Shown: positions 1 to 64,000 of the stretch, in pieces | How positions within the stretch are numbered: position 1 is the first letter of the stretch | Layout of the letters: each line of letters starts with the position of its first letter | Assembly: GCF_000214375.1 (NCBI RefSeq) | Contig: NC_015578.1 | Span: 3,596,001 to 3,660,000, forward strand | Direction of reading: 5' to 3' | Length of the DNA: 64,000 bases | From: Treponema primitia ZAS-2 | GTDB taxonomy: Bacteria > Spirochaetota > Spirochaetia > Treponematales > Breznakiellaceae | Translations under genes and position numbers: made by a program | The notes under the pieces: model-generated | The model's input: only the letters and a program-made list of their open reading frames with translations | The model's database searches: none | What the model was told of the DNA's origin: nothing

Positions 1-142
1 GCAGATGGGTGGAGTGGTTCTCCACGGACCCAAAGGCAAGCACGGCAATGGGCGCCCGCTTAACCGCTTCGCCGAATTCAGCGGCGGTCATTTCCAGTAT
101 GGTTTTCGGCCCCCGCACTTCATACAGTAGTTCACCCTTCAT
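1..142 (-). CDS. Creatininase-family amidohydrolase (N-terminal fragment, runs off the window)
   Basis: Only the first 47 codons are inside the window; the rest lies to the left. The translation begins MKGELLYEVRGPKT and reaches FGSVENHSTHL, which matches the family signature G-S-x-E-x-H-x-x-H-L-P-L-G-T-D, where the Glu and His residues bind the metal. The family hydrolyses cyclic or linear C-N bonds (creatinine, formamidopyrimidines, some peptides), so a substrate cannot be assigned from this fragment. A GGAA ribosome-binding sequence precedes the ATG. A second member of the family sits at 11958-12725, so the genome carries at least two. Confidence 0.75.
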   Translation of the reverse strand, partial: MKGELLYEVRGPKTILEMTAAEFGEAVKRAPIAVLAFGSVENHSTHL

Positions 143-364
143 ATCAATTCCTTTTCAACCAGTTCCGGTCAGGTACGTTTTTATGGGGCGTAGACCCGTT
201 GTTCATGATAATAAAATAAGCGGATGGCTGTCAATGAAGCGGCATTTTTATCAGCAATCTCAGTTTAACCAAGGGTGGCTCATTCTCAGGGAGCTCGGGG
301 GAAGGCGAACTCTTGACATACCCCTCTGAATAGGCAATCTTAAAGAAGCTGAAGGAGAAATACT

Positions 365-2536
365 ATGAAAATAACCCTTGACAAGTTAATGGGTAATACA
401 GTGCCAGGCCTTCCCCCAGTAGGCTTACCAGGATATAAAAAACCGGAACTTTTCGGACAATCTGCTCCACGAGGAAAGCACGCCCTTTTCCCCCTGCTGG
501 CCGTGACAATAGCCCTGGCGCTTACTGCCTGCGGTGATCCCGATGGGGGCCCCACCAATCTCCCCATTGGCGGCACTACCCCCACGGTTAGCACCGTGAC
601 CGTAAGCCCCGCCGACCCCAGCATTGCCAAGGGTGCAACCCAGGCCTTTACCGCCGTAGTTGACGGGACCAACGATCCCGCCCAAACCGTTACCTGGTCT
701 GTTGCGGGGAACGCTAGAATCGCAACTGCCTTTAACGGGGCAACCCTCACCGTAGCTAACGATGAAATCGTAACAAGCCTCACCGTACGGGCCACATCCA
801 CGCTTGACCCCACCAAATTCGGCACAACCACCGTTACGCTGGTACCCTTCGGCACCCCGACCGTTACGTTAGTAACCGTAGACCCCGCCGACCCCAGCAT
901 TGCCAAGGGCGGAACCCAAGCCTTTACCGCTGTGGTTACCGGGTCGAACGATCCCACTCAAACCGTTACCTGGTCTGTTACGGGGCGCACTAACCCCGCA
1001 ACCACCTTTGTCGGGACAACCCTCATCGTAGCCACCGATGAAACCGCAACAAGCCTCACCGTGCGGGCCACATCCACGTTTGACCCCACCAAATCCGGAA
1101 TAACGACCGTTACGGTAGTAGCCGCCGGCACACCGACCGTTTCGTCAGTAACCGTAAGCCCCGCCAGCCCCAACATTGCCAAAGGCGGAACCCAAGCCTT
1201 TACCGCTACAGTTTCCGGGTTGAACAGTCCTGCCCAAACCGTTACCTGGTCTGTTACAGGGGGCGTGACCGGCACTGGTTTTAGTGGGACAACCCTCACC
1301 GTAGCCTCTAATGAAACCGCAACAAGCCTCACCGTGCGGGCCACATCCACGGTTGATCCCACCAAATCCGGCACCGCAACCGTTACAGTAACCGGGGCAA
1401 CGCCGCCACCGACGCCGCCATCGTCAACGGTCCACTTTGTTGCCGCCGGTTATTGGTTCCGCTCTTCTCTCCCTTACGGCCCTTACGGCTTTGCCACCTC
1501 AAGCGACGGCAAAACCTGGACCTTGCAGACAAGCAGCTTCGGCTCCTCCTACATTCGCGACGTGGCCCATGGCAAGGACGGCAATGGCAACGGCCTCTGG
1601 GTCGCTGTAGGCGGGGGTAGCTTCAGTGATTACGGCAACGGCAATGGCGGCAAAATTGCTACCTCAAGCGACGGTGTAACCTGGACCCAGCAGAGCCACT
1701 CCTTCGGCAGCACCAACGTCGACGGCATTAACGGCGTGGCCTACGGCAAGGACAGCATTGGTAACGGCCTCTGGATCGCCGTGGGTAATAACGGCAAAAT
1801 TGCTACCTCAAACGACGGTATAAACTGGGCCGTGCGTGCAACCAGCTTTGGCAGCACCGACGTTAACAGTGTGGCCTACGGCAAGTACGCCACCGGCAAC
1901 AACGTCTGGGTCGCCGTGGGTGATGACGGCAAAATTGCTACCTCAGATAACGGCACAAACTGGTACCCGCTGAAAACTGACAGCTTCGACACCGCCTCTA
2001 TTTACGACGTAGCCTACGGCAAGGACGAAAATGGTGATGGCCTCTGGGTCGCCGTGGGCAATTCCAAGTGGAGCTCCCTCATCACTTTTTCTGATTTCAG
2101 CAGACTTGCCACCTCAAAGGATGTCGAAACCTGGACCCAGCAGAAGCCAGACAGCTTCTCCGGCGGCCTCAATGAGCGCATTAACAGCGTGGCCTACGGC
2201 AAGGACGCTGACGGCAGCGGCCTCTGGGTCGCTGTGGGTAGTTCCGGCGAACTTGCCGTCTCAAAAGACGGCGTAAAATGGGACTCAAAGACAAGCGGCT
2301 TCGACATCGACACTAACTCCACCACCAACACCATCGCCAACGGTATTGACAGCGTGGCCTACGGCGTGGACGATAACGGCAACAGCCTCTGGGTCGCTGT
2401 GGGCGGCATCGATAAGCCCCAACTTTCCACGTCAAAGGATGGCGAAACATGGAACCGGCAGACAAGCTTAAACAACATTGGATTTACGATTGCATACATT
2501 AACGCCGTGGCCACCGACTTCGAGCCGCTACCCTAA
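365..2536 (+). CDS. Surface lipoprotein: three Ig-like (Big) repeats plus a seven-motif Asp-box beta-propeller
   Basis: The protein has 723 residues and an unusually long N-terminus (about 38 residues) before the hydrophobic segment and lipobox LTAC, with Cys near residue 56. Residues 73-164, 165-256 and 257-345 are three near-identical 92-residue Ig-like domains (bacterial Ig-like, Big_2-type pattern IAKGxTQAFTA ... VTWSV), followed by a Pro-rich linker PPPTPPSS. Residues 356-723 carry repeated GLWVAVG segments and seven Asp-box-like SxDGxxW motifs, as expected of a sialidase/BNR-type beta-propeller. A strong GAAGGAG sits before the ATG. A TTGACA is present at 313-318, but the matching -10 is poor. 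It is probably a cell-surface binding protein; no enzyme active site is evident. Confidence 0.8.
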   Translation: MKITLDKLMGNTVPGLPPVGLPGYKKPELFGQSAPRGKHALFPLLAVTIALALTACGDPDGGPTNLPIGGTTPTVSTVTVSPADPSIAKGATQAFTAVVDGTNDPAQTVTWSVAGNARIATAFNGATLTVANDEIVTSLTVRATSTLDPTKFGTTTVTLVPFGTPTVTLVTVDPADPSIAKGGTQAFTAVVTGSNDPTQTVTWSVTGRTNPATTFVGTTLIVATDETATSLTVRATSTFDPTKSGITTVTVVAAGTPTVSSVTVSPASPNIAKGGTQAFTATVSGLNSPAQTVTWSVTGGVTGTGFSGTTLTVASNETATSLTVRATSTVDPTKSGTATVTVTGATPPPTPPSSTVHFVAAGYWFRSSLPYGPYGFATSSDGKTWTLQTSSFGSSYIRDVAHGKDGNGNGLWVAVGGGSFSDYGNGNGGKIATSSDGVTWTQQSHSFGSTNVDGINGVAYGKDSIGNGLWIAVGNNGKIATSNDGINWAVRATSFGSTDVNSVAYGKYATGNNVWVAVGDDGKIATSDNGTNWYPLKTDSFDTASIYDVAYGKDENGDGLWVAVGNSKWSSLITFSDFSRLATSKDVETWTQQKPDSFSGGLNERINSVAYGKDADGSGLWVAVGSSGELAVSKDGVKWDSKTSGFDIDTNSTTNTIANGIDSVAYGVDDNGNSLWVAVGGIDKPQLSTSKDGETWNRQTSLNNIGFTIAYINAVATDFEPLP
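581..1400 (+). repeat. Three tandem 276-nt coding repeats
   Basis: Repeat units start at about 581, 857 and 1133, with an exact period of 276 nt (92 codons). They encode the three Ig-like domains of the lipoprotein. Units share long identical stretches such as those encoding AKGGTQAFTA and SLTVRATST. The in-frame period means unit gain or loss by recombination would change protein length without a frameshift. Confidence 0.85.
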
Positions 2537-2545
2537 CCATTACCA

Positions 2546-2579
2546 ACATACCCGCCCATGGGGCGGGTATGTATTTTCT
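2546..2579 (+). terminator. Rho-independent terminator after the lipoprotein gene
   Basis: Perfect 11-bp stem: arm ACATACCCGCC at 2546-2556, loop CATGG, and arm GGCGGGTATGT at 2562-2572, followed by ATTTTCT. It lies 10 nt after the lipoprotein stop codon and before the convergent rlmE gene. Confidence 0.85.
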
Positions 2580-2609
2580 AGAGCCCCATAGCCGAGAGAA
2601 CGGCATCCC

Positions 2610-3254
2610 TTACCCGGCCTTCCGCCCCAGCCCAACATAGTAGGTCTCAAAGGATTCGCTGCGGCAAGCTTCGGGCTTGAAGCTTTTGCCGGTTTTGAAC
2701 AGTTCCCGTATGCGTTTGAGTAAGGAGGCGGTGTCCCCCCCCTGGAATACCTTTACCAAGAGGCTGCCCCCTGCTGCCAGAGCGGTTTCCCCGTAAGCCA
2801 GGACTTCCTCCGCCAGGGCCAGGGACCGGAGGGTGTCCACGGAACGGTTCCCCGTGGTGGCCGGGGCGACATCGCTGATCACCAGGTTGAAGGGGCCCTG
2901 GGCAAGCAGGGCGTCCCGGACCCCGGGCTCGGTGATGTCCCCTTGGGTAAAGCGGAAATTGTCCCCATCAAAGAGGCCCTGGTCGTATTGCCGGGAAAGG
3001 GGGGAGAGGTCCGCCGCGGTGAGGAGGCAGCGCCGGTCCAGTTTGCGCAGCACATAGAGGCTCCAGCTTCCCGGGGCCGCGCCCAGGTCCAGGACCTTGA
3101 GGCTGGCGGGGCGCCCGTTTCCGGCGCTTCCGGCAAGGGGGCGGAGCAGACTGAACTTTTCGTCCATTTCCTTGAGTTTGTACACAGAGCGGGCTGGGTA
3201 GCCTTCTTTCTGGGCCTTCAGCGCCCAGTGGTCCGGTTTTTCATAGTTTGCCAT
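2610..3254 (-). CDS. rlmE: 23S rRNA (uridine-2'-O-)-methyltransferase RlmE/FtsJ
   Basis: A protein of about 214 residues with the FtsJ/RrmJ fold. It methylates U2552 in the peptidyl-transferase A-loop of 23S rRNA in 50S particles. Visible landmarks are the N-terminal DHWALKAQKEGYPARSVYKLKEMDEKF, the SAM-binding DLGAAPGSW, the second acidic motif with TQGDI, the catalytic SDVAPATTG, and LVKVFQGG. This is the K-D-K-E set expected of the family. Two adjacent ATGs exist; the inner one (3254) has better spacing (5 nt) from AAAGGA than the outer one at 3257. It is divergent from the polyprenyl synthase gene, with about 50 bp between them. Confidence 0.9.
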   Translation of the reverse strand: MANYEKPDHWALKAQKEGYPARSVYKLKEMDEKFSLLRPLAGSAGNGRPASLKVLDLGAAPGSWSLYVLRKLDRRCLLTAADLSPLSRQYDQGLFDGDNFRFTQGDITEPGVRDALLAQGPFNLVISDVAPATTGNRSVDTLRSLALAEEVLAYGETALAAGGSLLVKVFQGGDTASLLKRIRELFKTGKSFKPEACRSESFETYYVGLGRKAG

Positions 3255-3306
3255 CATAATCCTTTGAGGGCTTTAATTTATGAACCGCCCCATATAAGAT
3301 AAGACC

Positions 3307-4359
3307 ATGGATTCAAAGTATACTCCGGAGCTTGAAAAAATTGAAGCTGTTTTAAGCGCCTATTTACCGGAAAACCCCGGCCCCGCCTGGATTGCCGGCG
3401 TCTTTCCCGGACTGCCCGGCACAGTCTCGGCGGATTTGGTGAAGTCCCTGACCCTCCCGGGCTGGGACTTGCTGTCCCGTGGGGGCAAGCGCTGGCGGCC
3501 CCTGCTTACAACCCTGGTCTGCAAAAGCCTCGGCGGGGGCGATGCGGCCCTGGTCCTGACCCCTCTGGTGGAATTTCCCCATAACGCCAGCCTCATCCAC
3601 GATGATATAGAAGATAACTCCGACGAACGCCGGGGCAAGCCGGCTGCCCACATTCTTTACGGGACCGACACGGCTATCAACGGGGGCTGCTTTCTGTACT
3701 TCCTCCCCCTGAGCTGCATCGATTCCTGGGACGCCCCGATGGAGCTAAAAAACCGGGTCTACCGTTTATGGGGGGAGTACATGCGGCGGCTCCACCTGGG
3801 CCAGGCCATGGATATCAGTTGGCACCGGGATTTTGCCTCCCTGCCGGGGCTGGAGGAATACGAACTCATGTGCCGCCTGAAAACCGGCTGCCTGGCAGGA
3901 CTGGCCGCAGTACTGGGAGTTTATGGGGCCGCCGCCGGGAAGGGGATCCGGGTCGAAGAGATCGAACCATGGTCCGCCCGGCTGGGGGATGCGGCGGAAA
4001 AACTGGGGGTGGGTTTCCAGATACTGGACGATGTGAAGAACCTCAGCACCGGCAACCCGGGCAAAAAACGGGGAGACGATATTGTTGAGGGGAAGAAGAG
4101 CCTCCCGGTGCTGCTGTACCTTCACCAGCACCAGGGCGCCCGTGACTTGGTGGCCCGCTGTTTTACCGCAGCCAGGGCAGCAGGGGTGGGCGCCCCGGAA
4201 GTGGAGGAGCTTATCGCTGAGCTTGACCGTTCCGGTTCCTTGGGGGAGGCAAAAAGCCGGGGGCTTGCGCTCATTGCCGGGGCACGGGAAACCTTTGCCA
4301 TGGAGGGCGCCCGGGAGGGTGGGCAAGGGCTTTTGGAATTGATAGATTCAATCAGTTAG
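3307..4359 (+). CDS. Polyprenyl diphosphate synthase (farnesyl/geranylgeranyl type)
   Basis: The 350-residue trans-isoprenyl diphosphate synthase condenses isopentenyl diphosphate with allylic diphosphates in the cytoplasm. The first aspartate-rich motif is LIHDDIEDNSDERRGKPA, with the DDxxD-type diphosphate-Mg2+ site. The second is QILDDVKNL followed by GKKRGDDIVEGKKSLP. The N-terminal GGKRWRP matches the conserved GGKRxRP substrate-binding motif. Chain length cannot be fixed from sequence alone. The DUF151/UVR gene follows 10 bp after its stop, so the two are probably co-transcribed. Confidence 0.88.
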   Translation: MDSKYTPELEKIEAVLSAYLPENPGPAWIAGVFPGLPGTVSADLVKSLTLPGWDLLSRGGKRWRPLLTTLVCKSLGGGDAALVLTPLVEFPHNASLIHDDIEDNSDERRGKPAAHILYGTDTAINGGCFLYFLPLSCIDSWDAPMELKNRVYRLWGEYMRRLHLGQAMDISWHRDFASLPGLEEYELMCRLKTGCLAGLAAVLGVYGAAAGKGIRVEEIEPWSARLGDAAEKLGVGFQILDDVKNLSTGNPGKKRGDDIVEGKKSLPVLLYLHQHQGARDLVARCFTAARAAGVGAPEVEELIAELDRSGSLGEAKSRGLALIAGARETFAMEGAREGGQGLLELIDSIS

Positions 4360-4369
4360 GGGGTACGGT

Positions 4370-4966
4370 ATGGATAGGATGCTGGAGGCCGAAATTTGGA
4401 CCATCGCCCGGATAGATGAGGGAACTGCGGCGGTACTGCATCCCCTGGGGACGGAAATCGCCGTACCGATCTTTATAGGCCAGAATGAGGCCCAGGCCAT
4501 ACTCCTCGGCTTCGGGGAAGTGGCGACGTCCCGGCCCCTCATCCAGGATCTGCTCCTGGATCTGGCTAAAACCCAGGGGCTTACGCTAATCAGGGCTGAG
4601 ATTAATGAAATACGGGACGGCGTTTTCTTTGCCCGGCTGGTTTTTTCCTCCCAGGATGAGGAGGAAAAGCCCCTGATCCTGGATTCCCGGCCTTCCGACG
4701 CCTTGGCCCTGGCGGTGCGCTGTAAATGTTCGGTTTTCATTGCCCGGAAGGTGGTGGATCAGGCGGGATTGCCGGTAGAATTCTTTCTTGATGCACTGGG
4801 AGGAACAATTTCTGCCGATACTATAGAAATAGCCGGGGAAGGGATCGCCGCTCACCGGACGGCGCTCCGGATGGAACTGGATCAGGCGGTAGCAGAGGAA
4901 GAGTATGAGCGGGCCGCGGAAATACGGGATGCTTTAGCCATCTTAGACAGGGGAAAAAAGGAATGA
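4370..4966 (+). CDS. Bifunctional-nuclease-domain (DUF151) protein with C-terminal UVR motif
   Basis: A 198-residue cytoplasmic protein. Residues 1-135 are the DUF151/BFN domain (LHPLGTEIAVPIFIGQNEA, RAEINEIRDGVFFA, and SRPSDALALAVR, all typical family blocks). The last 35 residues (ELDQAVAEEEYERAAEIRD) are a UvrB/UvrC helical hairpin motif. This architecture is common in spirochaetes and other bacteria. Its molecular role is poorly defined; BFN proteins have been described as DNA/RNA nucleases in plants and a few bacteria. AGGGGG lies 6 nt before the ATG, and the gene probably shares a transcript with the upstream prenyl synthase. Confidence 0.8.
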   Translation: MDRMLEAEIWTIARIDEGTAAVLHPLGTEIAVPIFIGQNEAQAILLGFGEVATSRPLIQDLLLDLAKTQGLTLIRAEINEIRDGVFFARLVFSSQDEEEKPLILDSRPSDALALAVRCKCSVFIARKVVDQAGLPVEFFLDALGGTISADTIEIAGEGIAAHRTALRMELDQAVAEEEYERAAEIRDALAILDRGKKE

Positions 4967-5035
4967 AGGTGTATACTTACATTTTTCATAATAATGTAAT
5001 TGTCAATATTAAAAAAACCATATAAAATACAATCA

Positions 5036-6013
5036 ATGGAAAAAATAATCCGGTTAGTAATGATTTTTTCCCTCATCTATTTTTTCCCCATCCCCGGCCA
5101 TTCCCCTGGTCTCTGGGGGGAACTTCCCCCTAGCAAGTTGAATAAAGCCAGCCTCCCGGAAGCCGAAAACGGCATGGGTATGCCCTATCTCGAAAACGCA
5201 TCCCTGGCCTTACCGGAAAATGAAAACACGGTTTCCGATGCTTCCCTGACCGGCATACCCGAGCCCGAGGCTTATTCCAAGCCCCAGATGCTGCTCTGCT
5301 TTTCCTACAAGGTCCGTCCCGGGGACACCATCGGGGTTCTGGCGGAAACCTTCGGCCTTAACCAGGACACCCTCCTGTCCCTGAACGGCATCAAGAATTC
5401 CCGGCTGCTCCAGATCGATCAGATACTCCGCATACCCAATCAGGACGGCATCCTCTATACAGTGAAAAAAGGGGACACCCTCCCCTCTATCGCCGAAAAA
5501 TACGAACTTGAAACCGCCTCCATCCAAACGGCGAATGAGCTTTTCTCCGAGCAGGTCAATCCCAACACCAGCCTCTTCCTTCCCGGAGCCCGGCTTTCCC
5601 GGACTGATCTCCAGGAAATCAACGGAGACCTCTTTATGTGGCCTGTGCGGGGGTACATTACCTCCCCCTACGGTTATCGGCTCAGCCCCTTTACCAACAA
5701 GGAGCGGCAATTTCATACCGGCCTGGACATAGGCTCCGCTCATGGCACTCCCATACGGGCAGCCATGGCAGGACGGGTCTCTGCAATAGGCTATGACGGG
5801 GTTTCGGGGAACTATGTGGTGGTGACCCATCACTCAGGCTACCGCACTCTCTATGCCCACATGAGCCTGGTCAGAACCAAGACCGGCACCTACGTCCGCA
5901 CCGGGGACATTATCGGCGACGTGGGCAGCACCGGCCTGAGTACCGGCCCCCACCTGCATTTTACGGTTTACAAAAACGGCGTTACGGTAAATCCACGGGC
6001 ATTAATAAAATAA
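5036..6013 (+). CDS. Exported LysM-M23 peptidoglycan metallopeptidase
   Basis: The start MEKIIRLVMIFSLIYFF gives a clean signal peptide. A TTG 12 codons upstream (5000) is an alternative, and neither has a clear Shine-Dalgarno sequence. Two LysM modules follow (YKVRPGDTIGVLAETFGLN and YTVKKGDTLPSIAEKYELE), which bind peptidoglycan. The C-terminal half is a LytM/M23 peptidase with GYRLSPFTNKERQFHTGLDIG, YVVVTHHSGYRTLYAHM and GPHLHF, the zinc-binding H...D and HxH pattern. It is expected in the periplasm as a murein endopeptidase or as an EnvC/NlpD-type activator. The complete H/D/HxH set argues for an active enzyme. Confidence 0.88.
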   Translation: MEKIIRLVMIFSLIYFFPIPGHSPGLWGELPPSKLNKASLPEAENGMGMPYLENASLALPENENTVSDASLTGIPEPEAYSKPQMLLCFSYKVRPGDTIGVLAETFGLNQDTLLSLNGIKNSRLLQIDQILRIPNQDGILYTVKKGDTLPSIAEKYELETASIQTANELFSEQVNPNTSLFLPGARLSRTDLQEINGDLFMWPVRGYITSPYGYRLSPFTNKERQFHTGLDIGSAHGTPIRAAMAGRVSAIGYDGVSGNYVVVTHHSGYRTLYAHMSLVRTKTGTYVRTGDIIGDVGSTGLSTGPHLHFTVYKNGVTVNPRALIK

Positions 6014-6035
6014 GCAGGTTTCGGAGCCCGGAGGC

Positions 6036-8168
6036 TCATTCCTTATCCAGCACCGAATCAATCAGGTCCTGAAAATCCCGGTCGAGCTTTTCCAGGATTT
6101 TCCTATCCGGGCTAAGCAGGTTTTCGTTAATATAATTAACCCCATCCCGTTCCAGGATAAATTCATCCTCGTTTTCACCGGATTCCTGGGGTATTTCAAG
6201 GTCCGGAAGGTTCTCCTCTACATCGCCATCCTCATCGTCCGGGGACTCCAGAACCTCAATTTCATTGGCCATCTCTGTTTGGAAGGGCTGGGAGAATAAG
6301 GGGTTTACGAGATAGGCCCCGATTTCCTCCGCCAGGGTTTCCCGGGTGTCCTCTTGAACCGGTTCCTCGTCAAGGAGTTCCAACTGCTCCTCTTTTAACG
6401 CATGCTCCCCGGGGAAATCCGAAAGGATGGTGGAAAAGGGTGATACAATTTCAAAATCTTCGATCAGTGAATCCTCCTCGCCATCGTTTTCGTTTTCGTT
6501 TTCGTTTTCCAACTCCCCAGGGACAGGACTGAATTCGATTTCACTGGCCAGGGCGTCCAAATCTTGCCCAGGGGATGGTCCATCGTCATTGTCCAATTCT
6601 GACAGATCAAGTTCCTGAAATTCCGCTACCCTTTGGGGTTTGATCGCCGAAAAGTCCGCCCCCTCAGCCGGCTCATCAAAAATTTCTTCCAGGGTTTCTA
6701 TTTCCTCTTCGCTGTTCGTTATTTCAAAGTTATCCAGGGATACCTCTTCAAAGTCCAGCTTAGGTGGTGATTCATGCTTAATATTTTCCAGAGCTTCCTT
6801 TTCACCGGCGGCTTCCGCTTCTTCCTGTACAACAAATTTTCTGGTTTCAGGCGGGTTGTACAGGGGCGGTTTTGGAGCTGAATCCTGCATATCCCGAAAA
6901 AGGCGGCTTAGAAGGGCTTGGAGTTTTTCCTCATCCATAGTTGTACCGGTTTTCTGTTCCACCCTATTGCCGATAACCGTCACCAGCTCGTCCCAGGATT
7001 TGTCGATCAGGGCGTCGATTTCCCTGGCCTCAGCCACATTGGTTTTAATGCCCCGCTTTAATTCTGAGCGGACATCTTCCCGGCGCAGTTCAAGTTCCTT
7101 CTTCCAACGACTCCAGTCCGCCTCCTCCTTATGTTCATAGTACTCGGTAATAAGATTAACCTGGAGTTGTTTCAAGCGGTTGTGGAATATGGTCAAATTG
7201 TCCTGGCGGAGGTTGAAGAGCAAAAAAATGATGAGATAAACGGTGAGGAAGAAGACAGCAAGGAGGATGATCTGCATGGCCGGAGGGAAGGATAGGAGGG
7301 ACCCATTTACCAGGCGGCCTACAAAGATACCCTGGGAGGTTTTAGCGGAAACAAGGAACAGTCTAGTTTCTATCGAGCCTGAATTGAGGGTGCTTATGGA
7401 AAGTATCCCATCGTTCCAGACCGAACTGATCAGGGGGACCAAGACGCTTTTCCCCGTATAGGGAAGGCCGGTGACCATACCCTGGGGCCGGGAGATAATC
7501 GAAACATCCTCCCCCACTTTTATCCGACCTTCACTTACCATCTGTTCCATGACCGCCCGAACAGAAAGGGAAAAAATAGCGGTACCCCGGTATAAATCAT
7601 AGGAGTCGTAAAAGGGAAAGGAGAAGATAATCCGTTCCCCGGATTCATCCAGGAAAAGCCGGGCTCCCCCCCCATCAGGAACTTCCAACTGCCCATAGGG
7701 TATATAGCCCACTGTTTCATTGTACTGCCGATAGACACTATAATTCCGATCCTGCCCCAGAATATCCGGGGCATAGGTGGAATAGTGTATCATGCGCCCA
7801 CCTGAATCAATAAACCGTATGTACTGAAGCCCCCCCAGGGAGTCCTGAAGGGCTCCGAAAAGTCTTGACCGTTCGTTAATATTCTCCGAGCCATGGTTGG
7901 TAAGAAAACTCCGCCGTACAGCCCCCTCTTTCAGGGTAGCGGCAAAACGGATTTGCAGTTCCCGGAGAAATTCCTCGATGGTTTTTGCATCCCCATTGAT
8001 TTCCCGGGTGATAGCCCTGGTTACTGAAGGGTTATAAAACCGGATTTCCAAGCGATTTAACAGACCGGAAAACGCCAGGATCGTAAAACCGGCGAATAAC
8101 AACAGGGAAATCAATAAACTCAGCGCAGCCTTTCGGGAAACAAACACAGAATTAATCCTATCACTCAT
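6036..8168 (-). CDS. Two-TM membrane protein with sensor-like extracytoplasmic domain and long acidic cytoplasmic tail
   Basis: The protein has 710 residues. TM1 is at about 14-34 and TM2 at about 297-320, enclosing an extracytoplasmic region of about 260 residues with a Cache-like look (YIRFIDSGGRMIHYST ... RIIFSFPFYD). After TM2 there is a predicted coiled coil (about 325-430). About 280 strongly acidic residues rich in Glu/Asp follow, including an ENENENEN run. No kinase, HAMP, GGDEF or MCP domain is visible. It resembles the input half of a chemoreceptor with the output replaced by a charged, probably disordered tail. No Shine-Dalgarno is visible before the ATG, and a TATAGT lies close upstream. 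Function unknown. Confidence 0.7.
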   Translation of the reverse strand: MSDRINSVFVSRKAALSLLISLLLFAGFTILAFSGLLNRLEIRFYNPSVTRAITREINGDAKTIEEFLRELQIRFAATLKEGAVRRSFLTNHGSENINERSRLFGALQDSLGGLQYIRFIDSGGRMIHYSTYAPDILGQDRNYSVYRQYNETVGYIPYGQLEVPDGGGARLFLDESGERIIFSFPFYDSYDLYRGTAIFSLSVRAVMEQMVSEGRIKVGEDVSIISRPQGMVTGLPYTGKSVLVPLISSVWNDGILSISTLNSGSIETRLFLVSAKTSQGIFVGRLVNGSLLSFPPAMQIILLAVFFLTVYLIIFLLFNLRQDNLTIFHNRLKQLQVNLITEYYEHKEEADWSRWKKELELRREDVRSELKRGIKTNVAEAREIDALIDKSWDELVTVIGNRVEQKTGTTMDEEKLQALLSRLFRDMQDSAPKPPLYNPPETRKFVVQEEAEAAGEKEALENIKHESPPKLDFEEVSLDNFEITNSEEEIETLEEIFDEPAEGADFSAIKPQRVAEFQELDLSELDNDDGPSPGQDLDALASEIEFSPVPGELENENENENDGEEDSLIEDFEIVSPFSTILSDFPGEHALKEEQLELLDEEPVQEDTRETLAEEIGAYLVNPLFSQPFQTEMANEIEVLESPDDEDGDVEENLPDLEIPQESGENEDEFILERDGVNYINENLLSPDRKILEKLDRDFQDLIDSVLDKE
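6484..6510. repeat. Hexanucleotide tandem repeat inside the acidic-tail gene
   Basis: About four copies of the hexamer TCGTTT (plus strand) in tandem encode alternating Glu-Asn on the minus strand. Changes of one unit would stay in frame and alter tail length only. Confidence 0.75.
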
Positions 8169-8327
8169 ATAATACTATAGTATAAAAAAGACAGATACCC
8201 TTTATTATCGGAGGATACCTAAATAGAATGAACCTCTGCGGAGCAAGCTTCGAAGAATTGCTACCCAGGGAGGATATAATTTTCTTTCACTATAGTGCAT
8301 TATTTATCGATATCTTTCTATTTTTTC

Positions 8328-8356
8328 TTGATTTTTCCCAAAAAATAGGGTAAATT
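8328..8356 (+). promoter_or_regulatory. Sigma-70-type promoter for the NADH oxidase gene
   Basis: -35 TTGATT at 8328-8333, 17-nt spacer, -10 TAAATT at 8351-8356. It is the best match in the 234-bp gap upstream of nox. Confidence 0.55.
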
Positions 8357-8375
8357 TTAGTAATACATACTAAAA
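8355..8375. promoter_or_regulatory. Operator-like inverted repeat overlapping the nox -10/+1 region
   Basis: 8-bp arms TTTTAGTA (8355-8362) and TACTAAAA (8368-8375) separated by ATACA. The dyad overlaps the predicted -10 and the probable transcription start, which is a typical repressor position. It does not match the Rex consensus (TTGTGAA-N4-TTCACAA). The regulator is unknown. Confidence 0.5.
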
Positions 8376-8402
8376 AAGTAAACAAATAGTAAGGAGTGAT
8401 CT

Positions 8403-9737
8403 ATGAGCAAAATCGTATTAATCGGCGCAAATCATGCGGGGACGGCGGCGGCCAACACTATCCTGGACAATTATCCCGGGAATGAGTTGGTCATTTTCGA
8501 TGGCAACAATAATATCAGCTATCTGGGCTGCGGTACCGCCCTCTACATTGGACGGCAGATCGATGATCCCCAGACTCTGTTCTATTCATCCAAGGAAAAA
8601 CTCACCGCCAAAAAAGCAGTGGTCCACATGGAGACCGAGATCAAGCGGGTCGATTTTGACGCCAAGAAGGTCTATGCCACTGACAAGAGCGGGAAGGAAA
8701 TTGTGGAGGGCTATGACAAGCTCATCCTGGCCACCGGGTCCCTTCCCATCACCCCAAAACTGCCGGGCATGGATCTGGGGAATGTGGAATTTGTCAAACT
8801 CTACCAGGACGGACAGAAGATCGACAAACTCCTGGAGGGGGATGCGGTTAAGAACGTGGCGGTAATCGGCGCCGGATATATCGGGGTGGAGATTGCGGAA
8901 GCCATACGCCGCCGGGGAAAGAATGCCCTGCTCTTTGAGGCTGCGGATACCAGCCTTTCCAATTATTACGACGACTGGTTCACCCATGACATGGACAAGG
9001 TCCTCTCGGCTAACGGGGTGGTGCTCCACTTCGGCGAGATGGTGAAGGAAATTAAGGGTGACGGGAAGGTTAAGGCCATCACCACCGACAAGGGGGAGTA
9101 TCCGGTGGATCTGGTGATCATGGCCATCGGCTTCCGGCCCAATAGCAGCCTGGGGGGGAAGGACCTGGAAGTATTTGCCAACGGCGCCTACAAGGTCAAC
9201 CTCAAACAGGAAACCAGCAAACCCGGGGTTTACGCTGTCGGGGACTGTGCCACGGTGTACAGTAACGCTACCCAGAACAGCGCCTATATCGCCCTGGCCA
9301 CCAATGCGGTGCGCAGCGGTGTTGTGGCGGGCCATAATGCCGGGGGCACTCCCCTGGAATCAGTGGGGGTCCAGGGCTCCAACGGCATCTGCATCTTCGG
9401 CTACAAGATGGTTTCCACAGGGCTCAACCTCAAGGCGGCGGAGAAGGCGGGCTTTACCCCGGTCTACACCCAGTTTGAGGATTTCCAGAAACCGGCCTTT
9501 ATCAAGGACGATAACCACAAGGTAAAGATCCGCATTGTATACGACAAAACCACCCGCCGGGTACTGGGGACCCAGATGGCTTCCTACAACGATATTTCCA
9601 TGGGGATACACATGTTCTCCCTGGCGATTGAAGAAAAGGTTACCATTGATAAGCTGAAGCTGCTGGACATATTCTTCCTGCCCCACTTCAACCAGCCCTA
9701 CAACTATATTACCATGGCGGCCCTTAGCGCCAAGTAA
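8403..9737 (+). CDS. nox: FAD-dependent NADH oxidase / CoA-disulfide-reductase family enzyme
   Basis: A 444-residue flavoprotein of the pyridine nucleotide-disulfide reductase class. The N-terminal FAD motif is IGANHAGTAAA. The single redox cysteine lies in SYLGCGTALYIG (near residue 43), as in water-forming NADH oxidases. The NAD(P) motif is VIGAGYIGVEIAEA, and the second FAD motif is VYAVGDCATVY. It reduces O2 to water with NADH, an oxygen-defence and NAD-regenerating role in anaerobes such as Brachyspira and Treponema. A close alternative is CoA-disulfide reductase. AAGGAG lies 6 nt before the ATG. It is preceded by a good promoter and an operator-like dyad, and followed by a terminator, so it is monocistronic. 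Confidence 0.88.
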   Translation: MSKIVLIGANHAGTAAANTILDNYPGNELVIFDGNNNISYLGCGTALYIGRQIDDPQTLFYSSKEKLTAKKAVVHMETEIKRVDFDAKKVYATDKSGKEIVEGYDKLILATGSLPITPKLPGMDLGNVEFVKLYQDGQKIDKLLEGDAVKNVAVIGAGYIGVEIAEAIRRRGKNALLFEAADTSLSNYYDDWFTHDMDKVLSANGVVLHFGEMVKEIKGDGKVKAITTDKGEYPVDLVIMAIGFRPNSSLGGKDLEVFANGAYKVNLKQETSKPGVYAVGDCATVYSNATQNSAYIALATNAVRSGVVAGHNAGGTPLESVGVQGSNGICIFGYKMVSTGLNLKAAEKAGFTPVYTQFEDFQKPAFIKDDNHKVKIRIVYDKTTRRVLGTQMASYNDISMGIHMFSLAIEEKVTIDKLKLLDIFFLPHFNQPYNYITMAALSAK

Positions 9738-9765
9738 TTTGGGATTACAATTACTGTTGTTGATT

Positions 9766-9802
9766 GCCCGGAACGGCTGCGGCCTTACCGGGCTATTTTT
9801 TT
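9766..9802 (+). terminator. Rho-independent terminator after nox
   Basis: Stem GCCCGG (9766-9771) with CCGGGC (9788-9793) and an inner GGC/GCC pairing, followed by TATTTTTTT (T-run to 9802). It overlaps the 3' end of the convergent gene at 9785-10852. Confidence 0.8.
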
Positions 9803-10852
9803 CAGGGCTTCGCAGACCTGGGTCATTTCTTCTGCAGAATAGCGCTGATCAAGGGAGACCGAAAAGATACGGCTGTAAATATAATCCGCCCCGGGATAAT
9901 CGGCCAGGTTTACTTCGCCGTGGAAGGGCCAGTACACCGTGGTTTTTACCCCCTCCCCGGCCAGGACTTCCCGGACTTTCTCCCGGTCCGGGGAGTATAG
10001 GGCTAAGTGGCTGGGGCAGACCCCTTCCCCCAGCTCCGAAAACACCGGGTAGACAGCATCGCTGAAGGGGTCCCGGGAAAGCACCGCGGCATAATTTCCC
10101 CGGCGCCTCTCAATAAGTTCCCTGTAGGGATACTGTGTCATAATACGCTCCGAAAGCTCGTCGCTTTCAAAAGCGTCGAAGATCTGACGCAGGCGCATTT
10201 CAGTGGCCCAGAAAATTTCGCTTACCCGCTCTTCCGTAGCGCCTGGGGAATGGGCCAGGACCCGGCCCTGTTCCTCAAAACACTCCAGCCGGCCCCGGAC
10301 ATGCTCCCCTTCCGGGGGAAGCAGGGACTGGCTGAAATGACCGTGCCGCTTTACCGCCACGCCCCCCGAGGGAATCCCCATCCACTTCCGCAGACTGCCT
10401 GCGGTATAATCCGCCCTTTCATCAATGCCGTCCGCAGAAAAGATACTGTGGGTCAGGTCTTGGATGATCCCCACCCCGGCGTCCGCACATTCCCTGACAA
10501 ATTCCGGATCATAAAATGAAAAACCATAGTAACCGCAGAGGCCGAGAACAGAAATGTGAGGGATAAGGTCCCTGTCAAAAATCGGGGTAAGCCGATCCGG
10601 GGACACGTCGTAAAAGCGCAGGGCATACCCGGCTTTTTTGTAGGGGGCAATGACGGTTTCACAGGTATAGGCGGGAAGGTAGGCGACTCGTTTTGTGTCT
10701 CCTTGCATAAAGTCCCGGAGACAGTAATAGATGGCGCAGCGGCCGGACATACAGAACCGCAGATCCTCTCCGCCGAGGATTTCCCTTATGTCCTGTTTTT
10801 CCCCGGGGTACGCACCGGCGTCCTCCAGGCCAAACATTCCCCCTACACCCAT
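9785..10852 (-). CDS. DegT/DnrJ/EryC1-fold PLP-dependent protein
   Basis: The 355-residue protein has the fold of sugar aminotransferases. RFCMSGRCAIYYCL matches the cofactor phosphate region, IIQDLTHS (Asp about 132) the residue that contacts the pyridine nitrogen, and YTAGSLRKWMGIPSGGV places the likely PLP lysine at about 156. Typical DegT proteins have an ExA/S-Q motif here; this one has QDLTH, so it is a divergent member and the substrate is unknown. It is the last gene of the peptide-importer operon, starting 8 bp after the M42 peptidase gene, whose stop overlaps its AAGGGG ribosome-binding site. Context suggests amino-compound metabolism; a sugar aminotransferase role is not supported by neighbours. 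Confidence 0.65.
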   Translation of the reverse strand: MGVGGMFGLEDAGAYPGEKQDIREILGGEDLRFCMSGRCAIYYCLRDFMQGDTKRVAYLPAYTCETVIAPYKKAGYALRFYDVSPDRLTPIFDRDLIPHISVLGLCGYYGFSFYDPEFVRECADAGVGIIQDLTHSIFSADGIDERADYTAGSLRKWMGIPSGGVAVKRHGHFSQSLLPPEGEHVRGRLECFEEQGRVLAHSPGATEERVSEIFWATEMRLRQIFDAFESDELSERIMTQYPYRELIERRRGNYAAVLSRDPFSDAVYPVFSELGEGVCPSHLALYSPDREKVREVLAGEGVKTTVYWPFHGEVNLADYPGADYIYSRIFSVSLDQRYSAEEMTQVCEALKKIAR

Positions 10853-10860
10853 GGGTCCCC

Positions 10861-11937
10861 TTAGAAACCGGCGATAATCTCCGCACTCAGGGCGCGGATC
10901 ACCTCGCAGCCAAGCTTCACGGAATTTTCAAAATCCGCGTAGGAAGCGATGCCGTAATGGGTATGGATGTACCGCACCGGAATACCGATGACAATGACCG
11001 GAACCGCTTTCCCGGTAAGGTGGATGATCCCGCCGTTGGTGGAGCCCCCGGTGCGGACCGCATCCTGAACCGGAATGCCCTTTTTACCCGCCAGATCCAG
11101 AGCAAAGCGTTGGAACCGGGGGTTGGTGATCATCCGGGCGTCGATATGCCTGAGCATGGGCCCCTTCCGTAGGGCGGTCTGGACGGCGTAGGCATCCACC
11201 ACCGTATCGTCCGCCGGGCTGCCCTCAAAGGAAACGGCGATGTCCGGCCTGACTACCTGGGCGGTAACCGTGGCGCCCCGGAGCCCCACCTCTTCCTGGG
11301 CGGCAAAGGCCCCGGTAACATTTACCCCCAGCTCTGTCCCCGCCAGCTCCCGCAGGGTAGCCAGGATCGCCGCGCTTCCCAGGCGGTTGTCAAAAGCCTT
11401 GCCTATCATGGTATCCCGGTTCTCCTGGTATTCAAACTGAACATCCGGGATCACCGGGGCGGCAACCTTAATCCGGTACTCTTCCCGGATTTCCCGATCG
11501 CTGGAGGCGCCTACATCAATGGCCATGTCAGAAACATCGGGGACCGCCTTTCTTTCCGCATCCGAAAGGAAGTGGGGGGGCTTACTGCAAATAACCCCGG
11601 ATATCCACTGCCCATCCTGATTGAGGACCCGGACCCGGTGGGCGGGTATATTGGAAGGAACCCAGCCACCCAGGGTGATAAAATCCAGCACCCCATTGGG
11701 GCGTATGGCCTTGACCATAAAGCCCACTTCGTCGCTGTGGGCGTCAAGCTGCACCTGGGGGAGCCCCGGCTTATGGCCGGAACGTTTCAGGTAGAGATTC
11801 CGCATGGCATCCTCGGAAAATTCTCCCAGCCCTTCACCGTAACGGCGGAGAACCGCCACAGCCTCATCCTCAAAGCCCGAAACCCCCGGGGCATTGGAAA
11901 TCGCTTCTATCATTCCTAAAGTTTGTTTCTTTTCCAT
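10861..11937 (-). CDS. M42-family metallo-aminopeptidase
   Basis: A 358-residue cytoplasmic peptidase of the glutamyl-aminopeptidase/deblocking (TET) family. Dinuclear metal ligands and catalytic residues are visible in LDAHSDEVGFMV, KAFDNRLG (bridging Asp), AAQEEVGLRGA (catalytic Glu and metal Glu), SFEGSPADD and VRYIHTHYGIAS. GGSTNGG is also typical. Such enzymes trim small peptides as large oligomers. It sits in the importer operon between a creatininase-family hydrolase and a PLP protein. This suggests that the transporter brings in short peptides or modified amino acids that are hydrolysed here. AAAGGA precedes the ATG. Confidence 0.88.
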   Translation of the reverse strand: MEKKQTLGMIEAISNAPGVSGFEDEAVAVLRRYGEGLGEFSEDAMRNLYLKRSGHKPGLPQVQLDAHSDEVGFMVKAIRPNGVLDFITLGGWVPSNIPAHRVRVLNQDGQWISGVICSKPPHFLSDAERKAVPDVSDMAIDVGASSDREIREEYRIKVAAPVIPDVQFEYQENRDTMIGKAFDNRLGSAAILATLRELAGTELGVNVTGAFAAQEEVGLRGATVTAQVVRPDIAVSFEGSPADDTVVDAYAVQTALRKGPMLRHIDARMITNPRFQRFALDLAGKKGIPVQDAVRTGGSTNGGIIHLTGKAVPVIVIGIPVRYIHTHYGIASYADFENSVKLGCEVIRALSAEIIAGF

Positions 11938-11957
11938 CTTGTTATCCTTTGCTTTGT

Positions 11958-12725
11958 TCAGCGGGGAAGTTTTACCTTTTCAAATTCAAGCACAAAATCT
12001 GCGAGATAATCAGCCATGGCCTGAAGCATCTTCTTTCCCCATTCTTCGGTGGCGGTATTGGGGTGATCCGGGCCAATCCAGCCATTGTCGGTTACATGGT
12101 TGGTAAGCCGGGGAATGGTCACCTGAATCCCCTTGTACTCAACGGTATTGAATCCCGTAGCCTTGAAGGCCGGGGAGACATCCTTCAAAATCATATCCTT
12201 GTTGATCTCATTCATGTCCACCAGGGAGGGATCGATCCCCATGATTCCCGCAGTTTCCTCGCCACCCCCGTGGCCGCCCTTCCAGGCAGGGTCCATTTCC
12301 CACACATTGAGCCACCAGTTAAGAAGCGACAGGAGGCAGCCCTCTTTGTCCAACTCAATGCCCAGCTTTTCTATGGTTCTGACATTTCCCCCGTGGCCGT
12401 TAAGAAAAATAAATTTCCTCGCCCCATGGAGTTTAAGGCTGTCCACAATGCGGCGAAGGAGCTGATAGAGCAGATCCACCCCCAGGTTGATGGTACCCGG
12501 GAAAGGTTCCAGACTGTCACAGGAACCAAAGGGGATGGTGGGAACAATCAGGATGTCCTTGTTTTTTTCTTCCAACAGTTCCAGTATCCGATTGGGAATC
12601 ATGGTATCCGTGCCCAGAGGCAGATGCCGTCCGTGACATTCGATACTGCCCACAGTCAGGAGCACCGTATCGTGGGTTTTAAAATAAGTCTCCGCCTGAG
12701 GCCAGGTCATGTGAGCTAAGCGCAT
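11958..12725 (-). CDS. Creatininase-family metal-dependent amidohydrolase
   Basis: A 255-residue protein when started at MRLAHMTWPQ, because GGAGG lies 4 nt upstream of that ATG and would lie inside the reading frame of a longer TTG start at 12749. Family motifs are GSIECHGRHLPLGTDT (metal Glu and His), FLNGHGGN and GGHGGGEETAGI. The usual GSxEQHGPH has Cys in place of Gln. The family includes creatininase, ArfB-type deformylases and the MftE peptidase. With an M42 peptidase and a peptide importer in the operon, amide or peptide hydrolysis is more likely than creatinine degradation, but this is inference. Confidence 0.8.
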   Translation of the reverse strand: MRLAHMTWPQAETYFKTHDTVLLTVGSIECHGRHLPLGTDTMIPNRILELLEEKNKDILIVPTIPFGSCDSLEPFPGTINLGVDLLYQLLRRIVDSLKLHGARKFIFLNGHGGNVRTIEKLGIELDKEGCLLSLLNWWLNVWEMDPAWKGGHGGGEETAGIMGIDPSLVDMNEINKDMILKDVSPAFKATGFNTVEYKGIQVTIPRLTNHVTDNGWIGPDHPNTATEEWGKKMLQAMADYLADFVLEFEKVKLPR

Positions 12726-12743
12726 ATATCCTCCGTTAAATTG

Positions 12744-12775
12744 TTTCAATCCCGGCGTTTGGGCCGGGATTGAAA
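12744..12775 (-). terminator. Intercistronic stem-loop between the binding-protein gene and the creatininase gene
   Basis: Perfect 13-bp stem: TTTCAATCCCGGC (12744-12756) with GCCGGGATTGAAA (12763-12775) and a 6-nt loop. There is no U-run downstream on the minus strand, and the creatininase ribosome-binding site follows at once. It is more likely a partial attenuator or 3'-end stabiliser of the binding-protein mRNA than a full terminator. Confidence 0.65.
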
Positions 12776-12781
12776 TTACTT

Positions 12782-14314
12782 TTACTTTTTTACCTGAACA
12801 TTTTCCAGCTTATGATATCCGATAGGATCAATGAAAAAGTTCTCTACATTATTATTACCGCCTACATTAATTTCCGTATAGGCAATATTAACGTTATTCT
12901 CTAGGTCCGCCAGATAAATGGCCAGATCCTTATAGGCCTTTTCCCGGATTGCAGGGTCCACGCTGGTACGGCCCAGGTCCACCAGGCGGTCAACTTCGGG
13001 ATCCGCAGTAAAGGTGCGGTTACCCGCGGCGCCCTGCTGGCTGGAGTGTTCCAGGGAATAATAGGTATAATCCGCGTCCTTGGTGGAAGTTACCCACCCA
13101 AAGGCGCCCATGTCATGTTCACCCGCGGTAGAACGCTGGATAAAGGCGCCTAATTCCATAACTTCAAGCCGGGCGGTAATGCCCACGTTCCTGAGCATCT
13201 CTATAATAGCCTGGCAAATTTCAACCCGCTGCACACTGTTATTAACCCACAGAGAACAGCTAAAGCCATTGGGATACCCTGCCTGGGCAAGAAGCTGTTT
13301 AGAAAGTTCTGGGTCAAATTTGTCAACCCCGGTTTCAAAGTAGCCATACACCGCCGGTGCGATAATAGCATCCGCAGCCTGGCCGGCGCCGCTCAATACG
13401 GTATCCACAATGAGCTGCCGGTCGATGGCGTGGCTGATTGCCTGGCGGACCAACTTGTTGTTAAAGGGGGCCTTCCGCATGTTCATAGAAATATAGGTAC
13501 AGGAAAGGGAGGGAGCCTTAAAAACAGTAAGCTTGTCATTTCCGGTGATAATTTTTAAGTCATTGGGGGTAAGATCGTAGGCAAGATCCAATTCCCCGGT
13601 TTCCAGGGCGATGGTCCGCTGGGACGGCTCGGGAATAACCTTCATAATAAGGTTTTTTGTCTTAGGAGCGCCGGCATAATAATCCGCAAAGGCTTCCATC
13701 TGCACAGAATCGCTCTGCTTCCAGGAAACGAACTTATAGGGCCCGGATCCGATGGGGTGCTGGATAAACCCGGTGGGATTGGCTTCCACAGCAGCCTTGG
13801 GAATAATAGCCGCAAAGGGTACCGACAGGTTACGGAGAGTGGGGCCGTAGGGGGCGTGGGTATTAACCACCACCGTATAGGGATCCTCCACAGTAACATT
13901 GGAAATAAAGTCCACAATGTAGGCGACCGCAGGGGTTGCGATGGCCCGGTCCAGGGAGAACTTAACATCCGCAGCGGTCAGTTCGGTCCCGTCGTGGAAT
14001 TTGATTCCCTTTCTGATAAAGAAGCGGTAGGAAGTGGGTGACAGTTGTTCCCACCGTTCCGCGATCTGGGGCTTAAGCTCGTTGGTAACCCCGTCAACTT
14101 CCACCAGGGTATCAAAGATATGGTTAGTTACCGTGACCGCCGGCGTTTCCTTGCCGATATGGGGGTCAAGGGAAGTTACATCCGCCCCCTGTCCAAAAAT
14201 GATAGTATCCTTGTACCCACCCGCCTGGGCCTTGGATCCGCTTTTTCCACAACCGGCAAGCGCCATTACCAGGCAGATCAAACCAATTGCAAAACAGATA
14301 TTCTGTTTTTTCAT
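12782..14314 (-). CDS. Family-5 solute-binding lipoprotein of a dipeptide/oligopeptide ABC importer
   Basis: The start MKKQNICFAIGL is chosen because GGAGGAG lies 4 nt upstream; a longer start at 14332 is less likely. The signal peptide ends in a lipobox LAGC. The mature part has SBP_bac_5 features: LDPHIGKETPAVTVTNHIFDTLVEVDG, WEQLSPTSYRFFIRKGIKFHDGTELTAADVKFS, and IGSGPYKFVSW. It captures peptides or similar ligands outside the inner membrane. In the operon it follows both ATPase genes instead of leading, and it is followed by a 13-bp stem-loop. Confidence 0.9.
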   Translation of the reverse strand: MKKQNICFAIGLICLVMALAGCGKSGSKAQAGGYKDTIIFGQGADVTSLDPHIGKETPAVTVTNHIFDTLVEVDGVTNELKPQIAERWEQLSPTSYRFFIRKGIKFHDGTELTAADVKFSLDRAIATPAVAYIVDFISNVTVEDPYTVVVNTHAPYGPTLRNLSVPFAAIIPKAAVEANPTGFIQHPIGSGPYKFVSWKQSDSVQMEAFADYYAGAPKTKNLIMKVIPEPSQRTIALETGELDLAYDLTPNDLKIITGNDKLTVFKAPSLSCTYISMNMRKAPFNNKLVRQAISHAIDRQLIVDTVLSGAGQAADAIIAPAVYGYFETGVDKFDPELSKQLLAQAGYPNGFSCSLWVNNSVQRVEICQAIIEMLRNVGITARLEVMELGAFIQRSTAGEHDMGAFGWVTSTKDADYTYYSLEHSSQQGAAGNRTFTADPEVDRLVDLGRTSVDPAIREKAYKDLAIYLADLENNVNIAYTEINVGGNNNVENFFIDPIGYHKLENVQVKK

Positions 14315-14359
14315 CTTACTCCTCCTTAACAATTATAACGCCGTAACACGGCAGTTTTT

Positions 14360-15316
14360 CTACGCAATCAGTGTACATGCAGCAAAATGATTTTCCCCCA
14401 CTTCCCGGAAGGGGATATCGGTCCCCACACAAGTTTCCTGAGCCCTGGGACAGCGTTTTGCAAAGCGGCAGCCCGGGGCCGGTTCTATGGGGGAAGTCAG
14501 CTCCCCCTTTAGGATGGTGCGCTGCATGTCAAAATCCGGGTCCGGTACAGGAATCGCCGAAAGCAGGGCCTGTGTATAGGGGTGTAGGGGCTTTTCAAAA
14601 AGCTGCGCCGCCGGGGCCTTTTCCACCATCTGCCCCAGGTACATCACCAGGATATCGTCGGAAAGGTGTTTCACCACCGAAAGATCATGGGTGATAAAAA
14701 GATAGGTAAAGCCCAACTCTTCCTGGAGGTCCTGCATGAGGTTGAGTATCTGGGCCTGGATAGAAACGTCCAGGGCGCTTACCGGTTCATCGCAGATAAT
14801 AAGCTTGGGATTAAGGGCCAGCACCCGGGCAATGCCGATGCGCTGCCGCCGGCCGCCGTCCAGCTCATGGGGGTAGGTGTTGACCAGCCGGGGGGCAAGG
14901 CCCACCATGTCCATCAGTTCCAGGGAACGCTTGTTCAGCCCCTCCCTGTCACGGGGTGAATAGAGTTTCTGTATTATCAGAGCTTCGCTGATGGTCTGGC
15001 TCACGGTCATCCGGGGATTAAGAGACGCAAAGGGGTCCTGGAAAATGATCTGCATATCCCTGCGCAAGCTCTTCAGCTGATTCTTATCGTAGTGAAGGAT
15101 ATTGTACCCGTTAAAAAACACCCTACCCGAAGTCGGCTCATGGAGCCGGAGTATGGTCCGACCCAGGGTACTTTTACCGCAGCCCGACTCCCCTACTATC
15201 CCCAGAGTAGCCCCGGTTGAAACAGTAAAGCTGACATCATCAACCGCATGGAGCATCCCTGCAGGGGTATGGAAATATTTTTTCAGGTTTTCTACCTGGA
15301 GGAGTTCCTTGCTCAC
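14360..15316 (-). CDS. Peptide ABC importer ATPase (DppF/OppF type)
   Basis: A 318-residue ATPase. Walker A is GESGCGKSTLG, Walker B LIICDEP, and the signature is LDGGRRQRIG, a variant common in DppF-like proteins in place of LSGGQ. The H-loop is ITHDLSV. The C-terminal oligopeptide-transporter extension has the Cys pattern PGCRFAKRCPRAQETC, which suggests an Fe-S or metal site as in other DppD/F proteins. It overlaps the upstream DppD-type gene by 4 nt (ATGA), so translation is coupled. Confidence 0.92.
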   Translation of the reverse strand: MSKELLQVENLKKYFHTPAGMLHAVDDVSFTVSTGATLGIVGESGCGKSTLGRTILRLHEPTSGRVFFNGYNILHYDKNQLKSLRRDMQIIFQDPFASLNPRMTVSQTISEALIIQKLYSPRDREGLNKRSLELMDMVGLAPRLVNTYPHELDGGRRQRIGIARVLALNPKLIICDEPVSALDVSIQAQILNLMQDLQEELGFTYLFITHDLSVVKHLSDDILVMYLGQMVEKAPAAQLFEKPLHPYTQALLSAIPVPDPDFDMQRTILKGELTSPIEPAPGCRFAKRCPRAQETCVGTDIPFREVGENHFAACTLIA

Positions 15317-16347
15317 CCTAGTTCCCCTCCTTTGGACAAATCCGCCAGTATGGCTGTCTGCATGGGCGGCAACCCGGTCCGGGCATGGATACAGCGCACC
15401 TGGTGCCCATCAGCAGAAGCTATGCCAGCCAGTTCCGGATGCTCCCTGCCGCAGGCATCGGAAACATAATCGCAGCGGGTATGGAATTTGCATCCCGAGG
15501 GCAAATTGGTGGGGTCCGGCATGAGCCCCCTGATGGGATTAAGCCGCTTTACTTCTTTTGCAAGGCTGGGGATGGACCCCAGAAGCCCCATGGTATAGGG
15601 ATGCTTCGGGTTCTTAAAAATATCCCTGAGGCTTCCGTATTCCACAATCTCACCCGCATAAATGATGGCCACATGATCGCAGTTCTGGGCCACCACCCCA
15701 AGGTCGTGGGTGATGAGCAGCATGGAGGTGTTTAACCTGGTTTTCAGTGATCGGATCATTTCCAGCACCTGGGCCTGGATAGTCACATCTAGGGCGGTGG
15801 TGGGCTCATCGGCAATAAGCAGCTTGGGGTTGCAGGCCAGGGCAATGGCGATGATGACCCGCTGCTTCATCCCCCCGGAGAACTGGTGGGGGTACTCGTT
15901 GAGGCGATCCGCAGAAATGCCCACCATTTCAAGCATATCCGCCGCAGCAGAAATAACCTCTTTGGGGGTCATTTTATTGTGGGTCCTGATGACTTCCATG
16001 ATCTGATCACCCACGGTCATCACCGGGTTAAGGCTGGTCATGGGGTCCTGGAAGATCATGGATATCTGCTTGCCCCGGATCTCCCGCATCTTCGCCTCCC
16101 CTATCCTGAGGAGGTCCTGGCCGTCAAAGATCACCTTGCCCCCCAGGACTTCCCCAGGCGGGCGAGGAATAAGCCCCATGACGCCCCGGGCCAGGGTTGT
16201 CTTTCCCGCCCCGGTTTCCCCCACCAGGCCCAGGGTATGCTTTTCCTTCATGGAAAAACTCACCCCGTTCAGGGCTTCCACAATGCCGTCGTCGGTAACA
16301 TACCGGATAACCAAATCTTCAATACGGAGCAATTCCTGTTCAGCCAT
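15313..16347 (-). CDS. Peptide ABC importer ATPase (DppD/OppD type)
   Basis: A 344-residue ATPase. Walker A is GETGAGKTTLA, the signature FSGGMKQRV, Walker B LLIADEP and the H-loop ITHDLGV. The C-terminal PSGCKFHTRCDYVSDAC is the conserved Cys cluster of DppD/F ATPases. It pairs with the adjacent DppF-type ATPase as a heterodimer that drives the two permeases. It begins 7 bp after the upstream permease stop. Confidence 0.92.
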   Translation of the reverse strand: MAEQELLRIEDLVIRYVTDDGIVEALNGVSFSMKEKHTLGLVGETGAGKTTLARGVMGLIPRPPGEVLGGKVIFDGQDLLRIGEAKMREIRGKQISMIFQDPMTSLNPVMTVGDQIMEVIRTHNKMTPKEVISAAADMLEMVGISADRLNEYPHQFSGGMKQRVIIAIALACNPKLLIADEPTTALDVTIQAQVLEMIRSLKTRLNTSMLLITHDLGVVAQNCDHVAIIYAGEIVEYGSLRDIFKNPKHPYTMGLLGSIPSLAKEVKRLNPIRGLMPDPTNLPSGCKFHTRCDYVSDACGREHPELAGIASADGHQVRCIHARTGLPPMQTAILADLSKGGELG

Positions 16348-16354
16348 AGGTGCC

Positions 16355-17236
16355 TCAGGTCTTTAGCCGGGGATCCAGGGCATCCCGCAGACCGTCCCCC
16401 AGCACATTGAGAGCCAGGATGGTCAGCATGATACCGAGCCCGGGAATAACCGTGATATGCCAGCCGTCCCGTATATAGGACCGGGCCCCGGAAAGCATGG
16501 AACCCCATTCAGGGGTGGGAGGTTGTATACCCAGCCCCAGAAAGGAAAGCCCCGCAATGGAAAGAATGGCCCCGGCCACACCCAAGGTAGCTTGGATAAT
16601 CAGAGGCGCCAGGGAGTTGGGGAGTATATACCGGAAAATGATCCGCATATCCCCCGCGCCCAGGGCCCGGGCAGCCTCGATATATTCCTGCTCCTTCACC
16701 ATCAGCACCGAAGCCCGGACCGTCCGGGCAAAGGTAGGAATATAGGCCACCGCAATGGCGATAAGCACGTTCACCAGGCTGGTCCCCAGGGCCGCCACAA
16801 TCGCTGTTGCCAGGAGCATGGACGGGATAGCCAGCAGGATATCCATGAAACGCATAATTGCATTATCCGGAATCTTGCCGTAATACCCCGCCAGGGCGCC
16901 CAAAACGCTCCCTATTATAGTAGAAATGATGACAGCAGCGCTTCCCATAAAAAGGGAATTCCGCACAGCCCAGAGCATCCTGAAAAGAACATTCCGCCCA
17001 AATTCATCAAGCCCAAAGGGATACTGCGGGCTGGGCCCCTGGAGCCGCAGCCTGAGATTCTGTTTGATCACATAATCGTTGTACACCCCATTGTGGGTTA
17101 CCAGGTCGATAATAATTGTTCCTACGGCAATTGCAAAAAGGGCAAGGAGAAAGCCCAAACCCACCAGGGCAAGTTTATTTTTCTTCAGCCGCCGCCAAGC
17201 CTCCCCCCAAAGGGAACGCTGTTTATTTTCTTTCAT
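16355..17236 (-). CDS. Peptide ABC importer permease (DppC type)
   Basis: A 293-residue inner-membrane permease with an N-terminal TM at about 25-45, a periplasmic loop (GPSPQYPFGLDEFGRNV, the OppC-type N-domain), and the BPD_transp_1 domain with five further TMs. The EAA coupling motif appears as EAARALGAGDMRIIFRYILPN. It overlaps the upstream dppB-type gene by 4 nt. Confidence 0.92.
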   Translation of the reverse strand: MKENKQRSLWGEAWRRLKKNKLALVGLGFLLALFAIAVGTIIIDLVTHNGVYNDYVIKQNLRLRLQGPSPQYPFGLDEFGRNVLFRMLWAVRNSLFMGSAAVIISTIIGSVLGALAGYYGKIPDNAIMRFMDILLAIPSMLLATAIVAALGTSLVNVLIAIAVAYIPTFARTVRASVLMVKEQEYIEAARALGAGDMRIIFRYILPNSLAPLIIQATLGVAGAILSIAGLSFLGLGIQPPTPEWGSMLSGARSYIRDGWHITVIPGLGIMLTILALNVLGDGLRDALDPRLKT

Positions 17237-18195
17237 GCCGCTTTCCTCGCAGTGCCCTTGTACTGAGATTTTATCCGGGGGTCCACGAACCCATAAATAA
17301 TATCCACCACCAGATTTACTACCGAAAACATGATGGCCATGAAAACCACCGCCCCCATAACCATGGGGATATCCTTGCGGGTGATGGAATCCACCATGAG
17401 CCGCCCCAGGCCGGGCCAGGAAAAGACGGTTTCCGTCAGCATGGCCCCCCCCAAAAGGTGGCCGAACTGGAGGCCCACCGCGGTGATAATCGGGATAAGG
17501 GCGTTTTTAAACATATGCTTCCGGGTTACTTCTTTTTCGGTGATCCCCTTTGACCGGGCGGTAAAGATATAATCCTGCCGGATAACCTCCAGCATGGAAG
17601 ACCGGGTCATACGCACCACCGTGGCGGCGACCCCGGTACCCAGGGTTATAGCGGGAAGCACGATGCTCCGCAGCAGGGGGATAAATCCGGTTCCCATACC
17701 CTGGGAAGGAAGCCACCCCAACTTGAGCGCAAAGAGCAGAGACAAGAGGAGCCCCAGCCAGAAATTCGGCATGGAAACCCCCACCAGGGAAAGGACTATG
17801 GAGGCATTATCCAGGGCGGTATACTGCTTTTTCGCCGACAGTATCCCTATGGGAATACCAATGATCAGGGCCACCACTATCCCCGAAAAAGCCAAGATAC
17901 AAGTATTGGGAAATTTGTCCCAAACCTGATCCCACACACTGAGCTTATTACGGTAGGAAATCCCCAGGTCCCCCTGGCACATGTTTTTGACGTACCTGAA
18001 ATACCGGATCAGCAGGGGATCGTTAAGCCCCAGCTCAACCCTAGTCTGCGCCAAGGCCTCCGCAGTAGCCTGGTCGCCCAGGATAATCGCCGCAGGATCC
18101 CCGGGGGTTAAATTCATGATGAAAAAGACAATGAAGGTGACCCCCAGCAATACGGGGATCAGTAATAAAAGCCGTTTAATGATATATTTCAACAT
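17233..18195 (-). CDS. Peptide ABC importer permease (DppB type), first gene of the operon
   Basis: A 320-residue permease with six TMs. The N-terminus MLKYIIKRLLLLIPVLLGVTF and the MNLTPGDPA motif are typical of DppB/OppB, and the EAA loop is FTARSKGITEKEVTRKHMFKNALIP. The ribosome-binding site AGGGAG lies about 11 nt upstream. As the first gene of the minus-strand operon it leads the order permease, permease, ATPase, ATPase, binding protein, creatininase, M42 peptidase, DegT-like protein. Confidence 0.92.
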   Translation of the reverse strand: MLKYIIKRLLLLIPVLLGVTFIVFFIMNLTPGDPAAIILGDQATAEALAQTRVELGLNDPLLIRYFRYVKNMCQGDLGISYRNKLSVWDQVWDKFPNTCILAFSGIVVALIIGIPIGILSAKKQYTALDNASIVLSLVGVSMPNFWLGLLLSLLFALKLGWLPSQGMGTGFIPLLRSIVLPAITLGTGVAATVVRMTRSSMLEVIRQDYIFTARSKGITEKEVTRKHMFKNALIPIITAVGLQFGHLLGGAMLTETVFSWPGLGRLMVDSITRKDIPMVMGAVVFMAIMFSVVNLVVDIIYGFVDPRIKSQYKGTARKAA

Positions 18196-18583
18196 ACAAA
18201 GTATCTCCCTAGCCCATTAAAAAATCGTGTGTAACAATCGATAACGGTGTATGTATTTTATAGTACTTACTTGGTAATCTTTTCTGGTTATAGCATGTTC
18301 TGTTTTTTTGGGCAAGTGGAGGATGTTGTTTAGCAATGGACAGTTTATGTTGGCTGTGCTGGGGTAGTGACCGGGTCTGGGGGGAATTGCCCCCCAGACC
18401 CTGCCTTTATCCCGGTATAGTTACCTTAAAGGGATTACTACACACAATGGCATGGAAGGCTTGGTTTCCCATAGTTTATCCCATTCCTGAGAACCGCCTT
18501 TGGCTAAATTGAGAATTACTGGTGGCGGGTTTTTCCCCTTGTAATTCATACTAAACGTGTGTATAGTGTATATGGAAGATATT
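18196..18583. other. Divergent intergenic region (388 bp)
   Basis: It separates the minus-strand importer operon from the plus-strand DUF4130 operon. It contains one strong GC-rich hairpin (18373-18401). On the minus strand a TATAAA-like -10 lies about 70 nt before the permease start, but no good -35 pairs with it. I see no credible ORF or RNA gene. Confidence 0.6.
18373..18401. repeat. Strong isolated GC hairpin
   Basis: 12-bp perfect stem GGGTCTGGGGGG (18373-18384) with CCCCCCAGACCC (18390-18401) and loop AATTG. Neither side has a real T-run, and it lies between two divergent start codons. It is not obviously a terminator and may be a REP-like dispersed palindrome. Confidence 0.6.
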
Positions 18584-19585
18584 ATGATAGAATATACCTA
18601 TGACGGCTCCCTGGAGGGGCTTTTTGACATTCTTGAGACGGTTTGCGGGGCGGCTGAGCCGGAGGCGGCGCTGCCAAGCCATATACGCCGGGCTGGGGGA
18701 GCCAGGGGGAAAGGCGGCGCAGCGGAAACTGGCCAGCTGGAGCTTTTTGATGGGGAAACAGCGGTCGACAGCCAGCCGCAGCGGGTGTTTTCTGTGCCGG
18801 CTTCAGCAGAAGAGCGCCCTGGGGTATTTCCAGCGAGGGCTTTAGCTGGAGAGCGACCTGCGGTATTTTCAGCGGCGGCTTCAGCAGGGGAGTTCCCTAT
18901 GCAGGAGCCGGAAACCCTGTCATCAGTGGCGCTGGAATTTCAGGAGCTTTCCGCTGATGCGTTTGACCGCTTTGTTTATGGATGGATGAGCGAGCTTCCT
19001 ATTGAGGCGGAACTTATACACTTTGCCTGGAACGTGCTTGCTGCAGGCCGGCGCCTTCCCCAGGGGGCGGGGTCGCCGGAAGCGCGGGCGGCGGCGGAAC
19101 AGGTGGCAGCGGATCGGGGGGATCCGGTGACCCAGCGGGTGCTGGAGGCGGCCTACAAGGTCTGGAAGGAGATAGACCGGCTCCGGGGGCTCCTCCGCTT
19201 TTCACCGAATGCTGCGGGGATTCATATTGCCCGCTGTGCCCCGGACCACTTTGTGCTGCCCGGGCTGGGGGTCCACTTTACCCTGCGCTTCGGGGAAACA
19301 CCCTGGGCCATCATCGACGAGGCACGGGGCTTGGGGCTGTTCCGCCTCCCCGGGGAGGAAGCCCGGATCCTTGGGCTGGAGGAACTACCCACAGGCATTG
19401 CGGATGCCCCTGGAGCGGCGCAGGCGGGGGCGGATCCCTGGGGGGACCCCTGGGAGGGACTTTGGCAAAACTACCACCGGAGCGTTACCAATGAAAGCCG
19501 GATCAATCCCCAGCTTCAGCGGCAGTTCATGCCCCGGCGTTACTGGAAGTATTTGCCGGAGCTAAGGGAGGAGGAGAAGGAATGA
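18584..19585 (+). CDS. TIGR03915/DUF4130-family protein (probable DNA-metabolism protein)
   Basis: The start MIEYTYDGSLEGL is chosen because GGAAGA lies just upstream. The N-terminal block and the C-terminal blocks HIARCAPDHFVLPGLGVHFTLRFG, WAIIDEARGLGL and ESRINPQLQRQFMPRRYW match the TIGR03915 (DUF4130) family. Members usually accompany a radical SAM protein annotated as putative DNA modification/repair. Residues about 50-110 are a low-complexity Ala/Glu/Pro insert with degenerate repeats (ASAEERPGVFPA, ALAGERPAVFSA), which makes it longer than usual family members. No radical SAM partner is adjacent; the next gene, overlapping by 4 nt, is RhuM-like. Biochemical function unknown. Confidence 0.7.
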   Translation: MIEYTYDGSLEGLFDILETVCGAAEPEAALPSHIRRAGGARGKGGAAETGQLELFDGETAVDSQPQRVFSVPASAEERPGVFPARALAGERPAVFSAAASAGEFPMQEPETLSSVALEFQELSADAFDRFVYGWMSELPIEAELIHFAWNVLAAGRRLPQGAGSPEARAAAEQVAADRGDPVTQRVLEAAYKVWKEIDRLRGLLRFSPNAAGIHIARCAPDHFVLPGLGVHFTLRFGETPWAIIDEARGLGLFRLPGEEARILGLEELPTGIADAPGAAQAGADPWGDPWEGLWQNYHRSVTNESRINPQLQRQFMPRRYWKYLPELREEEKE

Positions 19586-20145
19586 AACCTAATACACCTG
19601 CCAATGAAATAATCCTCTATCAGCCGGATAGCGCAGTTAAACTGGAAGTTCGGCTGGAAGATGAGACCGTATGGCTTAACCGCCGACAGATAGCGGATTT
19701 GTTTGAAAGGGATATAAAAACAATCGGTAAGCATATCAATAATGCCTTAAATGAAGAATTAGCAAATTTTTCAGTTGTCGCAAATTTTGCGACAACTGCG
19801 GCAGACGGTAAAATTTACCAAGTAGAATACTATAACCTTGACATGATTTTATCCGTGGGCTATCGGGTAAAATCCCAGCGAGGAATTCAGTTCAGAATTT
19901 GGGCAAACCGTGTTCTTAAAGAATATCTGCTAAAAGGGTATTCTGTAAACCAGCGTTTTGAACGCATTGAACAGCAAGTCTCGGATACAAAACGGCGCCT
20001 TACAAGAACAGAAGAAAAAATCGATTTTTTCTCCAAATTTGCCTCCCAAACCTCTATCTATTTCACAGATCTACGCTGGGGCTTTGATCAGAAAAGTCCG
20101 AAGGTATATATTATTGTCATATACTATTCAAAGAGGCCCGTTTGA
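19582..20145 (+). CDS. RhuM-family (DNA-binding/virulence-type) protein, C-terminally divergent or truncated
   Basis: The 187-residue protein has the RhuM N-terminal domain: EVRLEDETVWLNRRQIADLFERDIKTIGKHI, VEYYNLDMILSVGYRVKSQRGIQFRIWANRVLKEYL, and a coiled segment RFERIEQQVSDTKRRLTRTEEKIDFF. Family members usually continue for more than 100 residues. Here the sequence departs after EKIDFF and stops at the next gene, so the C-terminal domain is lost or replaced. Its base composition is much more AT-rich than both neighbours, a sign of transfer. Despite that, its ATG overlaps the upstream stop by 4 nt and its TGA overlaps the downstream TTG start. A perfect 27-nt inverted repeat lies inside the gene. 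Confidence 0.65.
   Translation: MKPNTPANEIILYQPDSAVKLEVRLEDETVWLNRRQIADLFERDIKTIGKHINNALNEELANFSVVANFATTAADGKIYQVEYYNLDMILSVGYRVKSQRGIQFRIWANRVLKEYLLKGYSVNQRFERIEQQVSDTKRRLTRTEEKIDFFSKFASQTSIYFTDLRWGFDQKSPKVYIIVIYYSKRPV
19772..19798. repeat. Perfect 27-nt palindrome inside the RhuM-like gene
   Basis: 13-nt arms CAGTTGTCGCAAA and TTTGCGACAACTG around a single central T. It encodes the SVVANFATTA segment. It is far longer than chance would predict in a 560-nt gene. Confidence 0.85.
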
Positions 20146-21185
20146 AACCAATCCCCGTTGCCATCATCGGCTTAGGCCGCATCGCCAGTCTCCTGGAAGA
20201 CGACGCTCTCCGGGAAAAACCCTGCACCCATGCCGGGGCAATCGCCGCCAACCAGGACTGCACTATTGCTGCGGGCTGCGACCGTGATGAGGAGCGCCGC
20301 CGGCTCTTTGCGGAACGCTGGACTAGCCCGGTCTATGCGGATGCCGCTGCCATGCTGGAAGCCCAGCGCCCCGGCATAGTCCACATCGCCACCCACCCGG
20401 ATAGCCATTACTATTACTGCGAGCTTGCCGCCCGTCACGGGGTTCCGGTGGTGGTTTGCGAGAAGCCCCTGGCGGATACTTTGCGGGAAGCCCGGAAAAT
20501 CGCGGCGCTCCATAAAAGCGGGCGGATTAAAATCCTTACCAACCACGAACGGCGCTACTCTGCGGACTATGTCCGGGCAAAGGCGATCCTGGAAGAGGAA
20601 CGGCTCGGCCCCCTGCTCAGCGTGCGGATGGCCCTGTACATGGGCAAGACCCGGCGTCTCCTGGACGTGCTCTGGCATGACGGGACCCACCTGGCTGATG
20701 CGGCTATGTTCCTGATCGGCGGGACCCTGCAACACCGGCGGCATTGGGGGGCGCGGCTCGGCGCCGGAAAAGGGACCGCCTGGCTGGAAGGGTGGTTTCA
20801 AACGAAACAGAATGCCTCGCCAGCCGATGCTTCGAAAACTGGCATAACAGGGGCTGGCAAGACAGAGCGGATTCCTTTCCTCATGGAGATTGGGGCGGGG
20901 CGGGATCACCTGGTCTTTGAGCTGGAATTTTCCTGCGCCCGGGGGCGGCTGCGGATCGGGAACGGGGTCTTCGAGGTTTGGGAAAGCGCTGAGAGCCCCT
21001 ACGCCGAGGGGTTCCGGTCCCTTGCCAGAACCGGGGAAGCCTTTGAGGGAAAGACGGGGTACTTTGCCAACATGATGGAAGACGCCGTTGCCTGCTGCCG
21101 GGAAAGCGGGCGGCAGCCCCAGTCCAGCGCTGCGGATGGGCTGGCTGTGATCGAGTATCTGCATTCAGTGAAGGCTTGGAGCTAA
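20142..21185 (+). CDS. Gfo/Idh/MocA-family NAD(P)-dependent oxidoreductase
   Basis: The 347-residue protein starts at a TTG with AGAGG 5 nt upstream. The N-terminal Rossmann motif is VAIIGLGRIASLL. The family EKP motif is in VVVCEKPLADTLREA, with the presumed catalytic Lys. DGTHLADAAMFLIGG is the His-containing motif of the C-terminal alpha/beta domain. The family oxidises or reduces sugars, inositols and related polyols; the substrate here is not predictable. It overlaps the RhuM-like gene by 4 nt and is GC-rich like the DUF4130 gene, so the RhuM-like gene appears inserted between two older partners. Confidence 0.8.
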   Translation: MKPIPVAIIGLGRIASLLEDDALREKPCTHAGAIAANQDCTIAAGCDRDEERRRLFAERWTSPVYADAAAMLEAQRPGIVHIATHPDSHYYYCELAARHGVPVVVCEKPLADTLREARKIAALHKSGRIKILTNHERRYSADYVRAKAILEEERLGPLLSVRMALYMGKTRRLLDVLWHDGTHLADAAMFLIGGTLQHRRHWGARLGAGKGTAWLEGWFQTKQNASPADASKTGITGAGKTERIPFLMEIGAGRDHLVFELEFSCARGRLRIGNGVFEVWESAESPYAEGFRSLARTGEAFEGKTGYFANMMEDAVACCRESGRQPQSSAADGLAVIEYLHSVKAWS

Positions 21186-21186
21186 A

Positions 21187-21217
21187 CCGCGCAAATAGGA
21201 TAATTCCCGCGCAAATA
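21187..21217. repeat. Short direct repeat in the intergenic gap
   Basis: Two copies of CCGCGCAAATA (21187-21197 and 21207-21217) lie between the converging dehydrogenase and chemoreceptor genes. Meaning unknown. Confidence 0.5.
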
Positions 21218-21237
21218 AGCTGTACGTCGAATGTTTT

Positions 21238-23358
21238 TTAAACCTTAAATTTCGATACCTCTTCGTTCAGGGTATCAATATTACGCTTGTTCTCTTCGCT
21301 TATTTCATTAACCCGGTTTACCGCCCCAGTGATCCTATCCGCCCCGGAGGACATTTCGTCCATACTCATGGCGACCTCCCTGGTTGACTTCATCAGCTCG
21401 GCGCTCTGACGCATTACTTCTCCACTTTCAGCGGTCATGTCTGTGGAGCCCTGCCGCACCTTGCCGGTAACATCATTCAGCCGGGCTATGGCGTCCAGAA
21501 TATCTTTACTGCCCATTTCCTGTTCTTCCATGGAGGTGCGGATATTGGCCTCCTGATCGGACACGGTTCTGACCGCTTCCTCAATGGTTCCGAAACGGTT
21601 CAGTACCACCTGGGTTGACTGGGTAATCGAATCAATGGAGGCTTTGATTTTTTTAAGAACGCTGCTGATGGTTTTTGACTGCTGCCCGGAAGATTCAGCC
21701 AGTTTTCGTATCTCGTCGGCAACTACCGCAAAACCCTTGCCCGCTTCCCCCGCGTGGGCTGCTTCTATGGCGGCGTTCATGGACAGGAGGTTGGTCTGGG
21801 AAGAAATATTCTGCATAACGGAATTTATCTCCAGGAGTCCTTCTGAATCCTTGGCAATTTCCTGGATGTTGGAAGAAACAAGCTGGATATCAGCCCTGCC
21901 GATTTCCGATGATTCAGTGAGGGCGCTGACATTGGCAGTATTACTAACAAGGGTTTCCACCACTATCCGGATATGGGTAAACATTTCCTCTATGGCCGCA
22001 GAAGATTTGGCCACATCTTCGGACTGCACAACTATATGCCCATTAAGGTCATCCGCACTTTCCCTGATCCGCCCCATGGCGTCCCCGGTTTTGGTTACAT
22101 CATCCGCCTGGTTGTTTACATGGTTCTTTATGTTCCGGATATTTTCAGCTATTTCGCTCACCGTTTCTGCGGTGGCGCCCATTTTGCTTTCCAGCTCGGT
22201 TCCCGTAGTTTCAAGCAAAAGCGCTTGTTGTTTGATCAGGGTAATTAAATTCTGTATTTTTTCAAAGGTCAAATTAAGGAATTCCGCCAGATTGCCTATT
22301 TCATCCTTACCGGTTACAGGAAGCCGCTTGGTCAGGTCCCAGTCCGCCGATATTTCCCCTATTATCACTATCATATTTTCCAGGGGCTTAAGGATTCTGA
22401 TGATAAACACGTTGAAAATTATAAATATCAATAACACTACGAGGATCATGACTAAAAATATTCCCGCCAGAGGGCTCCTGAGGATCATCCCTATTTTCAG
22501 GGGCATGGACACGGACATATACCAGTTAAGCCGTGGAATACGACCCACCGCGTATTCATCCCTATCCAGGGTGAAGAGGCGAAGCTCATCGGCTCTCAGC
22601 ACCTTTGCCGCGGCGACCACCGCTGTTCCGGTTGCCCCCAGATGGTCAGCAAGGCTGCCTTCCTTTGCCAGCAACGCAGCATCCCGAACTCCAGTTATTT
22701 TTCCGTCACTGTCAAAAAGGTAGAGCTCCGCGCTGGCGTCAAAGCCGTCAAACAAAACATCGATAAAATCAGTCAGGTCTATGCCGGTCCCCACGATGCC
22801 GATGGGCCGCCCGTTTTCCATCACCTGCACATTTATCCAGCAAAACGTTTTTTTCAGCCCGATATCGTAGTTTATATTAAAATTGAAATCTTCTTTCTGA
22901 TTAAGGGTCCAGCCATACCAGGACGAATCAGGGTCAGCCGGGTCCAGGGTGTAGACATATTCGTTGCCGAAGTAATATTTCTTGTCCGTATCGTTAATCC
23001 AGAACACGTTGTTTCCCGTAAAGGAACGGCGGTACCCGGCAATTTCCCTGAAGGCGAGGCCCTCCAGTTCAGAATTGCCGGGATTAAGGAAATATTCTTT
23101 TATCAAAGGAGAATCGGCCATCTTCATAGCCAGGGCTATTTCCCCGTTGACCTGCCCTTCAAATTGCAGCCGACGGGTTTCAACAATCCGGGACAATTCC
23201 TGGTCCGTGGTATTCCGGACAATCTGCCTCATGGAAAGGAAGAAGGCCACCGCCCCGCCCGCAAGAATAATCAGAAAAACAACCAGGGAAAAAACCGCAA
23301 ACCGGCGCTTGATCGAGGTCTTTCCGGGGGATTTCACGCCATGGGAATCGTGGGCCAT
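21238..23358 (-). CDS. Methyl-accepting chemotaxis protein with dCache-type sensor
   Basis: The start [12 protein letters not shown] is chosen because AAGGAG lies 6 nt upstream; a longer start at 23433 lacks support. The protein has about 706 residues. TM1 is near residues 22-46. The periplasmic sensor has dCache-type features ([32 protein letters not shown]). TM2 leads into a HAMP domain ([14 protein letters not shown]), then the cytoplasmic signalling domain with the conserved hairpin tip [29 protein letters not shown], here SMNAAIEAA. It signals through CheW/CheA to the flagella. It is the last gene of a FIST, hybrid kinase, MCP series. Confidence 0.9.
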
Positions 23359-23476
23359 ATCCGCTCCTTTTGGCCCCCAGTATACCAACTCCGAGCTCCT
23401 TTGTTCACCCCCCAAATTCGATACAAAATACAATCTATCGTAGGATTATCATTTTCTGATTCCCATTACAGTACCA

Positions 23477-25171
23477 TTACTCCTGCTTGCAGATAAGATT
23501 TTCCGGCAGCCAGCGCAGAAGCCCCTCTGTCAGGGATAAACTATCCATGGGCTTGGAGAGGAAGCCGGAGAACCCATTTGCCAGAAACATTTCCTTGGCG
23601 CCGCTTACGGCATTAGCGGTCAGAGCTATGATAGATACAAGGGCGTTCGGTCCTTCCGTGATTCGGATGATCCTTGTAGCCTCAATGCCATCCATTTCCG
23701 GCATCATGTGATCCATCAGAATCAAGTCGTAACGCTTTTCTCCTGCCAGGGCTACCGCTTCCCGGCCGCTTTTTGCCGTATCCGGTTTGATTCCAAAGGT
23801 ACCAAGCAAATATTCTGCAACTTCCAAATTGATTTCGATGTCATCTACCAGGAGCACCCGAGCATCAGGAGCAGTAAAATTGATAAGCGGGACATTCTGC
23901 TGAGGGAGATCAGCTGCGGTACCCGGCTTGAGGGGCAAGCGGATGGTAAAAACCGATCCTTCGCCATAAACACTTTTTATGTCGATGGAACCGTTCATCA
24001 TGGTGCAGAGACGCTTGGTAATCGCCAGCCCCAGGCCGGTACCGACCACGTTCTTATTCCTCACCTGGTCCAGTTGCTCAAAGGCGGTGAACAAACGGGG
24101 GATCGCCTCTTCCCGGATGCCTATGCCCGTATCCTCCACAGCAAAAGCAAAAATCCCATCCCCGTCAGGTGCCGCCCGGAATTTAACCCAGCCTGAATTG
24201 GTATACTTTAAGGCGTTATTGAGGATATTGGTTAATACCTGGCCTATCCGCTTTTCATCCCCAAAAACCACCCCAGGCAGGGTCTCACTGAAATCGCAGC
24301 TGAAGCCCAGTCTTTTTTCCGTAAACATCATTTCAAACATGGTATTAAGGCGCGACAGCAATCCTGTCAGGCTGAAAAAATCAGGGATGAGTTCCAGTTT
24401 ACCTGCTTCGATTTTTGAGAAGTCAAGAATATCATTGATCAGGGTAAGCAGCACCTGGGAAGAATTCTGAATGCTCTTGAGATAATTTTGCTGCTCACCT
24501 GTCAAATCGGTGCTTTTCAATATATTGGAAATACCGATGATGGCGTTCATGGGGGTGCGTATCTCATGGGACACCGTGGCAAGAAAGTCTGACTTGGCCT
24601 TATTGGCGTTTTCGGCTTCCCTTTGGGCAACCAAAATTTCCGTGGTATCGTAGAACAAAACCATGGCCCCCATGGAAATGCCCCCTTCCACCAGCATGGG
24701 GGTTATCTGAATACTGTAATCCCGGGGATTGCCGTCCCGGCTAAAGTCAATAACCTCGTTGGTGATTATTGGATCACCCGCGACAGAAGACCCGTAGATA
24801 GCGTCGATCCGGTCTAACAGAGCAGGGGAGCTAACATCGGCTAAAATATCCCGGTATGAAGAACCGTTAATAATACCGAAGGCGGGAATATGGCTGCATT
24901 TAAGGAACGCCTCGGTACAGTAAACTATCTTCCCCTCCTGATCAAAGAGCAAAATAATGTCGGGACAGTTTTCGAGCAGCAAATTCATGTATTTTTCAAG
25001 GGCTGATTTTTTCTCTGAAATTATTTTACTCAGATTGTCTTTGGCTTCCGCAGCGATCTTGTTCCTCGCAATTACCGTGTTTGCCAAATTAAGTTCCCGG
25101 GTAAGTTTTTTTACTTCCAACTGGACTTTTTTCAGTTCCGCCCCCAGGGGCGTATCCTCATCATCAACCAT
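23477..25171 (-). CDS. Cytoplasmic PAS hybrid histidine kinase with receiver domain
   Basis: The 564-residue protein has no TM segment. An N-terminal coiled coil (about 10-65) is followed by a PAS domain (about 66-180, DIILLFDQEGKIVYCTEAF), HisKA with the phospho-acceptor His202 in ATVSHEIRTPMNA, and HATPase with NNALKYTNSG, DTGIGI and GTGLGLAI. A C-terminal receiver has Asp487 in LILMDHMMPEMDG and a conserved KP. It probably receives its signal from the adjacent FIST protein or from a ligand bound to PAS, and may relay to a histidine phosphotransfer protein not seen here. Only about 47 bp separate it from the FIST gene, so the two are probably co-transcribed. Confidence 0.88.
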   Translation of the reverse strand: MVDDEDTPLGAELKKVQLEVKKLTRELNLANTVIARNKIAAEAKDNLSKIISEKKSALEKYMNLLLENCPDIILLFDQEGKIVYCTEAFLKCSHIPAFGIINGSSYRDILADVSSPALLDRIDAIYGSSVAGDPIITNEVIDFSRDGNPRDYSIQITPMLVEGGISMGAMVLFYDTTEILVAQREAENANKAKSDFLATVSHEIRTPMNAIIGISNILKSTDLTGEQQNYLKSIQNSSQVLLTLINDILDFSKIEAGKLELIPDFFSLTGLLSRLNTMFEMMFTEKRLGFSCDFSETLPGVVFGDEKRIGQVLTNILNNALKYTNSGWVKFRAAPDGDGIFAFAVEDTGIGIREEAIPRLFTAFEQLDQVRNKNVVGTGLGLAITKRLCTMMNGSIDIKSVYGEGSVFTIRLPLKPGTAADLPQQNVPLINFTAPDARVLLVDDIEINLEVAEYLLGTFGIKPDTAKSGREAVALAGEKRYDLILMDHMMPEMDGIEATRIIRITEGPNALVSIIALTANAVSGAKEMFLANGFSGFLSKPMDSLSLTEGLLRWLPENLICKQE

Positions 25172-25218
25172 TAATTCTCATCCATTCCTTTCTCTGTTTG
25201 ACAACTTTTCTATGACAA

Positions 25219-26382
25219 CTAAAAAACACAGATTACAATAGTATCATTGTGATTGCGATTAATGATGCTCCCGTCCTTTCCGTAAACCGGGCATATTTCT
25301 CCGCCTGAATAGCCCAGGTGAAAGGGGACCCCGTTATTGATCACTTCCTGAACCTTTTCCATTTCTGCAGTGGGGTTGAACCCCTGGGCAAAAAACCGTC
25401 CTATGCAGGAAAAGATCAGCATACCGTTTTTCTTCCCCCCCTGGAGGGCACCTTTCAGCGCCCGCTCGGTGGTGGCTATTACTTCCTCGGCACTGATGGT
25501 TCCCACTCCCAGGATAGCGCCCACGGGCATGTTGCCGCCGCACACTGCATAACCATCCGGGGTAATTGCAAACATCACCCGGATAACCGGCTGAGCGCCG
25601 TCCTTATAATCCAAAACAAAGGGGAAAGAATTGATCCCCACAATGGAACCATTCTCATCTTTTGAAAGTCCCAGGCTCACCAAATAGTCGATCACCGACA
25701 GGCCGTTAACCGTTTGCAGCTGATTACCCTGGGAAGCGGTAATCAGCCCCTTTTCAGGGAATACCCGCTCCTCGGAAATACCCCCAATAATAAACGAAGG
25801 GTTCAGGGGGCCGTATACCAGGACAAATACATAGCGCTCAGGGAAAGCATCCCCATTCAGGATGGTTTGGGATGCGTGATAATCGCTGTTATGATCCACC
25901 GCCTGGGTGCCGAAATTGGGAACATTGCCGCTTATGGCAGTGAAGGTGTTTACCATATAGTCACAGCTCACGTTCCGCAAAAGGGGGGCAAAACTGAGCA
26001 TCAAGGCCGGCTTATCTTTGCGGCTCCCGGCGGCTTTTTCGTAGGCCCTGCGGAACAGGCCTTCATCCTCCTCCAAAATGGGGTCCGTAATACCAGTGAC
26101 AAATTCCACCTCATCCCCGGTCAGCACCGTGAGGATTAGGATGGTTTCACCCAAATTCCCGCCGGTGGACCCCCCCAGGGTTGTAGCGCCGACCAGATCA
26201 AAAGGAAGTTTCCCGACCAGTGCCTTTACCACCCCGGAATTAAGAAAGTCCGCAAAACATGAGATGATCCCTATGGAATTTTTCAGGAGGTTTTTACCAA
26301 GATCCAGCTGATCAAAGATTTCACCAAGCGCCTTTTCAACGTCATCTATCTCATTTGTATAAGCCGTCAATGTTTTTATCAT
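25219..26382 (-). CDS. FIST-domain sensory protein (FIST_N + FIST_C)
   Basis: The 387-residue soluble protein matches the FIST family: the N-terminal domain includes VGATTLGGSTGGNLGETILILTVLTGD, and the C-terminal domain includes YVFVLVYGPLNPSFIIGGISEE, FAITPDGYAVCGGNMPVGAILGVGTIS and GMLIFSCIGRFFAQG. FIST proteins are thought to sense small molecules such as amino acids, and are often encoded beside histidine kinases, GGDEF proteins or MCPs. That is the case here. A TATAAT lies upstream on the minus strand without a convincing -35. It is probably the first gene of the operon. Confidence 0.85.
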   Translation of the reverse strand: MIKTLTAYTNEIDDVEKALGEIFDQLDLGKNLLKNSIGIISCFADFLNSGVVKALVGKLPFDLVGATTLGGSTGGNLGETILILTVLTGDEVEFVTGITDPILEEDEGLFRRAYEKAAGSRKDKPALMLSFAPLLRNVSCDYMVNTFTAISGNVPNFGTQAVDHNSDYHASQTILNGDAFPERYVFVLVYGPLNPSFIIGGISEERVFPEKGLITASQGNQLQTVNGLSVIDYLVSLGLSKDENGSIVGINSFPFVLDYKDGAQPVIRVMFAITPDGYAVCGGNMPVGAILGVGTISAEEVIATTERALKGALQGGKKNGMLIFSCIGRFFAQGFNPTAEMEKVQEVINNGVPFHLGYSGGEICPVYGKDGSIINRNHNDTIVICVF

Positions 26383-26506
26383 CTGTCACCGCCATATTTA
26401 CTAAATATTGAAAAATCGTTTTTCCCTAAGAACAATTATAATATAAAACAAAAAATTTGCACACCACCATCCCACAACTATCCGGCATTATAATTAGGAA
26501 GTATAA

Positions 26507-26535
26507 TTGACCATCATTGAGGATTCGCTTATAGT
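26507..26535 (+). promoter_or_regulatory. Promoter of tRNA-Pro
   Basis: -35 TTGACC at 26507-26512, 17-nt spacer, -10 TATAGT at 26530-26535. Transcription would begin about 6 nt before the tRNA. Confidence 0.75.
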
Positions 26536-26547
26536 AAGGATTCACAG

Positions 26548-26620
26548 CGGAGGGTTGGCTAGTGGTTAAGCCGCCAGTTTTGGGAACTGGCTGTCGGGGG
26601 TTCGAATCCCCCCTCTCCGA
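26548..26620 (+). tRNA. tRNA-Pro (anticodon UGG)
   Basis: 73 nt without encoded CCA. The acceptor stem is CGGAGGG paired with CTCTCCG (one G-T pair), with discriminator A. D-arm GGCT/AGCC. Anticodon stem CCAGT/ACTGG with loop TTTGGGA, which gives anticodon TGG. Variable loop of 5 nt. T-arm GGGGG/CCCCC with loop TTCGAAT. The C1-G72 pair and A73 fit bacterial tRNA-Pro. Confidence 0.9.
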
Positions 26621-26909
26621 AAAAATTAAAACCACCAAAAAACAGGGGGATTCGAAGCGGAGCCACCGCCGACCAACGGGAGGAAAAGGCGCCATGGATG
26701 GCGCCGACAGGTGGCGTAGCCGGGGGTGGAGGAGCAAACAGGACGAACCCCAAAGGGGTGAGTGGGTGTGAGCGCCGACCAACGGGAGGGAAAAGCGCCA
26801 TGGATGGCGCTGGAAGCGAACACCCCGGCCTGGAAGCCCGTAGCAGGATGCGTAGGGCTGGAAGGTTTGCGACGGAACCCCGAATCCCCCCTCTCCGAAA
26901 AAAGTTAAA
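26603..26909. mobile_element. Small repeat element next to tRNA-Pro, flanked by a duplicated tRNA 3' end
   Basis: The tRNA 3' end plus its downstream A-rich tail (26603-26630) is repeated almost exactly at 26881-26909, 278 bp downstream (one inserted G, otherwise identical). The enclosed segment has no convincing ORF. It holds two copies of a block of about 39 nt beginning CGCCGACCAACGGGAGG (26667 and 26773), each with a palindrome GCGCCATGGATGGCGC. This is the layout of a tRNA-targeted insertion with attL/attR-like ends, or of a tandem duplication of a repeat unit. It is non-autonomous because no integrase is present. Confidence 0.6.
26667..26811. repeat. Two copies of a palindrome-bearing block
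   Basis: Copy 1 lies at about 26667-26706 and copy 2 at about 26773-26811. Each contains an 18-nt hairpin with 8-bp arms (26688-26705 and 26794-26811). The outermost pair is G-C in copy 1 and A-T in copy 2, a compensatory change. Confidence 0.75.
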
Positions 26910-26917
26910 GCGGAGCC

Positions 26918-27625
26918 CTAATCGTCATCGCCCCCGGGGGGGAACATGTAGAGGTCAGGGAGCTTGAAAGTCCGGCCCATGGAGAAGGAACCCGCAGAAC
27001 GGGATTCGCTGACCACCGGAACCTGGAAAAAATGGTTCAGGGTTTCCAGGCCTTCGCTTTCAATCCGTATGGAGTATTCAAAGGGTTTACGGATATCAGC
27101 CGTATCCGCCGGGATAGATTCAGGCCAGAAGGTAAAAGTCCCCTGGGTGTTCGCCACCAGGCTATAGGGGTTCTGCCAGCCCTGGTCTTTCATGGGCACC
27201 AGGATCCCATCCCGCCATAATTCCACGCTTACATTAGCCATGGGTGAAAAATTGATGCCATTAAAGACCCTGCCCACAATGGTTGGAATATTAAAGGCCG
27301 GAAGGTCCTTGGTCTTGGCCTCCGGCTGGGAATGGTTGGAATTGGGCCGCTGGTTGTGACTGACCCTTTTGAAGGCCTCAAAAACCAGGGTCGCGGTGTC
27401 CGCCGCGCTTTGCTGCTTTTTGATGGTTTCCTGTTCAATCCGGGCGGCGCCCCGGTTGGAAATAATATAATAGGGGGGCACACGGTTCAGGACAAAGCAA
27501 GCCACATCGGTCCGACACCTTTCGCAGAGGCAGAGCTTGTCCGGATTGCCCTTGCTTTCAATGGAAGCGCAAATCTCATCTATCGTCGTAAAAACAATAT
27601 CCTCTGTGGTATTATGTATCTCCAT
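26918..27625 (-). CDS. ComFB-domain protein with C-terminal carboxypeptidase-regulatory/Ig-like domain
   Basis: The start MEIHNTTEDIVF is chosen because GGGAGG lies 6 nt upstream. Residues 1-75 match the late-competence ComFB family, including the cysteine-rich KLCLCERCRTDVACFVLNRVPP and YIISNRG. After a polar linker, residues about 110-235 form a beta-rich module (IPTIVGRVFNGINFSPMANVSVELWRDG) like carboxypeptidase-regulatory/SpaA-type folds. ComFB proteins are associated with competence or pilus genes in Bacillus and with cyclic-nucleotide binding in cyanobacteria. The fusion to a beta-sandwich is unusual. It starts 14 bp after the HD-hydrolase stop, so the two are probably one operon. Confidence 0.65.
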   Translation of the reverse strand: MEIHNTTEDIVFTTIDEICASIESKGNPDKLCLCERCRTDVACFVLNRVPPYYIISNRGAARIEQETIKKQQSAADTATLVFEAFKRVSHNQRPNSNHSQPEAKTKDLPAFNIPTIVGRVFNGINFSPMANVSVELWRDGILVPMKDQGWQNPYSLVANTQGTFTFWPESIPADTADIRKPFEYSIRIESEGLETLNHFFQVPVVSESRSAGSFSMGRTFKLPDLYMFPPGGDDD

Positions 27626-27639
27626 TACGAACCTCCCGG

Positions 27640-28923
27640 TTACATCAAATTTAACCATTTTTTGCGTATATGCAATATCTCGTTAAGCTTCGAGCATGAT
27701 TTTACCCTGTTTTCATGCTCAGGATCCACAAATATCCGTATAATTCGCAAAGATTTTACAAAACTTTCCACGGATCCGGCATTAAAAACGCTGGAACTTT
27801 CGGAAAAGTAACAGCCCTCATCGCTGACATAGAGGCCGGTCTCAAAAGAAATGGGCTCAGGCACATCAATAAGTACATCCTCGGGGCGCAGGGTCTCCCC
27901 TAAGGCTTCGGAAAGCTCTGTCGCCAGGGCTTCCTCGTACCGGGAACGGCGGCTTATATCCAGCAAATCCCGGTGATCCGCCCCGTTAAAGGGAAATTCT
28001 GCCACCGCCCCGTAAAACCGCCCTATCCGGACCTGCTCGACTAGGCGAAACAGGGGGTGGGGCCGGCTGGCCAGGAGGGCAAACAAACCGGCGTCATCCA
28101 GGCCGTAGAGCTCCTCCGCCCGGATGATCCCCTCTTCAAGCCCGGCCAGAAGGGCTTTTTTTACCATCCCTGTGGCAGAACGTACTATAGGGTGCCAGTA
28201 AACTGCCCGGTACATCAGGTATTTTGAAAAAAGGATGGATTCCACGCTGGGAATTCCCTTGCTATCGATGGTTACTCCCTGTTCCTGATGGGGATAGAGG
28301 CGGCTCAGAATAAAATCTACATCCTGGGCGCCGTAGGGAACCCCGCAGTACCGGGCATCCCGGTTCAAATAGTCCAGTTTATCCGGGTCCAGGACCCCGG
28401 AAAGGAGCTTACGGTAAAAAACCGGTTCCTTTTCACTGCCCACGGGAAGCCCGGTGTCCACAATGGCGGCGCTCAGAGCAGGGTCGCCTCCGGCACGGGC
28501 TACCAAAGACTTTACCGGCTCACTGAGTATAATCTCCGCGGTAAGTTCTTCATGGCGGCGCAGGGGCAGTTCCTTAAGTGAATGGGTGTAGGGAAAATGG
28601 CCCAGATCGTGGAGCAATGCGGCGCAGAGAAAAGAAACTGCCCCGACCGGACTCAGCCAGGATTCGGCGCCCCGGTTTGCCAGGTTTAAAAGAAGACGCC
28701 GGGCCAAATGGTAAACCCCGATGGAATGAGCAGCCCTGGTATGGGTGGCCCCGGGATAGACCGCATAGGCAGGGCCAAGCTGAAATATCCGGTAGAGCCG
28801 CATAAAGGGCGCCGATTTAGTCAGCGCCGCCAGTTCCGGGGTAAGATATATATGCCCCCACAGTACATCCCTGATGGGATCCGTAAACCCATCCCGAAGC
28901 GCGGCATACACATCCTGACCCAT
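27640..28923 (-). CDS. HD-superfamily phosphohydrolase (dNTPase-like)
   Basis: The 427-residue protein has GATHTRAAHSIGVYHLARRL and the HD motif ALLHDLGHFPYTHSLK (His-Asp metal ligands), then DTGLPVG, PDKLDYLNRDARYCGVPYG and related blocks of the YpgQ/SAMHD1-like COG1078 group. These enzymes hydrolyse dNTPs or other phosphoesters in the cytoplasm. No clear Shine-Dalgarno precedes the ATG at 28923. The ComFB-like gene follows directly. Confidence 0.85.
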   Translation of the reverse strand: MGQDVYAALRDGFTDPIRDVLWGHIYLTPELAALTKSAPFMRLYRIFQLGPAYAVYPGATHTRAAHSIGVYHLARRLLLNLANRGAESWLSPVGAVSFLCAALLHDLGHFPYTHSLKELPLRRHEELTAEIILSEPVKSLVARAGGDPALSAAIVDTGLPVGSEKEPVFYRKLLSGVLDPDKLDYLNRDARYCGVPYGAQDVDFILSRLYPHQEQGVTIDSKGIPSVESILFSKYLMYRAVYWHPIVRSATGMVKKALLAGLEEGIIRAEELYGLDDAGLFALLASRPHPLFRLVEQVRIGRFYGAVAEFPFNGADHRDLLDISRRSRYEEALATELSEALGETLRPEDVLIDVPEPISFETGLYVSDEGCYFSESSSVFNAGSVESFVKSLRIIRIFVDPEHENRVKSCSKLNEILHIRKKWLNLM

Positions 28924-29000
28924 GATAAAATACTACCCGTGCAGGTGATTCCTGTCCATCCCTTTGATCTTTCTTTCCATTCGCGCTAGAATATAGCATT

Positions 29001-29606
29001 ATGGGAATGGCAATTAAATCCTGGAAGGTTTTAATAGGGACGGTGGTATTTACCTGTTCCGCTGCCTTTTTGTTACCCGGCCAGGAATTCGGCAGTTCTG
29101 CAGATTTAGCGGAACCGCTTGCCCTGGAGGAAGAGCAGGCTTTTAATCAGGGACCTGTACCGGAAGCCCTACGGCTGCCCCAGCGGGGGGGAGAGTCGCC
29201 CCGCTACCCCCGGGATTTGGTCATCGGGGAACTGGGCCAGGGGACTGCCCCTGATGGCGCTTGGCGCTTGGCCCGGAATCTGCTGCAGGGGGTTCTTTCG
29301 GGGAATCGGGAATCGGCCCTCCTTGGGGGGATTGATCCCGGCATGCTCGAGGAATTGTTCGCCGGCCTGGAGCCCCTGGGGTCCCAGCGCTACCGCATTG
29401 GGGGCGGCCGGGAAGAGCCGGATGGCAGCACATCCTTTCTGTTTCGTTTTATTGGAAGAGATCAGAGCTTGGCGGGGGAACTGTACCTCAGGCTCAATGA
29501 AAGTACCTGGAAAATTGAAGATATTATTGTAGAGGAAGCACGGAATATTTCTGAGGGAGGAAACAGCTACAAGTTTGATTTCTCTCCCTATGAACGATTC
29601 TTTTAG
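29001..29606 (+). CDS. Exported protein of unknown function
   Basis: The 201-residue protein has a signal peptide (KSWKVLIGTVVFTCSAAFLLPGQ). The start may be 29001 or 29007; neither has a clear ribosome-binding site. The mature part has an alpha/beta look and the C-terminal phrase ELYLRLNESTWKIEDIIVEE, resembling small periplasmic proteins with a NTF2/DUF-type fold, but I recognise no family. It lies 11 bp upstream of the PilZ gene, probably in the same operon. Confidence 0.6.
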   Translation: MGMAIKSWKVLIGTVVFTCSAAFLLPGQEFGSSADLAEPLALEEEQAFNQGPVPEALRLPQRGGESPRYPRDLVIGELGQGTAPDGAWRLARNLLQGVLSGNRESALLGGIDPGMLEELFAGLEPLGSQRYRIGGGREEPDGSTSFLFRFIGRDQSLAGELYLRLNESTWKIEDIIVEEARNISEGGNSYKFDFSPYERFF

Positions 29607-29617
29607 CCTGGAGGGGT

Positions 29618-30850
29618 ATGGCAACACCGATTAAGCGTATTGAAAAGGATTTTTTTCTCAAAGTACTGTATGACGAACAGCTTCCTATCATTTTTTTACG
29701 GAACCGTACCGAATATGTGCTGCGTGTTGAGCGGCCTGCCAAGGATGAAATTCAGCTCCAGTCGGATCGCCCCATACCGGGGCTGAAACCCCGGAAAAAA
29801 ATGGATCTGATGTTTGAGCACCATGGGCAGGTCATAACCTTTTCCCTGGAAGTGAGGACCCTCCGGGATAACCACATCACCGCTGCAACCCCGGAATTTA
29901 TGTATAAAAACCTGGCCCGCTCCCATTCCCGGGTGGTCACCCCCCCGGATCTACAGATCCAGTTTACTTTCCGGGGAGACCGGTATTCCCTTTCCTTCCC
30001 TAAAATACCCGAATACGAAACCGGGGAAATTGCCGAATTTATGAAAAACCTGGACCCCCACAACCTCTCGGGACTCATCGATCAACTGGCAGAGTGGGTC
30101 AAAGGTTTTGCCAGTGGCTACAAAATGATCATTTTTAAGGATGTGCATCCCAACACGGCGGAAGAAAAAATCCTGGCAGAAACCGGCAAGACCTTATTTC
30201 TGGCCTCCACCCTGGGCTCCCTGCCCCACACGGACCCCCTCCCCAAAAAACGGCTGATTACCGACGATATGCTGAAACGCTATCTGGAAAGTACCGGGGT
30301 AGGACAGAAGTTTCTGGATGACGCCGCTGCCCGGTTCATCCGCTCCAAATTTGACAGTGGCATCTATTCGGACCTTTGGGTTCCCATCATCTTTCAGGAA
30401 TATGTGATTGGGTATATCCACATCTGGATTAGCAAGGAAGGGCTTGCCCCCCTGAATTACGATATTATTGAGACCGTCTACCAGTTCGCCCGGATTTTAG
30501 CTTTCTCCCTGAAGATCAATGGCTATTTTGAATCGGGGAAAATCAAAAATGAACCCTTTGCGGGGAATGTTATCGATATCAGCGCATCGGGGCTGCTCTT
30601 CGCCTACCCCCATTCGGATCTGGCTGCCGCCCTGCTACCGGATAGTGAGCTTTCGGTTAAACTGACCGCCCCCAAAAGGACGGTCAACGCCACTGCCCAC
30701 ATAGTACGGCGGTTTAAGGACGCCAGCGCCAACTACTTCGGCTGCCAGTTCCTGGATATAGCCCCGGAGGATATACGGTTTCTCTTTGAGTACATTTACG
30801 GAAAGCCCTTTACCGATGCGGACGCATCTTTCCTCACTGGCCATGTTTAG
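29618..30850 (+). CDS. DUF1577-type PilZ-domain protein of spirochaetes
   Basis: The 410-residue protein has GGAGG 4 nt upstream. The N-terminal domain (EYVLRVERPAKDEIQLQSD ...) looks like a YcgR-type N-domain. The central part contains a GAF-like segment (FIRSKFDSGIYSDLWVPIIF). The C-terminal about 100 residues are a PilZ barrel (NVIDISASGLLFAY, YFGCQFLDIAPEDIRFLFEYIYG). The DxSxxG half of the c-di-GMP motif is present, but no RxxxR precedes it, so nucleotide binding is uncertain. A motility or adhesion output role is likely. Confidence 0.75.
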   Translation: MATPIKRIEKDFFLKVLYDEQLPIIFLRNRTEYVLRVERPAKDEIQLQSDRPIPGLKPRKKMDLMFEHHGQVITFSLEVRTLRDNHITAATPEFMYKNLARSHSRVVTPPDLQIQFTFRGDRYSLSFPKIPEYETGEIAEFMKNLDPHNLSGLIDQLAEWVKGFASGYKMIIFKDVHPNTAEEKILAETGKTLFLASTLGSLPHTDPLPKKRLITDDMLKRYLESTGVGQKFLDDAAARFIRSKFDSGIYSDLWVPIIFQEYVIGYIHIWISKEGLAPLNYDIIETVYQFARILAFSLKINGYFESGKIKNEPFAGNVIDISASGLLFAYPHSDLAAALLPDSELSVKLTAPKRTVNATAHIVRRFKDASANYFGCQFLDIAPEDIRFLFEYIYGKPFTDADASFLTGHV

Positions 30851-30855
30851 GGGTT

Positions 30856-31440
30856 TCAGAAACGGTCCACATCCCAGGGCGTAATATCTGACAAGACATC
30901 TTCTACAGAAGTATCCTTACTAACATTGAAACGCCGCTTTATGGCAACGGCGTTTCGTTTTTCGTTAAAAACCATGCCGAGGTTCCAGTATTCCACCGCA
31001 GCAAACAGGGCGTTTCCCCCGTCAAAGTTGTCGCTGTTGGCTCCTCTGAAAGAGACATAGTCCCCCAGGTGGTCAGCCTGCTGTTCATTGATACATTGGA
31101 GACGTTTCCGATTAAAGACATTCCACTTTTCCAGGTCTTTGAAGCCCTCCCCCTGGTCCTCGACGATAAGATGGGCCGTTTCAAGGGTAAGCTTATACCA
31201 TATTCTTACTATTTTATTGGGATCATTATTATTGCCATGTTTTACGGCATTTTTAATGATCTCCGATATCTGCTGTTCCAGAAGGTTAAATCCCCGTATT
31301 CCTGAGGGGGCAGTCCGAATCAGCTCCATGGTATAATGCCTGATCCGAGTAAAATCAGAGGGAAATTCCCTATAGTCCATTCCGGTCTTATCAAATAAGG
31401 GCGAAGAACCGTCTATTTCTATCTCGAAATTTTCTTTCAT
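30856..31440 (-). CDS. Anti-sigma-factor-type serine kinase (HATPase_c_2, RsbW/SpoIIAB-like)
   Basis: The 194-residue protein has a GHKL ATPase fold. The N-box is EIIKNAVKHGN and the G1 box VEDQGEGF. GGNALFAAVEY probably covers the G2/ATP-lid region. Such proteins bind a sigma factor or other target and phosphorylate a STAS antagonist on Ser. A STAS gene lies directly upstream in the same direction (22 bp gap), which is the expected partner. AGAGGG lies 7 nt before the ATG. The 3' end is convergent with the PilZ gene, only 5 bp apart. Confidence 0.8.
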   Translation of the reverse strand: MKENFEIEIDGSSPLFDKTGMDYREFPSDFTRIRHYTMELIRTAPSGIRGFNLLEQQISEIIKNAVKHGNNNDPNKIVRIWYKLTLETAHLIVEDQGEGFKDLEKWNVFNRKRLQCINEQQADHLGDYVSFRGANSDNFDGGNALFAAVEYWNLGMVFNEKRNAVAIKRRFNVSKDTSVEDVLSDITPWDVDRF

Positions 31441-31463
31441 ACCTAAACCCTCTTTGCAGTTCC

Positions 31464-31802
31464 CTAGACATTGACTTTCTTCATAGCCTCGTCCAAGGTC
31501 GCCGTAATAGGGAAGTACCCCATCAATTTTGTCAATTCGATTACCTTTTTAACTGAGCCGTGAATATTGGTTATAGCAAGCTTAAGATTTAATTTTTTAA
31601 TAGTGGAGGCTATATAGATGAGGGCGCCGATGCCACTGGAATCGATATACTCAACTTCGTCAAGGTTTATGATAAAGCGCTCGATCTTTTTCTCCAGCAT
31701 CTTCACCAGCAAATCCTTGAGTTTATACGAATTATACAGATCCAGCTCTCCCTGAACATCAATGATGTATATTTCCTGGTTCTTCCGTATCCTTAGTTCC
31801 AT
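31464..31802 (-). CDS. STAS-domain anti-sigma-factor antagonist
   Basis: The start MELRIRKNQEIY is chosen because AGGA lies just upstream; the longer reading frame to 31844 is unlikely. The 112-residue protein is a single STAS domain. VQGELDLYNSYKL and the phosphorylation loop EVEYIDSSGIGALIYIA carry the Ser that is phosphorylated by RsbW-like kinases. It forms a switch with the downstream kinase. The sigma factor or other target is not encoded here. Confidence 0.85.
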   Translation of the reverse strand: MELRIRKNQEIYIIDVQGELDLYNSYKLKDLLVKMLEKKIERFIINLDEVEYIDSSGIGALIYIASTIKKLNLKLAITNIHGSVKKVIELTKLMGYFPITATLDEAMKKVNV

Positions 31803-31901
31803 ACAATTCCTATATAAAAACAAGCTTTCCTGAAATAGCCACATGAAATGGCAAAAGAAAACCCAAATTTATAGGTATTAGTGTAATAGCATTAGAGGGG
31901 A

Positions 31902-31931
31902 TTGTCAACAAGTTAATTTAAAGGGTATAGT
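31902..31931 (+). promoter_or_regulatory. Promoter of the hprK-HPr-ntr-lexA-holA operon
   Basis: -35 TTGTCA at 31902-31907, 18-nt spacer, -10 TATAGT at 31926-31931, about 36 nt before the hprK start. Confidence 0.6.
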
Positions 31932-31966
31932 ATGCCACTTTTATCGGCCTTGTCAGAGGGTTTCCC

Positions 31967-32974
31967 TTGTTCTATGATATCCCTATGGCGGAAAAGCAGT
32001 TTACCGTTTTGGATCTTATTGATATAGATCTGAAGGAACATAACTCTCTCAACCTGCACTGTATTGGGGGCCGTAAAGGGCTTTCCCGGGAAATAGCCAG
32101 CCCGGATTTAAACCACCCCGGCTTGGCTATTTCCGGCTTTTACAATATTTTTGCCCACCAGCGTATCCAATTGTTCGGGCGGGGAGAGGTGGCCTACCTG
32201 AACAAGCTGGAAGCCGAGGGCAACCAGGACACGATCAGGCAGATGTTCACCTATATCATCCCCTGCTGCATTTTTACCTATAATCTTACCCCCACCAGGA
32301 CTTTCTTCGAGGCCGCCGAAGCGGCGGAGTGCCCGGTGCTTCAAACAGACCTGGAAACCGCAGATTTTTCTTCCCGGCTCATGCGGATACTCTCTAATGT
32401 GTTCGCCCCCAGGCAGAGCGTTCATGGGGTGTTGGTGGAGGTATACGGCCTGGGGATCCTCATCCTGGGGGATTCCGGGGTTGGGAAGAGCGAAACCGCC
32501 CTGGAGCTGATAGAACGGGGACACCGGCTGGTGGCGGATGATGTGGTGGAAATACTCTGCGTAAACGGCAATACCCTCATCGGCGCCGGGGCGAATAAGA
32601 TTATCGGTCACCACATGGAGATCCGGGGCTTGGGGATTATCAATATTACCCACCTTTTTGGGGTTCGGGCTATCCGGGACCAGAAACGGATACAGTTGGT
32701 GGTTAAATTGGAGGAGTGGGATTCTTCCAAGATGTATGACCGTCTGGGTATGGAAGAAAAATTTGCCGAATTTCTGGGGGTCAGTATCCCCAAATTGGAA
32801 ATTCCCGTAAAACCCGGGCGGAATATTCCCATTATTATAGAAACCGCCGCTATGAATGAACGGCTTAAGAAAATGGGGTACAATTCGGCCAGGGAATTCA
32901 ATCAGAATATTCTAAAATGGATTGAAAGTGATGCTACCCGCTCGGTGTATTTCGGGCAGGATGATATTATATAA
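31967..32974 (+). CDS. hprK: HPr kinase/phosphorylase
   Basis: The 335-residue protein (from the TTG, which has AGAGGG 6 nt upstream) has an alternative ATG at 31985 without a ribosome-binding site. It phosphorylates HPr on Ser46 with ATP or pyrophosphate, and also dephosphorylates it. SVHGVLVEVYGLGILILGDSG holds the catalytic His and Walker A (GDSGVGKS, 168-175). HRLVADD follows, and the family signature MEIRGLGIINITHLFG is intact. The HPr gene follows 16 bp downstream. In spirochaetes this pair often occurs without a full sugar PTS and is thought to be regulatory. Confidence 0.93.
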   Translation: MFYDIPMAEKQFTVLDLIDIDLKEHNSLNLHCIGGRKGLSREIASPDLNHPGLAISGFYNIFAHQRIQLFGRGEVAYLNKLEAEGNQDTIRQMFTYIIPCCIFTYNLTPTRTFFEAAEAAECPVLQTDLETADFSSRLMRILSNVFAPRQSVHGVLVEVYGLGILILGDSGVGKSETALELIERGHRLVADDVVEILCVNGNTLIGAGANKIIGHHMEIRGLGIINITHLFGVRAIRDQKRIQLVVKLEEWDSSKMYDRLGMEEKFAEFLGVSIPKLEIPVKPGRNIPIIIETAAMNERLKKMGYNSAREFNQNILKWIESDATRSVYFGQDDII

Positions 32975-32990
32975 CAGAGAGAAATAATTA

Positions 32991-33257
32991 ATGGTTGAAC
33001 AAATGGTGACAATTCAGAACAGAGCCGGAATCCATGCCCGTCCATCGGCTATGCTGGTGCAGACTGCCAAGGACTTTAAGTCTAACATCTATTTGGAAAA
33101 GGGAAACGACCGTATTAACGGCAAGTCCATCATGGGCATCCTTACCCTGGGCGCTTCCTACGGTACCGAAATTAAGGTTATCACCGAAGGGGAGGATGAG
33201 CAGGCGGCCCTGGAAGCCATGGTAAAGCTATTCGACCAAAAATTCGAAGAGGAATGA
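32991..33257 (+). CDS. ptsH: Phosphocarrier protein HPr
   Basis: The 88-residue protein has the active-site RAGIHARPSA with His15, and the regulatory site NGKSIMGI with Ser46, the HprK target. Both sites are intact, so it can be modified by enzyme I and by HprK. No enzyme I gene is in the window. A plausible acceptor, an EIIA domain fused to an antiporter, is encoded 5 kb downstream on the other strand. Confidence 0.95.
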   Translation: MVEQMVTIQNRAGIHARPSAMLVQTAKDFKSNIYLEKGNDRINGKSIMGILTLGASYGTEIKVITEGEDEQAALEAMVKLFDQKFEEE

Positions 33258-33270
33258 GGGCTCCTATCCA

Positions 33271-35067
33271 GTGAAAATGGTCCGGACTCGTCCAAAATAT
33301 TCTATTATTAATGTCCGGGTTTTAATTCTACTCTATGTTCTGCTCTGTATACTCACGGTTCTCTTTTCCCATACCTTCTTCATAGAAACTCTCCAGGACG
33401 GCAGCGTTCCGGATTTATTGAACCGTATCGTGTTTTTCACCGTCCCGGTGGTGCTGCTGGTATTCCTGGCTTTCTCCCTGGTACGCCTTATCTGGGATAT
33501 GGTACAGCGCCGGCTGGGCAGCAAATTCCAAGCCCGGCTGATCAGCTACTTTATCATCGCCGTGATACTTTCCGCAGCGCCGGTAACCATCATAACCGTC
33601 CAGTCGGTCTATGAGTTGGTACGGTTCTGGCGTTCCATTAATATCAGTGATACCCTCCAGTATGCCCGGAATTTGGCCCTGGAAAATTACACCATAAACC
33701 TGGAGCGGTTTGAAAAACTTTCCCTGAGCAGTGATTTTAACATCTCTAGGACCAGCCAAACGAAACTGTCCGTGCAGGACTTTCCCGAGGGGCTCCGGGC
33801 TATCCAGGACTTCTCTCCGGATGAAAACGGCAACTGGATCAGCCGGGCTTTTTTGGGGGACGAAACCCAGGAAATCAAAACTCTTCCGGGTAATCAACAG
33901 GGCTTTATATCCCGGGAACTTCCCCGGGATACAGACACGATCCGGTATGTACTCCCAAGCAAGGACCTGGTACGGGTACTCAGCTATCATCTGGGAGAAG
34001 GGTTTGACGCTGCCATAGCGGACATAGAGGAGGAACGGGCCCGGTTCGAGGTTATCAATTCCCTTGAGCTGAATGTAAAACCCCTGGTTGTCTACTATTA
34101 CGGGGTCTTTCTTTTCCCCACCCTGCTCATGACGATCATTATCACCCTTTCCTTTTCCCGGAAGATTACGGCGCCCATTGTGGAACTGGCGGAGGCTACT
34201 TCCCGGGTCGCGGAGGGGGATTTTTCCATCCAGATCGTCTCCCGCCCGGATGACGAGCTGGGGCGGCTGATTAGTTCCTTCAACGCCATGGTACAAAATC
34301 TGGAAAAATCCCAAACCGCCCTGCTCAAGGCGGAGAAAATTTCGGTCTGGCAGAGCATGGCTCAGCAACTGGCCCATGAGATAAAAAACCCCCTGACACC
34401 GATCAAATTATCCGCAGAACGGGTGCTCCGCCGCTGGCGGACCAAGCCTGAAGAGACCGGGGAAATACTGGAAAGCTCCATGCTGGCCATCATACAGGAG
34501 GTGGAAGGCCTCTCCACCATGCTTACCGAATTCCGTACCCTCTCCCGGCCTACAGAACTGTCCCGAAGCCAGACCATGATACGGGAACAGATTGAAGAAA
34601 ACATAGAAATTTACCGGGGCAGCTACCCGGAGGTGTTATTTGACATTGAGCATGTGGGAGCGAATATTTCGGTAAAAATGGAAAAACGCTACCTTTCCCA
34701 GATACTGACCAACCTGATCATCAACGGCATTGATGCCATGAACAACCAGGGCCGGCTGGAGATACGGACCGACCTTGTAAAAAAGCGGGAGAGCCGGTAT
34801 TGTAGACTGAGTATCAGGGATACCGGGAAGGGTATTGAAGAACAGGACCGGCCTGATGTCTTTACCCCCTATTTTACCACCAAGGAATCCGGCACCGGCC
34901 TGGGGCTTCCCATTATAGAACGGATAGTGAATGATCACGGGGGGACCATCTGGTTTAATTCGGCAGTAGGGGTGGGGACTACCTTTTTTATAGACCTGCC
35001 CCTGGATGAAGAGCCGCTGCCCCTTGAGGGCGCTCCGGACAACGGCGAAAATCAGGATAAGCAATGA
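33271..35067 (+). CDS. NtrY-like membrane sensor histidine kinase
   Basis: The 598-residue protein starts at GTG 33271 or ATG 33277. TMs lie at about 16-37, 55-77, 92-112 and 276-296, with an extracytoplasmic region between TM3 and TM4. HAMP at about 297-350, HisKA with His369 in QQLAHEIKNPLTPIKLSAERVLRRW (the NtrY-type H-box), and HATPase with NLIINGIDAM, DTGKGI and GTGLGLPI. It overlaps the response-regulator gene by 4 nt, so they form a cognate pair. The signal is unknown; nitrogen is a guess based on family only. Confidence 0.88.
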   Translation: MKMVRTRPKYSIINVRVLILLYVLLCILTVLFSHTFFIETLQDGSVPDLLNRIVFFTVPVVLLVFLAFSLVRLIWDMVQRRLGSKFQARLISYFIIAVILSAAPVTIITVQSVYELVRFWRSINISDTLQYARNLALENYTINLERFEKLSLSSDFNISRTSQTKLSVQDFPEGLRAIQDFSPDENGNWISRAFLGDETQEIKTLPGNQQGFISRELPRDTDTIRYVLPSKDLVRVLSYHLGEGFDAAIADIEEERARFEVINSLELNVKPLVVYYYGVFLFPTLLMTIIITLSFSRKITAPIVELAEATSRVAEGDFSIQIVSRPDDELGRLISSFNAMVQNLEKSQTALLKAEKISVWQSMAQQLAHEIKNPLTPIKLSAERVLRRWRTKPEETGEILESSMLAIIQEVEGLSTMLTEFRTLSRPTELSRSQTMIREQIEENIEIYRGSYPEVLFDIEHVGANISVKMEKRYLSQILTNLIINGIDAMNNQGRLEIRTDLVKKRESRYCRLSIRDTGKGIEEQDRPDVFTPYFTTKESGTGLGLPIIERIVNDHGGTIWFNSAVGVGTTFFIDLPLDEEPLPLEGAPDNGENQDKQ

Positions 35068-36449
35068 CAAAAATACTAATCATTGATGATGAACCGGGGA
35101 TACGGAAAACCCTTGCCTCCATATTGGAAGATGAACACTACCTTGTGCATACTTCGGAGGACGCTATCATGGGGATGGACTTTCTGGAACAGGAACCGGT
35201 GAACCTGATTTTTCTTGATGTGCTGCTGCCCCGCCTGGGGGGCCTTGAAGCCCTGGACCGGATCCATAAAAAATGGCCCGGGATAGAGGTGGTGATCATT
35301 TCCGGGCACGCCAATGTGGACATGGCAGTCCGGGCAGTAAAACTAGGGGCCTTTGATTTTCTGGAAAAGCCCCTGTCCCTGGACAAGGTGCTTACGGTTT
35401 GCCGTAACGCCCTGGCACTGCAAAAACTCAGAGAAGAAAATACGGACCTGCGAAAAAATATCCTGAACAGCGATGATATCATCGGCGCCAGTGAACCCAT
35501 AGCCCGGGTTCGGGAACTGATCAAACAGGCCGCTATCAGCGACGCCCGGATCCTGATCACCGGGGAAAACGGCACGGGCAAGGAACTGGTGGCCCGGGCG
35601 GTGCACCGGCTTTCCTCCCGGGCGGGCAAGGCTTTTGTGGAAGTGAACTGCGCGGCCATTCCGGAAACCCTCATCGAAAGCGAACTCTTCGGCCATGAAA
35701 AGGGGGCCTTTACCGATGCGGTCGCAAGCCGCAAGGGCCGCTTCGAACTGGCCTACCAGGGGACCCTTTTCCTGGACGAGATTGGGGATATGAGCCTGGC
35801 AGCCCAGGCCAAGGTCCTGCGGGTCATCCAGGAACAGAAACTTGAGCGGGTGGGGGGTGAAAAAACCATTGATACGGATGTGCGTATCCTGGCGGCCACC
35901 AATAAAAACCTGGAGGAAGAATGCGCGCGGGGCCGCTTCCGGCAGGACCTCTTCTTCCGGCTCAACGTGATCCCCATCAATATGCCCCCACTCCGGGAGC
36001 GGCCCGGGGACATACTCCTGCTGCTCCGCCACTTTCTGGGAGAGCTGGGGGTGGAATGGCCGGAAATGGAAGACGGAGCCCGGGATATGCTTCTGGCCCA
36101 CCCATGGCCTGGGAATGTGCGGGAACTTAAAAACCTGGCGGAGCGAATTGCTGTACTCTGCAATGGGGAAAAAATCAAAACCGGGGTGCTCCAGGATATG
36201 CTCAAAAAAAACCCCGGGGCAGAAAAAAATCCGGAAAAATCCGGGGGGGACACTTTACAAAACCAATTGCCACTGGATATATTTAAACTTGATTATACAG
36301 AAGCCAAAGAAGTATTTGAAAAGAACTATTTGGAGTACCAGCTTGCTCAAAACGGCGGCATCATTTCCCGAACCGCCGAGGCCATCGGTGTTTATCCAAG
36401 TAATCTCCATGCAAAAATACGAAAATACGGATTAAGGACAGAACGATGA
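35064..36449 (+). CDS. NtrC-family sigma-54-dependent response regulator
   Basis: 461 residues. The receiver has Asp52 in LIFLDVLLPRLGG. The AAA+ domain has Walker A TGENGTGKE (about 167-175), Walker B TLFLDEIGDM, and the arginine-finger region RFRQDLFFRLNVIP. The sigma-54 contact loop reads GAFTDA (214-219) where most activators have GAFTGA. The C-terminal Fis-type HTH is GGIISRTAEAIGVYPSNLHAKIRKYG. It is activated by phosphorylation from the preceding kinase and opens sigma-54 promoters. Its stop overlaps the lexA start by 4 nt. Confidence 0.9.
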   Translation: MTKILIIDDEPGIRKTLASILEDEHYLVHTSEDAIMGMDFLEQEPVNLIFLDVLLPRLGGLEALDRIHKKWPGIEVVIISGHANVDMAVRAVKLGAFDFLEKPLSLDKVLTVCRNALALQKLREENTDLRKNILNSDDIIGASEPIARVRELIKQAAISDARILITGENGTGKELVARAVHRLSSRAGKAFVEVNCAAIPETLIESELFGHEKGAFTDAVASRKGRFELAYQGTLFLDEIGDMSLAAQAKVLRVIQEQKLERVGGEKTIDTDVRILAATNKNLEEECARGRFRQDLFFRLNVIPINMPPLRERPGDILLLLRHFLGELGVEWPEMEDGARDMLLAHPWPGNVRELKNLAERIAVLCNGEKIKTGVLQDMLKKNPGAEKNPEKSGGDTLQNQLPLDIFKLDYTEAKEVFEKNYLEYQLAQNGGIISRTAEAIGVYPSNLHAKIRKYGLRTER

Positions 36450-37066
36450 AAGAGCTTACCCAGAAGCAAAGAAATGTACTGGATTTTATTACTGGATACA
36501 TTAAAGACCATGCCTTTCCGCCTACCATGCGGGAAATTGGGGAGTATTTTTCCATCTCCGTGAAAGGGGCCTACGATCATGTGGAGGCCCTGCGGAAAAA
36601 GGGCTTCCTCCGGCTGGGAGATAAACGTTCCAGAACCTTAGAAATAATAAAGGACGATCCGGATACCAATCCGGGAGTTAAATTCAAGCAGATCCTGGAG
36701 GTGCCCCTTTTGGGAACCGTTGCCGCTGGACGGCCCATACTTTCTGAGGAAAACTGGGAGGGGACCATCCCCATTCACCACTCGTTGCTCAAAAGAAACG
36801 CCGACCACTTTGCCCTCACGGTCCGGGGAGATTCCATGATTGGGGCGGGCATTATGGACGGGGATATAGCGGTGATTGAAAAGCGGGAATCTGCGGAAAA
36901 TCAGGAAATCGTAGTAGCCCTGGTGGATGAGGCGGTAACCCTGAAACGGTTCTTCAAAGAAAGCAACCGGATCCGGCTGGAACCGGAAAATCCTAAATAC
37001 AAACCCATTTTTACCCAGAATGCCCGTATCCTGGGGCGTCTGGCTCACATCATCCGTTCCTACTGA
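36446..37066 (+). CDS. lexA: LexA repressor
   Basis: The 206-residue protein has an N-terminal winged HTH (TQKQRNVLDFITGYI, PPTMREIGEYFSI), a self-cleavage site Ala94-Gly95 in GTVAAGRP, and a catalytic dyad Ser130 (VRGDSMIGAG) and Lys167 (AVTLKRFF). It represses SOS genes and is inactivated by RecA-stimulated cleavage. It overlaps the NtrC-type gene by 4 nt, which is an unusual coupling of SOS control to a two-component operon. I found no obvious LexA box in the short upstream gaps. Confidence 0.9.
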   Translation: MKELTQKQRNVLDFITGYIKDHAFPPTMREIGEYFSISVKGAYDHVEALRKKGFLRLGDKRSRTLEIIKDDPDTNPGVKFKQILEVPLLGTVAAGRPILSEENWEGTIPIHHSLLKRNADHFALTVRGDSMIGAGIMDGDIAVIEKRESAENQEIVVALVDEAVTLKRFFKESNRIRLEPENPKYKPIFTQNARILGRLAHIIRSY

Positions 37067-37073
37067 GACTGAA

Positions 37074-38042
37074 ATGGCCAAAGGAAACTGCCTTCTGTTC
37101 CTGGGCCCCGAATTCGGGGAAAAGCAGGATGCTATTGAACTTATACGAAAGAATTTGCAAAAACAGTACGGCGCCCCCCCAGAGGAGGGTTCCTTCTATG
37201 TGGGGGAAACCGCAGTAAACGAGATGGTCTCGGTACTGCGCAACGGCTCTCTTTTTTTCGACGCCCAGCTTTTCTTTATCAAAAACGCCGAACTCCTTAA
37301 AAAGAAGGACGATTTGGAACTTCTGGGTTCTTACATGGCCGCCCCTCAGGAAGATACCACTCTTATCCTCATCTCTGACAACACCAGCTTGGACAAGGCC
37401 CTGGAAAAAGTGGTGAGCAAGGAGGGGAAACGGATCTTCTGGGAACTCTTTGAAAATAAAAAGACAGAATGGGTGGCAAATTTTTTCCGCCGTGAGGGCT
37501 ACCGGATCAACAGCGAGGGCATAGAGGCCATCCTGGAACTGGTGGAAAACAACACCGACAGCCTCAGACGGGAATGTTCCCGGCTCATGCTCTTTTTGGG
37601 GAAGGACGAAGTTGTGGGAGAAACAGAGGTAGAAAAATGGCTGTCCCATACCAGGGAAGAATCGGCCTTCACCCTCTTTTCCCGCATCGCCGAAGGAGAC
37701 CTGAGCCGAAGCGCAGAAATACTGCACACCCTCCTGGCCGCAAAAGAAACGCCAACGGCTATTTTAGGGGTCATGGCATGGTGCTTCAGGAAACTCCGGG
37801 ACTATATCGCCCTCACCGCAAACGGCGCTCCTAATGATTTTGAATTCAGAAAAATCGGCCTGGCCTCTACCAGGGTAAGAAAAGACTATGCCGCCGCCGG
37901 CCCCCGCTACGGAACTATCGGCGCCGACGCATGCCTTGCCTTAACCGCAGACTTTGATATGCGCATCAGATCTACCGGTTCAGGATTTGCAGAGGTGTTG
38001 ATGGATCTGTATCTCTGCAAAATAACCGGCCTGGCAAACTAA
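37074..38042 (+). CDS. holA: DNA polymerase III delta subunit
   Basis: The start MAKGNCLLFLGPEFGEK (37074) is chosen over 37020, which would overlap lexA. The 322-residue protein has the clamp-loader delta fold: LFLGPEFGEKQDAIELI, LRNGSLFFDAQLFFIKNAELL, RREGYRINSEGIEAILELVENNTDSLRRECSRLMLF, and a C-terminal helical collar. It opens the beta clamp for loading at primed sites. It lies 7 bp after lexA and is the last gene of the operon. Confidence 0.85.
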   Translation: MAKGNCLLFLGPEFGEKQDAIELIRKNLQKQYGAPPEEGSFYVGETAVNEMVSVLRNGSLFFDAQLFFIKNAELLKKKDDLELLGSYMAAPQEDTTLILISDNTSLDKALEKVVSKEGKRIFWELFENKKTEWVANFFRREGYRINSEGIEAILELVENNTDSLRRECSRLMLFLGKDEVVGETEVEKWLSHTREESAFTLFSRIAEGDLSRSAEILHTLLAAKETPTAILGVMAWCFRKLRDYIALTANGAPNDFEFRKIGLASTRVRKDYAAAGPRYGTIGADACLALTADFDMRIRSTGSGFAEVLMDLYLCKITGLAN

Positions 38043-38061
38043 ACCTTTCCTTTCGCTACTT

Positions 38062-40128
38062 TCAACGAAGTTTCCCGTGCAGTAATGCTACCAGATCTTC
38101 CCGGGTTTTTGCTTCAATTATCTTTTCCCTGACATCAGGGTTGTTCAGTACAGCACCCACTGAGGCCAGAAACTGGATGTGGGGACCCGTGGTTTTTTTA
38201 GCGGAAACCACCATGATGAAAAGCCGGGAGGGCAGACCGTCCATGGATTCAAAGTCCACGCCCTGTTTCTTGATACCCACGGCCACACAGATATCCCGTA
38301 CCCCCTCGGTCTTGGCATGAGGCAGGGCGATACCATTTTGCATGCCCGTACTCATGGTCTTTTCCCTCTGGGACACATCCTCCAGGACCTGATCCCTATC
38401 CTCCAATTTTCCCTGGGAATGCAGAATCTCTACCATTTCTGTGAGTATTTCTTCCTTGGTGTTTCCCTTAAGATCCAGGGAAACACATTCTGCCTGAATC
38501 AGGGACAGCACATCATCATTGGTCCGTCCGCCGGGATCCAAAAGCCCTTTTTTCATGGCGCCGGGGTCCGAAGAATCCTTTAGTTTCTGAATAGTATCAC
38601 TGAGCCGCAGTATTACTTCGTACACCGCAGTCTTTACAAAAGGCATATCCATACCGGAAGTTTCTATGGTTACCATACTCTCCGCCTCAGTGATAGAAAG
38701 ACTGATATCGTCTTTCCTGGCCTGGGAGAGCCCCTCATCAATATTCATCATCTGAACATAGAAGCCTTCGGCTTTGAGGTCCCTGAGAAGGTTGTCTACC
38801 ACTAAATCTGCGATCTCATCGGAGAAAAATTCCCATTCAGAAACTGCCGAATCATCCCCCTTGACAGGTTTCCTGGTCCCCGGGCCGGGTATTTTCAGGG
38901 AAGCGCTCAAAAGGGGCGCCGCAGCCAGGGTGGTGATCAGGGTCATGATGATGATCACCCCAAAAAGCTGATCGTCCAGGACACCGGAAGCCCGTCCTAT
39001 GCCGGCGATGATCAGGGCCACTTCGCCCCGGGGCACCATCCCAGCGCCGATCCGCAGGGCGCCCCGGAAATTAAACCCCAAAAGAAGGGCCGGCCCGCCA
39101 CAGCCTGCCACCTTGGAAAAGACCGCCGCCAAGGTATAGATGGCGCCGAAGATCAGCACCGGGGGCGAGGCAATTTCTCTGAGGTTTACCATCATACCCA
39201 TGACCGCGAAAAAGATGGGCACAAAAAATTCGTAAAGCCCATGGATCCGTTCCTGGATCACCGCAGCAATATCGGTTTTAGAAAGGGAAAGCCCGGTAAC
39301 ATAAGCGCCGATAATCATGGCCAGCCCCTGTTTTTCAAAGACCCCCGCCAGCAGCAGGGCAATCCCAAGGGCTAGCACGGAAAAATCAAAGGTGCTCTTG
39401 AACAGTTTAAGAAAGCCGGCAATCTTTCTGGAAAAGATCAGCCCCAGAGCGGTAAAGCCCAGCCAGATGCCAAAAGCCTTCCCCGCAATGCCCAAAATAG
39501 CGGCGCCGTTCAGGCTGCCGCCCTGCCCCCCGGTGAGGAGGGCCACAATCCCCAAGACCACCGCCAGAGCAATAATTCCCAGCACATCGTCAAAGACCGC
39601 CGCCGCCAAAATGGTGACCCCCTCGGGGGAATCCATCCGCTTATGGTCCGACAGGATCCGGGCGGTGATACCCACGGAAGTGGCGGTAGAGAGAACCCCC
39701 AGAAAAAGACACCGGGGATCCATAAAGGAAGCGTGGAGCATGAAAACCCCGGTAAAAGCGCCCAGAGAAAAGGAGAAAACCACCCCCCCAATACCGATGA
39801 CCCCGCCGGCCAGGGAATACCTAAGAAAAAGCCCCAGATCTGTTTCCAGCCCTGAGGCAAAAAGCAAAATAATCGACGCCACCGTGGCAAAAGCGTAGAG
39901 CTCCGAACTTACCGCCAGGGCACCCTCCCCCAGGGGAAATAGCCCCTGGGCAAAGCCCGGCAATGATATCCCCCCCAGGGCATAGGGCCCGATAGCCACC
40001 CCGGCCAGGAGTTCCCCCAGCACCGAGGGGATACCGACACGTTTGACCAGTCTGCCCCCCAGGCGGACCGCAAAGATGATAATCCCTAATTGCAGAACCA
40101 GTTCAGACATGATTTCAGTTATATTCAT
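38062..40128 (-). CDS. CPA2-type Na+/H+ (or K+/H+) antiporter fused to a PTS EIIA domain
   Basis: 688 residues. The N-terminal about 395 residues form a Kef/NhaP-type exchanger with 12 or more TMs (GIPSVLGELLAGVAIGPYAL; AAAVFDDVLGIIALAVV, with the Asp-Asp ion-binding pair). A cytoplasmic linker domain of about 110 residues follows. The C-terminus (about 540-688) is a fructose/nitrogen-type EIIA domain with His604 in NGIALPHAKTEGV. Phosphorylation of His604 by HPr could gate the exchanger. HPr and HprK are encoded 5 kb away on the opposite strand. AGAGG lies 5 nt before the ATG. Confidence 0.88.
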   Translation of the reverse strand: MNITEIMSELVLQLGIIIFAVRLGGRLVKRVGIPSVLGELLAGVAIGPYALGGISLPGFAQGLFPLGEGALAVSSELYAFATVASIILLFASGLETDLGLFLRYSLAGGVIGIGGVVFSFSLGAFTGVFMLHASFMDPRCLFLGVLSTATSVGITARILSDHKRMDSPEGVTILAAAVFDDVLGIIALAVVLGIVALLTGGQGGSLNGAAILGIAGKAFGIWLGFTALGLIFSRKIAGFLKLFKSTFDFSVLALGIALLLAGVFEKQGLAMIIGAYVTGLSLSKTDIAAVIQERIHGLYEFFVPIFFAVMGMMVNLREIASPPVLIFGAIYTLAAVFSKVAGCGGPALLLGFNFRGALRIGAGMVPRGEVALIIAGIGRASGVLDDQLFGVIIIMTLITTLAAAPLLSASLKIPGPGTRKPVKGDDSAVSEWEFFSDEIADLVVDNLLRDLKAEGFYVQMMNIDEGLSQARKDDISLSITEAESMVTIETSGMDMPFVKTAVYEVILRLSDTIQKLKDSSDPGAMKKGLLDPGGRTNDDVLSLIQAECVSLDLKGNTKEEILTEMVEILHSQGKLEDRDQVLEDVSQREKTMSTGMQNGIALPHAKTEGVRDICVAVGIKKQGVDFESMDGLPSRLFIMVVSAKKTTGPHIQFLASVGAVLNNPDVREKIIEAKTREDLVALLHGKLR

Positions 40129-40249
40129 GAAAACCTCTTCAAATGTAGGAAAAACGTTGAAATATTTAGAAGAGATTAGCGTATAGTTGAAAATGGTTCA
40201 ATACACCGCTTTGGCCTCGGTTAAAAAGAAACCCAAGCCAGGGCAAGAA

Positions 40250-40290
40250 GCGAAAAATCAACAACCCCGCAGCTTGCCGCGGGGTTGTTG
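40250..40290 (-). terminator. Terminator of the radical-SAM/importer operon
   Basis: 12-bp stem CAACAACCCCGC (40259-40270) with GCGGGGTTGTTG (40279-40290) and an 8-nt loop. On the minus strand it is followed by TGATTTTTCGC. It lies 85 bp after the phosphorylase stop. Confidence 0.75.
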
Positions 40291-40374
40291 TTCTCTTAAG
40301 GAATTGGACTCGGGGGTTAAAAAGGCATTAACCCCCTTCCCCACGAATGAAACAATGCTTTATTCTCAAGCCTA

Positions 40375-41199
40375 CTATGTGTTTTTTACCGTTTCAAGAA
40401 TTATCCGGGGTATAATATGGTCCCGTGAGAATTCCCGGCTATCCTTATCCGCCTGATCCCTGGCGGTATAGATAGCTTTTCCACCGAATGAATTATCCGA
40501 AATCAAAAAAACAGCCCCTGCCTTTAGCCCGGAGACTTCCGCTGCCTTAAAAAAGAGAGAGGTTTCCATTTCAATACTATCGCAACCCATTTGAAGTATC
40601 TCCTCAAGATGGGCGAATTCCGCAAATATATTATCCACACTGAAGGTTTTGCCAATATGCAAAGCCGCTTTATTACCTGATGTCACTACTTTTGCTGCGG
40701 CAATAAGATTCTTATAAATATCCTGATTGGGATAGTATTTTTCGCCGAAACAATCACTGTCCTTAAGATTTCCTTCAGTTATATACCGGCTGGCGCCTTC
40801 TCCGCAGACCGAATATTCAGGAACAACAATATCCCCCACATCCTGCCCATCAACAAGCCCGCCCACAGATCCGGCAAAAATCACATTCTTGCAGGGAGTA
40901 CAGCTCAGGGCAAATACCGCATGAGCCACCGAAGGTGCGCCCGGGCCAGTGCGCAGAAACGTTATTTTTTCTCCATTGGCTGATATTTCATACAATCTCC
41001 TAATACTATTCTCAACTATCGGAATAATTGAATCCGTATGTGCAGAAAATATTGTCGGCTCCCAGACAGGGGCGAGGATAACTGTTTCGGTGATACGACC
41101 GGGTTCGCATTTGAAGGCCATTTCGGCAATACTTGTCCTGGTTGCCCCAAAGCGCTCAATCCCCTTGAACAAACGTTGATATATCATTCCATTCTCCAT
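40375..41199 (-). CDS. Nucleoside phosphorylase (PNP/UDP family)
   Basis: The 274-residue protein of the PNP_UDP_1 family cleaves a nucleoside with phosphate to a base and ribose-1-phosphate. TGPGAPSVAHAVFALS, VIFAGSVGGL and the ribose/base-binding DSIEMETSLFFKAAEVSGLKAGAVFLISDN with the EMET motif are present. The start may be 41199 or the ATG at 41187, for which GGAG is better placed. As the last gene of the radical-SAM operon it may act on a nucleoside product such as 5'-deoxyadenosine or on a nucleoside substrate. The substrate is not predictable from sequence. Confidence 0.82.
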   Translation of the reverse strand: MENGMIYQRLFKGIERFGATRTSIAEMAFKCEPGRITETVILAPVWEPTIFSAHTDSIIPIVENSIRRLYEISANGEKITFLRTGPGAPSVAHAVFALSCTPCKNVIFAGSVGGLVDGQDVGDIVVPEYSVCGEGASRYITEGNLKDSDCFGEKYYPNQDIYKNLIAAAKVVTSGNKAALHIGKTFSVDNIFAEFAHLEEILQMGCDSIEMETSLFFKAAEVSGLKAGAVFLISDNSFGGKAIYTARDQADKDSREFSRDHIIPRIILETVKNT

Positions 41200-41216
41200 T
41201 GTTGTTTTGATAAACC

Positions 41217-41245
41217 ATACCGGCGGAGATATCCACCACCGGTAT
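41217..41245 (-). other. Intercistronic hairpin before the phosphorylase gene
   Basis: 7-bp stem ATACCGG (41217-41223) with CCGGTAT (41239-41245), just upstream of the phosphorylase ribosome-binding site. There is no U-run. It is possibly a processing or stability element. Confidence 0.45.
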
Positions 41246-41290
41246 AGTTTTCTTTTTAATTCGTTTTATTGATTCCTTAAGAACAACGAC

Positions 41291-42487
41291 TTATACAGCC
41301 AGTTTTTCTCCTGCCTGCCTGAACGCAGGATGGTCCCCGTTTTCTATCTGGAAAATTTCATGAGAAAAATTCCTGCCTGGCGTGGCATAGAAAATTTCTT
41401 CATAGGTCCGGCCAGCTTTAGAGAGCAGCTCTGCATGACGCAGCTGTACATCCCAATGCCAATCGACTGAGGGCGATCGGTGGCCTTCCAAATGTGAACC
41501 GATGCAGGGATGAAAACTCGAAGCAACCGTAACTACACCGATGGATGTAAGGTATTCGAGTCCTTCAAAAAGCACATTCTTAGGCTGGAGCCCCACCACA
41601 AAATTGCTCCGTACCCGTCCCTTGCCGAATACGTCCACAGCATGTTCAATGGCTTTAATAAAGTTATCATAGCCACCGCACATTTCCACTTTTCCGGGAT
41701 TTACAATCTCAAAATACTGCTTACCCCAGACTTCCGTATTAAATGATATGGTCCTAAATCCAGTCTCTTTATATTTATCAATAACTGACAAATCTGCCGG
41801 GGCTCCGATACAAGCGGTGCCATAAAAATCAGCTACTCCCAGTTCTGCCCTGAGCGCTTCTCCCACATCAAGGTAGTATTCCAATTCTCTCCGTTCAGGA
41901 ACAAAGCCCCCGGTAAGGGTTATATGCTTAAAGCCTTCGTCATATGCTGCCTTTACCGTTTCAGCAATAAGGCGTGGATTCTTGAGAGCCGGGCATTTGT
42001 CTTCTCCCAGCAGTTTACTATTCCGTTCGATGCCGCAGAACAGGCAAACTTTCCCTTTTTCTGTAAGGGCGCATTCGGTACTGTAAGAAATAACCAGCGA
42101 TCTATCAGGACTACCGGAAGAACTATCGTTGCCAATGTTCTTCATTCTGACACCGTCGCTGGTCGTTTTTGAATAGAACAAAGGAGGCGTAGGAAAACTT
42201 ATATCAGCCTGCCATTTCCCTAAATAGGTTACACTGAATACTCCATTTTTTTCCACAATTTCATAAGGAGAATCCTGACGATAATCAAGTCCAACATGAA
42301 ATCCGTGGGGAAGTACGAAGGCATAAGGGGCAAGCCCTCCCTCAAAATAGCTGCTTACCTTTCTTCTGAGCGCGTTATTCCCATCAAGCACACGATCAAA
42401 GATACCCTTCTCATGCCTAACGCCGTCAACAATCAGCCCGAGCTTCAGCTTAAGCTCTTCATACAAAGTTTCTTTCAGGTCACTCAT
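41291..42487 (-). CDS. Radical-SAM-like protein with CX8CX2C motif (divergent paralogue)
   Basis: 398 residues. Cys139, Cys148 and Cys151 in the segment ECALTEKGKVCLFCG give CX8CX2C in place of CX3CX2C. ITLTGGFVPERRELEYYLDVG follows, corresponding to the Gly-rich SAM-binding strand. Other shared blocks are GFRTISFNTEVW, GKGRVRSNFVVGLQP and EGHRSPSVDWHW. The N-terminal about 130 residues form a domain not seen in ordinary radical SAM enzymes. It is clearly homologous to the two proteins upstream but much more diverged. AAGGATGG precedes the ATG. A role with the peptide importer and phosphorylase is inferred from the operon only. Confidence 0.72.
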   Translation of the reverse strand: MSDLKETLYEELKLKLGLIVDGVRHEKGIFDRVLDGNNALRRKVSSYFEGGLAPYAFVLPHGFHVGLDYRQDSPYEIVEKNGVFSVTYLGKWQADISFPTPPLFYSKTTSDGVRMKNIGNDSSSGSPDRSLVISYSTECALTEKGKVCLFCGIERNSKLLGEDKCPALKNPRLIAETVKAAYDEGFKHITLTGGFVPERRELEYYLDVGEALRAELGVADFYGTACIGAPADLSVIDKYKETGFRTISFNTEVWGKQYFEIVNPGKVEMCGGYDNFIKAIEHAVDVFGKGRVRSNFVVGLQPKNVLFEGLEYLTSIGVVTVASSFHPCIGSHLEGHRSPSVDWHWDVQLRHAELLSKAGRTYEEIFYATPGRNFSHEIFQIENGDHPAFRQAGEKLAV

Positions 42488-42531
42488 TTAATCCATCCTT
42501 ACAAATAATATTAAAACTGTAAATACAGTTT

Positions 42532-42645
42532 TTATACTGCATCCTTCTTCCGGTCGAATATCGGCAAAATCTCATCTTCAATCTGAATAAATCCGCCACT
42601 TATAGTAAGATACTTAAAGCTCTCACTATAAGGAGCCCCACCCAT
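42532..42645 (-). pseudogene. 37-codon ORF resembling an internally deleted radical-SAM paralogue
   Basis: It encodes a peptide starting MGGAPYSESFKYLTISGGF and ending IFDRKKDAV. The first half resembles GFKHITLTGGF of the family (6 of 10 residues identical). The second half (IQIEDEILPIF ... AV) resembles the family C-terminus (FRIENEVFDIF ... AV). The two parts lie about 180 residues apart in intact paralogues, so this looks like the scar of a fourth copy. It lacks the cysteine motif. There is only a weak ribosome-binding site. A functional small peptide next to radical SAM genes cannot be excluded. Confidence 0.5.
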
Positions 42646-42677
42646 CTCAGCTTTTAATTACAGTGATCATAAATATT

Positions 42678-43934
42678 TTAGGCGACGGCGCCTTTGCCGG
42701 CTTCTTTAAAAATATCAAAAACTTCATTTTCAATCCGGAAAATATCAGAAGGTAGTCGATAATCCCCGGCAGTAGCATCATGGATCTGATCAAAGGTAAA
42801 GCCATTTTTCTTCCAAAACTCCGCAAGTTTTGTCGCAATTTCTATGTACCATTCGGTCTCAGGACTCCGGTGGCCTTCAAAAGCGGAACCCACATTGGGC
42901 GCCCATACATTAAAAGAGCACACAACACCTTTACCACAAAGATACTCAAAACCCTCAAGAGTCCTGGGCATAGGCTCAATGCCGGCGACAAAATTGGAAC
43001 GAACCCGACCCCAGCCGAAAACACCTACGGCATATTCCAAGGCCTTTACCCAATTATCCCAACCACCGCTTCCGTGAGCCTTACCCGGGCATACAGCTTC
43101 GTAAAAAACTTTGTCCCACAATTCAAGATTCATCGCAGTAGTGCGGAATCCTGCTTCCTTAAGTTTATGAATATTACTAAAGTCTGTAGGAGCCGCCACC
43201 GTAGCGGTACCATTAAATGTCTCCACTCCTAGAGCTTTGGCAATTTCCTCACCAGCGTCGACATAGTATTCCAATTCCCGGCGCTCGGCGACAACTCCGC
43301 CAGTCAAGGTTGCGTGATTTGCTACTCCGTGTTCAAAGGCGGCTTTTACAGTTTCCGCAACCTGTAAAGGAGTCCGCCAATAGGGACCGAATTTTTCGGT
43401 GTAAAGATCCTTGTTGTAGTTAATGTTGCAAAAGAGGCAGTCTTCATCCCGTTCCTTATAGGAGCACTCGTTACTGTACGATATAATTACATGTTGATCG
43501 TAATAATCCGCATGGCCTATTAAATCAAGAGGAACCCCATCGGAAGAAGTTTGCCCGTCATAGGGAAGTTTTTTTGAATACTGAATTTCCCCAAGACTTT
43601 TGCCCTCGTAAGTGAGGGTATGTTTACCATTAACCAATTCAACCACATAGGAAGAAGTCTCATTCCAAGTAAATGTAACCTTAAGGCCGTAGGGTAGATA
43701 AACACAACCCGGAAGATCCTTCCCCTTGTACAGCTTTCGATTCCGCCCACCTCCAAGTTTCTGCCCCCGGAAGGATTCATCCTGATGAATGGCATTAAGG
43801 GCGTTCTCTGAAATTGTAATGCCCTTGGTTCCAATATCCGCTTTCAGGCGAAGCTCTTCCCATAATTTCGCCTTTACCTGCTCCTTACTAAGGCTGCTTA
43901 CATCCGCAGTCCAGTATTTTTCATTCTGGCCCAT
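42678..43934 (-). CDS. Radical-SAM-like protein with CX8CX2C motif (paralogue 2)
   Basis: 418 residues. Cys157, Cys166 and Cys169 lie in ECSYKERDEDCLFCN. The SAM-binding-like strand is ATLTGGVVAERRELEYYV (TGG 211-213). Later blocks are GFRTTAMNLELWDKVFYEAVCPGK, GWGRVRSNFVAGIEPMP and FEGHRSPETEWYIE. The N-terminal about 145 residues (KLGGGRNRKL, YLPYGLKVTF, SDGVPLDLIG) are shared with the paralogue at 44074-45318 almost throughout; the two are about three-quarters identical by eye. AAGGAG lies 8 nt before the ATG. No assigned function is known to me. Confidence 0.75.
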   Translation of the reverse strand: MGQNEKYWTADVSSLSKEQVKAKLWEELRLKADIGTKGITISENALNAIHQDESFRGQKLGGGRNRKLYKGKDLPGCVYLPYGLKVTFTWNETSSYVVELVNGKHTLTYEGKSLGEIQYSKKLPYDGQTSSDGVPLDLIGHADYYDQHVIISYSNECSYKERDEDCLFCNINYNKDLYTEKFGPYWRTPLQVAETVKAAFEHGVANHATLTGGVVAERRELEYYVDAGEEIAKALGVETFNGTATVAAPTDFSNIHKLKEAGFRTTAMNLELWDKVFYEAVCPGKAHGSGGWDNWVKALEYAVGVFGWGRVRSNFVAGIEPMPRTLEGFEYLCGKGVVCSFNVWAPNVGSAFEGHRSPETEWYIEIATKLAEFWKKNGFTFDQIHDATAGDYRLPSDIFRIENEVFDIFKEAGKGAVA

Positions 43935-43996
43935 CTTTTTTCTCCTTGATATGCAAAAATCGCATCGGCATAGCCGGTGTTTTAAAAATTTAAAAT

Positions 43997-44062
43997 TAGT
44001 ATAGGAATAATAGTAACTATATATGTTCTTTCGCCTCCCTAGGGATAAGAACTCCTATACTA
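43997..44062 (-). other. Structured intercistronic element between the two close radical-SAM paralogues
   Basis: Arms TAGTATAGGA (43997-44006) and TCCTATACTA (44053-44062) can pair over 10 bp. They enclose a second stem GTTCTT (44025-44030) / AAGAAC (44047-44052) capped by a TCCCTAGGGA palindrome, and a weak third stem near ATAGTAACTAT. The shape is multibranched. It may be a processing site or a leader element. Confidence 0.4.
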
Positions 44063-44073
44063 GTTGAAACTAT

Positions 44074-45318
44074 TTATTCGGCTTTACCAGCAGCCTCATA
44101 AATATCAAAAACCTCATTCTCTATACGGAAAATATCTGAGGGTAGCCGATGATCGCCTGCGGTGGCATCATGTATTTTATCGAAGGTAAAACCATTCTTT
44201 CCCCAAAACTCTGCAAGCTTTGTTCCCAGATCTATATACCATTCGGTCTCTGGGCTCCGGTGTCCCTCAAACGCTGAGCCCACATTGGGCATCCAGATAT
44301 TAAAAGAACAAACAACCCCCTTCCCGCAGAGGTATTCAAAACCCTGCAAAGTTTTTGGCATGGGCTCAATCCCTGCAACAAAATTGGAACGTACCCGGCC
44401 CCAACCAAAAACTTTCACTGCATATTCCAGAGCATTTATCCAATTTTCCCATCCCCCGGAATTATTGGCTTTTCCCGGGCATACTGCCTTATAAAAATCT
44501 TTATCCCAGAGTTCCAGATTCATAGCAGTAGTACGGAAGCCTGCTTCCTTCAATTTATCAATATTTCCGAAATCAGTAGGCGCTGTAGCAACAGCTGTTC
44601 CATTAAAGGCATCTACTTTCAATGCTTTACGGATTTCTTCACCGGTATCCATATAGTATTCCAGTTCCCGACGTTCGGCGATTACTCCGCCAGTAATATT
44701 CACATGATCCGCTACACCTTCTTCAAAAGCGGCTTGTACCGTCTCGGCGACCTGCTTGGGAGTCCGCCAATAAGGCCCGAATTTTTCTGAATAAAGGTCC
44801 TTGTTATAATTGATATTGCAAAAAAGGCAATCCTCATCCTTGTCAATATAGCAGCACTCGTTACTATAAGTAACACCAACAATACGGTCATAAAAATCAC
44901 CTCGTCCAATAAGCCCCAAAGGCACTCCGTCAGAAGATTTACGTTCATGGTACTTGGGCTGTTTGGCATACTGAATTTCCCCAAAGGTATTGCCTTCATA
45001 AGTGAGGACCTGTTTACCACCCGCAATATCAATAACATAAGGAGAGGCTTCATTCCAGTTAAAAGTCACCTTGAGACCATAGGGCAGATATATGCATGCA
45101 GGAAGCTCCTTACCGGTATGCAGTTTGCGGTTCCGCCCTCCTCCGAGTTTCTGCCCGCTAAATTCGGCATTCCCGTGCAAGGAACTCAGTGCCGCTTCTG
45201 AAATAGTGATACCTTTAGTACCGATATCCGCTTTAAGCCGAAGCTCTTCCCAGAGTTTTGACTTTACCTGCGTCCTGCTGAGACCACTCACATCAGCGGT
45301 CCAAAATTTTAAGGCCAT
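44074..45318 (-). CDS. Radical-SAM-like protein with CX8CX2C motif (paralogue 1)
   Basis: 414 residues. Cys155, Cys164 and Cys167 lie in NECCYIDKDEDCLFCN. The rest parallels the next gene: GQKLGGGRNRKL, YLPYGLKVTFNW, VNITGGVIAERRELEYYMDTGEE, GFRTTAMNLELWDKDFYKAVCPGK, and FEGHRSPETEWYID. An extra Cys156 adjoins the first cluster cysteine. AGGAGGG lies 4 nt before the ATG. It starts 21 bp after the importer ATPase stop, so it is in the same operon. The tandem pair suggests a recent duplication, with a heteromer or two related reactions as options. Confidence 0.75.
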   Translation of the reverse strand: MALKFWTADVSGLSRTQVKSKLWEELRLKADIGTKGITISEAALSSLHGNAEFSGQKLGGGRNRKLHTGKELPACIYLPYGLKVTFNWNEASPYVIDIAGGKQVLTYEGNTFGEIQYAKQPKYHERKSSDGVPLGLIGRGDFYDRIVGVTYSNECCYIDKDEDCLFCNINYNKDLYSEKFGPYWRTPKQVAETVQAAFEEGVADHVNITGGVIAERRELEYYMDTGEEIRKALKVDAFNGTAVATAPTDFGNIDKLKEAGFRTTAMNLELWDKDFYKAVCPGKANNSGGWENWINALEYAVKVFGWGRVRSNFVAGIEPMPKTLQGFEYLCGKGVVCSFNIWMPNVGSAFEGHRSPETEWYIDLGTKLAEFWGKNGFTFDKIHDATAGDHRLPSDIFRIENEVFDIYEAAGKAE

Positions 45319-45339
45319 AATGCCCTCCTTTTAAAAATT

Positions 45340-46317
45340 CTACGAATCACCATAAAGTCGGCATGCAACCTTATGTTCCCTGCCCATATCCTGAAATTTC
45401 AGCGTATAGTCCCTGCAAGCAGCTGATGCCTTTATACAGCGGGTATGGAAAGGGCAACCCGGAGGCGGATCAATAGGGGAAGGAAGTTCCCCCTGCAAAC
45501 GTTCCCGCTTATGGGGTTGATCCACATCCATGGAAGGTGAAGCTGCCAGCAAGGCCTGGGTATAAGGATGCAGAGGATTATTGAAGAGTTCCTCACTGAG
45601 CGCTTCTTCTACGATATGCCCAAGATACATTACCCCTATCCGGTTGGAGATATATCGTACAATGCTCAGATCATGTGCGATAAAGAGATAAGTCAGTTTT
45701 TCAGCTTCCTGCATATCCTGCATCAAATTGATTATCTGAGAACGAATGGAAACGTCTAATGCAGAGACTGGTTCATCACAGATAATTAGTTGAGGCTTCA
45801 GTAAAAGTGCCCGAGCAAGTCCTATCCGTTGCCGTTGACCGCCTGAAAATTCATTGGGATAGCGAAAGTACTGCTCAGACCGGAGGCCGACCTTACTCAT
45901 CACTTCAAGAACGATTTGCAAGCGTTCATTTTTCGCCCCGATGTTATGGATATCCAATACCTCTGCCAAGATATCACCAACACGCTTACGCGGATTCAAT
46001 GATGAATAAGGATCCTGAAAGACCATCTGGATTTTCGGCCTCAGCGCGAAAAGTTGTTTGGAACTAAGTTTTAGGATATCCTGATTTTCAAAAAAAACCG
46101 TTCCATGAATAGCCTCAACCAGCCGGACAATTGTTCGGCCCAGGGTGGATTTACCACAACCCGTCTCACCTACGAGCCCATAGGTTTCTCCTTTGTAAAG
46201 GGAAAAGGAAACATCATCCACTGCCTTCACATAATTACGGACACGGCCTAATGCACCTTTTATGGGGAAATAGGTTTTTAACTGATCTACCTGCAATACC
46301 ACATTCCGATTATCCAT
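45340..46317 (-). CDS. Peptide ABC importer ATPase (OppF/DppF type), second system
   Basis: 325 residues from ATG 46317, which overlaps the upstream ATPase by 8 nt; starts further upstream lie well inside that gene. Walker A is GETGCGKSTLG, the signature FSGGQRQRIG, Walker B LIICDEP and the H-loop IAHDLSI. The C-terminal PGCPFHTRCIKASAAC is the DppF cysteine cluster. It is the last importer gene before the three radical SAM genes. Confidence 0.9.
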   Translation of the reverse strand: MDNRNVVLQVDQLKTYFPIKGALGRVRNYVKAVDDVSFSLYKGETYGLVGETGCGKSTLGRTIVRLVEAIHGTVFFENQDILKLSSKQLFALRPKIQMVFQDPYSSLNPRKRVGDILAEVLDIHNIGAKNERLQIVLEVMSKVGLRSEQYFRYPNEFSGGQRQRIGLARALLLKPQLIICDEPVSALDVSIRSQIINLMQDMQEAEKLTYLFIAHDLSIVRYISNRIGVMYLGHIVEEALSEELFNNPLHPYTQALLAASPSMDVDQPHKRERLQGELPSPIDPPPGCPFHTRCIKASAACRDYTLKFQDMGREHKVACRLYGDS

Positions 46318-47341
46318 AGACAAATGCCTCTGGGGATAAATATTGCCAGCAGCGGACTTTTTGTTTTTCATCATTGCAAAAAATTCCCGGGGGCTTGGTA
46401 TGACAAAGCATGGTAGCAAATTGGCACCGGGGAGCAAAGCGACATCCCGGAGGAATTTGATTTAACGGAGGTACTATTCCGGGTATCACATTAAGCCGCT
46501 TTCGTTCAGACTCAATAACTTGGGGCACTGAATTCATCAGGCCTACTGTATAAGGGTGCTGGGGAGTATGGAAAATGTCTTTGGTATTTCCTTCTTCCAC
46601 AACCTGCCCTAGGTACATCACTACTACCCGGTCGCAGGTTTCTGCGACTATGCCGAGATCATGGGTGATCAAAATCACTGCCATACCAAATTTATGATTC
46701 AGTTCTACCAGCAGATCAATGATCTGTGCCTGAATTGTTACATCCAGAGCAGTGGTAGGCTCATCGGCAATCAGCAGTTTCGGCTTGCAAGCCAAGGCCA
46801 CACCGATCATCACCCGTTGACGCATACCCCCTGAAAGTTCGTGAGGATAACTGAAAAACCGTTTTTCCGGCGCCGGTATACCCAAAAGCCTGAGTATTTC
46901 AATAGCTTCATTCTTGGCATCCTTTTTGTTCATCCTTTGATGTATCGCCAGGGGTTCCATAATCTGCTGCCCCACAGGCATCAAGGGATTAAGAGAACTG
47001 AGAGCATCCTGAAAGACCATAGCCACATCCCTGCCCCTGATAGCCTGTACTTTCTTTTCCGACAACTTCATTAAATCTTGTCCACCGAACAGTACCTCTC
47101 CGCTGTATTTCACGGCTTTCGGCTCATCATACAGCCGAAGGATGGACTGACTCGTAACGCTTTTGCCGCAGCCGGATTCTCCAACAAGTCCCATGATTTC
47201 GCCTTCATATACTTCGAAGGAAATTCCGTCCACTGCGCAGACAGGACCATCCTGGGTATTAAAGGTTGTCGCAAGCTGCCGTACATCAAGAATCTTAGCT
47301 GGTTTCAATTTTTGTTTTTCCATAACAATTTCTGCCCGCAT
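46310..47341 (-). CDS. Peptide ABC importer ATPase (OppD/DppD type), second system
   Basis: About 344 residues from ATG 47341, which overlaps the upstream stop as TAATG. ATG 47323 is an alternative, and the open frame further upstream lies inside the permease gene. Walker A is GESGCGKSVTS, the signature LSGGMRQRV, Walker B LLIADEP and the H-loop ITHDLGI. The C-terminal cysteine cluster is PGCRFAPRCQFATMLC. It pairs with the OppF-type ATPase. Confidence 0.9.
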   Translation of the reverse strand: MRAEIVMEKQKLKPAKILDVRQLATTFNTQDGPVCAVDGISFEVYEGEIMGLVGESGCGKSVTSQSILRLYDEPKAVKYSGEVLFGGQDLMKLSEKKVQAIRGRDVAMVFQDALSSLNPLMPVGQQIMEPLAIHQRMNKKDAKNEAIEILRLLGIPAPEKRFFSYPHELSGGMRQRVMIGVALACKPKLLIADEPTTALDVTIQAQIIDLLVELNHKFGMAVILITHDLGIVAETCDRVVVMYLGQVVEEGNTKDIFHTPQHPYTVGLMNSVPQVIESERKRLNVIPGIVPPLNQIPPGCRFAPRCQFATMLCHTKPPGIFCNDEKQKVRCWQYLSPEAFVYG

Positions 47342-48273
47342 TACTTGCGGGTCTGAGGATCCAAAATATCCCGCATTCCCTCGCCAACCAGATTTAATCC
47401 AAGAACGGAAACTGCAGCAAATAAACCAGGAAAGGCTATCATCCACCATGCGTTATAGATCAGGTTCTTTCCTTCACTAAGGATGCTCCCCCAGCTCGGT
47501 TCAGGTGGTGGGACGCCGGCGCCGAGAAAACTTAAGGATGCCTCGGCGGGTATGGCCGACACAAAGGCAAATGTCATTTGTACCAGAATAGGTGACAGAA
47601 TATTTGGAGCGATATGCCCCCAGAGTATTCTTCCTGGTTTGGCTCCCAAAACATGCATTGCATCTATATAAGTCTGTTCCCGAACCCCCAATGCCGCAGC
47701 ACGGGCAACTCTGGCAATATTTGGAGTACGGACAATAGCAAGACTGATAATAACATTTTTAATATCAGCCCCCAATACAGACATCATCAGGATTGCTAAC
47801 AAAATGGAAGGAATAGCTTTAAGGCCATCGCAGATGCGCATTAAAAGCTGATCCATAACCTGATTATAGCTGGCGTACAAACCGATGATTAATCCAGCTA
47901 AACCAGAAATGATACCCACACCCAGGCCAACGGTGAGAGATATCTTGGCCCCATATACCACCCGACTAAATACATCCCGCCCCATGCCATCAGTACCAAA
48001 CCAATGCTTTGCAGACGGTCCCTGGATTCGCTCAGGAACATTTACATCATAAGGAGAATATCTAGCAAAACGGGGACCGAAGATAGCAATGAGTATAAAA
48101 AGAATGACAATTATTATACCCACTATTAGTCCTTTGTTTCCCCAAATACGCCGCAAAGTATTCCTGTGCTGTTCCTGTAATAAAATTTTGCGATCACTTA
48201 GATAATCAGACAGCACATCAGGCTGATTAGCCATCATGCTTTTCTTTTGAACAATACCACTCGTAATTAGCAT
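47341..48273 (-). CDS. Peptide ABC importer permease (OppC/DppC type), second system
   Basis: The 310-residue permease has an N-terminal cytoplasmic stretch, TM1 at about 50-72, the conserved HWFGTDGMGRDVFSRVVYGA motif, and five more TMs. The EAA loop is YIDAMHVLGAKPGRILWGHIAPN. AAGGAG lies about 10 nt before the ATG. Confidence 0.9.
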   Translation of the reverse strand: MLITSGIVQKKSMMANQPDVLSDYLSDRKILLQEQHRNTLRRIWGNKGLIVGIIIVILFILIAIFGPRFARYSPYDVNVPERIQGPSAKHWFGTDGMGRDVFSRVVYGAKISLTVGLGVGIISGLAGLIIGLYASYNQVMDQLLMRICDGLKAIPSILLAILMMSVLGADIKNVIISLAIVRTPNIARVARAAALGVREQTYIDAMHVLGAKPGRILWGHIAPNILSPILVQMTFAFVSAIPAEASLSFLGAGVPPPEPSWGSILSEGKNLIYNAWWMIAFPGLFAAVSVLGLNLVGEGMRDILDPQTRK

Positions 48274-48306
48274 AACTAGGCAACTCCTTTTAGTATCTCG
48301 GAAATT

Positions 48307-49257
48307 TCAATGAGACAGCCTGATACGAGGGTCTACAACGCAATAGAGCAAATCCACAATCAAACTAATGGCAACATTGAGCAGTGTAATAAAAAGCACA
48401 ATGGTCTGTATCACAAGGTAATCTCGTCTGCTGATTGAATTAACAATTAACTGCCCCATGCCGGGAATATTAAACATGGACTCAATGACTGCCGCCCCGG
48501 AAAGAGCCCCAATAAAACTCTGGCCTATGACCGTTATAATAGGTAACAGTGCATTACGCAGGGTATGTCTTACCAAGAGAGAGAATTCCCCTACCCCTTT
48601 GGCTTTGGCAAGCAGTATAAAATCGCTCCCCAATACTTCCAGAACCGATGCTCTAGTCATGCGCATCAAGAGTGCGGAATGCATGAGACCCAGTGAAATA
48701 GCCGGGAGAACCAAGGGATGGAAATGAGCGGCAAACCCGGCATTCCAATCCTTGTAGCCCGAAACCGGAAACCATCGCAATTTTACTGAAAACACAAACA
48801 TCAAACCAAGCCCAAAAAGAAAATTGGGAACTGATATGCCAAACATTGTTATTGCCGCAATGCCATGGTCCAATGCACCGCCATGCTTCCTCGCACTGAG
48901 GATTCCCAGGGTCAAGGACACTGTAATGCTAATGACCATCGAAAACAAGGTGAGCGATAAAGTGGGCCGTATAGAATTCCCGATAAGTTCCGCTACCGGC
49001 AGACCCCTGGAAACTGTGGATATGCCCAAATTGCCGCGGAGTATATTTGAAACCCAGCGGCCATATTGGATAATCGGCTCGAGATTCAGGCCCATTCTCT
49101 CCCTCAAATCAGCGAGGGTTTCTGCGCTAGCATCTTCCCCCAGTATAACCATAGCAGGGTCTCCCGGAGCCATGCGAATAATAATGAAAATAATCACTGA
49201 TACCACTATCAATACCGGAATAGTAGATAATAGCCTTTGAATCAGATATTTGTGCAT
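48307..49257 (-). CDS. Peptide ABC importer permease (OppB/DppB type), second system
   Basis: The start MHKYLIQRLLSTIPVL (49257) is chosen over 49287 because it matches the family start and has AGAGGA and AAGGG upstream. The 316-residue protein has six TMs, the MAPGDPAMV motif after TM1, and the EAA loop ILLAKAKGVGEFSLLVRHTLRN. Confidence 0.9.
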   Translation of the reverse strand: MHKYLIQRLLSTIPVLIVVSVIIFIIIRMAPGDPAMVILGEDASAETLADLRERMGLNLEPIIQYGRWVSNILRGNLGISTVSRGLPVAELIGNSIRPTLSLTLFSMVISITVSLTLGILSARKHGGALDHGIAAITMFGISVPNFLFGLGLMFVFSVKLRWFPVSGYKDWNAGFAAHFHPLVLPAISLGLMHSALLMRMTRASVLEVLGSDFILLAKAKGVGEFSLLVRHTLRNALLPIITVIGQSFIGALSGAAVIESMFNIPGMGQLIVNSISRRDYLVIQTIVLFITLLNVAISLIVDLLYCVVDPRIRLSH

Positions 49258-49284
49258 AACCCTTGTCCTCTTACCTGTGAATGC

Positions 49285-49306
49285 CATCGGCAGGAAACTG
49301 CCGATG
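49285..49306 (-). other. Stem-loop directly after the second binding-protein gene
   Basis: 9-bp stem CATCGGCAG (49285-49293) with CTGCCGATG (49298-49306) and a 4-nt loop, 15 nt after the binding-protein stop and before the permease gene. It probably protects or partly terminates the mRNA, giving more binding protein than permease. Confidence 0.6.
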
Positions 49307-49320
49307 TTTCCGGTTTTTTC

Positions 49321-50907
49321 CTACTGCCTGATCTTGGCATTCCAAAAGAAAATTCCCTCTTTGGTTACTACCCCTTCCAGTTTTTTATTCCAGGCATAGA
49401 GATTATCCTGATGCCCAATGAGGAAAGTAGGAATATATTCCTCCCAGCAGTAAAGCTGTATTTTGTCCCACACGGCCTTGGCTTCTTCTTTGGTAGGCTG
49501 AGCGTAGAATTCTGTGATATAATTCTGCAAAGTTTCATCGTCCGCCCAGCCCCGTGCGTTTGCATCCAAGAAGGGTTTAATAACCGGAATAGGATGAATG
49601 ACCTGGGTTCCAATGGTAAGCTCCCATTTACTAGGGTCCGGCGCAATGGAAGAGCTGGCAGCACTGTCACCGGCAATAAGCTGGGCATTCAAGCCAAAAT
49701 CAATGAGCTGCCGCTGCAATACTGTAGCCATGGCATTGCTGGAATTAATGCGGATAGGCTCACCCCGATAATTAGATTTTGCAAGATACTCCCTGGCCTT
49801 AACAAGATCCTGCTGATTATAATACTGCGAACCTGCGGTGCTATACCAATACTGAGGCCTGTTCATATAAGATGAATCCAGTACATAGTGAGTCCCCATC
49901 TGAGCCAGCAACAAGTCTTCGTTATTCAGCATATAGTTGATGGCCTTTCTAAGATTGACATCCTTGAGAGGACCTTGTTTTTTATTAACCTGCATATAGG
50001 CGATTCCGTTCAAGGCAGGAACAACTTCCAGATCAGGATTATTTTTAACCCGGTCTTCGTCATCTACGGAGAGCGCAAAAATAGCATCATACTGACCGGT
50101 TTCCAGGCCCATAACCCTTGTTATCGGATCGGGAACATACCAATAATAAATTTTCTTAAGAAACCCATATTTATAACCGGCCTTACCATCAGCAAGTACA
50201 TCGGGGTCTCCATAGGGAACATAGTCATCAAATTTTTCCAACAGTATATACTGATTCTGAACCCATTCTACAAATTTATAGGGACCGGTGCCAATATACT
50301 CTTTCCAAAATCCATTCACATCAAGGTTTTCGTTGGAGGCTGCGGTAGTAACCGTTGCAGGCTGGGCCGCACCGGCAAGAATATCAACAAAGGCGGCCGC
50401 CGGATTAGGCAGGTTAATTTTAAGAGTATACCTATCTACCTCTACAAACCGAGCCTCTTTTGCCAGAGTCGTTGCAATACCGAAATAACGTATCCACCGG
50501 TTCATTGAGGTTGCTGCGTCGATAGCCGTAAGTTCCGTACCGTCATGGAACTTAACCCCCTTACGGAGATAGAAGGTAATCTCCCTACCGTCAGGAGATA
50601 CCGTCCAGCTTTCAGCAAGTTCGGGTACAACTTCTCCCGCAGCATTAAGGGTAACAAGCTTTTCAAAAACCTGTCCATCACCCACCATTTTTGGCGAATT
50701 ACCCTGATCCCGGTGGGTATCGTATGAGGTTGCTTCCGATGCAATAGCAACATTTAAGGTGTCCCGGTAAACAACCGCTCCACCCTTTACCTGACTATCA
50801 GACTGCCCTGAGGATTTGGAATCCGAGCAGGCACTTAACGAAAAAAGAACTATAATTATCATCAAAAAACCTGAAAGCATCCACTTAGTGGATAAACGAT
50901 TCAACAT
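49321..50907 (-). CDS. Family-5 solute-binding lipoprotein, second ABC importer (first gene of the radical-SAM operon)
   Basis: The 528-residue protein has signal peptide MLSGFLMIIIVLFSLSAC with lipobox LSAC. SBP_bac_5 features are VSPDGREITFYLRKGVKFHDGTELTAIDAATSMNRW and YIGTGPYKFVEW. The ligand could be a peptide, nickel chelate, opine or glycoside, since the family binds all of these. AAGGAG lies 7 nt before the ATG. A good promoter lies about 125 nt upstream. Confidence 0.9.
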   Translation of the reverse strand: MLNRLSTKWMLSGFLMIIIVLFSLSACSDSKSSGQSDSQVKGGAVVYRDTLNVAIASEATSYDTHRDQGNSPKMVGDGQVFEKLVTLNAAGEVVPELAESWTVSPDGREITFYLRKGVKFHDGTELTAIDAATSMNRWIRYFGIATTLAKEARFVEVDRYTLKINLPNPAAAFVDILAGAAQPATVTTAASNENLDVNGFWKEYIGTGPYKFVEWVQNQYILLEKFDDYVPYGDPDVLADGKAGYKYGFLKKIYYWYVPDPITRVMGLETGQYDAIFALSVDDEDRVKNNPDLEVVPALNGIAYMQVNKKQGPLKDVNLRKAINYMLNNEDLLLAQMGTHYVLDSSYMNRPQYWYSTAGSQYYNQQDLVKAREYLAKSNYRGEPIRINSSNAMATVLQRQLIDFGLNAQLIAGDSAASSSIAPDPSKWELTIGTQVIHPIPVIKPFLDANARGWADDETLQNYITEFYAQPTKEEAKAVWDKIQLYCWEEYIPTFLIGHQDNLYAWNKKLEGVVTKEGIFFWNAKIRQ

Positions 50908-51260
50908 ATTAATTCTCCTTTTAAATTCCGATTACATTGTGACGGTTACCAGCTCCAAAGTAAAAATCCTCGCTATTACAGCCTCCTAAATTCTTATTAT
51001 ACCGATCATTTTACTATGTTATTATACACAGGTATTTAATAAGAATTCATATAACATGTCAATGCTTTTTACGAAAAAAATAAAAAAAATCGGAATTACC
51101 GGTGAATCAGCGCTTTCCTCGTAGTAGATTACAGGGAAAAGCTATACTAAAATCATGCAATTCCTTTTATTATAAAGAATTACCCAATAATACGGAAATA
51201 TGATACCTTACAAGATATTATCCGAACGCTTACCCAGCAAGTAAATAACTATTTTCCGGC
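50908..51260. other. Upstream region of the radical-SAM/importer operon (353 bp)
   Basis: It holds the promoter at 51034-51062 and a leader of about 120 nt to the first start codon. The leader has an AGGAGG not followed by a start codon. A T-rich run (A-rich on the plus strand, about 51070-51090) lies just upstream of the promoter and may serve as the terminator tail of the upstream rlmI gene, although its stem is weak. No ORF and no riboswitch fold that I recognise. Confidence 0.55.
51034..51062 (-). promoter_or_regulatory. Promoter of the second importer/radical-SAM operon
   Basis: On the minus strand: -35 TTGACA (51057-51062, perfect), 17-nt spacer, -10 TTAAAT (51034-51039). A second TATAAT-like sequence lies about 10 nt further downstream. 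Confidence 0.65.
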
Positions 51261-52622
51261 TTATATCACCCTATAAAATCCGCACTTAAGGTACAAAGAC
51301 TCGTCGTACCCCACCAGCACCGGGTGGTCCGGCCCTTGATAACGGAAATCCAATTGTATGAGCCTACGCTCCGCATCGGCAGCGGCCTCGGTTATCATAC
51401 GCTTAAAGCGGCTCTCATCCAGGGCATGGCTGCAGGAACAGCTCACCAGGACACCACCGGGATTGAGCAGTTTTATTGCGCTTAGGTTTATTTCCTTGTA
51501 ACCCCGCAGGGCGCCTTCTAAGGCGGACCGGGATTTTGCGAAAGCCGGCGGATCCAGAATGATAAGATCGAACTTTTCATTTTGCCGGTCACAGGCCCGG
51601 AGGTATTCAAACACATCCGCCTCTAGGGTAGTAATTCTGTCCCCTACCCCATTCAGGGCGGCGTTTTCCCGCAGCGTTTCCAGGGCTGCCGCGGACACAT
51701 CCACGCAGGTTACCGAGGCGGCGCCGGCCCGGGCGGCGTGTATGCCAAAGCCCCCGGTATAGGCGCAGGCGTCCAGGACCCGCGCCCCGGCGCTTCCCTC
51801 AGCGGCGTTACCACCGACTGCGGCAAAGCTTGCGGCCCGCAGACGGTTATCCCGCTGGTCCAGAAAATGCCCGGTCTTCTGCCCCTCCCCGGGGTGGACA
51901 ACAAAGGGAAGGCCCTTTTCAAATATTACTATACCCCCGGCGGGATAGCTGCCCCAGACAAGGTCCTCGCGCAGGGGAAACCCCTCCAGTTCCCGCATCT
52001 TTTCTGCGGACTTCTCAATTATACCTTCAGGCTTTCCCAGGGTGATATCCCAATTCGGGCCCAGAGCCGCCCCCAGCGTTTCATCAAGGGCTGAGAGGAT
52101 ATCCTCCCGGCGGCTATCCATGCCGTAAACCAAAAACTGTACCGCCAACCAGGACCGGGGCGAACCCAGCGCGGATTCGAGGGCCTCAAAACTGAGAGGC
52201 CGCTCCGGTATACGGGATTCAGCTTCCTCAAGGGGCCAACCTGTAAAACGGTCGATGATAAGCCCCGGCAGGAAGTCCGCCTCGGCGAAGACCAGCCGGG
52301 CCGATTCCCGGCAGAGGTCAAGGCCAGCAGTAAAACGGCGGTTTATGGCCTCACGGATTCTGCGCTTGAAGAAACCCTTGTCCATCCCCTCTTTGGAAGG
52401 GCTGTAGATCCGAGCGATGATCTTTGAATTGGGGTTTACCAGGGCCCGGCCCAGGTATTCCTTGCGGGAACTTTCCACATCGGCGATTTCCCCGGGTACT
52501 AAAACTGCGGGGGGAGCATCGCCGGGGCCGGAGAGAGTTTTCCCAACTTCGTTATCGTAGACCCAGGGATGGCCGGCTCGTATACGGCCCTCTTCACCGG
52601 GTTTTAAAATGATTCGTTTCAT
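51261..52622 (-). CDS. RlmI-type 23S rRNA (cytosine-5) methyltransferase (PUA + class I MTase)
   Basis: The 453-residue protein has an N-terminal PUA-like domain (LKPGEEGRIRAGHPWVYDNEV) and a central RlmI-type domain (KTGHFLDQRDNRL). The SAM-dependent MTase core is VLDACAYTGGFGIHAARAGA, and the catalytic region is DLIILDPPAFAKS with a later SCSCSH. RlmI methylates C1962 of E. coli 23S rRNA; the exact site here is assumed by homology. Its start lies 5 bp after the ppk stop, and its ribosome-binding site is inside ppk, so it belongs to the same operon. Confidence 0.82.
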   Translation of the reverse strand: MKRIILKPGEEGRIRAGHPWVYDNEVGKTLSGPGDAPPAVLVPGEIADVESSRKEYLGRALVNPNSKIIARIYSPSKEGMDKGFFKRRIREAINRRFTAGLDLCRESARLVFAEADFLPGLIIDRFTGWPLEEAESRIPERPLSFEALESALGSPRSWLAVQFLVYGMDSRREDILSALDETLGAALGPNWDITLGKPEGIIEKSAEKMRELEGFPLREDLVWGSYPAGGIVIFEKGLPFVVHPGEGQKTGHFLDQRDNRLRAASFAAVGGNAAEGSAGARVLDACAYTGGFGIHAARAGAASVTCVDVSAAALETLRENAALNGVGDRITTLEADVFEYLRACDRQNEKFDLIILDPPAFAKSRSALEGALRGYKEINLSAIKLLNPGGVLVSCSCSHALDESRFKRMITEAAADAERRLIQLDFRYQGPDHPVLVGYDESLYLKCGFYRVI

Positions 52623-52627
52623 TAGTA

Positions 52628-54829
52628 TTACTGTCCTCCTGGTGCACCGCGGCGCACCACAAATTCATTCCTGGGGGTCCAAAAGTTTCCACCTGCCTTG
52701 GCGGCAGCGGCGAGGAAGTGCTCCTGGGCCGAGACAAGGTCCTCCCCCTGAGCGGGGGCAAGATGCCGCCAGGAAGCGTCGCTTTTCAGTTCCCGGGCTT
52801 GTTGGTTATCCCGGCAATAGCTATCTAATATTTTCCTGAGTCGAACCTTGATATCCTCCTGAAGTACCGGGAACATCAATTCTACCCGGCGCTCCAGGTT
52901 GCGGGGCATCCAGTCGGCGCTGGCAAGGTAGTATTCCTCTGCGCCGCCGTTGGAGAAGTAGTAGATGCGGGAATGTTCCAGGTAGTGGCCGATGATACTT
53001 ATCACCCGGATATTTTCCGACAGCCCCGGTACGCCGGGGATCAGGGTACAAATTCCCCGCACCACCAGGACAATCTTTACCCCCGCTTGGGAGGCCCGGT
53101 ACAGGGCTTCAACAACATCCGTGTCTGCCAGGGCGTTCAGCTTTGCTATGATTTTTCCGGGGTGCTCCTGATTTGAACGCTTTGTTTCCCGGTCGATGAG
53201 TTCCAGTACACGCCGCTTCAGGGATGTGGGGGCAATCACCAGTTTCCGCATGGAGCTGATCACCGAATAGCCGGTGATCATGTTGAAAAATATCGAAGCG
53301 TCCAGGGCTATTTCTTCCCGGGAGGTAAAGAGCCCCAGGTCATCGTATTGCCGGGCGGTTTTATCGTTGTAATTTCCCGTGGAAAGATGGACATACCGTT
53401 TAATGCCCTCCTTTTCCCGGCGGATAATCATGCTTATCTTGGCATGAACTTTAAGCCGTGCCAGGCCGTAGACCACGATGACCCCGGCTTTTTCCAGGCG
53501 ATTCGCCCAGGAAATATTGCGCTCTTCGTCAAACCGCGCCTTAAGTTCCACCACTGCGGTCACATGCTTGCCGTTCAGGGCGGCTTGCTCCAGGGCTTTA
53601 ATGACTGGAGAATTGCCGCTGGTGCGGTAAAGGGCGGTTTTAATGGAAATCACCTGGGGGTCCGTTGCGGCGTCCTGGAAGAAGCGCACCACCGGGTCAA
53701 AGGATTCGTAGGGAAGGTGGAGCATCACATCCCGCTGGCTGATCCGGTCCCAGAGGGACTCCTCCTCGTTAAAAGCGGCGCTTGGATAGACTTTCCAGGC
53801 CTTGCTCCTGAGGGAGTCGAAGTCCCGGGCAGAGGCCAGATCCATAAGGCTGCCCAGATCCAGAGGACCATCAATTTCGTAGAGATCCTGTTCTTCCAGC
53901 CCCAGACGCCGGGCCAGTTCATCCCTCAGGCGGTGGCTTCCGGAAGAAAAGGTCATACGAACCACCGGCGAATGGGTACGCCCTTCGATAACCTCTTCCA
54001 TGGCTTCAATAAAATCCTCGTCCCGTTTTTCATCCACCGAAAAGTCTGCGTCCCGGTTTATCCGGAAAAGCATAGTTTCTTTAACACGATATCCCGGAAA
54101 AAGATAGGCCCCCCAGGTCAACACTAAATCCTCCAGCAGAGCCCAGCAGGTTCTGCTAACAGAATCAGGGAGCCCATCAGGGGAACTATCCGTCGAAGTA
54201 TCCCGGGGCAGCCAGATAATCCGGTCAAGCGCATGGGGGAGCTGGATAATGGCAATATGATCCTCCGCCTCCCCATCAGCCTGTTCCGGCTCCATAAGAA
54301 AGGCGACGTTAAGATCATTACCCGAAATAAAGGGTAGCTTTTCATCCGCTTCGATCCGTAGGGGTGTCAGGATGGGATAAACCTGGCCCAGAAAATAGGA
54401 TTCCAGATAGTCCATCTGGGTTATGGAATAGGTATCCGGGCGTACCAGTTCCAGTCCTTCCCGGGCGAGGAGGGGAAACAGTTCGTTCTGGAGGCAGTCA
54501 TACTGACGGAGTATCATAGAACGGGTCTTTTCCGCAGTTTTACTAAGCTGCTCCTCGGGTCGTAATCCCGAAGGATCAGGCCCGGCGCCGGCTCGCAATG
54601 CCTGTTTCATTGCCGCCACCCGGACCATAAAGAACCCGTCAAAGTTGGATGAAAAAATTGAAAAATACCAAAACCGATCCAGGGGAGGAAGATCCTGCCG
54701 CAGCCCCTCCTCCAGTACCCGTCCGTTAAAGTCAATCCAGGAAAGATCCCGGTTGAAAAAATGAGCAGTGGGGAGTGAGGAGCGAAGAATGTTAGTATCC
54801 TTGTCTGATAAATTATTGCCACTTGTCAT
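52628..54829 (-). CDS. ppk1: Polyphosphate kinase 1
   Basis: The 733-residue enzyme transfers ATP gamma-phosphate to inorganic polyphosphate, reversibly. The N-terminal FFNRDLSWIDFNGRVLEE is diagnostic. Catalytic His462 is in LKVHAKISMI, and a second His481 in YVHLSTGNYND; both correspond to the essential pair of E. coli PPK. It is encoded between Ppx/GppA (upstream) and the rRNA methyltransferase (downstream), all on the minus strand. The pairing with Ppx gives synthesis and breakdown in one operon. Confidence 0.95.
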   Translation of the reverse strand: MTSGNNLSDKDTNILRSSLPTAHFFNRDLSWIDFNGRVLEEGLRQDLPPLDRFWYFSIFSSNFDGFFMVRVAAMKQALRAGAGPDPSGLRPEEQLSKTAEKTRSMILRQYDCLQNELFPLLAREGLELVRPDTYSITQMDYLESYFLGQVYPILTPLRIEADEKLPFISGNDLNVAFLMEPEQADGEAEDHIAIIQLPHALDRIIWLPRDTSTDSSPDGLPDSVSRTCWALLEDLVLTWGAYLFPGYRVKETMLFRINRDADFSVDEKRDEDFIEAMEEVIEGRTHSPVVRMTFSSGSHRLRDELARRLGLEEQDLYEIDGPLDLGSLMDLASARDFDSLRSKAWKVYPSAAFNEEESLWDRISQRDVMLHLPYESFDPVVRFFQDAATDPQVISIKTALYRTSGNSPVIKALEQAALNGKHVTAVVELKARFDEERNISWANRLEKAGVIVVYGLARLKVHAKISMIIRREKEGIKRYVHLSTGNYNDKTARQYDDLGLFTSREEIALDASIFFNMITGYSVISSMRKLVIAPTSLKRRVLELIDRETKRSNQEHPGKIIAKLNALADTDVVEALYRASQAGVKIVLVVRGICTLIPGVPGLSENIRVISIIGHYLEHSRIYYFSNGGAEEYYLASADWMPRNLERRVELMFPVLQEDIKVRLRKILDSYCRDNQQARELKSDASWRHLAPAQGEDLVSAQEHFLAAAAKAGGNFWTPRNEFVVRRGAPGGQ

Positions 54830-54859
54830 AGTATTTCTCTCATTCCTCTTTTCTCATTC

Positions 54860-56398
54860 CTAATTCAATATCACTTTATACCCGAATACATTCTGGAACA
54901 AATCGGCTTTTTCCTCCAGCCCTATCCGTTCCAGGCTCAGGTCATAATTTCCCTGGGCATGGAGCAGTATGGCTTCGCTCTTCCGTTCCACCGTAATACT
55001 CCGGATATGCTGGGAATGGCCCCGGTCCAGGGCATCCGCCACCCGTAGTATGGAGGTCAGTTTAAGCATCAGGATCCGCTCTTCCCGTTGAAGGGCAATA
55101 TAACTGATATCCGTTTCAGAAGGGAGGTCCCCCCGGTGATAGCGGATCACATTGGCGACTATGTCCAGTTCTTCCCTGTGGAGGCCGAAGATCTCCGAAT
55201 TTGCAACAATATATTGGCCATGTTTTTGATGCCCGGAACCCCGAATGAACATACCGATGTCGTGGAGGGTGGCCGCCACTTCCAACATCATCCGCTCCCG
55301 GCGATTCATTCCGTGTTCGTGGATCAGAGCGTCAAAGAGGGTCATGCTGAGTTTGGCCACATGGAGGTTATGCAATTCGTCAAAGTGGTACTTCCGGCCC
55401 AAGTTAAGCGCCGAAGCGATCACCTGGGAAAAGAAGTCTTCCTGCAATTCAGGATCCACCCCCCGGGCCATATCAATGAGCATCCCTTCCCGGATGGAAA
55501 CCAAAGGAACCACCACTTGGGCGGCGGAGGTCCGTTCAAGGAACAGTTTGTAGACCAGAATACCCGGCACAAAGCCCTCGGCATCTGTAAAGGGCACGTG
55601 GAGTTTCTGTACCGTTTCCTCGACACTGTAGTTCTGGACCTTTTCCACAAATTTGATAAAATCATCCCGGTTAATGATCCAGCAATTTTCGTTGATCTCC
55701 CGACCTATCATGGCCGCCACCAGTTGGGCATCCGAACCGGCGATAACAAAGGTTCTGACGTAGACAAGGACCATTTCGGCATTGAGAAATTCCGAGGTAT
55801 TCCTGATGGTCTCATTGAGATACCGTTCCTGGGAGCGGATCGACCCCATAGCCATCCTGGACTGCTGATCAATCAAGATCGTTCCCAGCTTGAGGCTGTG
55901 GGCAGCCACCATCTTTCCCCGGCGCAGGAGCATAATTTCCGTGGACCCCCCGCCAACGTCAATGATCATCGAATTGGCCCGCCAGAATTGGGGGATATCG
56001 CTTTTCAGGGCAAACCGCGCCGCCAGGTACATCAGCCGGTTTTCCTCGATCCCCTCCACTACGGTAAAATTAAACCCTGTTTCCTGGCGTACCCGGTCCA
56101 CAAATAGATCCCGGTTCTTAGCCGCCCTGAGGGCCGAAGTAGCTATGCAGTGGACATTTTCGTCGGCGATCCCCCAGCCCCGCAGGAATTCCCGGAAACT
56201 CTGGAGCACCGTAAGACATTCCAGCAGGGACTCCCGAGATACCTGCCCGGAGGTAAATACATCCCGGCCCAGGGCTATGGGTTTCCCCGCCCGATCCAGG
56301 AATTTCCATTGCCCGGCGCCGTGTATCTCAGCGATAATTGATCTGATGCCGGTGGATCCAATTTCCAGTATGGCCACCAGCTGGGTCGATTTTTCCAT
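54860..56398 (-). CDS. ppx: Ppx/GppA phosphatase with C-terminal HD domain
   Basis: 512 residues. The ASKHA ATPase-fold phosphatase comprises AILEIGSTGIRSIIAEI and IIDVGGGSTEIMLL, typical of exopolyphosphatase or pppGpp phosphohydrolase. EGIEENRLMYLA corresponds to the EGxxEA/R loop. The C-terminus has an HD domain (VAATLHDIGMFIRGSGHQKHG). The first motif reads EIGSTGIRS where canonical Ppx has D-x-G-S-N-S. This is a modest departure at the phosphate-binding loop. The start lies 3 bp after the upstream glycosidase stop. Confidence 0.87.
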   Translation of the reverse strand: MEKSTQLVAILEIGSTGIRSIIAEIHGAGQWKFLDRAGKPIALGRDVFTSGQVSRESLLECLTVLQSFREFLRGWGIADENVHCIATSALRAAKNRDLFVDRVRQETGFNFTVVEGIEENRLMYLAARFALKSDIPQFWRANSMIIDVGGGSTEIMLLRRGKMVAAHSLKLGTILIDQQSRMAMGSIRSQERYLNETIRNTSEFLNAEMVLVYVRTFVIAGSDAQLVAAMIGREINENCWIINRDDFIKFVEKVQNYSVEETVQKLHVPFTDAEGFVPGILVYKLFLERTSAAQVVVPLVSIREGMLIDMARGVDPELQEDFFSQVIASALNLGRKYHFDELHNLHVAKLSMTLFDALIHEHGMNRRERMMLEVAATLHDIGMFIRGSGHQKHGQYIVANSEIFGLHREELDIVANVIRYHRGDLPSETDISYIALQREERILMLKLTSILRVADALDRGHSQHIRSITVERKSEAILLHAQGNYDLSLERIGLEEKADLFQNVFGYKVILN

Positions 56399-56401
56399 AC
56401 A

Positions 56402-57826
56402 TCACAGCTTGTCTATCAACATAGAGCATTTCCCCGAGGGGATGGGCAGGGTTTTCTTTTTCTTTCCCAGTATATTAATAGTAAAATAATACAATTTTTC
56501 GCTTTCCATGTGAATTTCCCAGCCCCGGCCGCTTTTATTGGAAAGAATGGTGATCATGTTCTTTTTGAGGGAAAGGTTCTCGATGCCCATGATTTCCAGG
56601 TTGGGGATGATCCAGTCCACGGTTTTCCGAGGGAGGGAGATAAACAGGCCGACGATGTTTTCTATGGTAAGACAGATGGTGGACAAGGCATCGTAGGTGA
56701 GGTACTGGGGCCGGGGAAAATCGGGGTTCTCCGGCCATTGGGCAGGACCTTCTTTTAAGGGCAGATAGGCTTCCCAGAGGTTGCCCTTGTGGTGGTTCCC
56801 GTCGGGGTTCATGGAGTCCAGTACAAAGTAGAGGTGGCGGATGGCGCATTCCCGGGCCAAGTCCCAGCGCTGGTACTTCTCCAGACCCTTGATCACCATA
56901 AAGGTCAGGTGAGGGTAGACCGAGCCCCGGAAGCCATTACCTGTTTCATCAAAACTGGGTTCCGATACGGCAACCGTAGGGAAAGGATGGGGGGCGCCAA
57001 AAAAAGTTGGATCCGAAAGTTTGTCGATGATCCGCTCCGCCTTATCATCGTTGGAAATCTCAGCCAGCAGGGGCCAGTAACCGGCAATGGTTTTTACTTT
57101 GATCCGTTTTTCGTCCTTATCAATATCATAGTAAAAGCCGTCATCCACATCCCACATCAGGGTATTCAGCCGGGTTTTCAGGGAAAAATACTGCCGTTTA
57201 TACTGAAAACTGGCATCCTTATCGTTCAGAATATCCGCCAGGGCGGACATATAGAGCACATTGATGGCCATCATGGTGTTGAAATCAACCGGATAAGCCG
57301 CCTCTTCCCGGGGGGCATTCGGCATACCCGTAGCAGCTAAGGGAACCTCGTAGAGGCCGTTGGGGCGCTTAAATACCGAATCGATCCATGCATTGTACTT
57401 ATCCAGGATAGGGATAACGTCCTTTACCCGCTTCTTGTTTCCCGATTTATGATAGAGGTTAAATTCCGCCCAGGCAAAGAGGGGCAGCCCCAGACCTTCC
57501 GGGTTATCCGATTCCACCACGGGCTCCCCATTTTCAATGGCATAAGCCGAGCGTATGGCCCCACTAGGTTCCTGGTGCTGGTAAAAGATATCCAAAGTAG
57601 GAAAAGCCTGGTAAATCCGGTTTGAATAGACTAAAAAAAAGGAGGAAAAAATGGCGTCAATCTGCTGAATCACCGGGCTGCCGGGGTAGGAAAAAAATTT
57701 CCCTTCCATAGCGCTTTTTTCGCCCTCCCCTTGCCAGCAGTCCTGAATCCACGCCCAGGTTTTATCATATATATCCACAAAATCCTGATCGTAAAAATGG
57801 ATCTTGGGGAAATCACGTCTTGTCAA
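56402..57826 (-). CDS. (alpha/alpha)6-barrel glycoside hydrolase (trehalase/GH63-like)
   Basis: The 474-residue protein starts at a TTG with AAGGAG 7 nt upstream. Blocks such as FSYPGSPVIQQIDAIFSSFF, ESDNPEGLGLPLFAWAEFNLY, NTMMAINVLYMSALADIL, GYWPLLAEI and NGFRGSVYPHLTFMVIKGLEKY fit the helical-barrel glucosidases of families GH37/GH63. There is no signal peptide, so it is cytoplasmic. The substrate could be trehalose, mannosylglycerate or a related alpha-glucoside. The operon with ppx and ppk suggests a link between storage compounds. Confidence 0.7.
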   Translation of the reverse strand: MTRRDFPKIHFYDQDFVDIYDKTWAWIQDCWQGEGEKSAMEGKFFSYPGSPVIQQIDAIFSSFFLVYSNRIYQAFPTLDIFYQHQEPSGAIRSAYAIENGEPVVESDNPEGLGLPLFAWAEFNLYHKSGNKKRVKDVIPILDKYNAWIDSVFKRPNGLYEVPLAATGMPNAPREEAAYPVDFNTMMAINVLYMSALADILNDKDASFQYKRQYFSLKTRLNTLMWDVDDGFYYDIDKDEKRIKVKTIAGYWPLLAEISNDDKAERIIDKLSDPTFFGAPHPFPTVAVSEPSFDETGNGFRGSVYPHLTFMVIKGLEKYQRWDLARECAIRHLYFVLDSMNPDGNHHKGNLWEAYLPLKEGPAQWPENPDFPRPQYLTYDALSTICLTIENIVGLFISLPRKTVDWIIPNLEIMGIENLSLKKNMITILSNKSGRGWEIHMESEKLYYFTINILGKKKKTLPIPSGKCSMLIDKL

Positions 57827-57851
57827 CAGATGCTCCTTGTTTATCCTGTCG

Positions 57852-57880
57852 AGATTAGTCTATGTACATAAAAAAGTCAA
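57852..57880 (-). promoter_or_regulatory. Promoter of the glycosidase-ppx-ppk-rlmI operon
   Basis: On the minus strand: -35 TTGACT (57875-57880), 17-nt spacer, -10 TAATCT (57852-57857). Confidence 0.5.
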
Positions 57881-57923
57881 ACAAAAATCCATTTTCCCGA
57901 AAAATAGCTACTTACATTGATGA

Positions 57924-57952
57924 TTGCGTCAACGTGTATTTTATTATACATT
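57924..57952 (+). promoter_or_regulatory. Possible promoter of the GatB-asparaginase fusion gene
   Basis: TTGCGT (57924-57929), 17-nt spacer, TACATT (57947-57952). The match is moderate, and the region is generally AT-rich. Confidence 0.35.
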
Positions 57953-58075
57953 CAAAATGGCAAATTTTCCAGTCAATTTTTTTTATATTTAACAAAATTG
58001 ATTGAAAGAAACCCCAAAAACCAGCTTGCGCGGGGAACTTCGTTGCATGTTGCCCAGGGGAGTGTATGAGAGGTG

Positions 58076-60622
58076 ATGCCGGTGTATAAAACCCATATTT
58101 CTCTGGAAGTCCGTATTTTACTCCATACAGCGGCCCTGCCGGCAGCTGTGCCGGGGATCAAGACTTTTTGCGCGTGTGCTGCAGAGGGAGAAAAAAGCTC
58201 CTGCCCGGTCTGCCGGGGGGAAAAGGGCGCGATACCGGTTCTCAACCCCCTGGCCGCCCGGAAGGCTTATCTCCTTATCCGGAGCCTGGGCTGTTCCATT
58301 GTCAAAAAAGCCCCCTATGAAAGGAACCTCAATATCCCCCCAATACCCCAAGGTTCGGATGGAAAACCGACAATTGCCCTTTCCGGTTTATCCATAACCC
58401 TGGGGGTGGATGGCGCCCTGGACATCCTGTTCCACCGCCGGCGCAAACGGATACGGATCACCGAGGTCCGGCTGGAGGAAGATGCGGGCCGGCTGACCCA
58501 TTCGAACCGGGGAAAGGGCGGACAGCCGGAAACCAGGATGGACTATTCCAGGGCGGGTATGCCCAGTCTGCGTATACGCACCGCGGCGGATTTTGAGATT
58601 GGCGAAGAAGCCGAGGTATTCCTGGGCGAACTGCGACGGCAGATCCAATACCTGGAGATTATGCCGGGAAACCCGCTTCCCGCCTGGGAAAATGTAATCC
58701 GCTGCAATGCCTATGTGGCCATGGCCCCCTATCCGGAAAACCCGGTTAATTTTGTCAAACTGCGGAACCTCAACTCACTGAACTTTGTGGGCAAGGCGGT
58801 AAACACCGAAATGTCCCGTCAGGAGGACATAGTCCTGAACGGCGGCACCGTGGTCCCGGAAAGCCGTCTCTGGAACGAAGCGAAAAACGCTACTGAATTC
58901 TTCCAAAACCGGCCTAGCGATGAAAAGCCCCGGTTTGTCACCGAGGACCTGCTCCCTTTCATCCCTGGTCCGGATATTTTGGAAGCCCTGGATAGCTTTT
59001 CCGTGGAACTCCCCGAAGCCCGGCGGAACCGCATGATTGCCGAATACGGCCTCACCCAGCACCAGGCGGAATTTGTCTGCGACGAAAAGCGCCGGGCGGA
59101 TTACTTTGAAAAAACCGTCTCCTTGGGTACGGTACTTCCAGCGCCGACTTTAGTCGGCAAGCTTCCCGCGGATATTCCAGCGAAGCTCCCCGCAGAGAGC
59201 CGGGAAGCTGCCCAGTGGATGAGTTCCTATATTATCAAGGAATGTAACCGCCTGAATCTGACCATAGCGGACTCCCCCCTAAGCCCGGAACGCTTCGCGG
59301 AGATACTCCGTATGCTCAGGGACCATCGTATCCACGGCAGCATCGCCAAACAGGTGGTAAGCGCCGTTCTGGAGGACGACAGGGATCCCCAGGAGCTTAT
59401 CACAGAACGGGGCTGGGAACAGCTTACCAACCGGGGGGATATAAAAAATATTGTTACCGCAATTATTACAGCCAATCCCCAGGAGGTGCGCCGCATACGG
59501 GAAGGGGATGCCCGGCCCATACAGTTCCTCACCGGTTTGATCATGAAGGAAACCGGGGGCATGGCGGAACCGACCCTGGTAAAGGATATACTCCGGGAAG
59601 AACTATCGGTGTCCCTGGTGTACGTCCTCTCCATGGGGGGCGCCATTTCCGGCCGGGTCGGGGAGGACGGCGCCGTAGAAGCCGGAGACGAACAGGTGTT
59701 GAAGGAACTGCTCTCAGGGGATGAATTCCCTGTAGACGCCTCCAAAGTCCGGTTCGAATCCATCCAGGTGGGGCGTATCCTCTCGGAGGAGATAGTCCCC
59801 TCGGACTGGGCCATCCTGATCGAAACCATCGCGGACCGGCTCAATTCGGGCACCGCCAACGGCATTGTGATCGCCCACGGCACGGACACCCTGCCCTATA
59901 CAGCCCCCCTAATCTACTGGCTTTTTGCGGATGCCAATGCCCCCATAGTTTTTGCCGCCTCCTCAACCCCCCCGGGAGCCTCTTCAGAGGCCAAGCGAAC
60001 CATGAAAAAAGCGGTGGCCCTGGCCCTGGGGAAATCTAAGGGTGTCTATGTGGTACATGGCGGCAAGGTCCTCTCCCCGCTGAACCTGAAATTTGAGCAC
60101 ATAGGTGTGGACGGTTTCCGGAACTGGAATATGGAAACCCCGGTTTTTTCCGGCACATCCCTCCTCACGGGTACCCTGGAAGCGGATCAGTACGTACTCG
60201 CCCAGCTCCTGGAAGATGCGATAAATTCCATGTGCGTGATCCGTATTTACCCGGGCCTCCGGGCAGACTACCTGGTTTCTCTGATGGACAAGGGTGTTAA
60301 AAACTTCTTTCTGGAATTGTACGACACAGGAACCGCAGGTTTTCGGGAGGGACCCTACTCTCTCAAGCGGGCTTTTACCCTGGGCAAACGCCGGGGAACC
60401 CACTTTTATTGCAGCTCCCAGCAGGAGGGCATAGTCGACTTTACCGGCTATACCAGTTCCCGGGAACTTTGGCGTGTAGGCGCAGTCCCCATGGGGGCTT
60501 ATACCACCGAAACCGCCGTGGCCCGCTACCTGGCGGCCAGTATTATTGCGGACAGCGAAGAAGAGCTGACCCAGCTCATGGACAGTGCGGTTTTTTCAGC
60601 CGGTGAGAAGGACCCGGTATAA
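58076..60622 (+). CDS. GatB-like tRNA amidotransferase subunit fused to GatD-type asparaginase domain
   Basis: 848 residues from ATG 58076 (GTG 58073 is an alternative). Residues 1-510 follow GatB from end to end: Cys4 zinc site Cys32/34/43/46 (FCAC...CPVC), GAIPVLN, RITEVRLEEDAGRLTH, DYSRAGMPSL, KLRNLNSLNFV, RLWNEAK, and a YqeY-type tail (380-510). Residues 511-848 are an asparaginase of the GatD subtype (SGRVGEDGAV, ILSEEIVPSDWAILIE, HGTDT at 601-605). Key positions differ: the GatB GLEVH is SLEVR, RCDAN is RCNAY, and the asparaginase TGGT nucleophile motif is MGGA (Ala523). The reading frame is continuous, so this is a true fusion. It may be a non-catalytic or repurposed enzyme, not a standard Gat subunit. 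Confidence 0.85.
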   Translation: MPVYKTHISLEVRILLHTAALPAAVPGIKTFCACAAEGEKSSCPVCRGEKGAIPVLNPLAARKAYLLIRSLGCSIVKKAPYERNLNIPPIPQGSDGKPTIALSGLSITLGVDGALDILFHRRRKRIRITEVRLEEDAGRLTHSNRGKGGQPETRMDYSRAGMPSLRIRTAADFEIGEEAEVFLGELRRQIQYLEIMPGNPLPAWENVIRCNAYVAMAPYPENPVNFVKLRNLNSLNFVGKAVNTEMSRQEDIVLNGGTVVPESRLWNEAKNATEFFQNRPSDEKPRFVTEDLLPFIPGPDILEALDSFSVELPEARRNRMIAEYGLTQHQAEFVCDEKRRADYFEKTVSLGTVLPAPTLVGKLPADIPAKLPAESREAAQWMSSYIIKECNRLNLTIADSPLSPERFAEILRMLRDHRIHGSIAKQVVSAVLEDDRDPQELITERGWEQLTNRGDIKNIVTAIITANPQEVRRIREGDARPIQFLTGLIMKETGGMAEPTLVKDILREELSVSLVYVLSMGGAISGRVGEDGAVEAGDEQVLKELLSGDEFPVDASKVRFESIQVGRILSEEIVPSDWAILIETIADRLNSGTANGIVIAHGTDTLPYTAPLIYWLFADANAPIVFAASSTPPGASSEAKRTMKKAVALALGKSKGVYVVHGGKVLSPLNLKFEHIGVDGFRNWNMETPVFSGTSLLTGTLEADQYVLAQLLEDAINSMCVIRIYPGLRADYLVSLMDKGVKNFFLELYDTGTAGFREGPYSLKRAFTLGKRRGTHFYCSSQQEGIVDFTGYTSSRELWRVGAVPMGAYTTETAVARYLAASIIADSEEELTQLMDSAVFSAGEKDPV

Positions 60623-60675
60623 GGGCCGTTACCACGCCTGGGGGTGAAAGTGTGACATTCGTCAGTCTCGCAGCC

Positions 60676-61587
60676 CTACAGCCAGAGATACACCCGGTGC
60701 AGTTGACTGCAGATAATCCAGGTCCCGCCTATCAGGAGGATCAGTCCCGGCAGGGGAGTTACCCAGGTGTCGGCGGAAAGGAGCACCGTCCTACCCAGGG
60801 ACACCAGGACGGAACCTATGCCGATGAAGACATACTCTTTGGCGCCCCGGGTGTAGGCGGATATAAAAAAACTGAGCATGGTGATCAGGACTATGCCTAT
60901 CTCAACCGTTTTAAACATCGTTGCAAAGCCAAAAATGACCAGCATGCTGCTGTCCCAGCTCAGGCCGTCTATGGGCACCCCCAGGGCGATGGTCAGGGTG
61001 GCCACGGCAATGATAAAGACCACATTCCCCTGCTTCTGCTGATCCAAACCGGCGGCATACACACTGGCAACAAAAAGGGAAAAAAGCCCGTAATAGCGGC
61101 CAAAGATCAGCACCCTGGCACTTATCACCAGTACGACACTGGGAAGATCCTTCACTACCCTAAAGGGAACCATGATCCGCAGGGATTCAAAGGCAAGGGA
61201 TACCACAAAAAGTGCAAAAAATAAAATCTCCGGGGACTGGGTTTTTTCAAAAAAGTAATAAATGAGGAACATGGTGATAAAAGCGTAGAGCACCGAACTG
61301 ATAGTGGTGACAAAGGCTACATAGGCCGCAGGCTGAAAAAAGGGGGCAACCAGGGCCTGAAAAAATCCCGCCGCCCGCTGGGCATCCGCCCCCACCTGGG
61401 GATAAACGGAAAAAACTGAAAAAGACGCCACCAAAGTAAACGCCAGGGCTAAGAGGGAGACCCCTATACCGGTTTTAAATACGATGTTTCGGCTCGATAG
61501 CGTCATAGTAACAGCATAAAGCATAGCGGGGTTGCACTCAAGGGGGAAATACCCTTCCTTTATGGCCGCACCCAGACTCCTATCCAC
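60676..61587 (-). CDS. Multi-pass membrane protein of unknown function
   Basis: Up to 303 residues with about eight TM helices. GTG 61587, ATG 61524 and ATG 61503 are possible starts; only the GTG has an upstream AGGGGG, at long spacing. There are no recognisable transporter or enzyme motifs. Helix 4 has VLIFGRYYGLFSLFVASVYAAG, and the architecture recalls 7TM/8TM membrane sensor domains without an output domain. It converges with the GatB-asparaginase gene and diverges from proS. Confidence 0.55.
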   Translation of the reverse strand: MDRSLGAAIKEGYFPLECNPAMLYAVTMTLSSRNIVFKTGIGVSLLALAFTLVASFSVFSVYPQVGADAQRAAGFFQALVAPFFQPAAYVAFVTTISSVLYAFITMFLIYYFFEKTQSPEILFFALFVVSLAFESLRIMVPFRVVKDLPSVVLVISARVLIFGRYYGLFSLFVASVYAAGLDQQKQGNVVFIIAVATLTIALGVPIDGLSWDSSMLVIFGFATMFKTVEIGIVLITMLSFFISAYTRGAKEYVFIGIGSVLVSLGRTVLLSADTWVTPLPGLILLIGGTWIICSQLHRVYLWL

Positions 61588-61636
61588 TTGAAAATCGGCC
61601 CCCTAACCGGGTATGCTGTCTTTCAAGGACTACACC

Positions 61637-63478
61637 ATGAAATTTTCAGAGACCCTTATCCCCACCCTCCGGGAAGTTCCCGGGGATGCGGTGATCGTCA
61701 GTCACCGGCTGATGCTCCGGGCGGCCATGCTCCGCAAACTCTCCAACGGCCTCTTTGCCTACCTGCCCCTGGGGCTGCGCTCTTTCAGAAAGGTGGAGCG
61801 GATCATTCGGGAGGAGATGGATGCCATCGGCGCCCTGGAAATCAAGCCCACCGTGGTGGTTCCCGGCGAATTATGGAAGGAATCGGGGCGCTGGGACTCC
61901 ATGGGGGAGGCGCTTTTGCGGGTAAAGAACCGGCTGGGGTCGGATTTTGTGGTGTCCCCCACTGCGGAGGAGGCCTTTACCGCCCTGGTCCGGGACGAGC
62001 TTTCCAGTTACCGCCAACTTCCCCTTTCCCTGTACCAGATCAACACCAAGTACCGGGACGAGGTCCGCCCCCGCTACGGGGTCATGCGGGGCCGGGAATT
62101 TACCATGAAGGACGCCTATTCCTTCCATACTAACGAAGAAAGTCTGGATGAGACCTATCAAAAAATGGGCCGGGCTTACCGGCGTATCTTCAAACGCTGC
62201 GGCCTCACGGTGATCCCTGTCCAGGCCGATTCGGGGGCCATGGGCGGCACGGGGTCGGAAGAATTTATGGTGGAAAGCGAAATCGGGGACAATACCCTGC
62301 TGCTCTGCAAAGCCGGCGATTACGCCGCCAATGTGGAGAAAGCCGGCTGTAAGCCCGACTACAGCGCCCCCGCTTCTCCGGAAGCCGCCAAGGCCGCCGC
62401 TGCTTCGATTCCGGCGCTGGAAAAAATCGACACCCCCCATGTCAGGACCATCGAGGAACTTTGCGCCTTCCTTAAAACCGATGCGAAAAAATTTATCAAA
62501 ACCCTGATCTACAAAGCGGTCAACGTGGAACTGGACCTCAGCTCCGCCCCGGGCTGTTCCAAACTTCAGCGGCGCAAACCTGCCCCGGATGCGCCCGAGG
62601 TGTACCCCGAAGCCTTCTTTGCCGTGGCCATCCGGGGCGACCTGGATGTCAACGAAGTCAAACTTGCCGCGATTATCAAAGCCGCAGAAGTCATGCTTGC
62701 AGCGGACACGGATGTGGAGCGGATCACCGGCGCACCGGTGGGCTTTGCCGGGCCTGTGGGGCTCAGCACGGTCCCGGTGATCGCCGACGAAACCGTCACC
62801 GCCATGAACGATGCTGTGGCCGGGGCGCTTGCCAAGGACCTCCACTATACCCACGTTGCCTATGGTCGGGACTTTGGCCCCTGGCTGGTCACGGATCTAC
62901 GTACCGTGGTCGCCGGGGACCGTTGCCCTGTCTGCGGGGGAGAACTCTACGAAAAGAAGGGAAACGAGCTGGGGCATATCTTCAAGCTGGGATACAAGTA
63001 TACCACTTCCATGAAGGTCAGCTATCTAGACGAAAACGGCAAAAGCCACACCCCCACCATGGGGTGCTACGGCATAGGCCTGGATCGGACCCTGGCCTCG
63101 GCTATTGAGGAACACCACGACGATCAGGGCATACTCTGGCCCATAACCCTTGCGCCCTTCCATGTGATCATCATCCCCATCAAATACGACGGGGCGGTCA
63201 AGGCTGTTACGGATCAAATCGTTGCGGAGCTGGAACAGAAGGGCATAGAAATACTGCTGGATGACCGGAACGAACGACCCGGGGTCAAGTTCAACGATGC
63301 AGACCTCATCGGCATACCCTACCGGGTGGTGGTGGGGGATAAGAATCTTGCCGGGGACACCCCCAAGGTCGAGGTAAAAGCGCGGGCCGAAAAGGAAAAC
63401 CGGCTGGTGGAAGTGAGCAAAGCTGCGGATGAGCTGGCGGCCCTGGTTTTCAGCGCATTGGCGGAACTTAACCGGTAG
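61637..63478 (+). CDS. proS: Prolyl-tRNA synthetase (bacterial type)
   Basis: 613 residues from MKFSETLIPTLREVP; AAGGA lies 7 nt upstream, which favours this ATG over 61613. Class II motif 1 is FAYLPLGLRSFRKVERIIREEM, and motif 2 lies in YQINTKYRDEVRPRYGVMRGREFTMKDAYSFH. The INS editing domain occupies about 225-410. Motif 3 is MGCYGIGLDRTLAS, followed by an anticodon-binding domain (VIIIPIKYDG). It charges tRNA-Pro; a tRNA-Pro gene is also in this window. Confidence 0.95.
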   Translation: MKFSETLIPTLREVPGDAVIVSHRLMLRAAMLRKLSNGLFAYLPLGLRSFRKVERIIREEMDAIGALEIKPTVVVPGELWKESGRWDSMGEALLRVKNRLGSDFVVSPTAEEAFTALVRDELSSYRQLPLSLYQINTKYRDEVRPRYGVMRGREFTMKDAYSFHTNEESLDETYQKMGRAYRRIFKRCGLTVIPVQADSGAMGGTGSEEFMVESEIGDNTLLLCKAGDYAANVEKAGCKPDYSAPASPEAAKAAAASIPALEKIDTPHVRTIEELCAFLKTDAKKFIKTLIYKAVNVELDLSSAPGCSKLQRRKPAPDAPEVYPEAFFAVAIRGDLDVNEVKLAAIIKAAEVMLAADTDVERITGAPVGFAGPVGLSTVPVIADETVTAMNDAVAGALAKDLHYTHVAYGRDFGPWLVTDLRTVVAGDRCPVCGGELYEKKGNELGHIFKLGYKYTTSMKVSYLDENGKSHTPTMGCYGIGLDRTLASAIEEHHDDQGILWPITLAPFHVIIIPIKYDGAVKAVTDQIVAELEQKGIEILLDDRNERPGVKFNDADLIGIPYRVVVGDKNLAGDTPKVEVKARAEKENRLVEVSKAADELAALVFSALAELNR

Positions 63479-63509
63479 ACGTTACTAGGTCCGGACGAAC
63501 TGTGGGACA

Positions 63510-63800
63510 TTAATCCTTCAGCAAGTAATTGTTTTCCTCATTTCCCTCTATCCACTCATAGAGGACATACCCGGTAAAATAGCCTGCTGTGGTATGAGGG
63601 TCCATCTTCACATACCCATCGGCTTCATCGTAGCTATCTGCCTCAAGGACCTGTATAGCTTTATGGGTATCCTTAAGGGGGCCGCACATAAAGAGGATGT
63701 TTTTCTTCCGCAGGGCTTTAAGGTGATCTATATGCCTAATCAAAGCATCCCTTGGCTGGGGCTTATCACTTATATCAAAGATAGCAACGAATTTAGACAT
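63510..63800 (-). CDS. YciI-like (YCII-related) protein
   Basis: The 96-residue ferredoxin-like dimeric alpha-beta-barrel protein has RDALIRHIDHLKALRKKNILFMCGPLKD, with the His/Asp pair of the YCII family, and DPHTTAGYFTGYVLYEW. Members are small enzymes or accessory proteins of varied function. AAGGGG lies 8 nt before the ATG. It follows the amidohydrolase gene by 23 bp, suggesting one catabolic operon. Confidence 0.75.
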   Translation of the reverse strand: MSKFVAIFDISDKPQPRDALIRHIDHLKALRKKNILFMCGPLKDTHKAIQVLEADSYDEADGYVKMDPHTTAGYFTGYVLYEWIEGNEENNYLLKD

Positions 63801-63823
63801 ACGCTATTCCCCTTAGGCCCCTT

Positions 63824-64000
63824 TTATTTAAAGCCCAAAATCCCCGCAACGGTACCGCCGATAATCTGCTCAAATTCCGTATCGTTACGGACAATCCGTT
63901 CTATCTTTTTATATTCCGCTTCATAGTCTGCAAAGGGACCATCGGTACCCCACATCATTTTTGAGGCAGATGTTTTTTCCAGAACCTTGCCTGTTTCAAA
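63824..64000 (-). CDS. Amidohydrolase-2 family metal-dependent hydrolase (C-terminal fragment)
   Basis: The last 58 codons are in the window; the rest lies to the right. ASKMMWGTDGPFADY matches the conserved C-terminal strand of TIM-barrel amidohydrolases, with the metal/catalytic Asp in GTD. EFEQIIGGTVAGILGF matches the final helix, where related proteins read NxxRLLG. It is co-directional with the YciI-like gene. Confidence 0.7.
   Translation of the reverse strand, partial: FETGKVLEKTSASKMMWGTDGPFADYEAEYKKIERIVRNDTEFEQIIGGTVAGILGFK

Follow-up and report, generated by a model that had tools for sequence, protein, structure and literature searches.

A fused GatB with altered active sites

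What use does a bacterium have for a GatB that runs, in one reading frame, into an asparaginase-like domain, when key residues of both halves have been replaced? The question is posed by a gene in a 64,000-nucleotide stretch of Treponema primitia ZAS-2 DNA, the whole of which we refer to as the window. A preliminary description of the gene had suggested either a sensor of aminoacyl-tRNA or asparagine, or a new amidotransferase. The reading we prefer, with a probability of about 0.45 as judged from sequence comparison, is that the gene originated in an ancestral fusion operon and would now encode a non-hydrolysing sensor of asparagine or aspartate on a GatB scaffold.

The open reading frame map shows a stop-free forward frame from 58073 to 60622, with three Pfam domains above their cut-offs in the order GatB_N, GatB_Yqey and a full asparaginase fold, and the in-frame fusion proposed earlier is thus upheld. 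The likeliest start is the GTG at 58082, because it sits eight bases past a GAGG (at 58070) and is level with the starts of homologues, and the predicted protein is therefore 846 residues long. An AlphaFold2 model (mean pLDDT 79, pTM 0.55) has strands beginning near residue 4, ahead of the Pfam limit of GatB_N at residue 29. In this model the best structural match of residues 1–510 is GatB of GatCAB (VIA Z 29–31), and residues 510–840 match asparaginases (VIA Z about 26–27, up to 26.8). The features are collected in Table 1.

Table 1. Features of the fusion gene and its divergent neighbour, in window coordinates
Feature	Position	Strand	Remarks
Orphan GatB::asparaginase gene	58082..60622	+	846 aa from GTG 58082; 848 aa if the start is ATG 58076
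GatB_N (cradle) domain	58160..58957	+	Pfam PF02934, residues 29–294, 108 bits, above cut-off
GatB helical/YqeY tRNA-binding tail	59192..59605	+	Pfam GatB_Yqey PF02637, residues 373–510, 120 bits, above cut-off
Asparaginase-like domain	59618..60583	+	Residues 515–836; Pfam Asparaginase 515–686, 82 bits, above cut-off
Arg13	58112..58114	+	Replaces Mg-binding His (S. aureus His12, yeast His36); EVH to EVR
Arg166	58571..58573	+	Replaces Mg-binding Glu (S. aureus Glu150, yeast Glu186), the Glu of LIEIVT
NAYVA	58706..58720	+	Replaces DANVS; RCDAN to RCNAY; Tyr213 for the ATP residue Asn (yeast Asn230), Ala215 for the ATP residue Ser (yeast Ser232)
Ala523	59642..59644	+	Replaces first nucleophile Thr (E. 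coli asparaginase II Thr12); TGGT to MGGA
Ser570-Glu571-Glu572	59783..59791	+	At substrate-binding Ser58-Gln59 of E. coli asparaginase II; invariant in 70/70 fused proteins
Thr603-Asp604	59882..59887	+	Second nucleophile and substrate-amine binder; HGTDT intact; Asp604 invariant in 70/70
Lys672	60089..60091	+	Lys162 of E. coli asparaginase II
Hydrolase-like gene	56402..57826	-	Divergent from the orphan; weak trehalase/alpha-glucosidase similarity, 54 bits, far below cut-off

The GatB half has lost metal and nucleotide ligands

The cradle, helical and YqeY domains of GatB are all present (PF02934 and PF02637 above cut-off), and over residues 1–510 the protein shares the fold of bacterial GatB and its domain order ending in the YqeY tail. 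However, it scores below the GatB family cut-offs (NF004012, 280.5 bits against 338; TIGR00133, 233 against 314.8), and it is unlike bacterial GatB in having Arg for the His and Glu Mg ligands and Tyr and Ala for the ATP Asn and Ser, in lying away from gatC and gatA, neither of which is found at its locus, and in its C-terminal asparaginase domain. We call fusions of this kind orphans, and those whose GatB site is intact canonical-site fusions. The altered motifs given in the preliminary description (EVR, RCNAY and MGGA, with HGTDT intact and the YqeY tail kept) are all confirmed, although its list had overlooked Arg166; Asn211, in RCNAY, is a further GatB motif residue.

In yeast GatB, Mg is assigned to His36, Glu156 and Glu186, and ATP to Glu34, Thr189, Asn230 and Ser232 (PMC4027206). 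We took a census of these positions in 70 fused proteins, 62 orphans and 8 canonical-site fusions. The Mg His is Arg in 61/61 orphans and His in every readable canonical-site fusion; the Glu186 equivalent is Arg in 60/62 orphans, and that of Glu156 is retained in 62/62. Among the ATP residues, orphans keep the Glu34 equivalent or have Asp, keep Thr189 in 62/62, and carry Tyr, His or Phe for Asn230 in 62/62 and Ala or Gly for Ser232 in 58/62. The orphan clade thus consistently keeps one of three Mg ligands and two of four ATP residues, the remainder being replaced, and the readable canonical-site fusions retain them all.

Concerted, conserved swaps of this kind (His to Arg, Glu to Arg) resemble the new use of a pocket rather than decay, as would be expected if the GatB site had been re-modelled into that of a new amidotransferase or kinase. 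We regard this reading, the amidotransferase part of which had been raised before, as very improbable: the whole clade lacks two of the Mg ligands and half of the ATP residues that were assigned in yeast GatB, gatC and gatA have left the locus and no GatA glutaminase is encoded nearby, and of the two halves that of GatB evolves the faster. As a side observation, a four-Cys, zinc-binding-like cluster at the GatB N-terminus is kept by the window protein and is gone in orphans L018, L026, L027, L028 and L029.

The genome has its own gatCAB

The Treponema primitia ZAS-2 genome (one contig, 4,059,867 bp) encodes a second GatB at 524982–526445 on the reverse strand, which adjoins GatA and carries no asparaginase domain. 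The order at this locus is gatC, gatA, gatB and then an AspRS of 436 residues, which the model of the non-discriminating family matches with 497 bits against a cut-off of 353. The search for a separate gatCAB set proposed earlier is thereby answered, and the candidate explanation that the orphan is the only GatB of the genome is rejected. AsnRS, GlnRS and an AsnB-like protein are also encoded, and because of this the resident GatCAB probably serves Asn-tRNA synthesis, as it does in bacteria with both synthetases (PMC4206432). Asparagine synthetase status shows no consistent link, with AsnB in this genome, AsnA in several others, and neither clear in G022, G034, G479 and G327, weak PF00733 matches (20–30 bits) not being counted.

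A working gatCA raises the alternative that the orphan is a regulatory decoy, which would replace GatB in GatC-GatA or the transamidosome to give inactive complexes, in a proportion set by asparagine through the asparaginase-like domain. The retained GatB fold and YqeY tail fit such a role, as does the lack of variation among orphans at many cradle-domain residues, Glu135 and Thr169 among them. We nonetheless think it unlikely, for orphans have a degraded version of the MRTKE..DYRYFPEPDLPP segment that canonical GatB conserves, and the orphan locus is without gatC and gatA; moreover, in family f3 (Treponemataceae) the resident GatCAB is foreign, so that an interface shaped for the ancestral partner would need to match a different one.

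A working fusion in an ancestral operon

Canonical-site fusions offer a direct view of what the orphan may have been. Genomes G327, G413, G442, G446 and G479 have no PF02934 protein other than the fusion, which adjoins GatA and has PF02934 scores of 379–390 bits against 60–158 in orphans; two fen bins (L065 and L068) also carry this form, and one of the two fused copies of G022 belongs to it. These proteins carry GLEIH, LLEIVTEPD and MEEGSLRCDAN and clear the GatB cut-off at 560–622 bits. The order is gatC, gatA, gatB::asparaginase and then usually aspS, which in G442 and G022 belongs to the aspartate--tRNA(Asn) ligase family (non-discriminating, tRNA(Asn)-charging); no aspS directly after gatB was seen in the open reading frame map of G446 or G479, and G479 has one about 1 kb downstream. 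Canonical-site fusions (those of the five genomes and one G022 copy) resemble the orphan in full-length architecture (about 40–48% identity in each half), in a shared locus neighbour and in loss of the same nucleophile. They differ from it in their intact GatB site, in being the sole GatB of five genomes, in their operon and in having the GatB half better conserved. The preliminary description had held that lack of any other GatB, together with normal amidation, would mark a working Gat enzyme; the window gene has a second GatB beside it in the genome, and it is these relatives, with a fusion as only GatB beside GatA in five genomes, that come near to that state.

The divergent hydrolase-like gene (Table 1) lies at most 289 bp from the orphan in 34 loci. 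In five loci it lies 1.7–2.3 kb from the canonical-site fusion and is transcribed away from gatC, with gatC-gatA filling the gap. Genes ppx and ppk are found near orphans and canonical-site fusions alike, and from these shared neighbours we conclude that the orphan occupies the site of the old operon. Both forms occur in G022 (L073, G022:C53, and L085, G022:C70), one a working fused GatB in gatC-gatA-gatB::asparaginase-aspS and the other an orphan, and this genome is an evolutionary intermediate.

Phylogeny of the two halves

Trees were made of the GatB part (45 rows, 17 of them orphans) and of the asparaginase part (31 rows). In the former, the 17 orphans form a single clade (support 100/100) on a long branch (1.18). 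In family f1 the unfused GatBs, that of the window genome among them, have the fused GatB of G022 as their sister (100/100), and have therefore lost the asparaginase domain; the unfused GatBs of G375 and G465 group with the fused GatB of G327 (99/99), a placement that marks a second loss of the domain. The GatBs of f3 stand far apart in a clade of their own (100/100), which we read as replacement of the native gatCAB by a foreign operon. In the loci concerned (L179–L184 and L138), the Treponemataceae gatCAB seems foreign to other Spirochaetia, and three f3 genomes that were examined have no GlnRS and no non-discriminating AspRS.

In the asparaginase tree, which holds besides the fused domains only three solved structures and three standalone asparaginases, all fused domains form one clade (100/100), with the orphans as one clade within it (98/97), and a single fusion event is therefore the simplest reading. 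The examined genomes hold the fused domain at most once, G022 excepted. GatD groups with ordinary asparaginases on the opposite side of the tree from the fused clade.

The preliminary description had placed the domain in the GatD subtype and compared the protein with the archaeal GatDE system, in which GatE is GatB-like and GatD asparaginase-like. Both part types do occur in one system in each case, and the SEE motif, close to the SED of GatD, is the sole feature that leans this way. In GatDE, however, the parts are separate chains, and the GatD chain carries an N-terminal domain besides its active Thr. This N-terminal domain is missing here, the asparaginase match opening at residue 515, four residues past the YqeY end, and GatD models align only from model position 60–71 onward. 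On the window protein the scores of the GatD models (89.5 and 84.8 bits) are close to that of the type I asparaginase model (85.3 bits), and the GatD scores fall under their cut-offs (310 and 324 bits, respectively). The small asparaginase tree, where fused asparaginases form a clade of their own, gives no support to an origin of the fused domain in archaeal GatD.

Trees, residues and gene order together indicate that the window gene descends from a GatB::asparaginase that is the sole GatB in several other Spirochaetia. In the Treponematales, one copy remained where the operon had been, now lacking gatC and gatA, and lost the GatB Mg/ATP site; meanwhile the working GatB lost its asparaginase domain (f1 and f2), or a foreign operon seems to have replaced the native one (f3).

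The asparaginase half keeps its binding residues

Asparaginases have two catalytic triads (PMC8948990), and the equivalences to E. coli asparaginase II used here are alignment-based. At the position of the first nucleophile the 70 fused proteins have Ala (62), Thr (4), Ser (3) or Val (1). The first Thr is missing in nearly all canonical-site fusions too, which indicates that it had gone before orphan and canonical forms split, with substrate-binding residues being kept. In the window protein the first Thr (TGGT) is absent, and Thr603-Asp604-Lys672 and Ser570 are present.

The best structural matches of this half include the T13A mutant of BlAsnase in complex with L-Asn or D-Asn (7c8x, 7c91) and the Asn-bound T19A mutant of guinea-pig asparaginase (5dnc), and the natural Thr to Ala change in the fusion is the same mutation that crystallographers have used to trap the intact substrate. 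The likeness to type I L-asparaginases and these mutants covers the fold and the Thr-to-Ala change at the nucleophile. The differences are that the change here is natural, conserved and fused to GatB, that Glu stands at the Gln59 position, and that the Lys and the second Thr are incompletely kept across the fused family.

Might the protein still be an amidohydrolase, cutting asparagine or another amide by means of Thr603-Lys672, or of the first Thr where present, with the GatB half as a localisation device only? The Lys672 equivalent is kept in 61/62 orphans (it is Arg in 3/8 canonical-site fusions) and Thr603 in 56/62; no other part is as well conserved as the asparaginase half, and by profile search the fusion is the sole PF00710 protein of its genome. 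On the other hand, the remaining six orphans have Lys, Ala, Leu or Ser in place of Thr603, the first Thr is gone from most fused proteins including nearly all canonical-site fusions, and the equivalent T19A change leaves human ASPG with zero asparaginase activity (PMC5443537), all of which makes continued hydrolysis distinctly unlikely as a general account. Four f3 orphans (L095, L098, L107 and L112) have Thr at the first-nucleophile position, possibly regained; hydrolysis may be possible there, since Thr603 and Lys672 accompany it.

Distribution and selection

A match to the query is found in 108/149 relatives, about 29 of which encode the fusion with 53–76% identity over most of its length, the rest matching by GatB only. 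A GTDB species scan, made with peptides of this orphan, gave 34 fusion loci, all in Spirochaetota, with Breznakiella homolactica and a bin of Gracilinema caldarium among the carriers, and beside them one unrelated plain GatB. A scan of 393 genomes of the phylum added fusions in the Treponemataceae (f3) and in families f12, f17, f18 and f22. The lineages found in these scans to carry the fusion, a search that the preliminary description had proposed, are Spirochaetota: about 60 relatives in the order Treponematales share both the fusion and the altered residues, and other Spirochaetia families have the fusion with a canonical GatB half.

The gene evolves under strong purifying selection, with a median dN/dS over 35 close pairs of 0.16 for the GatB half and 0.08 for the asparaginase half. 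Together with the recurrence of the motif residues in the Treponematales relatives, this excludes chance, a frameshift as the source of the fusion, and a sequencing error at the motifs, the last of which had been named as a possible source of the oddity. Among f1 orphans the asparaginase half is the better conserved in 818/820 pairs (78% identity, against 65% for the GatB half), and the reverse holds for six canonical-site fusions in 15/15 pairs (48% for the asparaginase half and 65% for the GatB half); selection has shifted to the asparaginase half in the orphan.

It could be asked whether the gene is simply a decaying, functionless relic of the ancestral operon. It has lost gatC, gatA and catalytic residues, and an orphan copy in the Treponemataceae (L118/L074, G102:C21:43114-45448) is broken by stops or a frameshift, so the gene can be lost. 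Many complete relatives (for example, G035 and G099) are without the orphan gene, which is therefore non-essential. A relic is nevertheless scarcely credible, and is refuted for the lineage of the window by full-length conservation across many genera, the low dN/dS and over 100 residues that are nearly invariant among orphans.

A putative asparagine sensor

The explanation we favour, a double pseudoenzyme derived from the ancestral operon and acting as a non-hydrolysing sensor, fits best among the options raised in the preliminary description. The asparaginase-like domain would bind asparagine (or aspartate) unhydrolysed; in the ancestor it would have ridden on an amidotransferase making Asn-tRNA(Asn), as product control, and in the window gene the GatB half would relay the signal as a non-catalytic scaffold that perhaps binds tRNA. 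The ancestral fusion was thus probably a product sensor on tRNA-dependent asparagine synthesis, and the orphan would be a stand-alone sensor, because ligand-binding residues are fixed and catalytic residues free, the Thr to Ala change is a substrate-trapping one, and asparagine is the product of the ancestral operon. We hold it possible, with some doubt, that the nucleophile-less domain on a working GatB is a natural asparagine sensor controlling tRNA-dependent asparagine synthesis, split in the Treponematales onto a pseudo-GatB that itself senses asparagine and tRNA. Counting against a sensor role in Asn-tRNA synthesis, f3 keeps the orphan, and the three f3 genomes examined have no non-discriminating aspS; the present role need not therefore concern Asn-tRNA synthesis.

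To our knowledge no feedback sensor on tRNA-dependent asparagine synthesis has been described. The component families are already known; in open-licence PMC papers we found nothing on a GatB-asparaginase fusion or on T13A, nor the combination, the shared nucleophile loss, the operon or the orphaning. Related genomes provide a natural set of working fused GatB, orphan pseudoenzyme fusion and unfused GatB after domain loss, and if the domain binds asparagine, an enzyme would have become a receptor by a single Thr-to-Ala change. The gene would be labelled GatB or asparaginase in annotation, and neither activity is to be expected of it.

An Rfam search found no RNA elements upstream of the orphan, and gave in the window a tRNA-Pro (TGG) alone, at 26548–26620 on the forward strand. 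Downstream of the orphan, at 61613–63478 on the same strand, lies a prolyl-tRNA synthetase-like frame.
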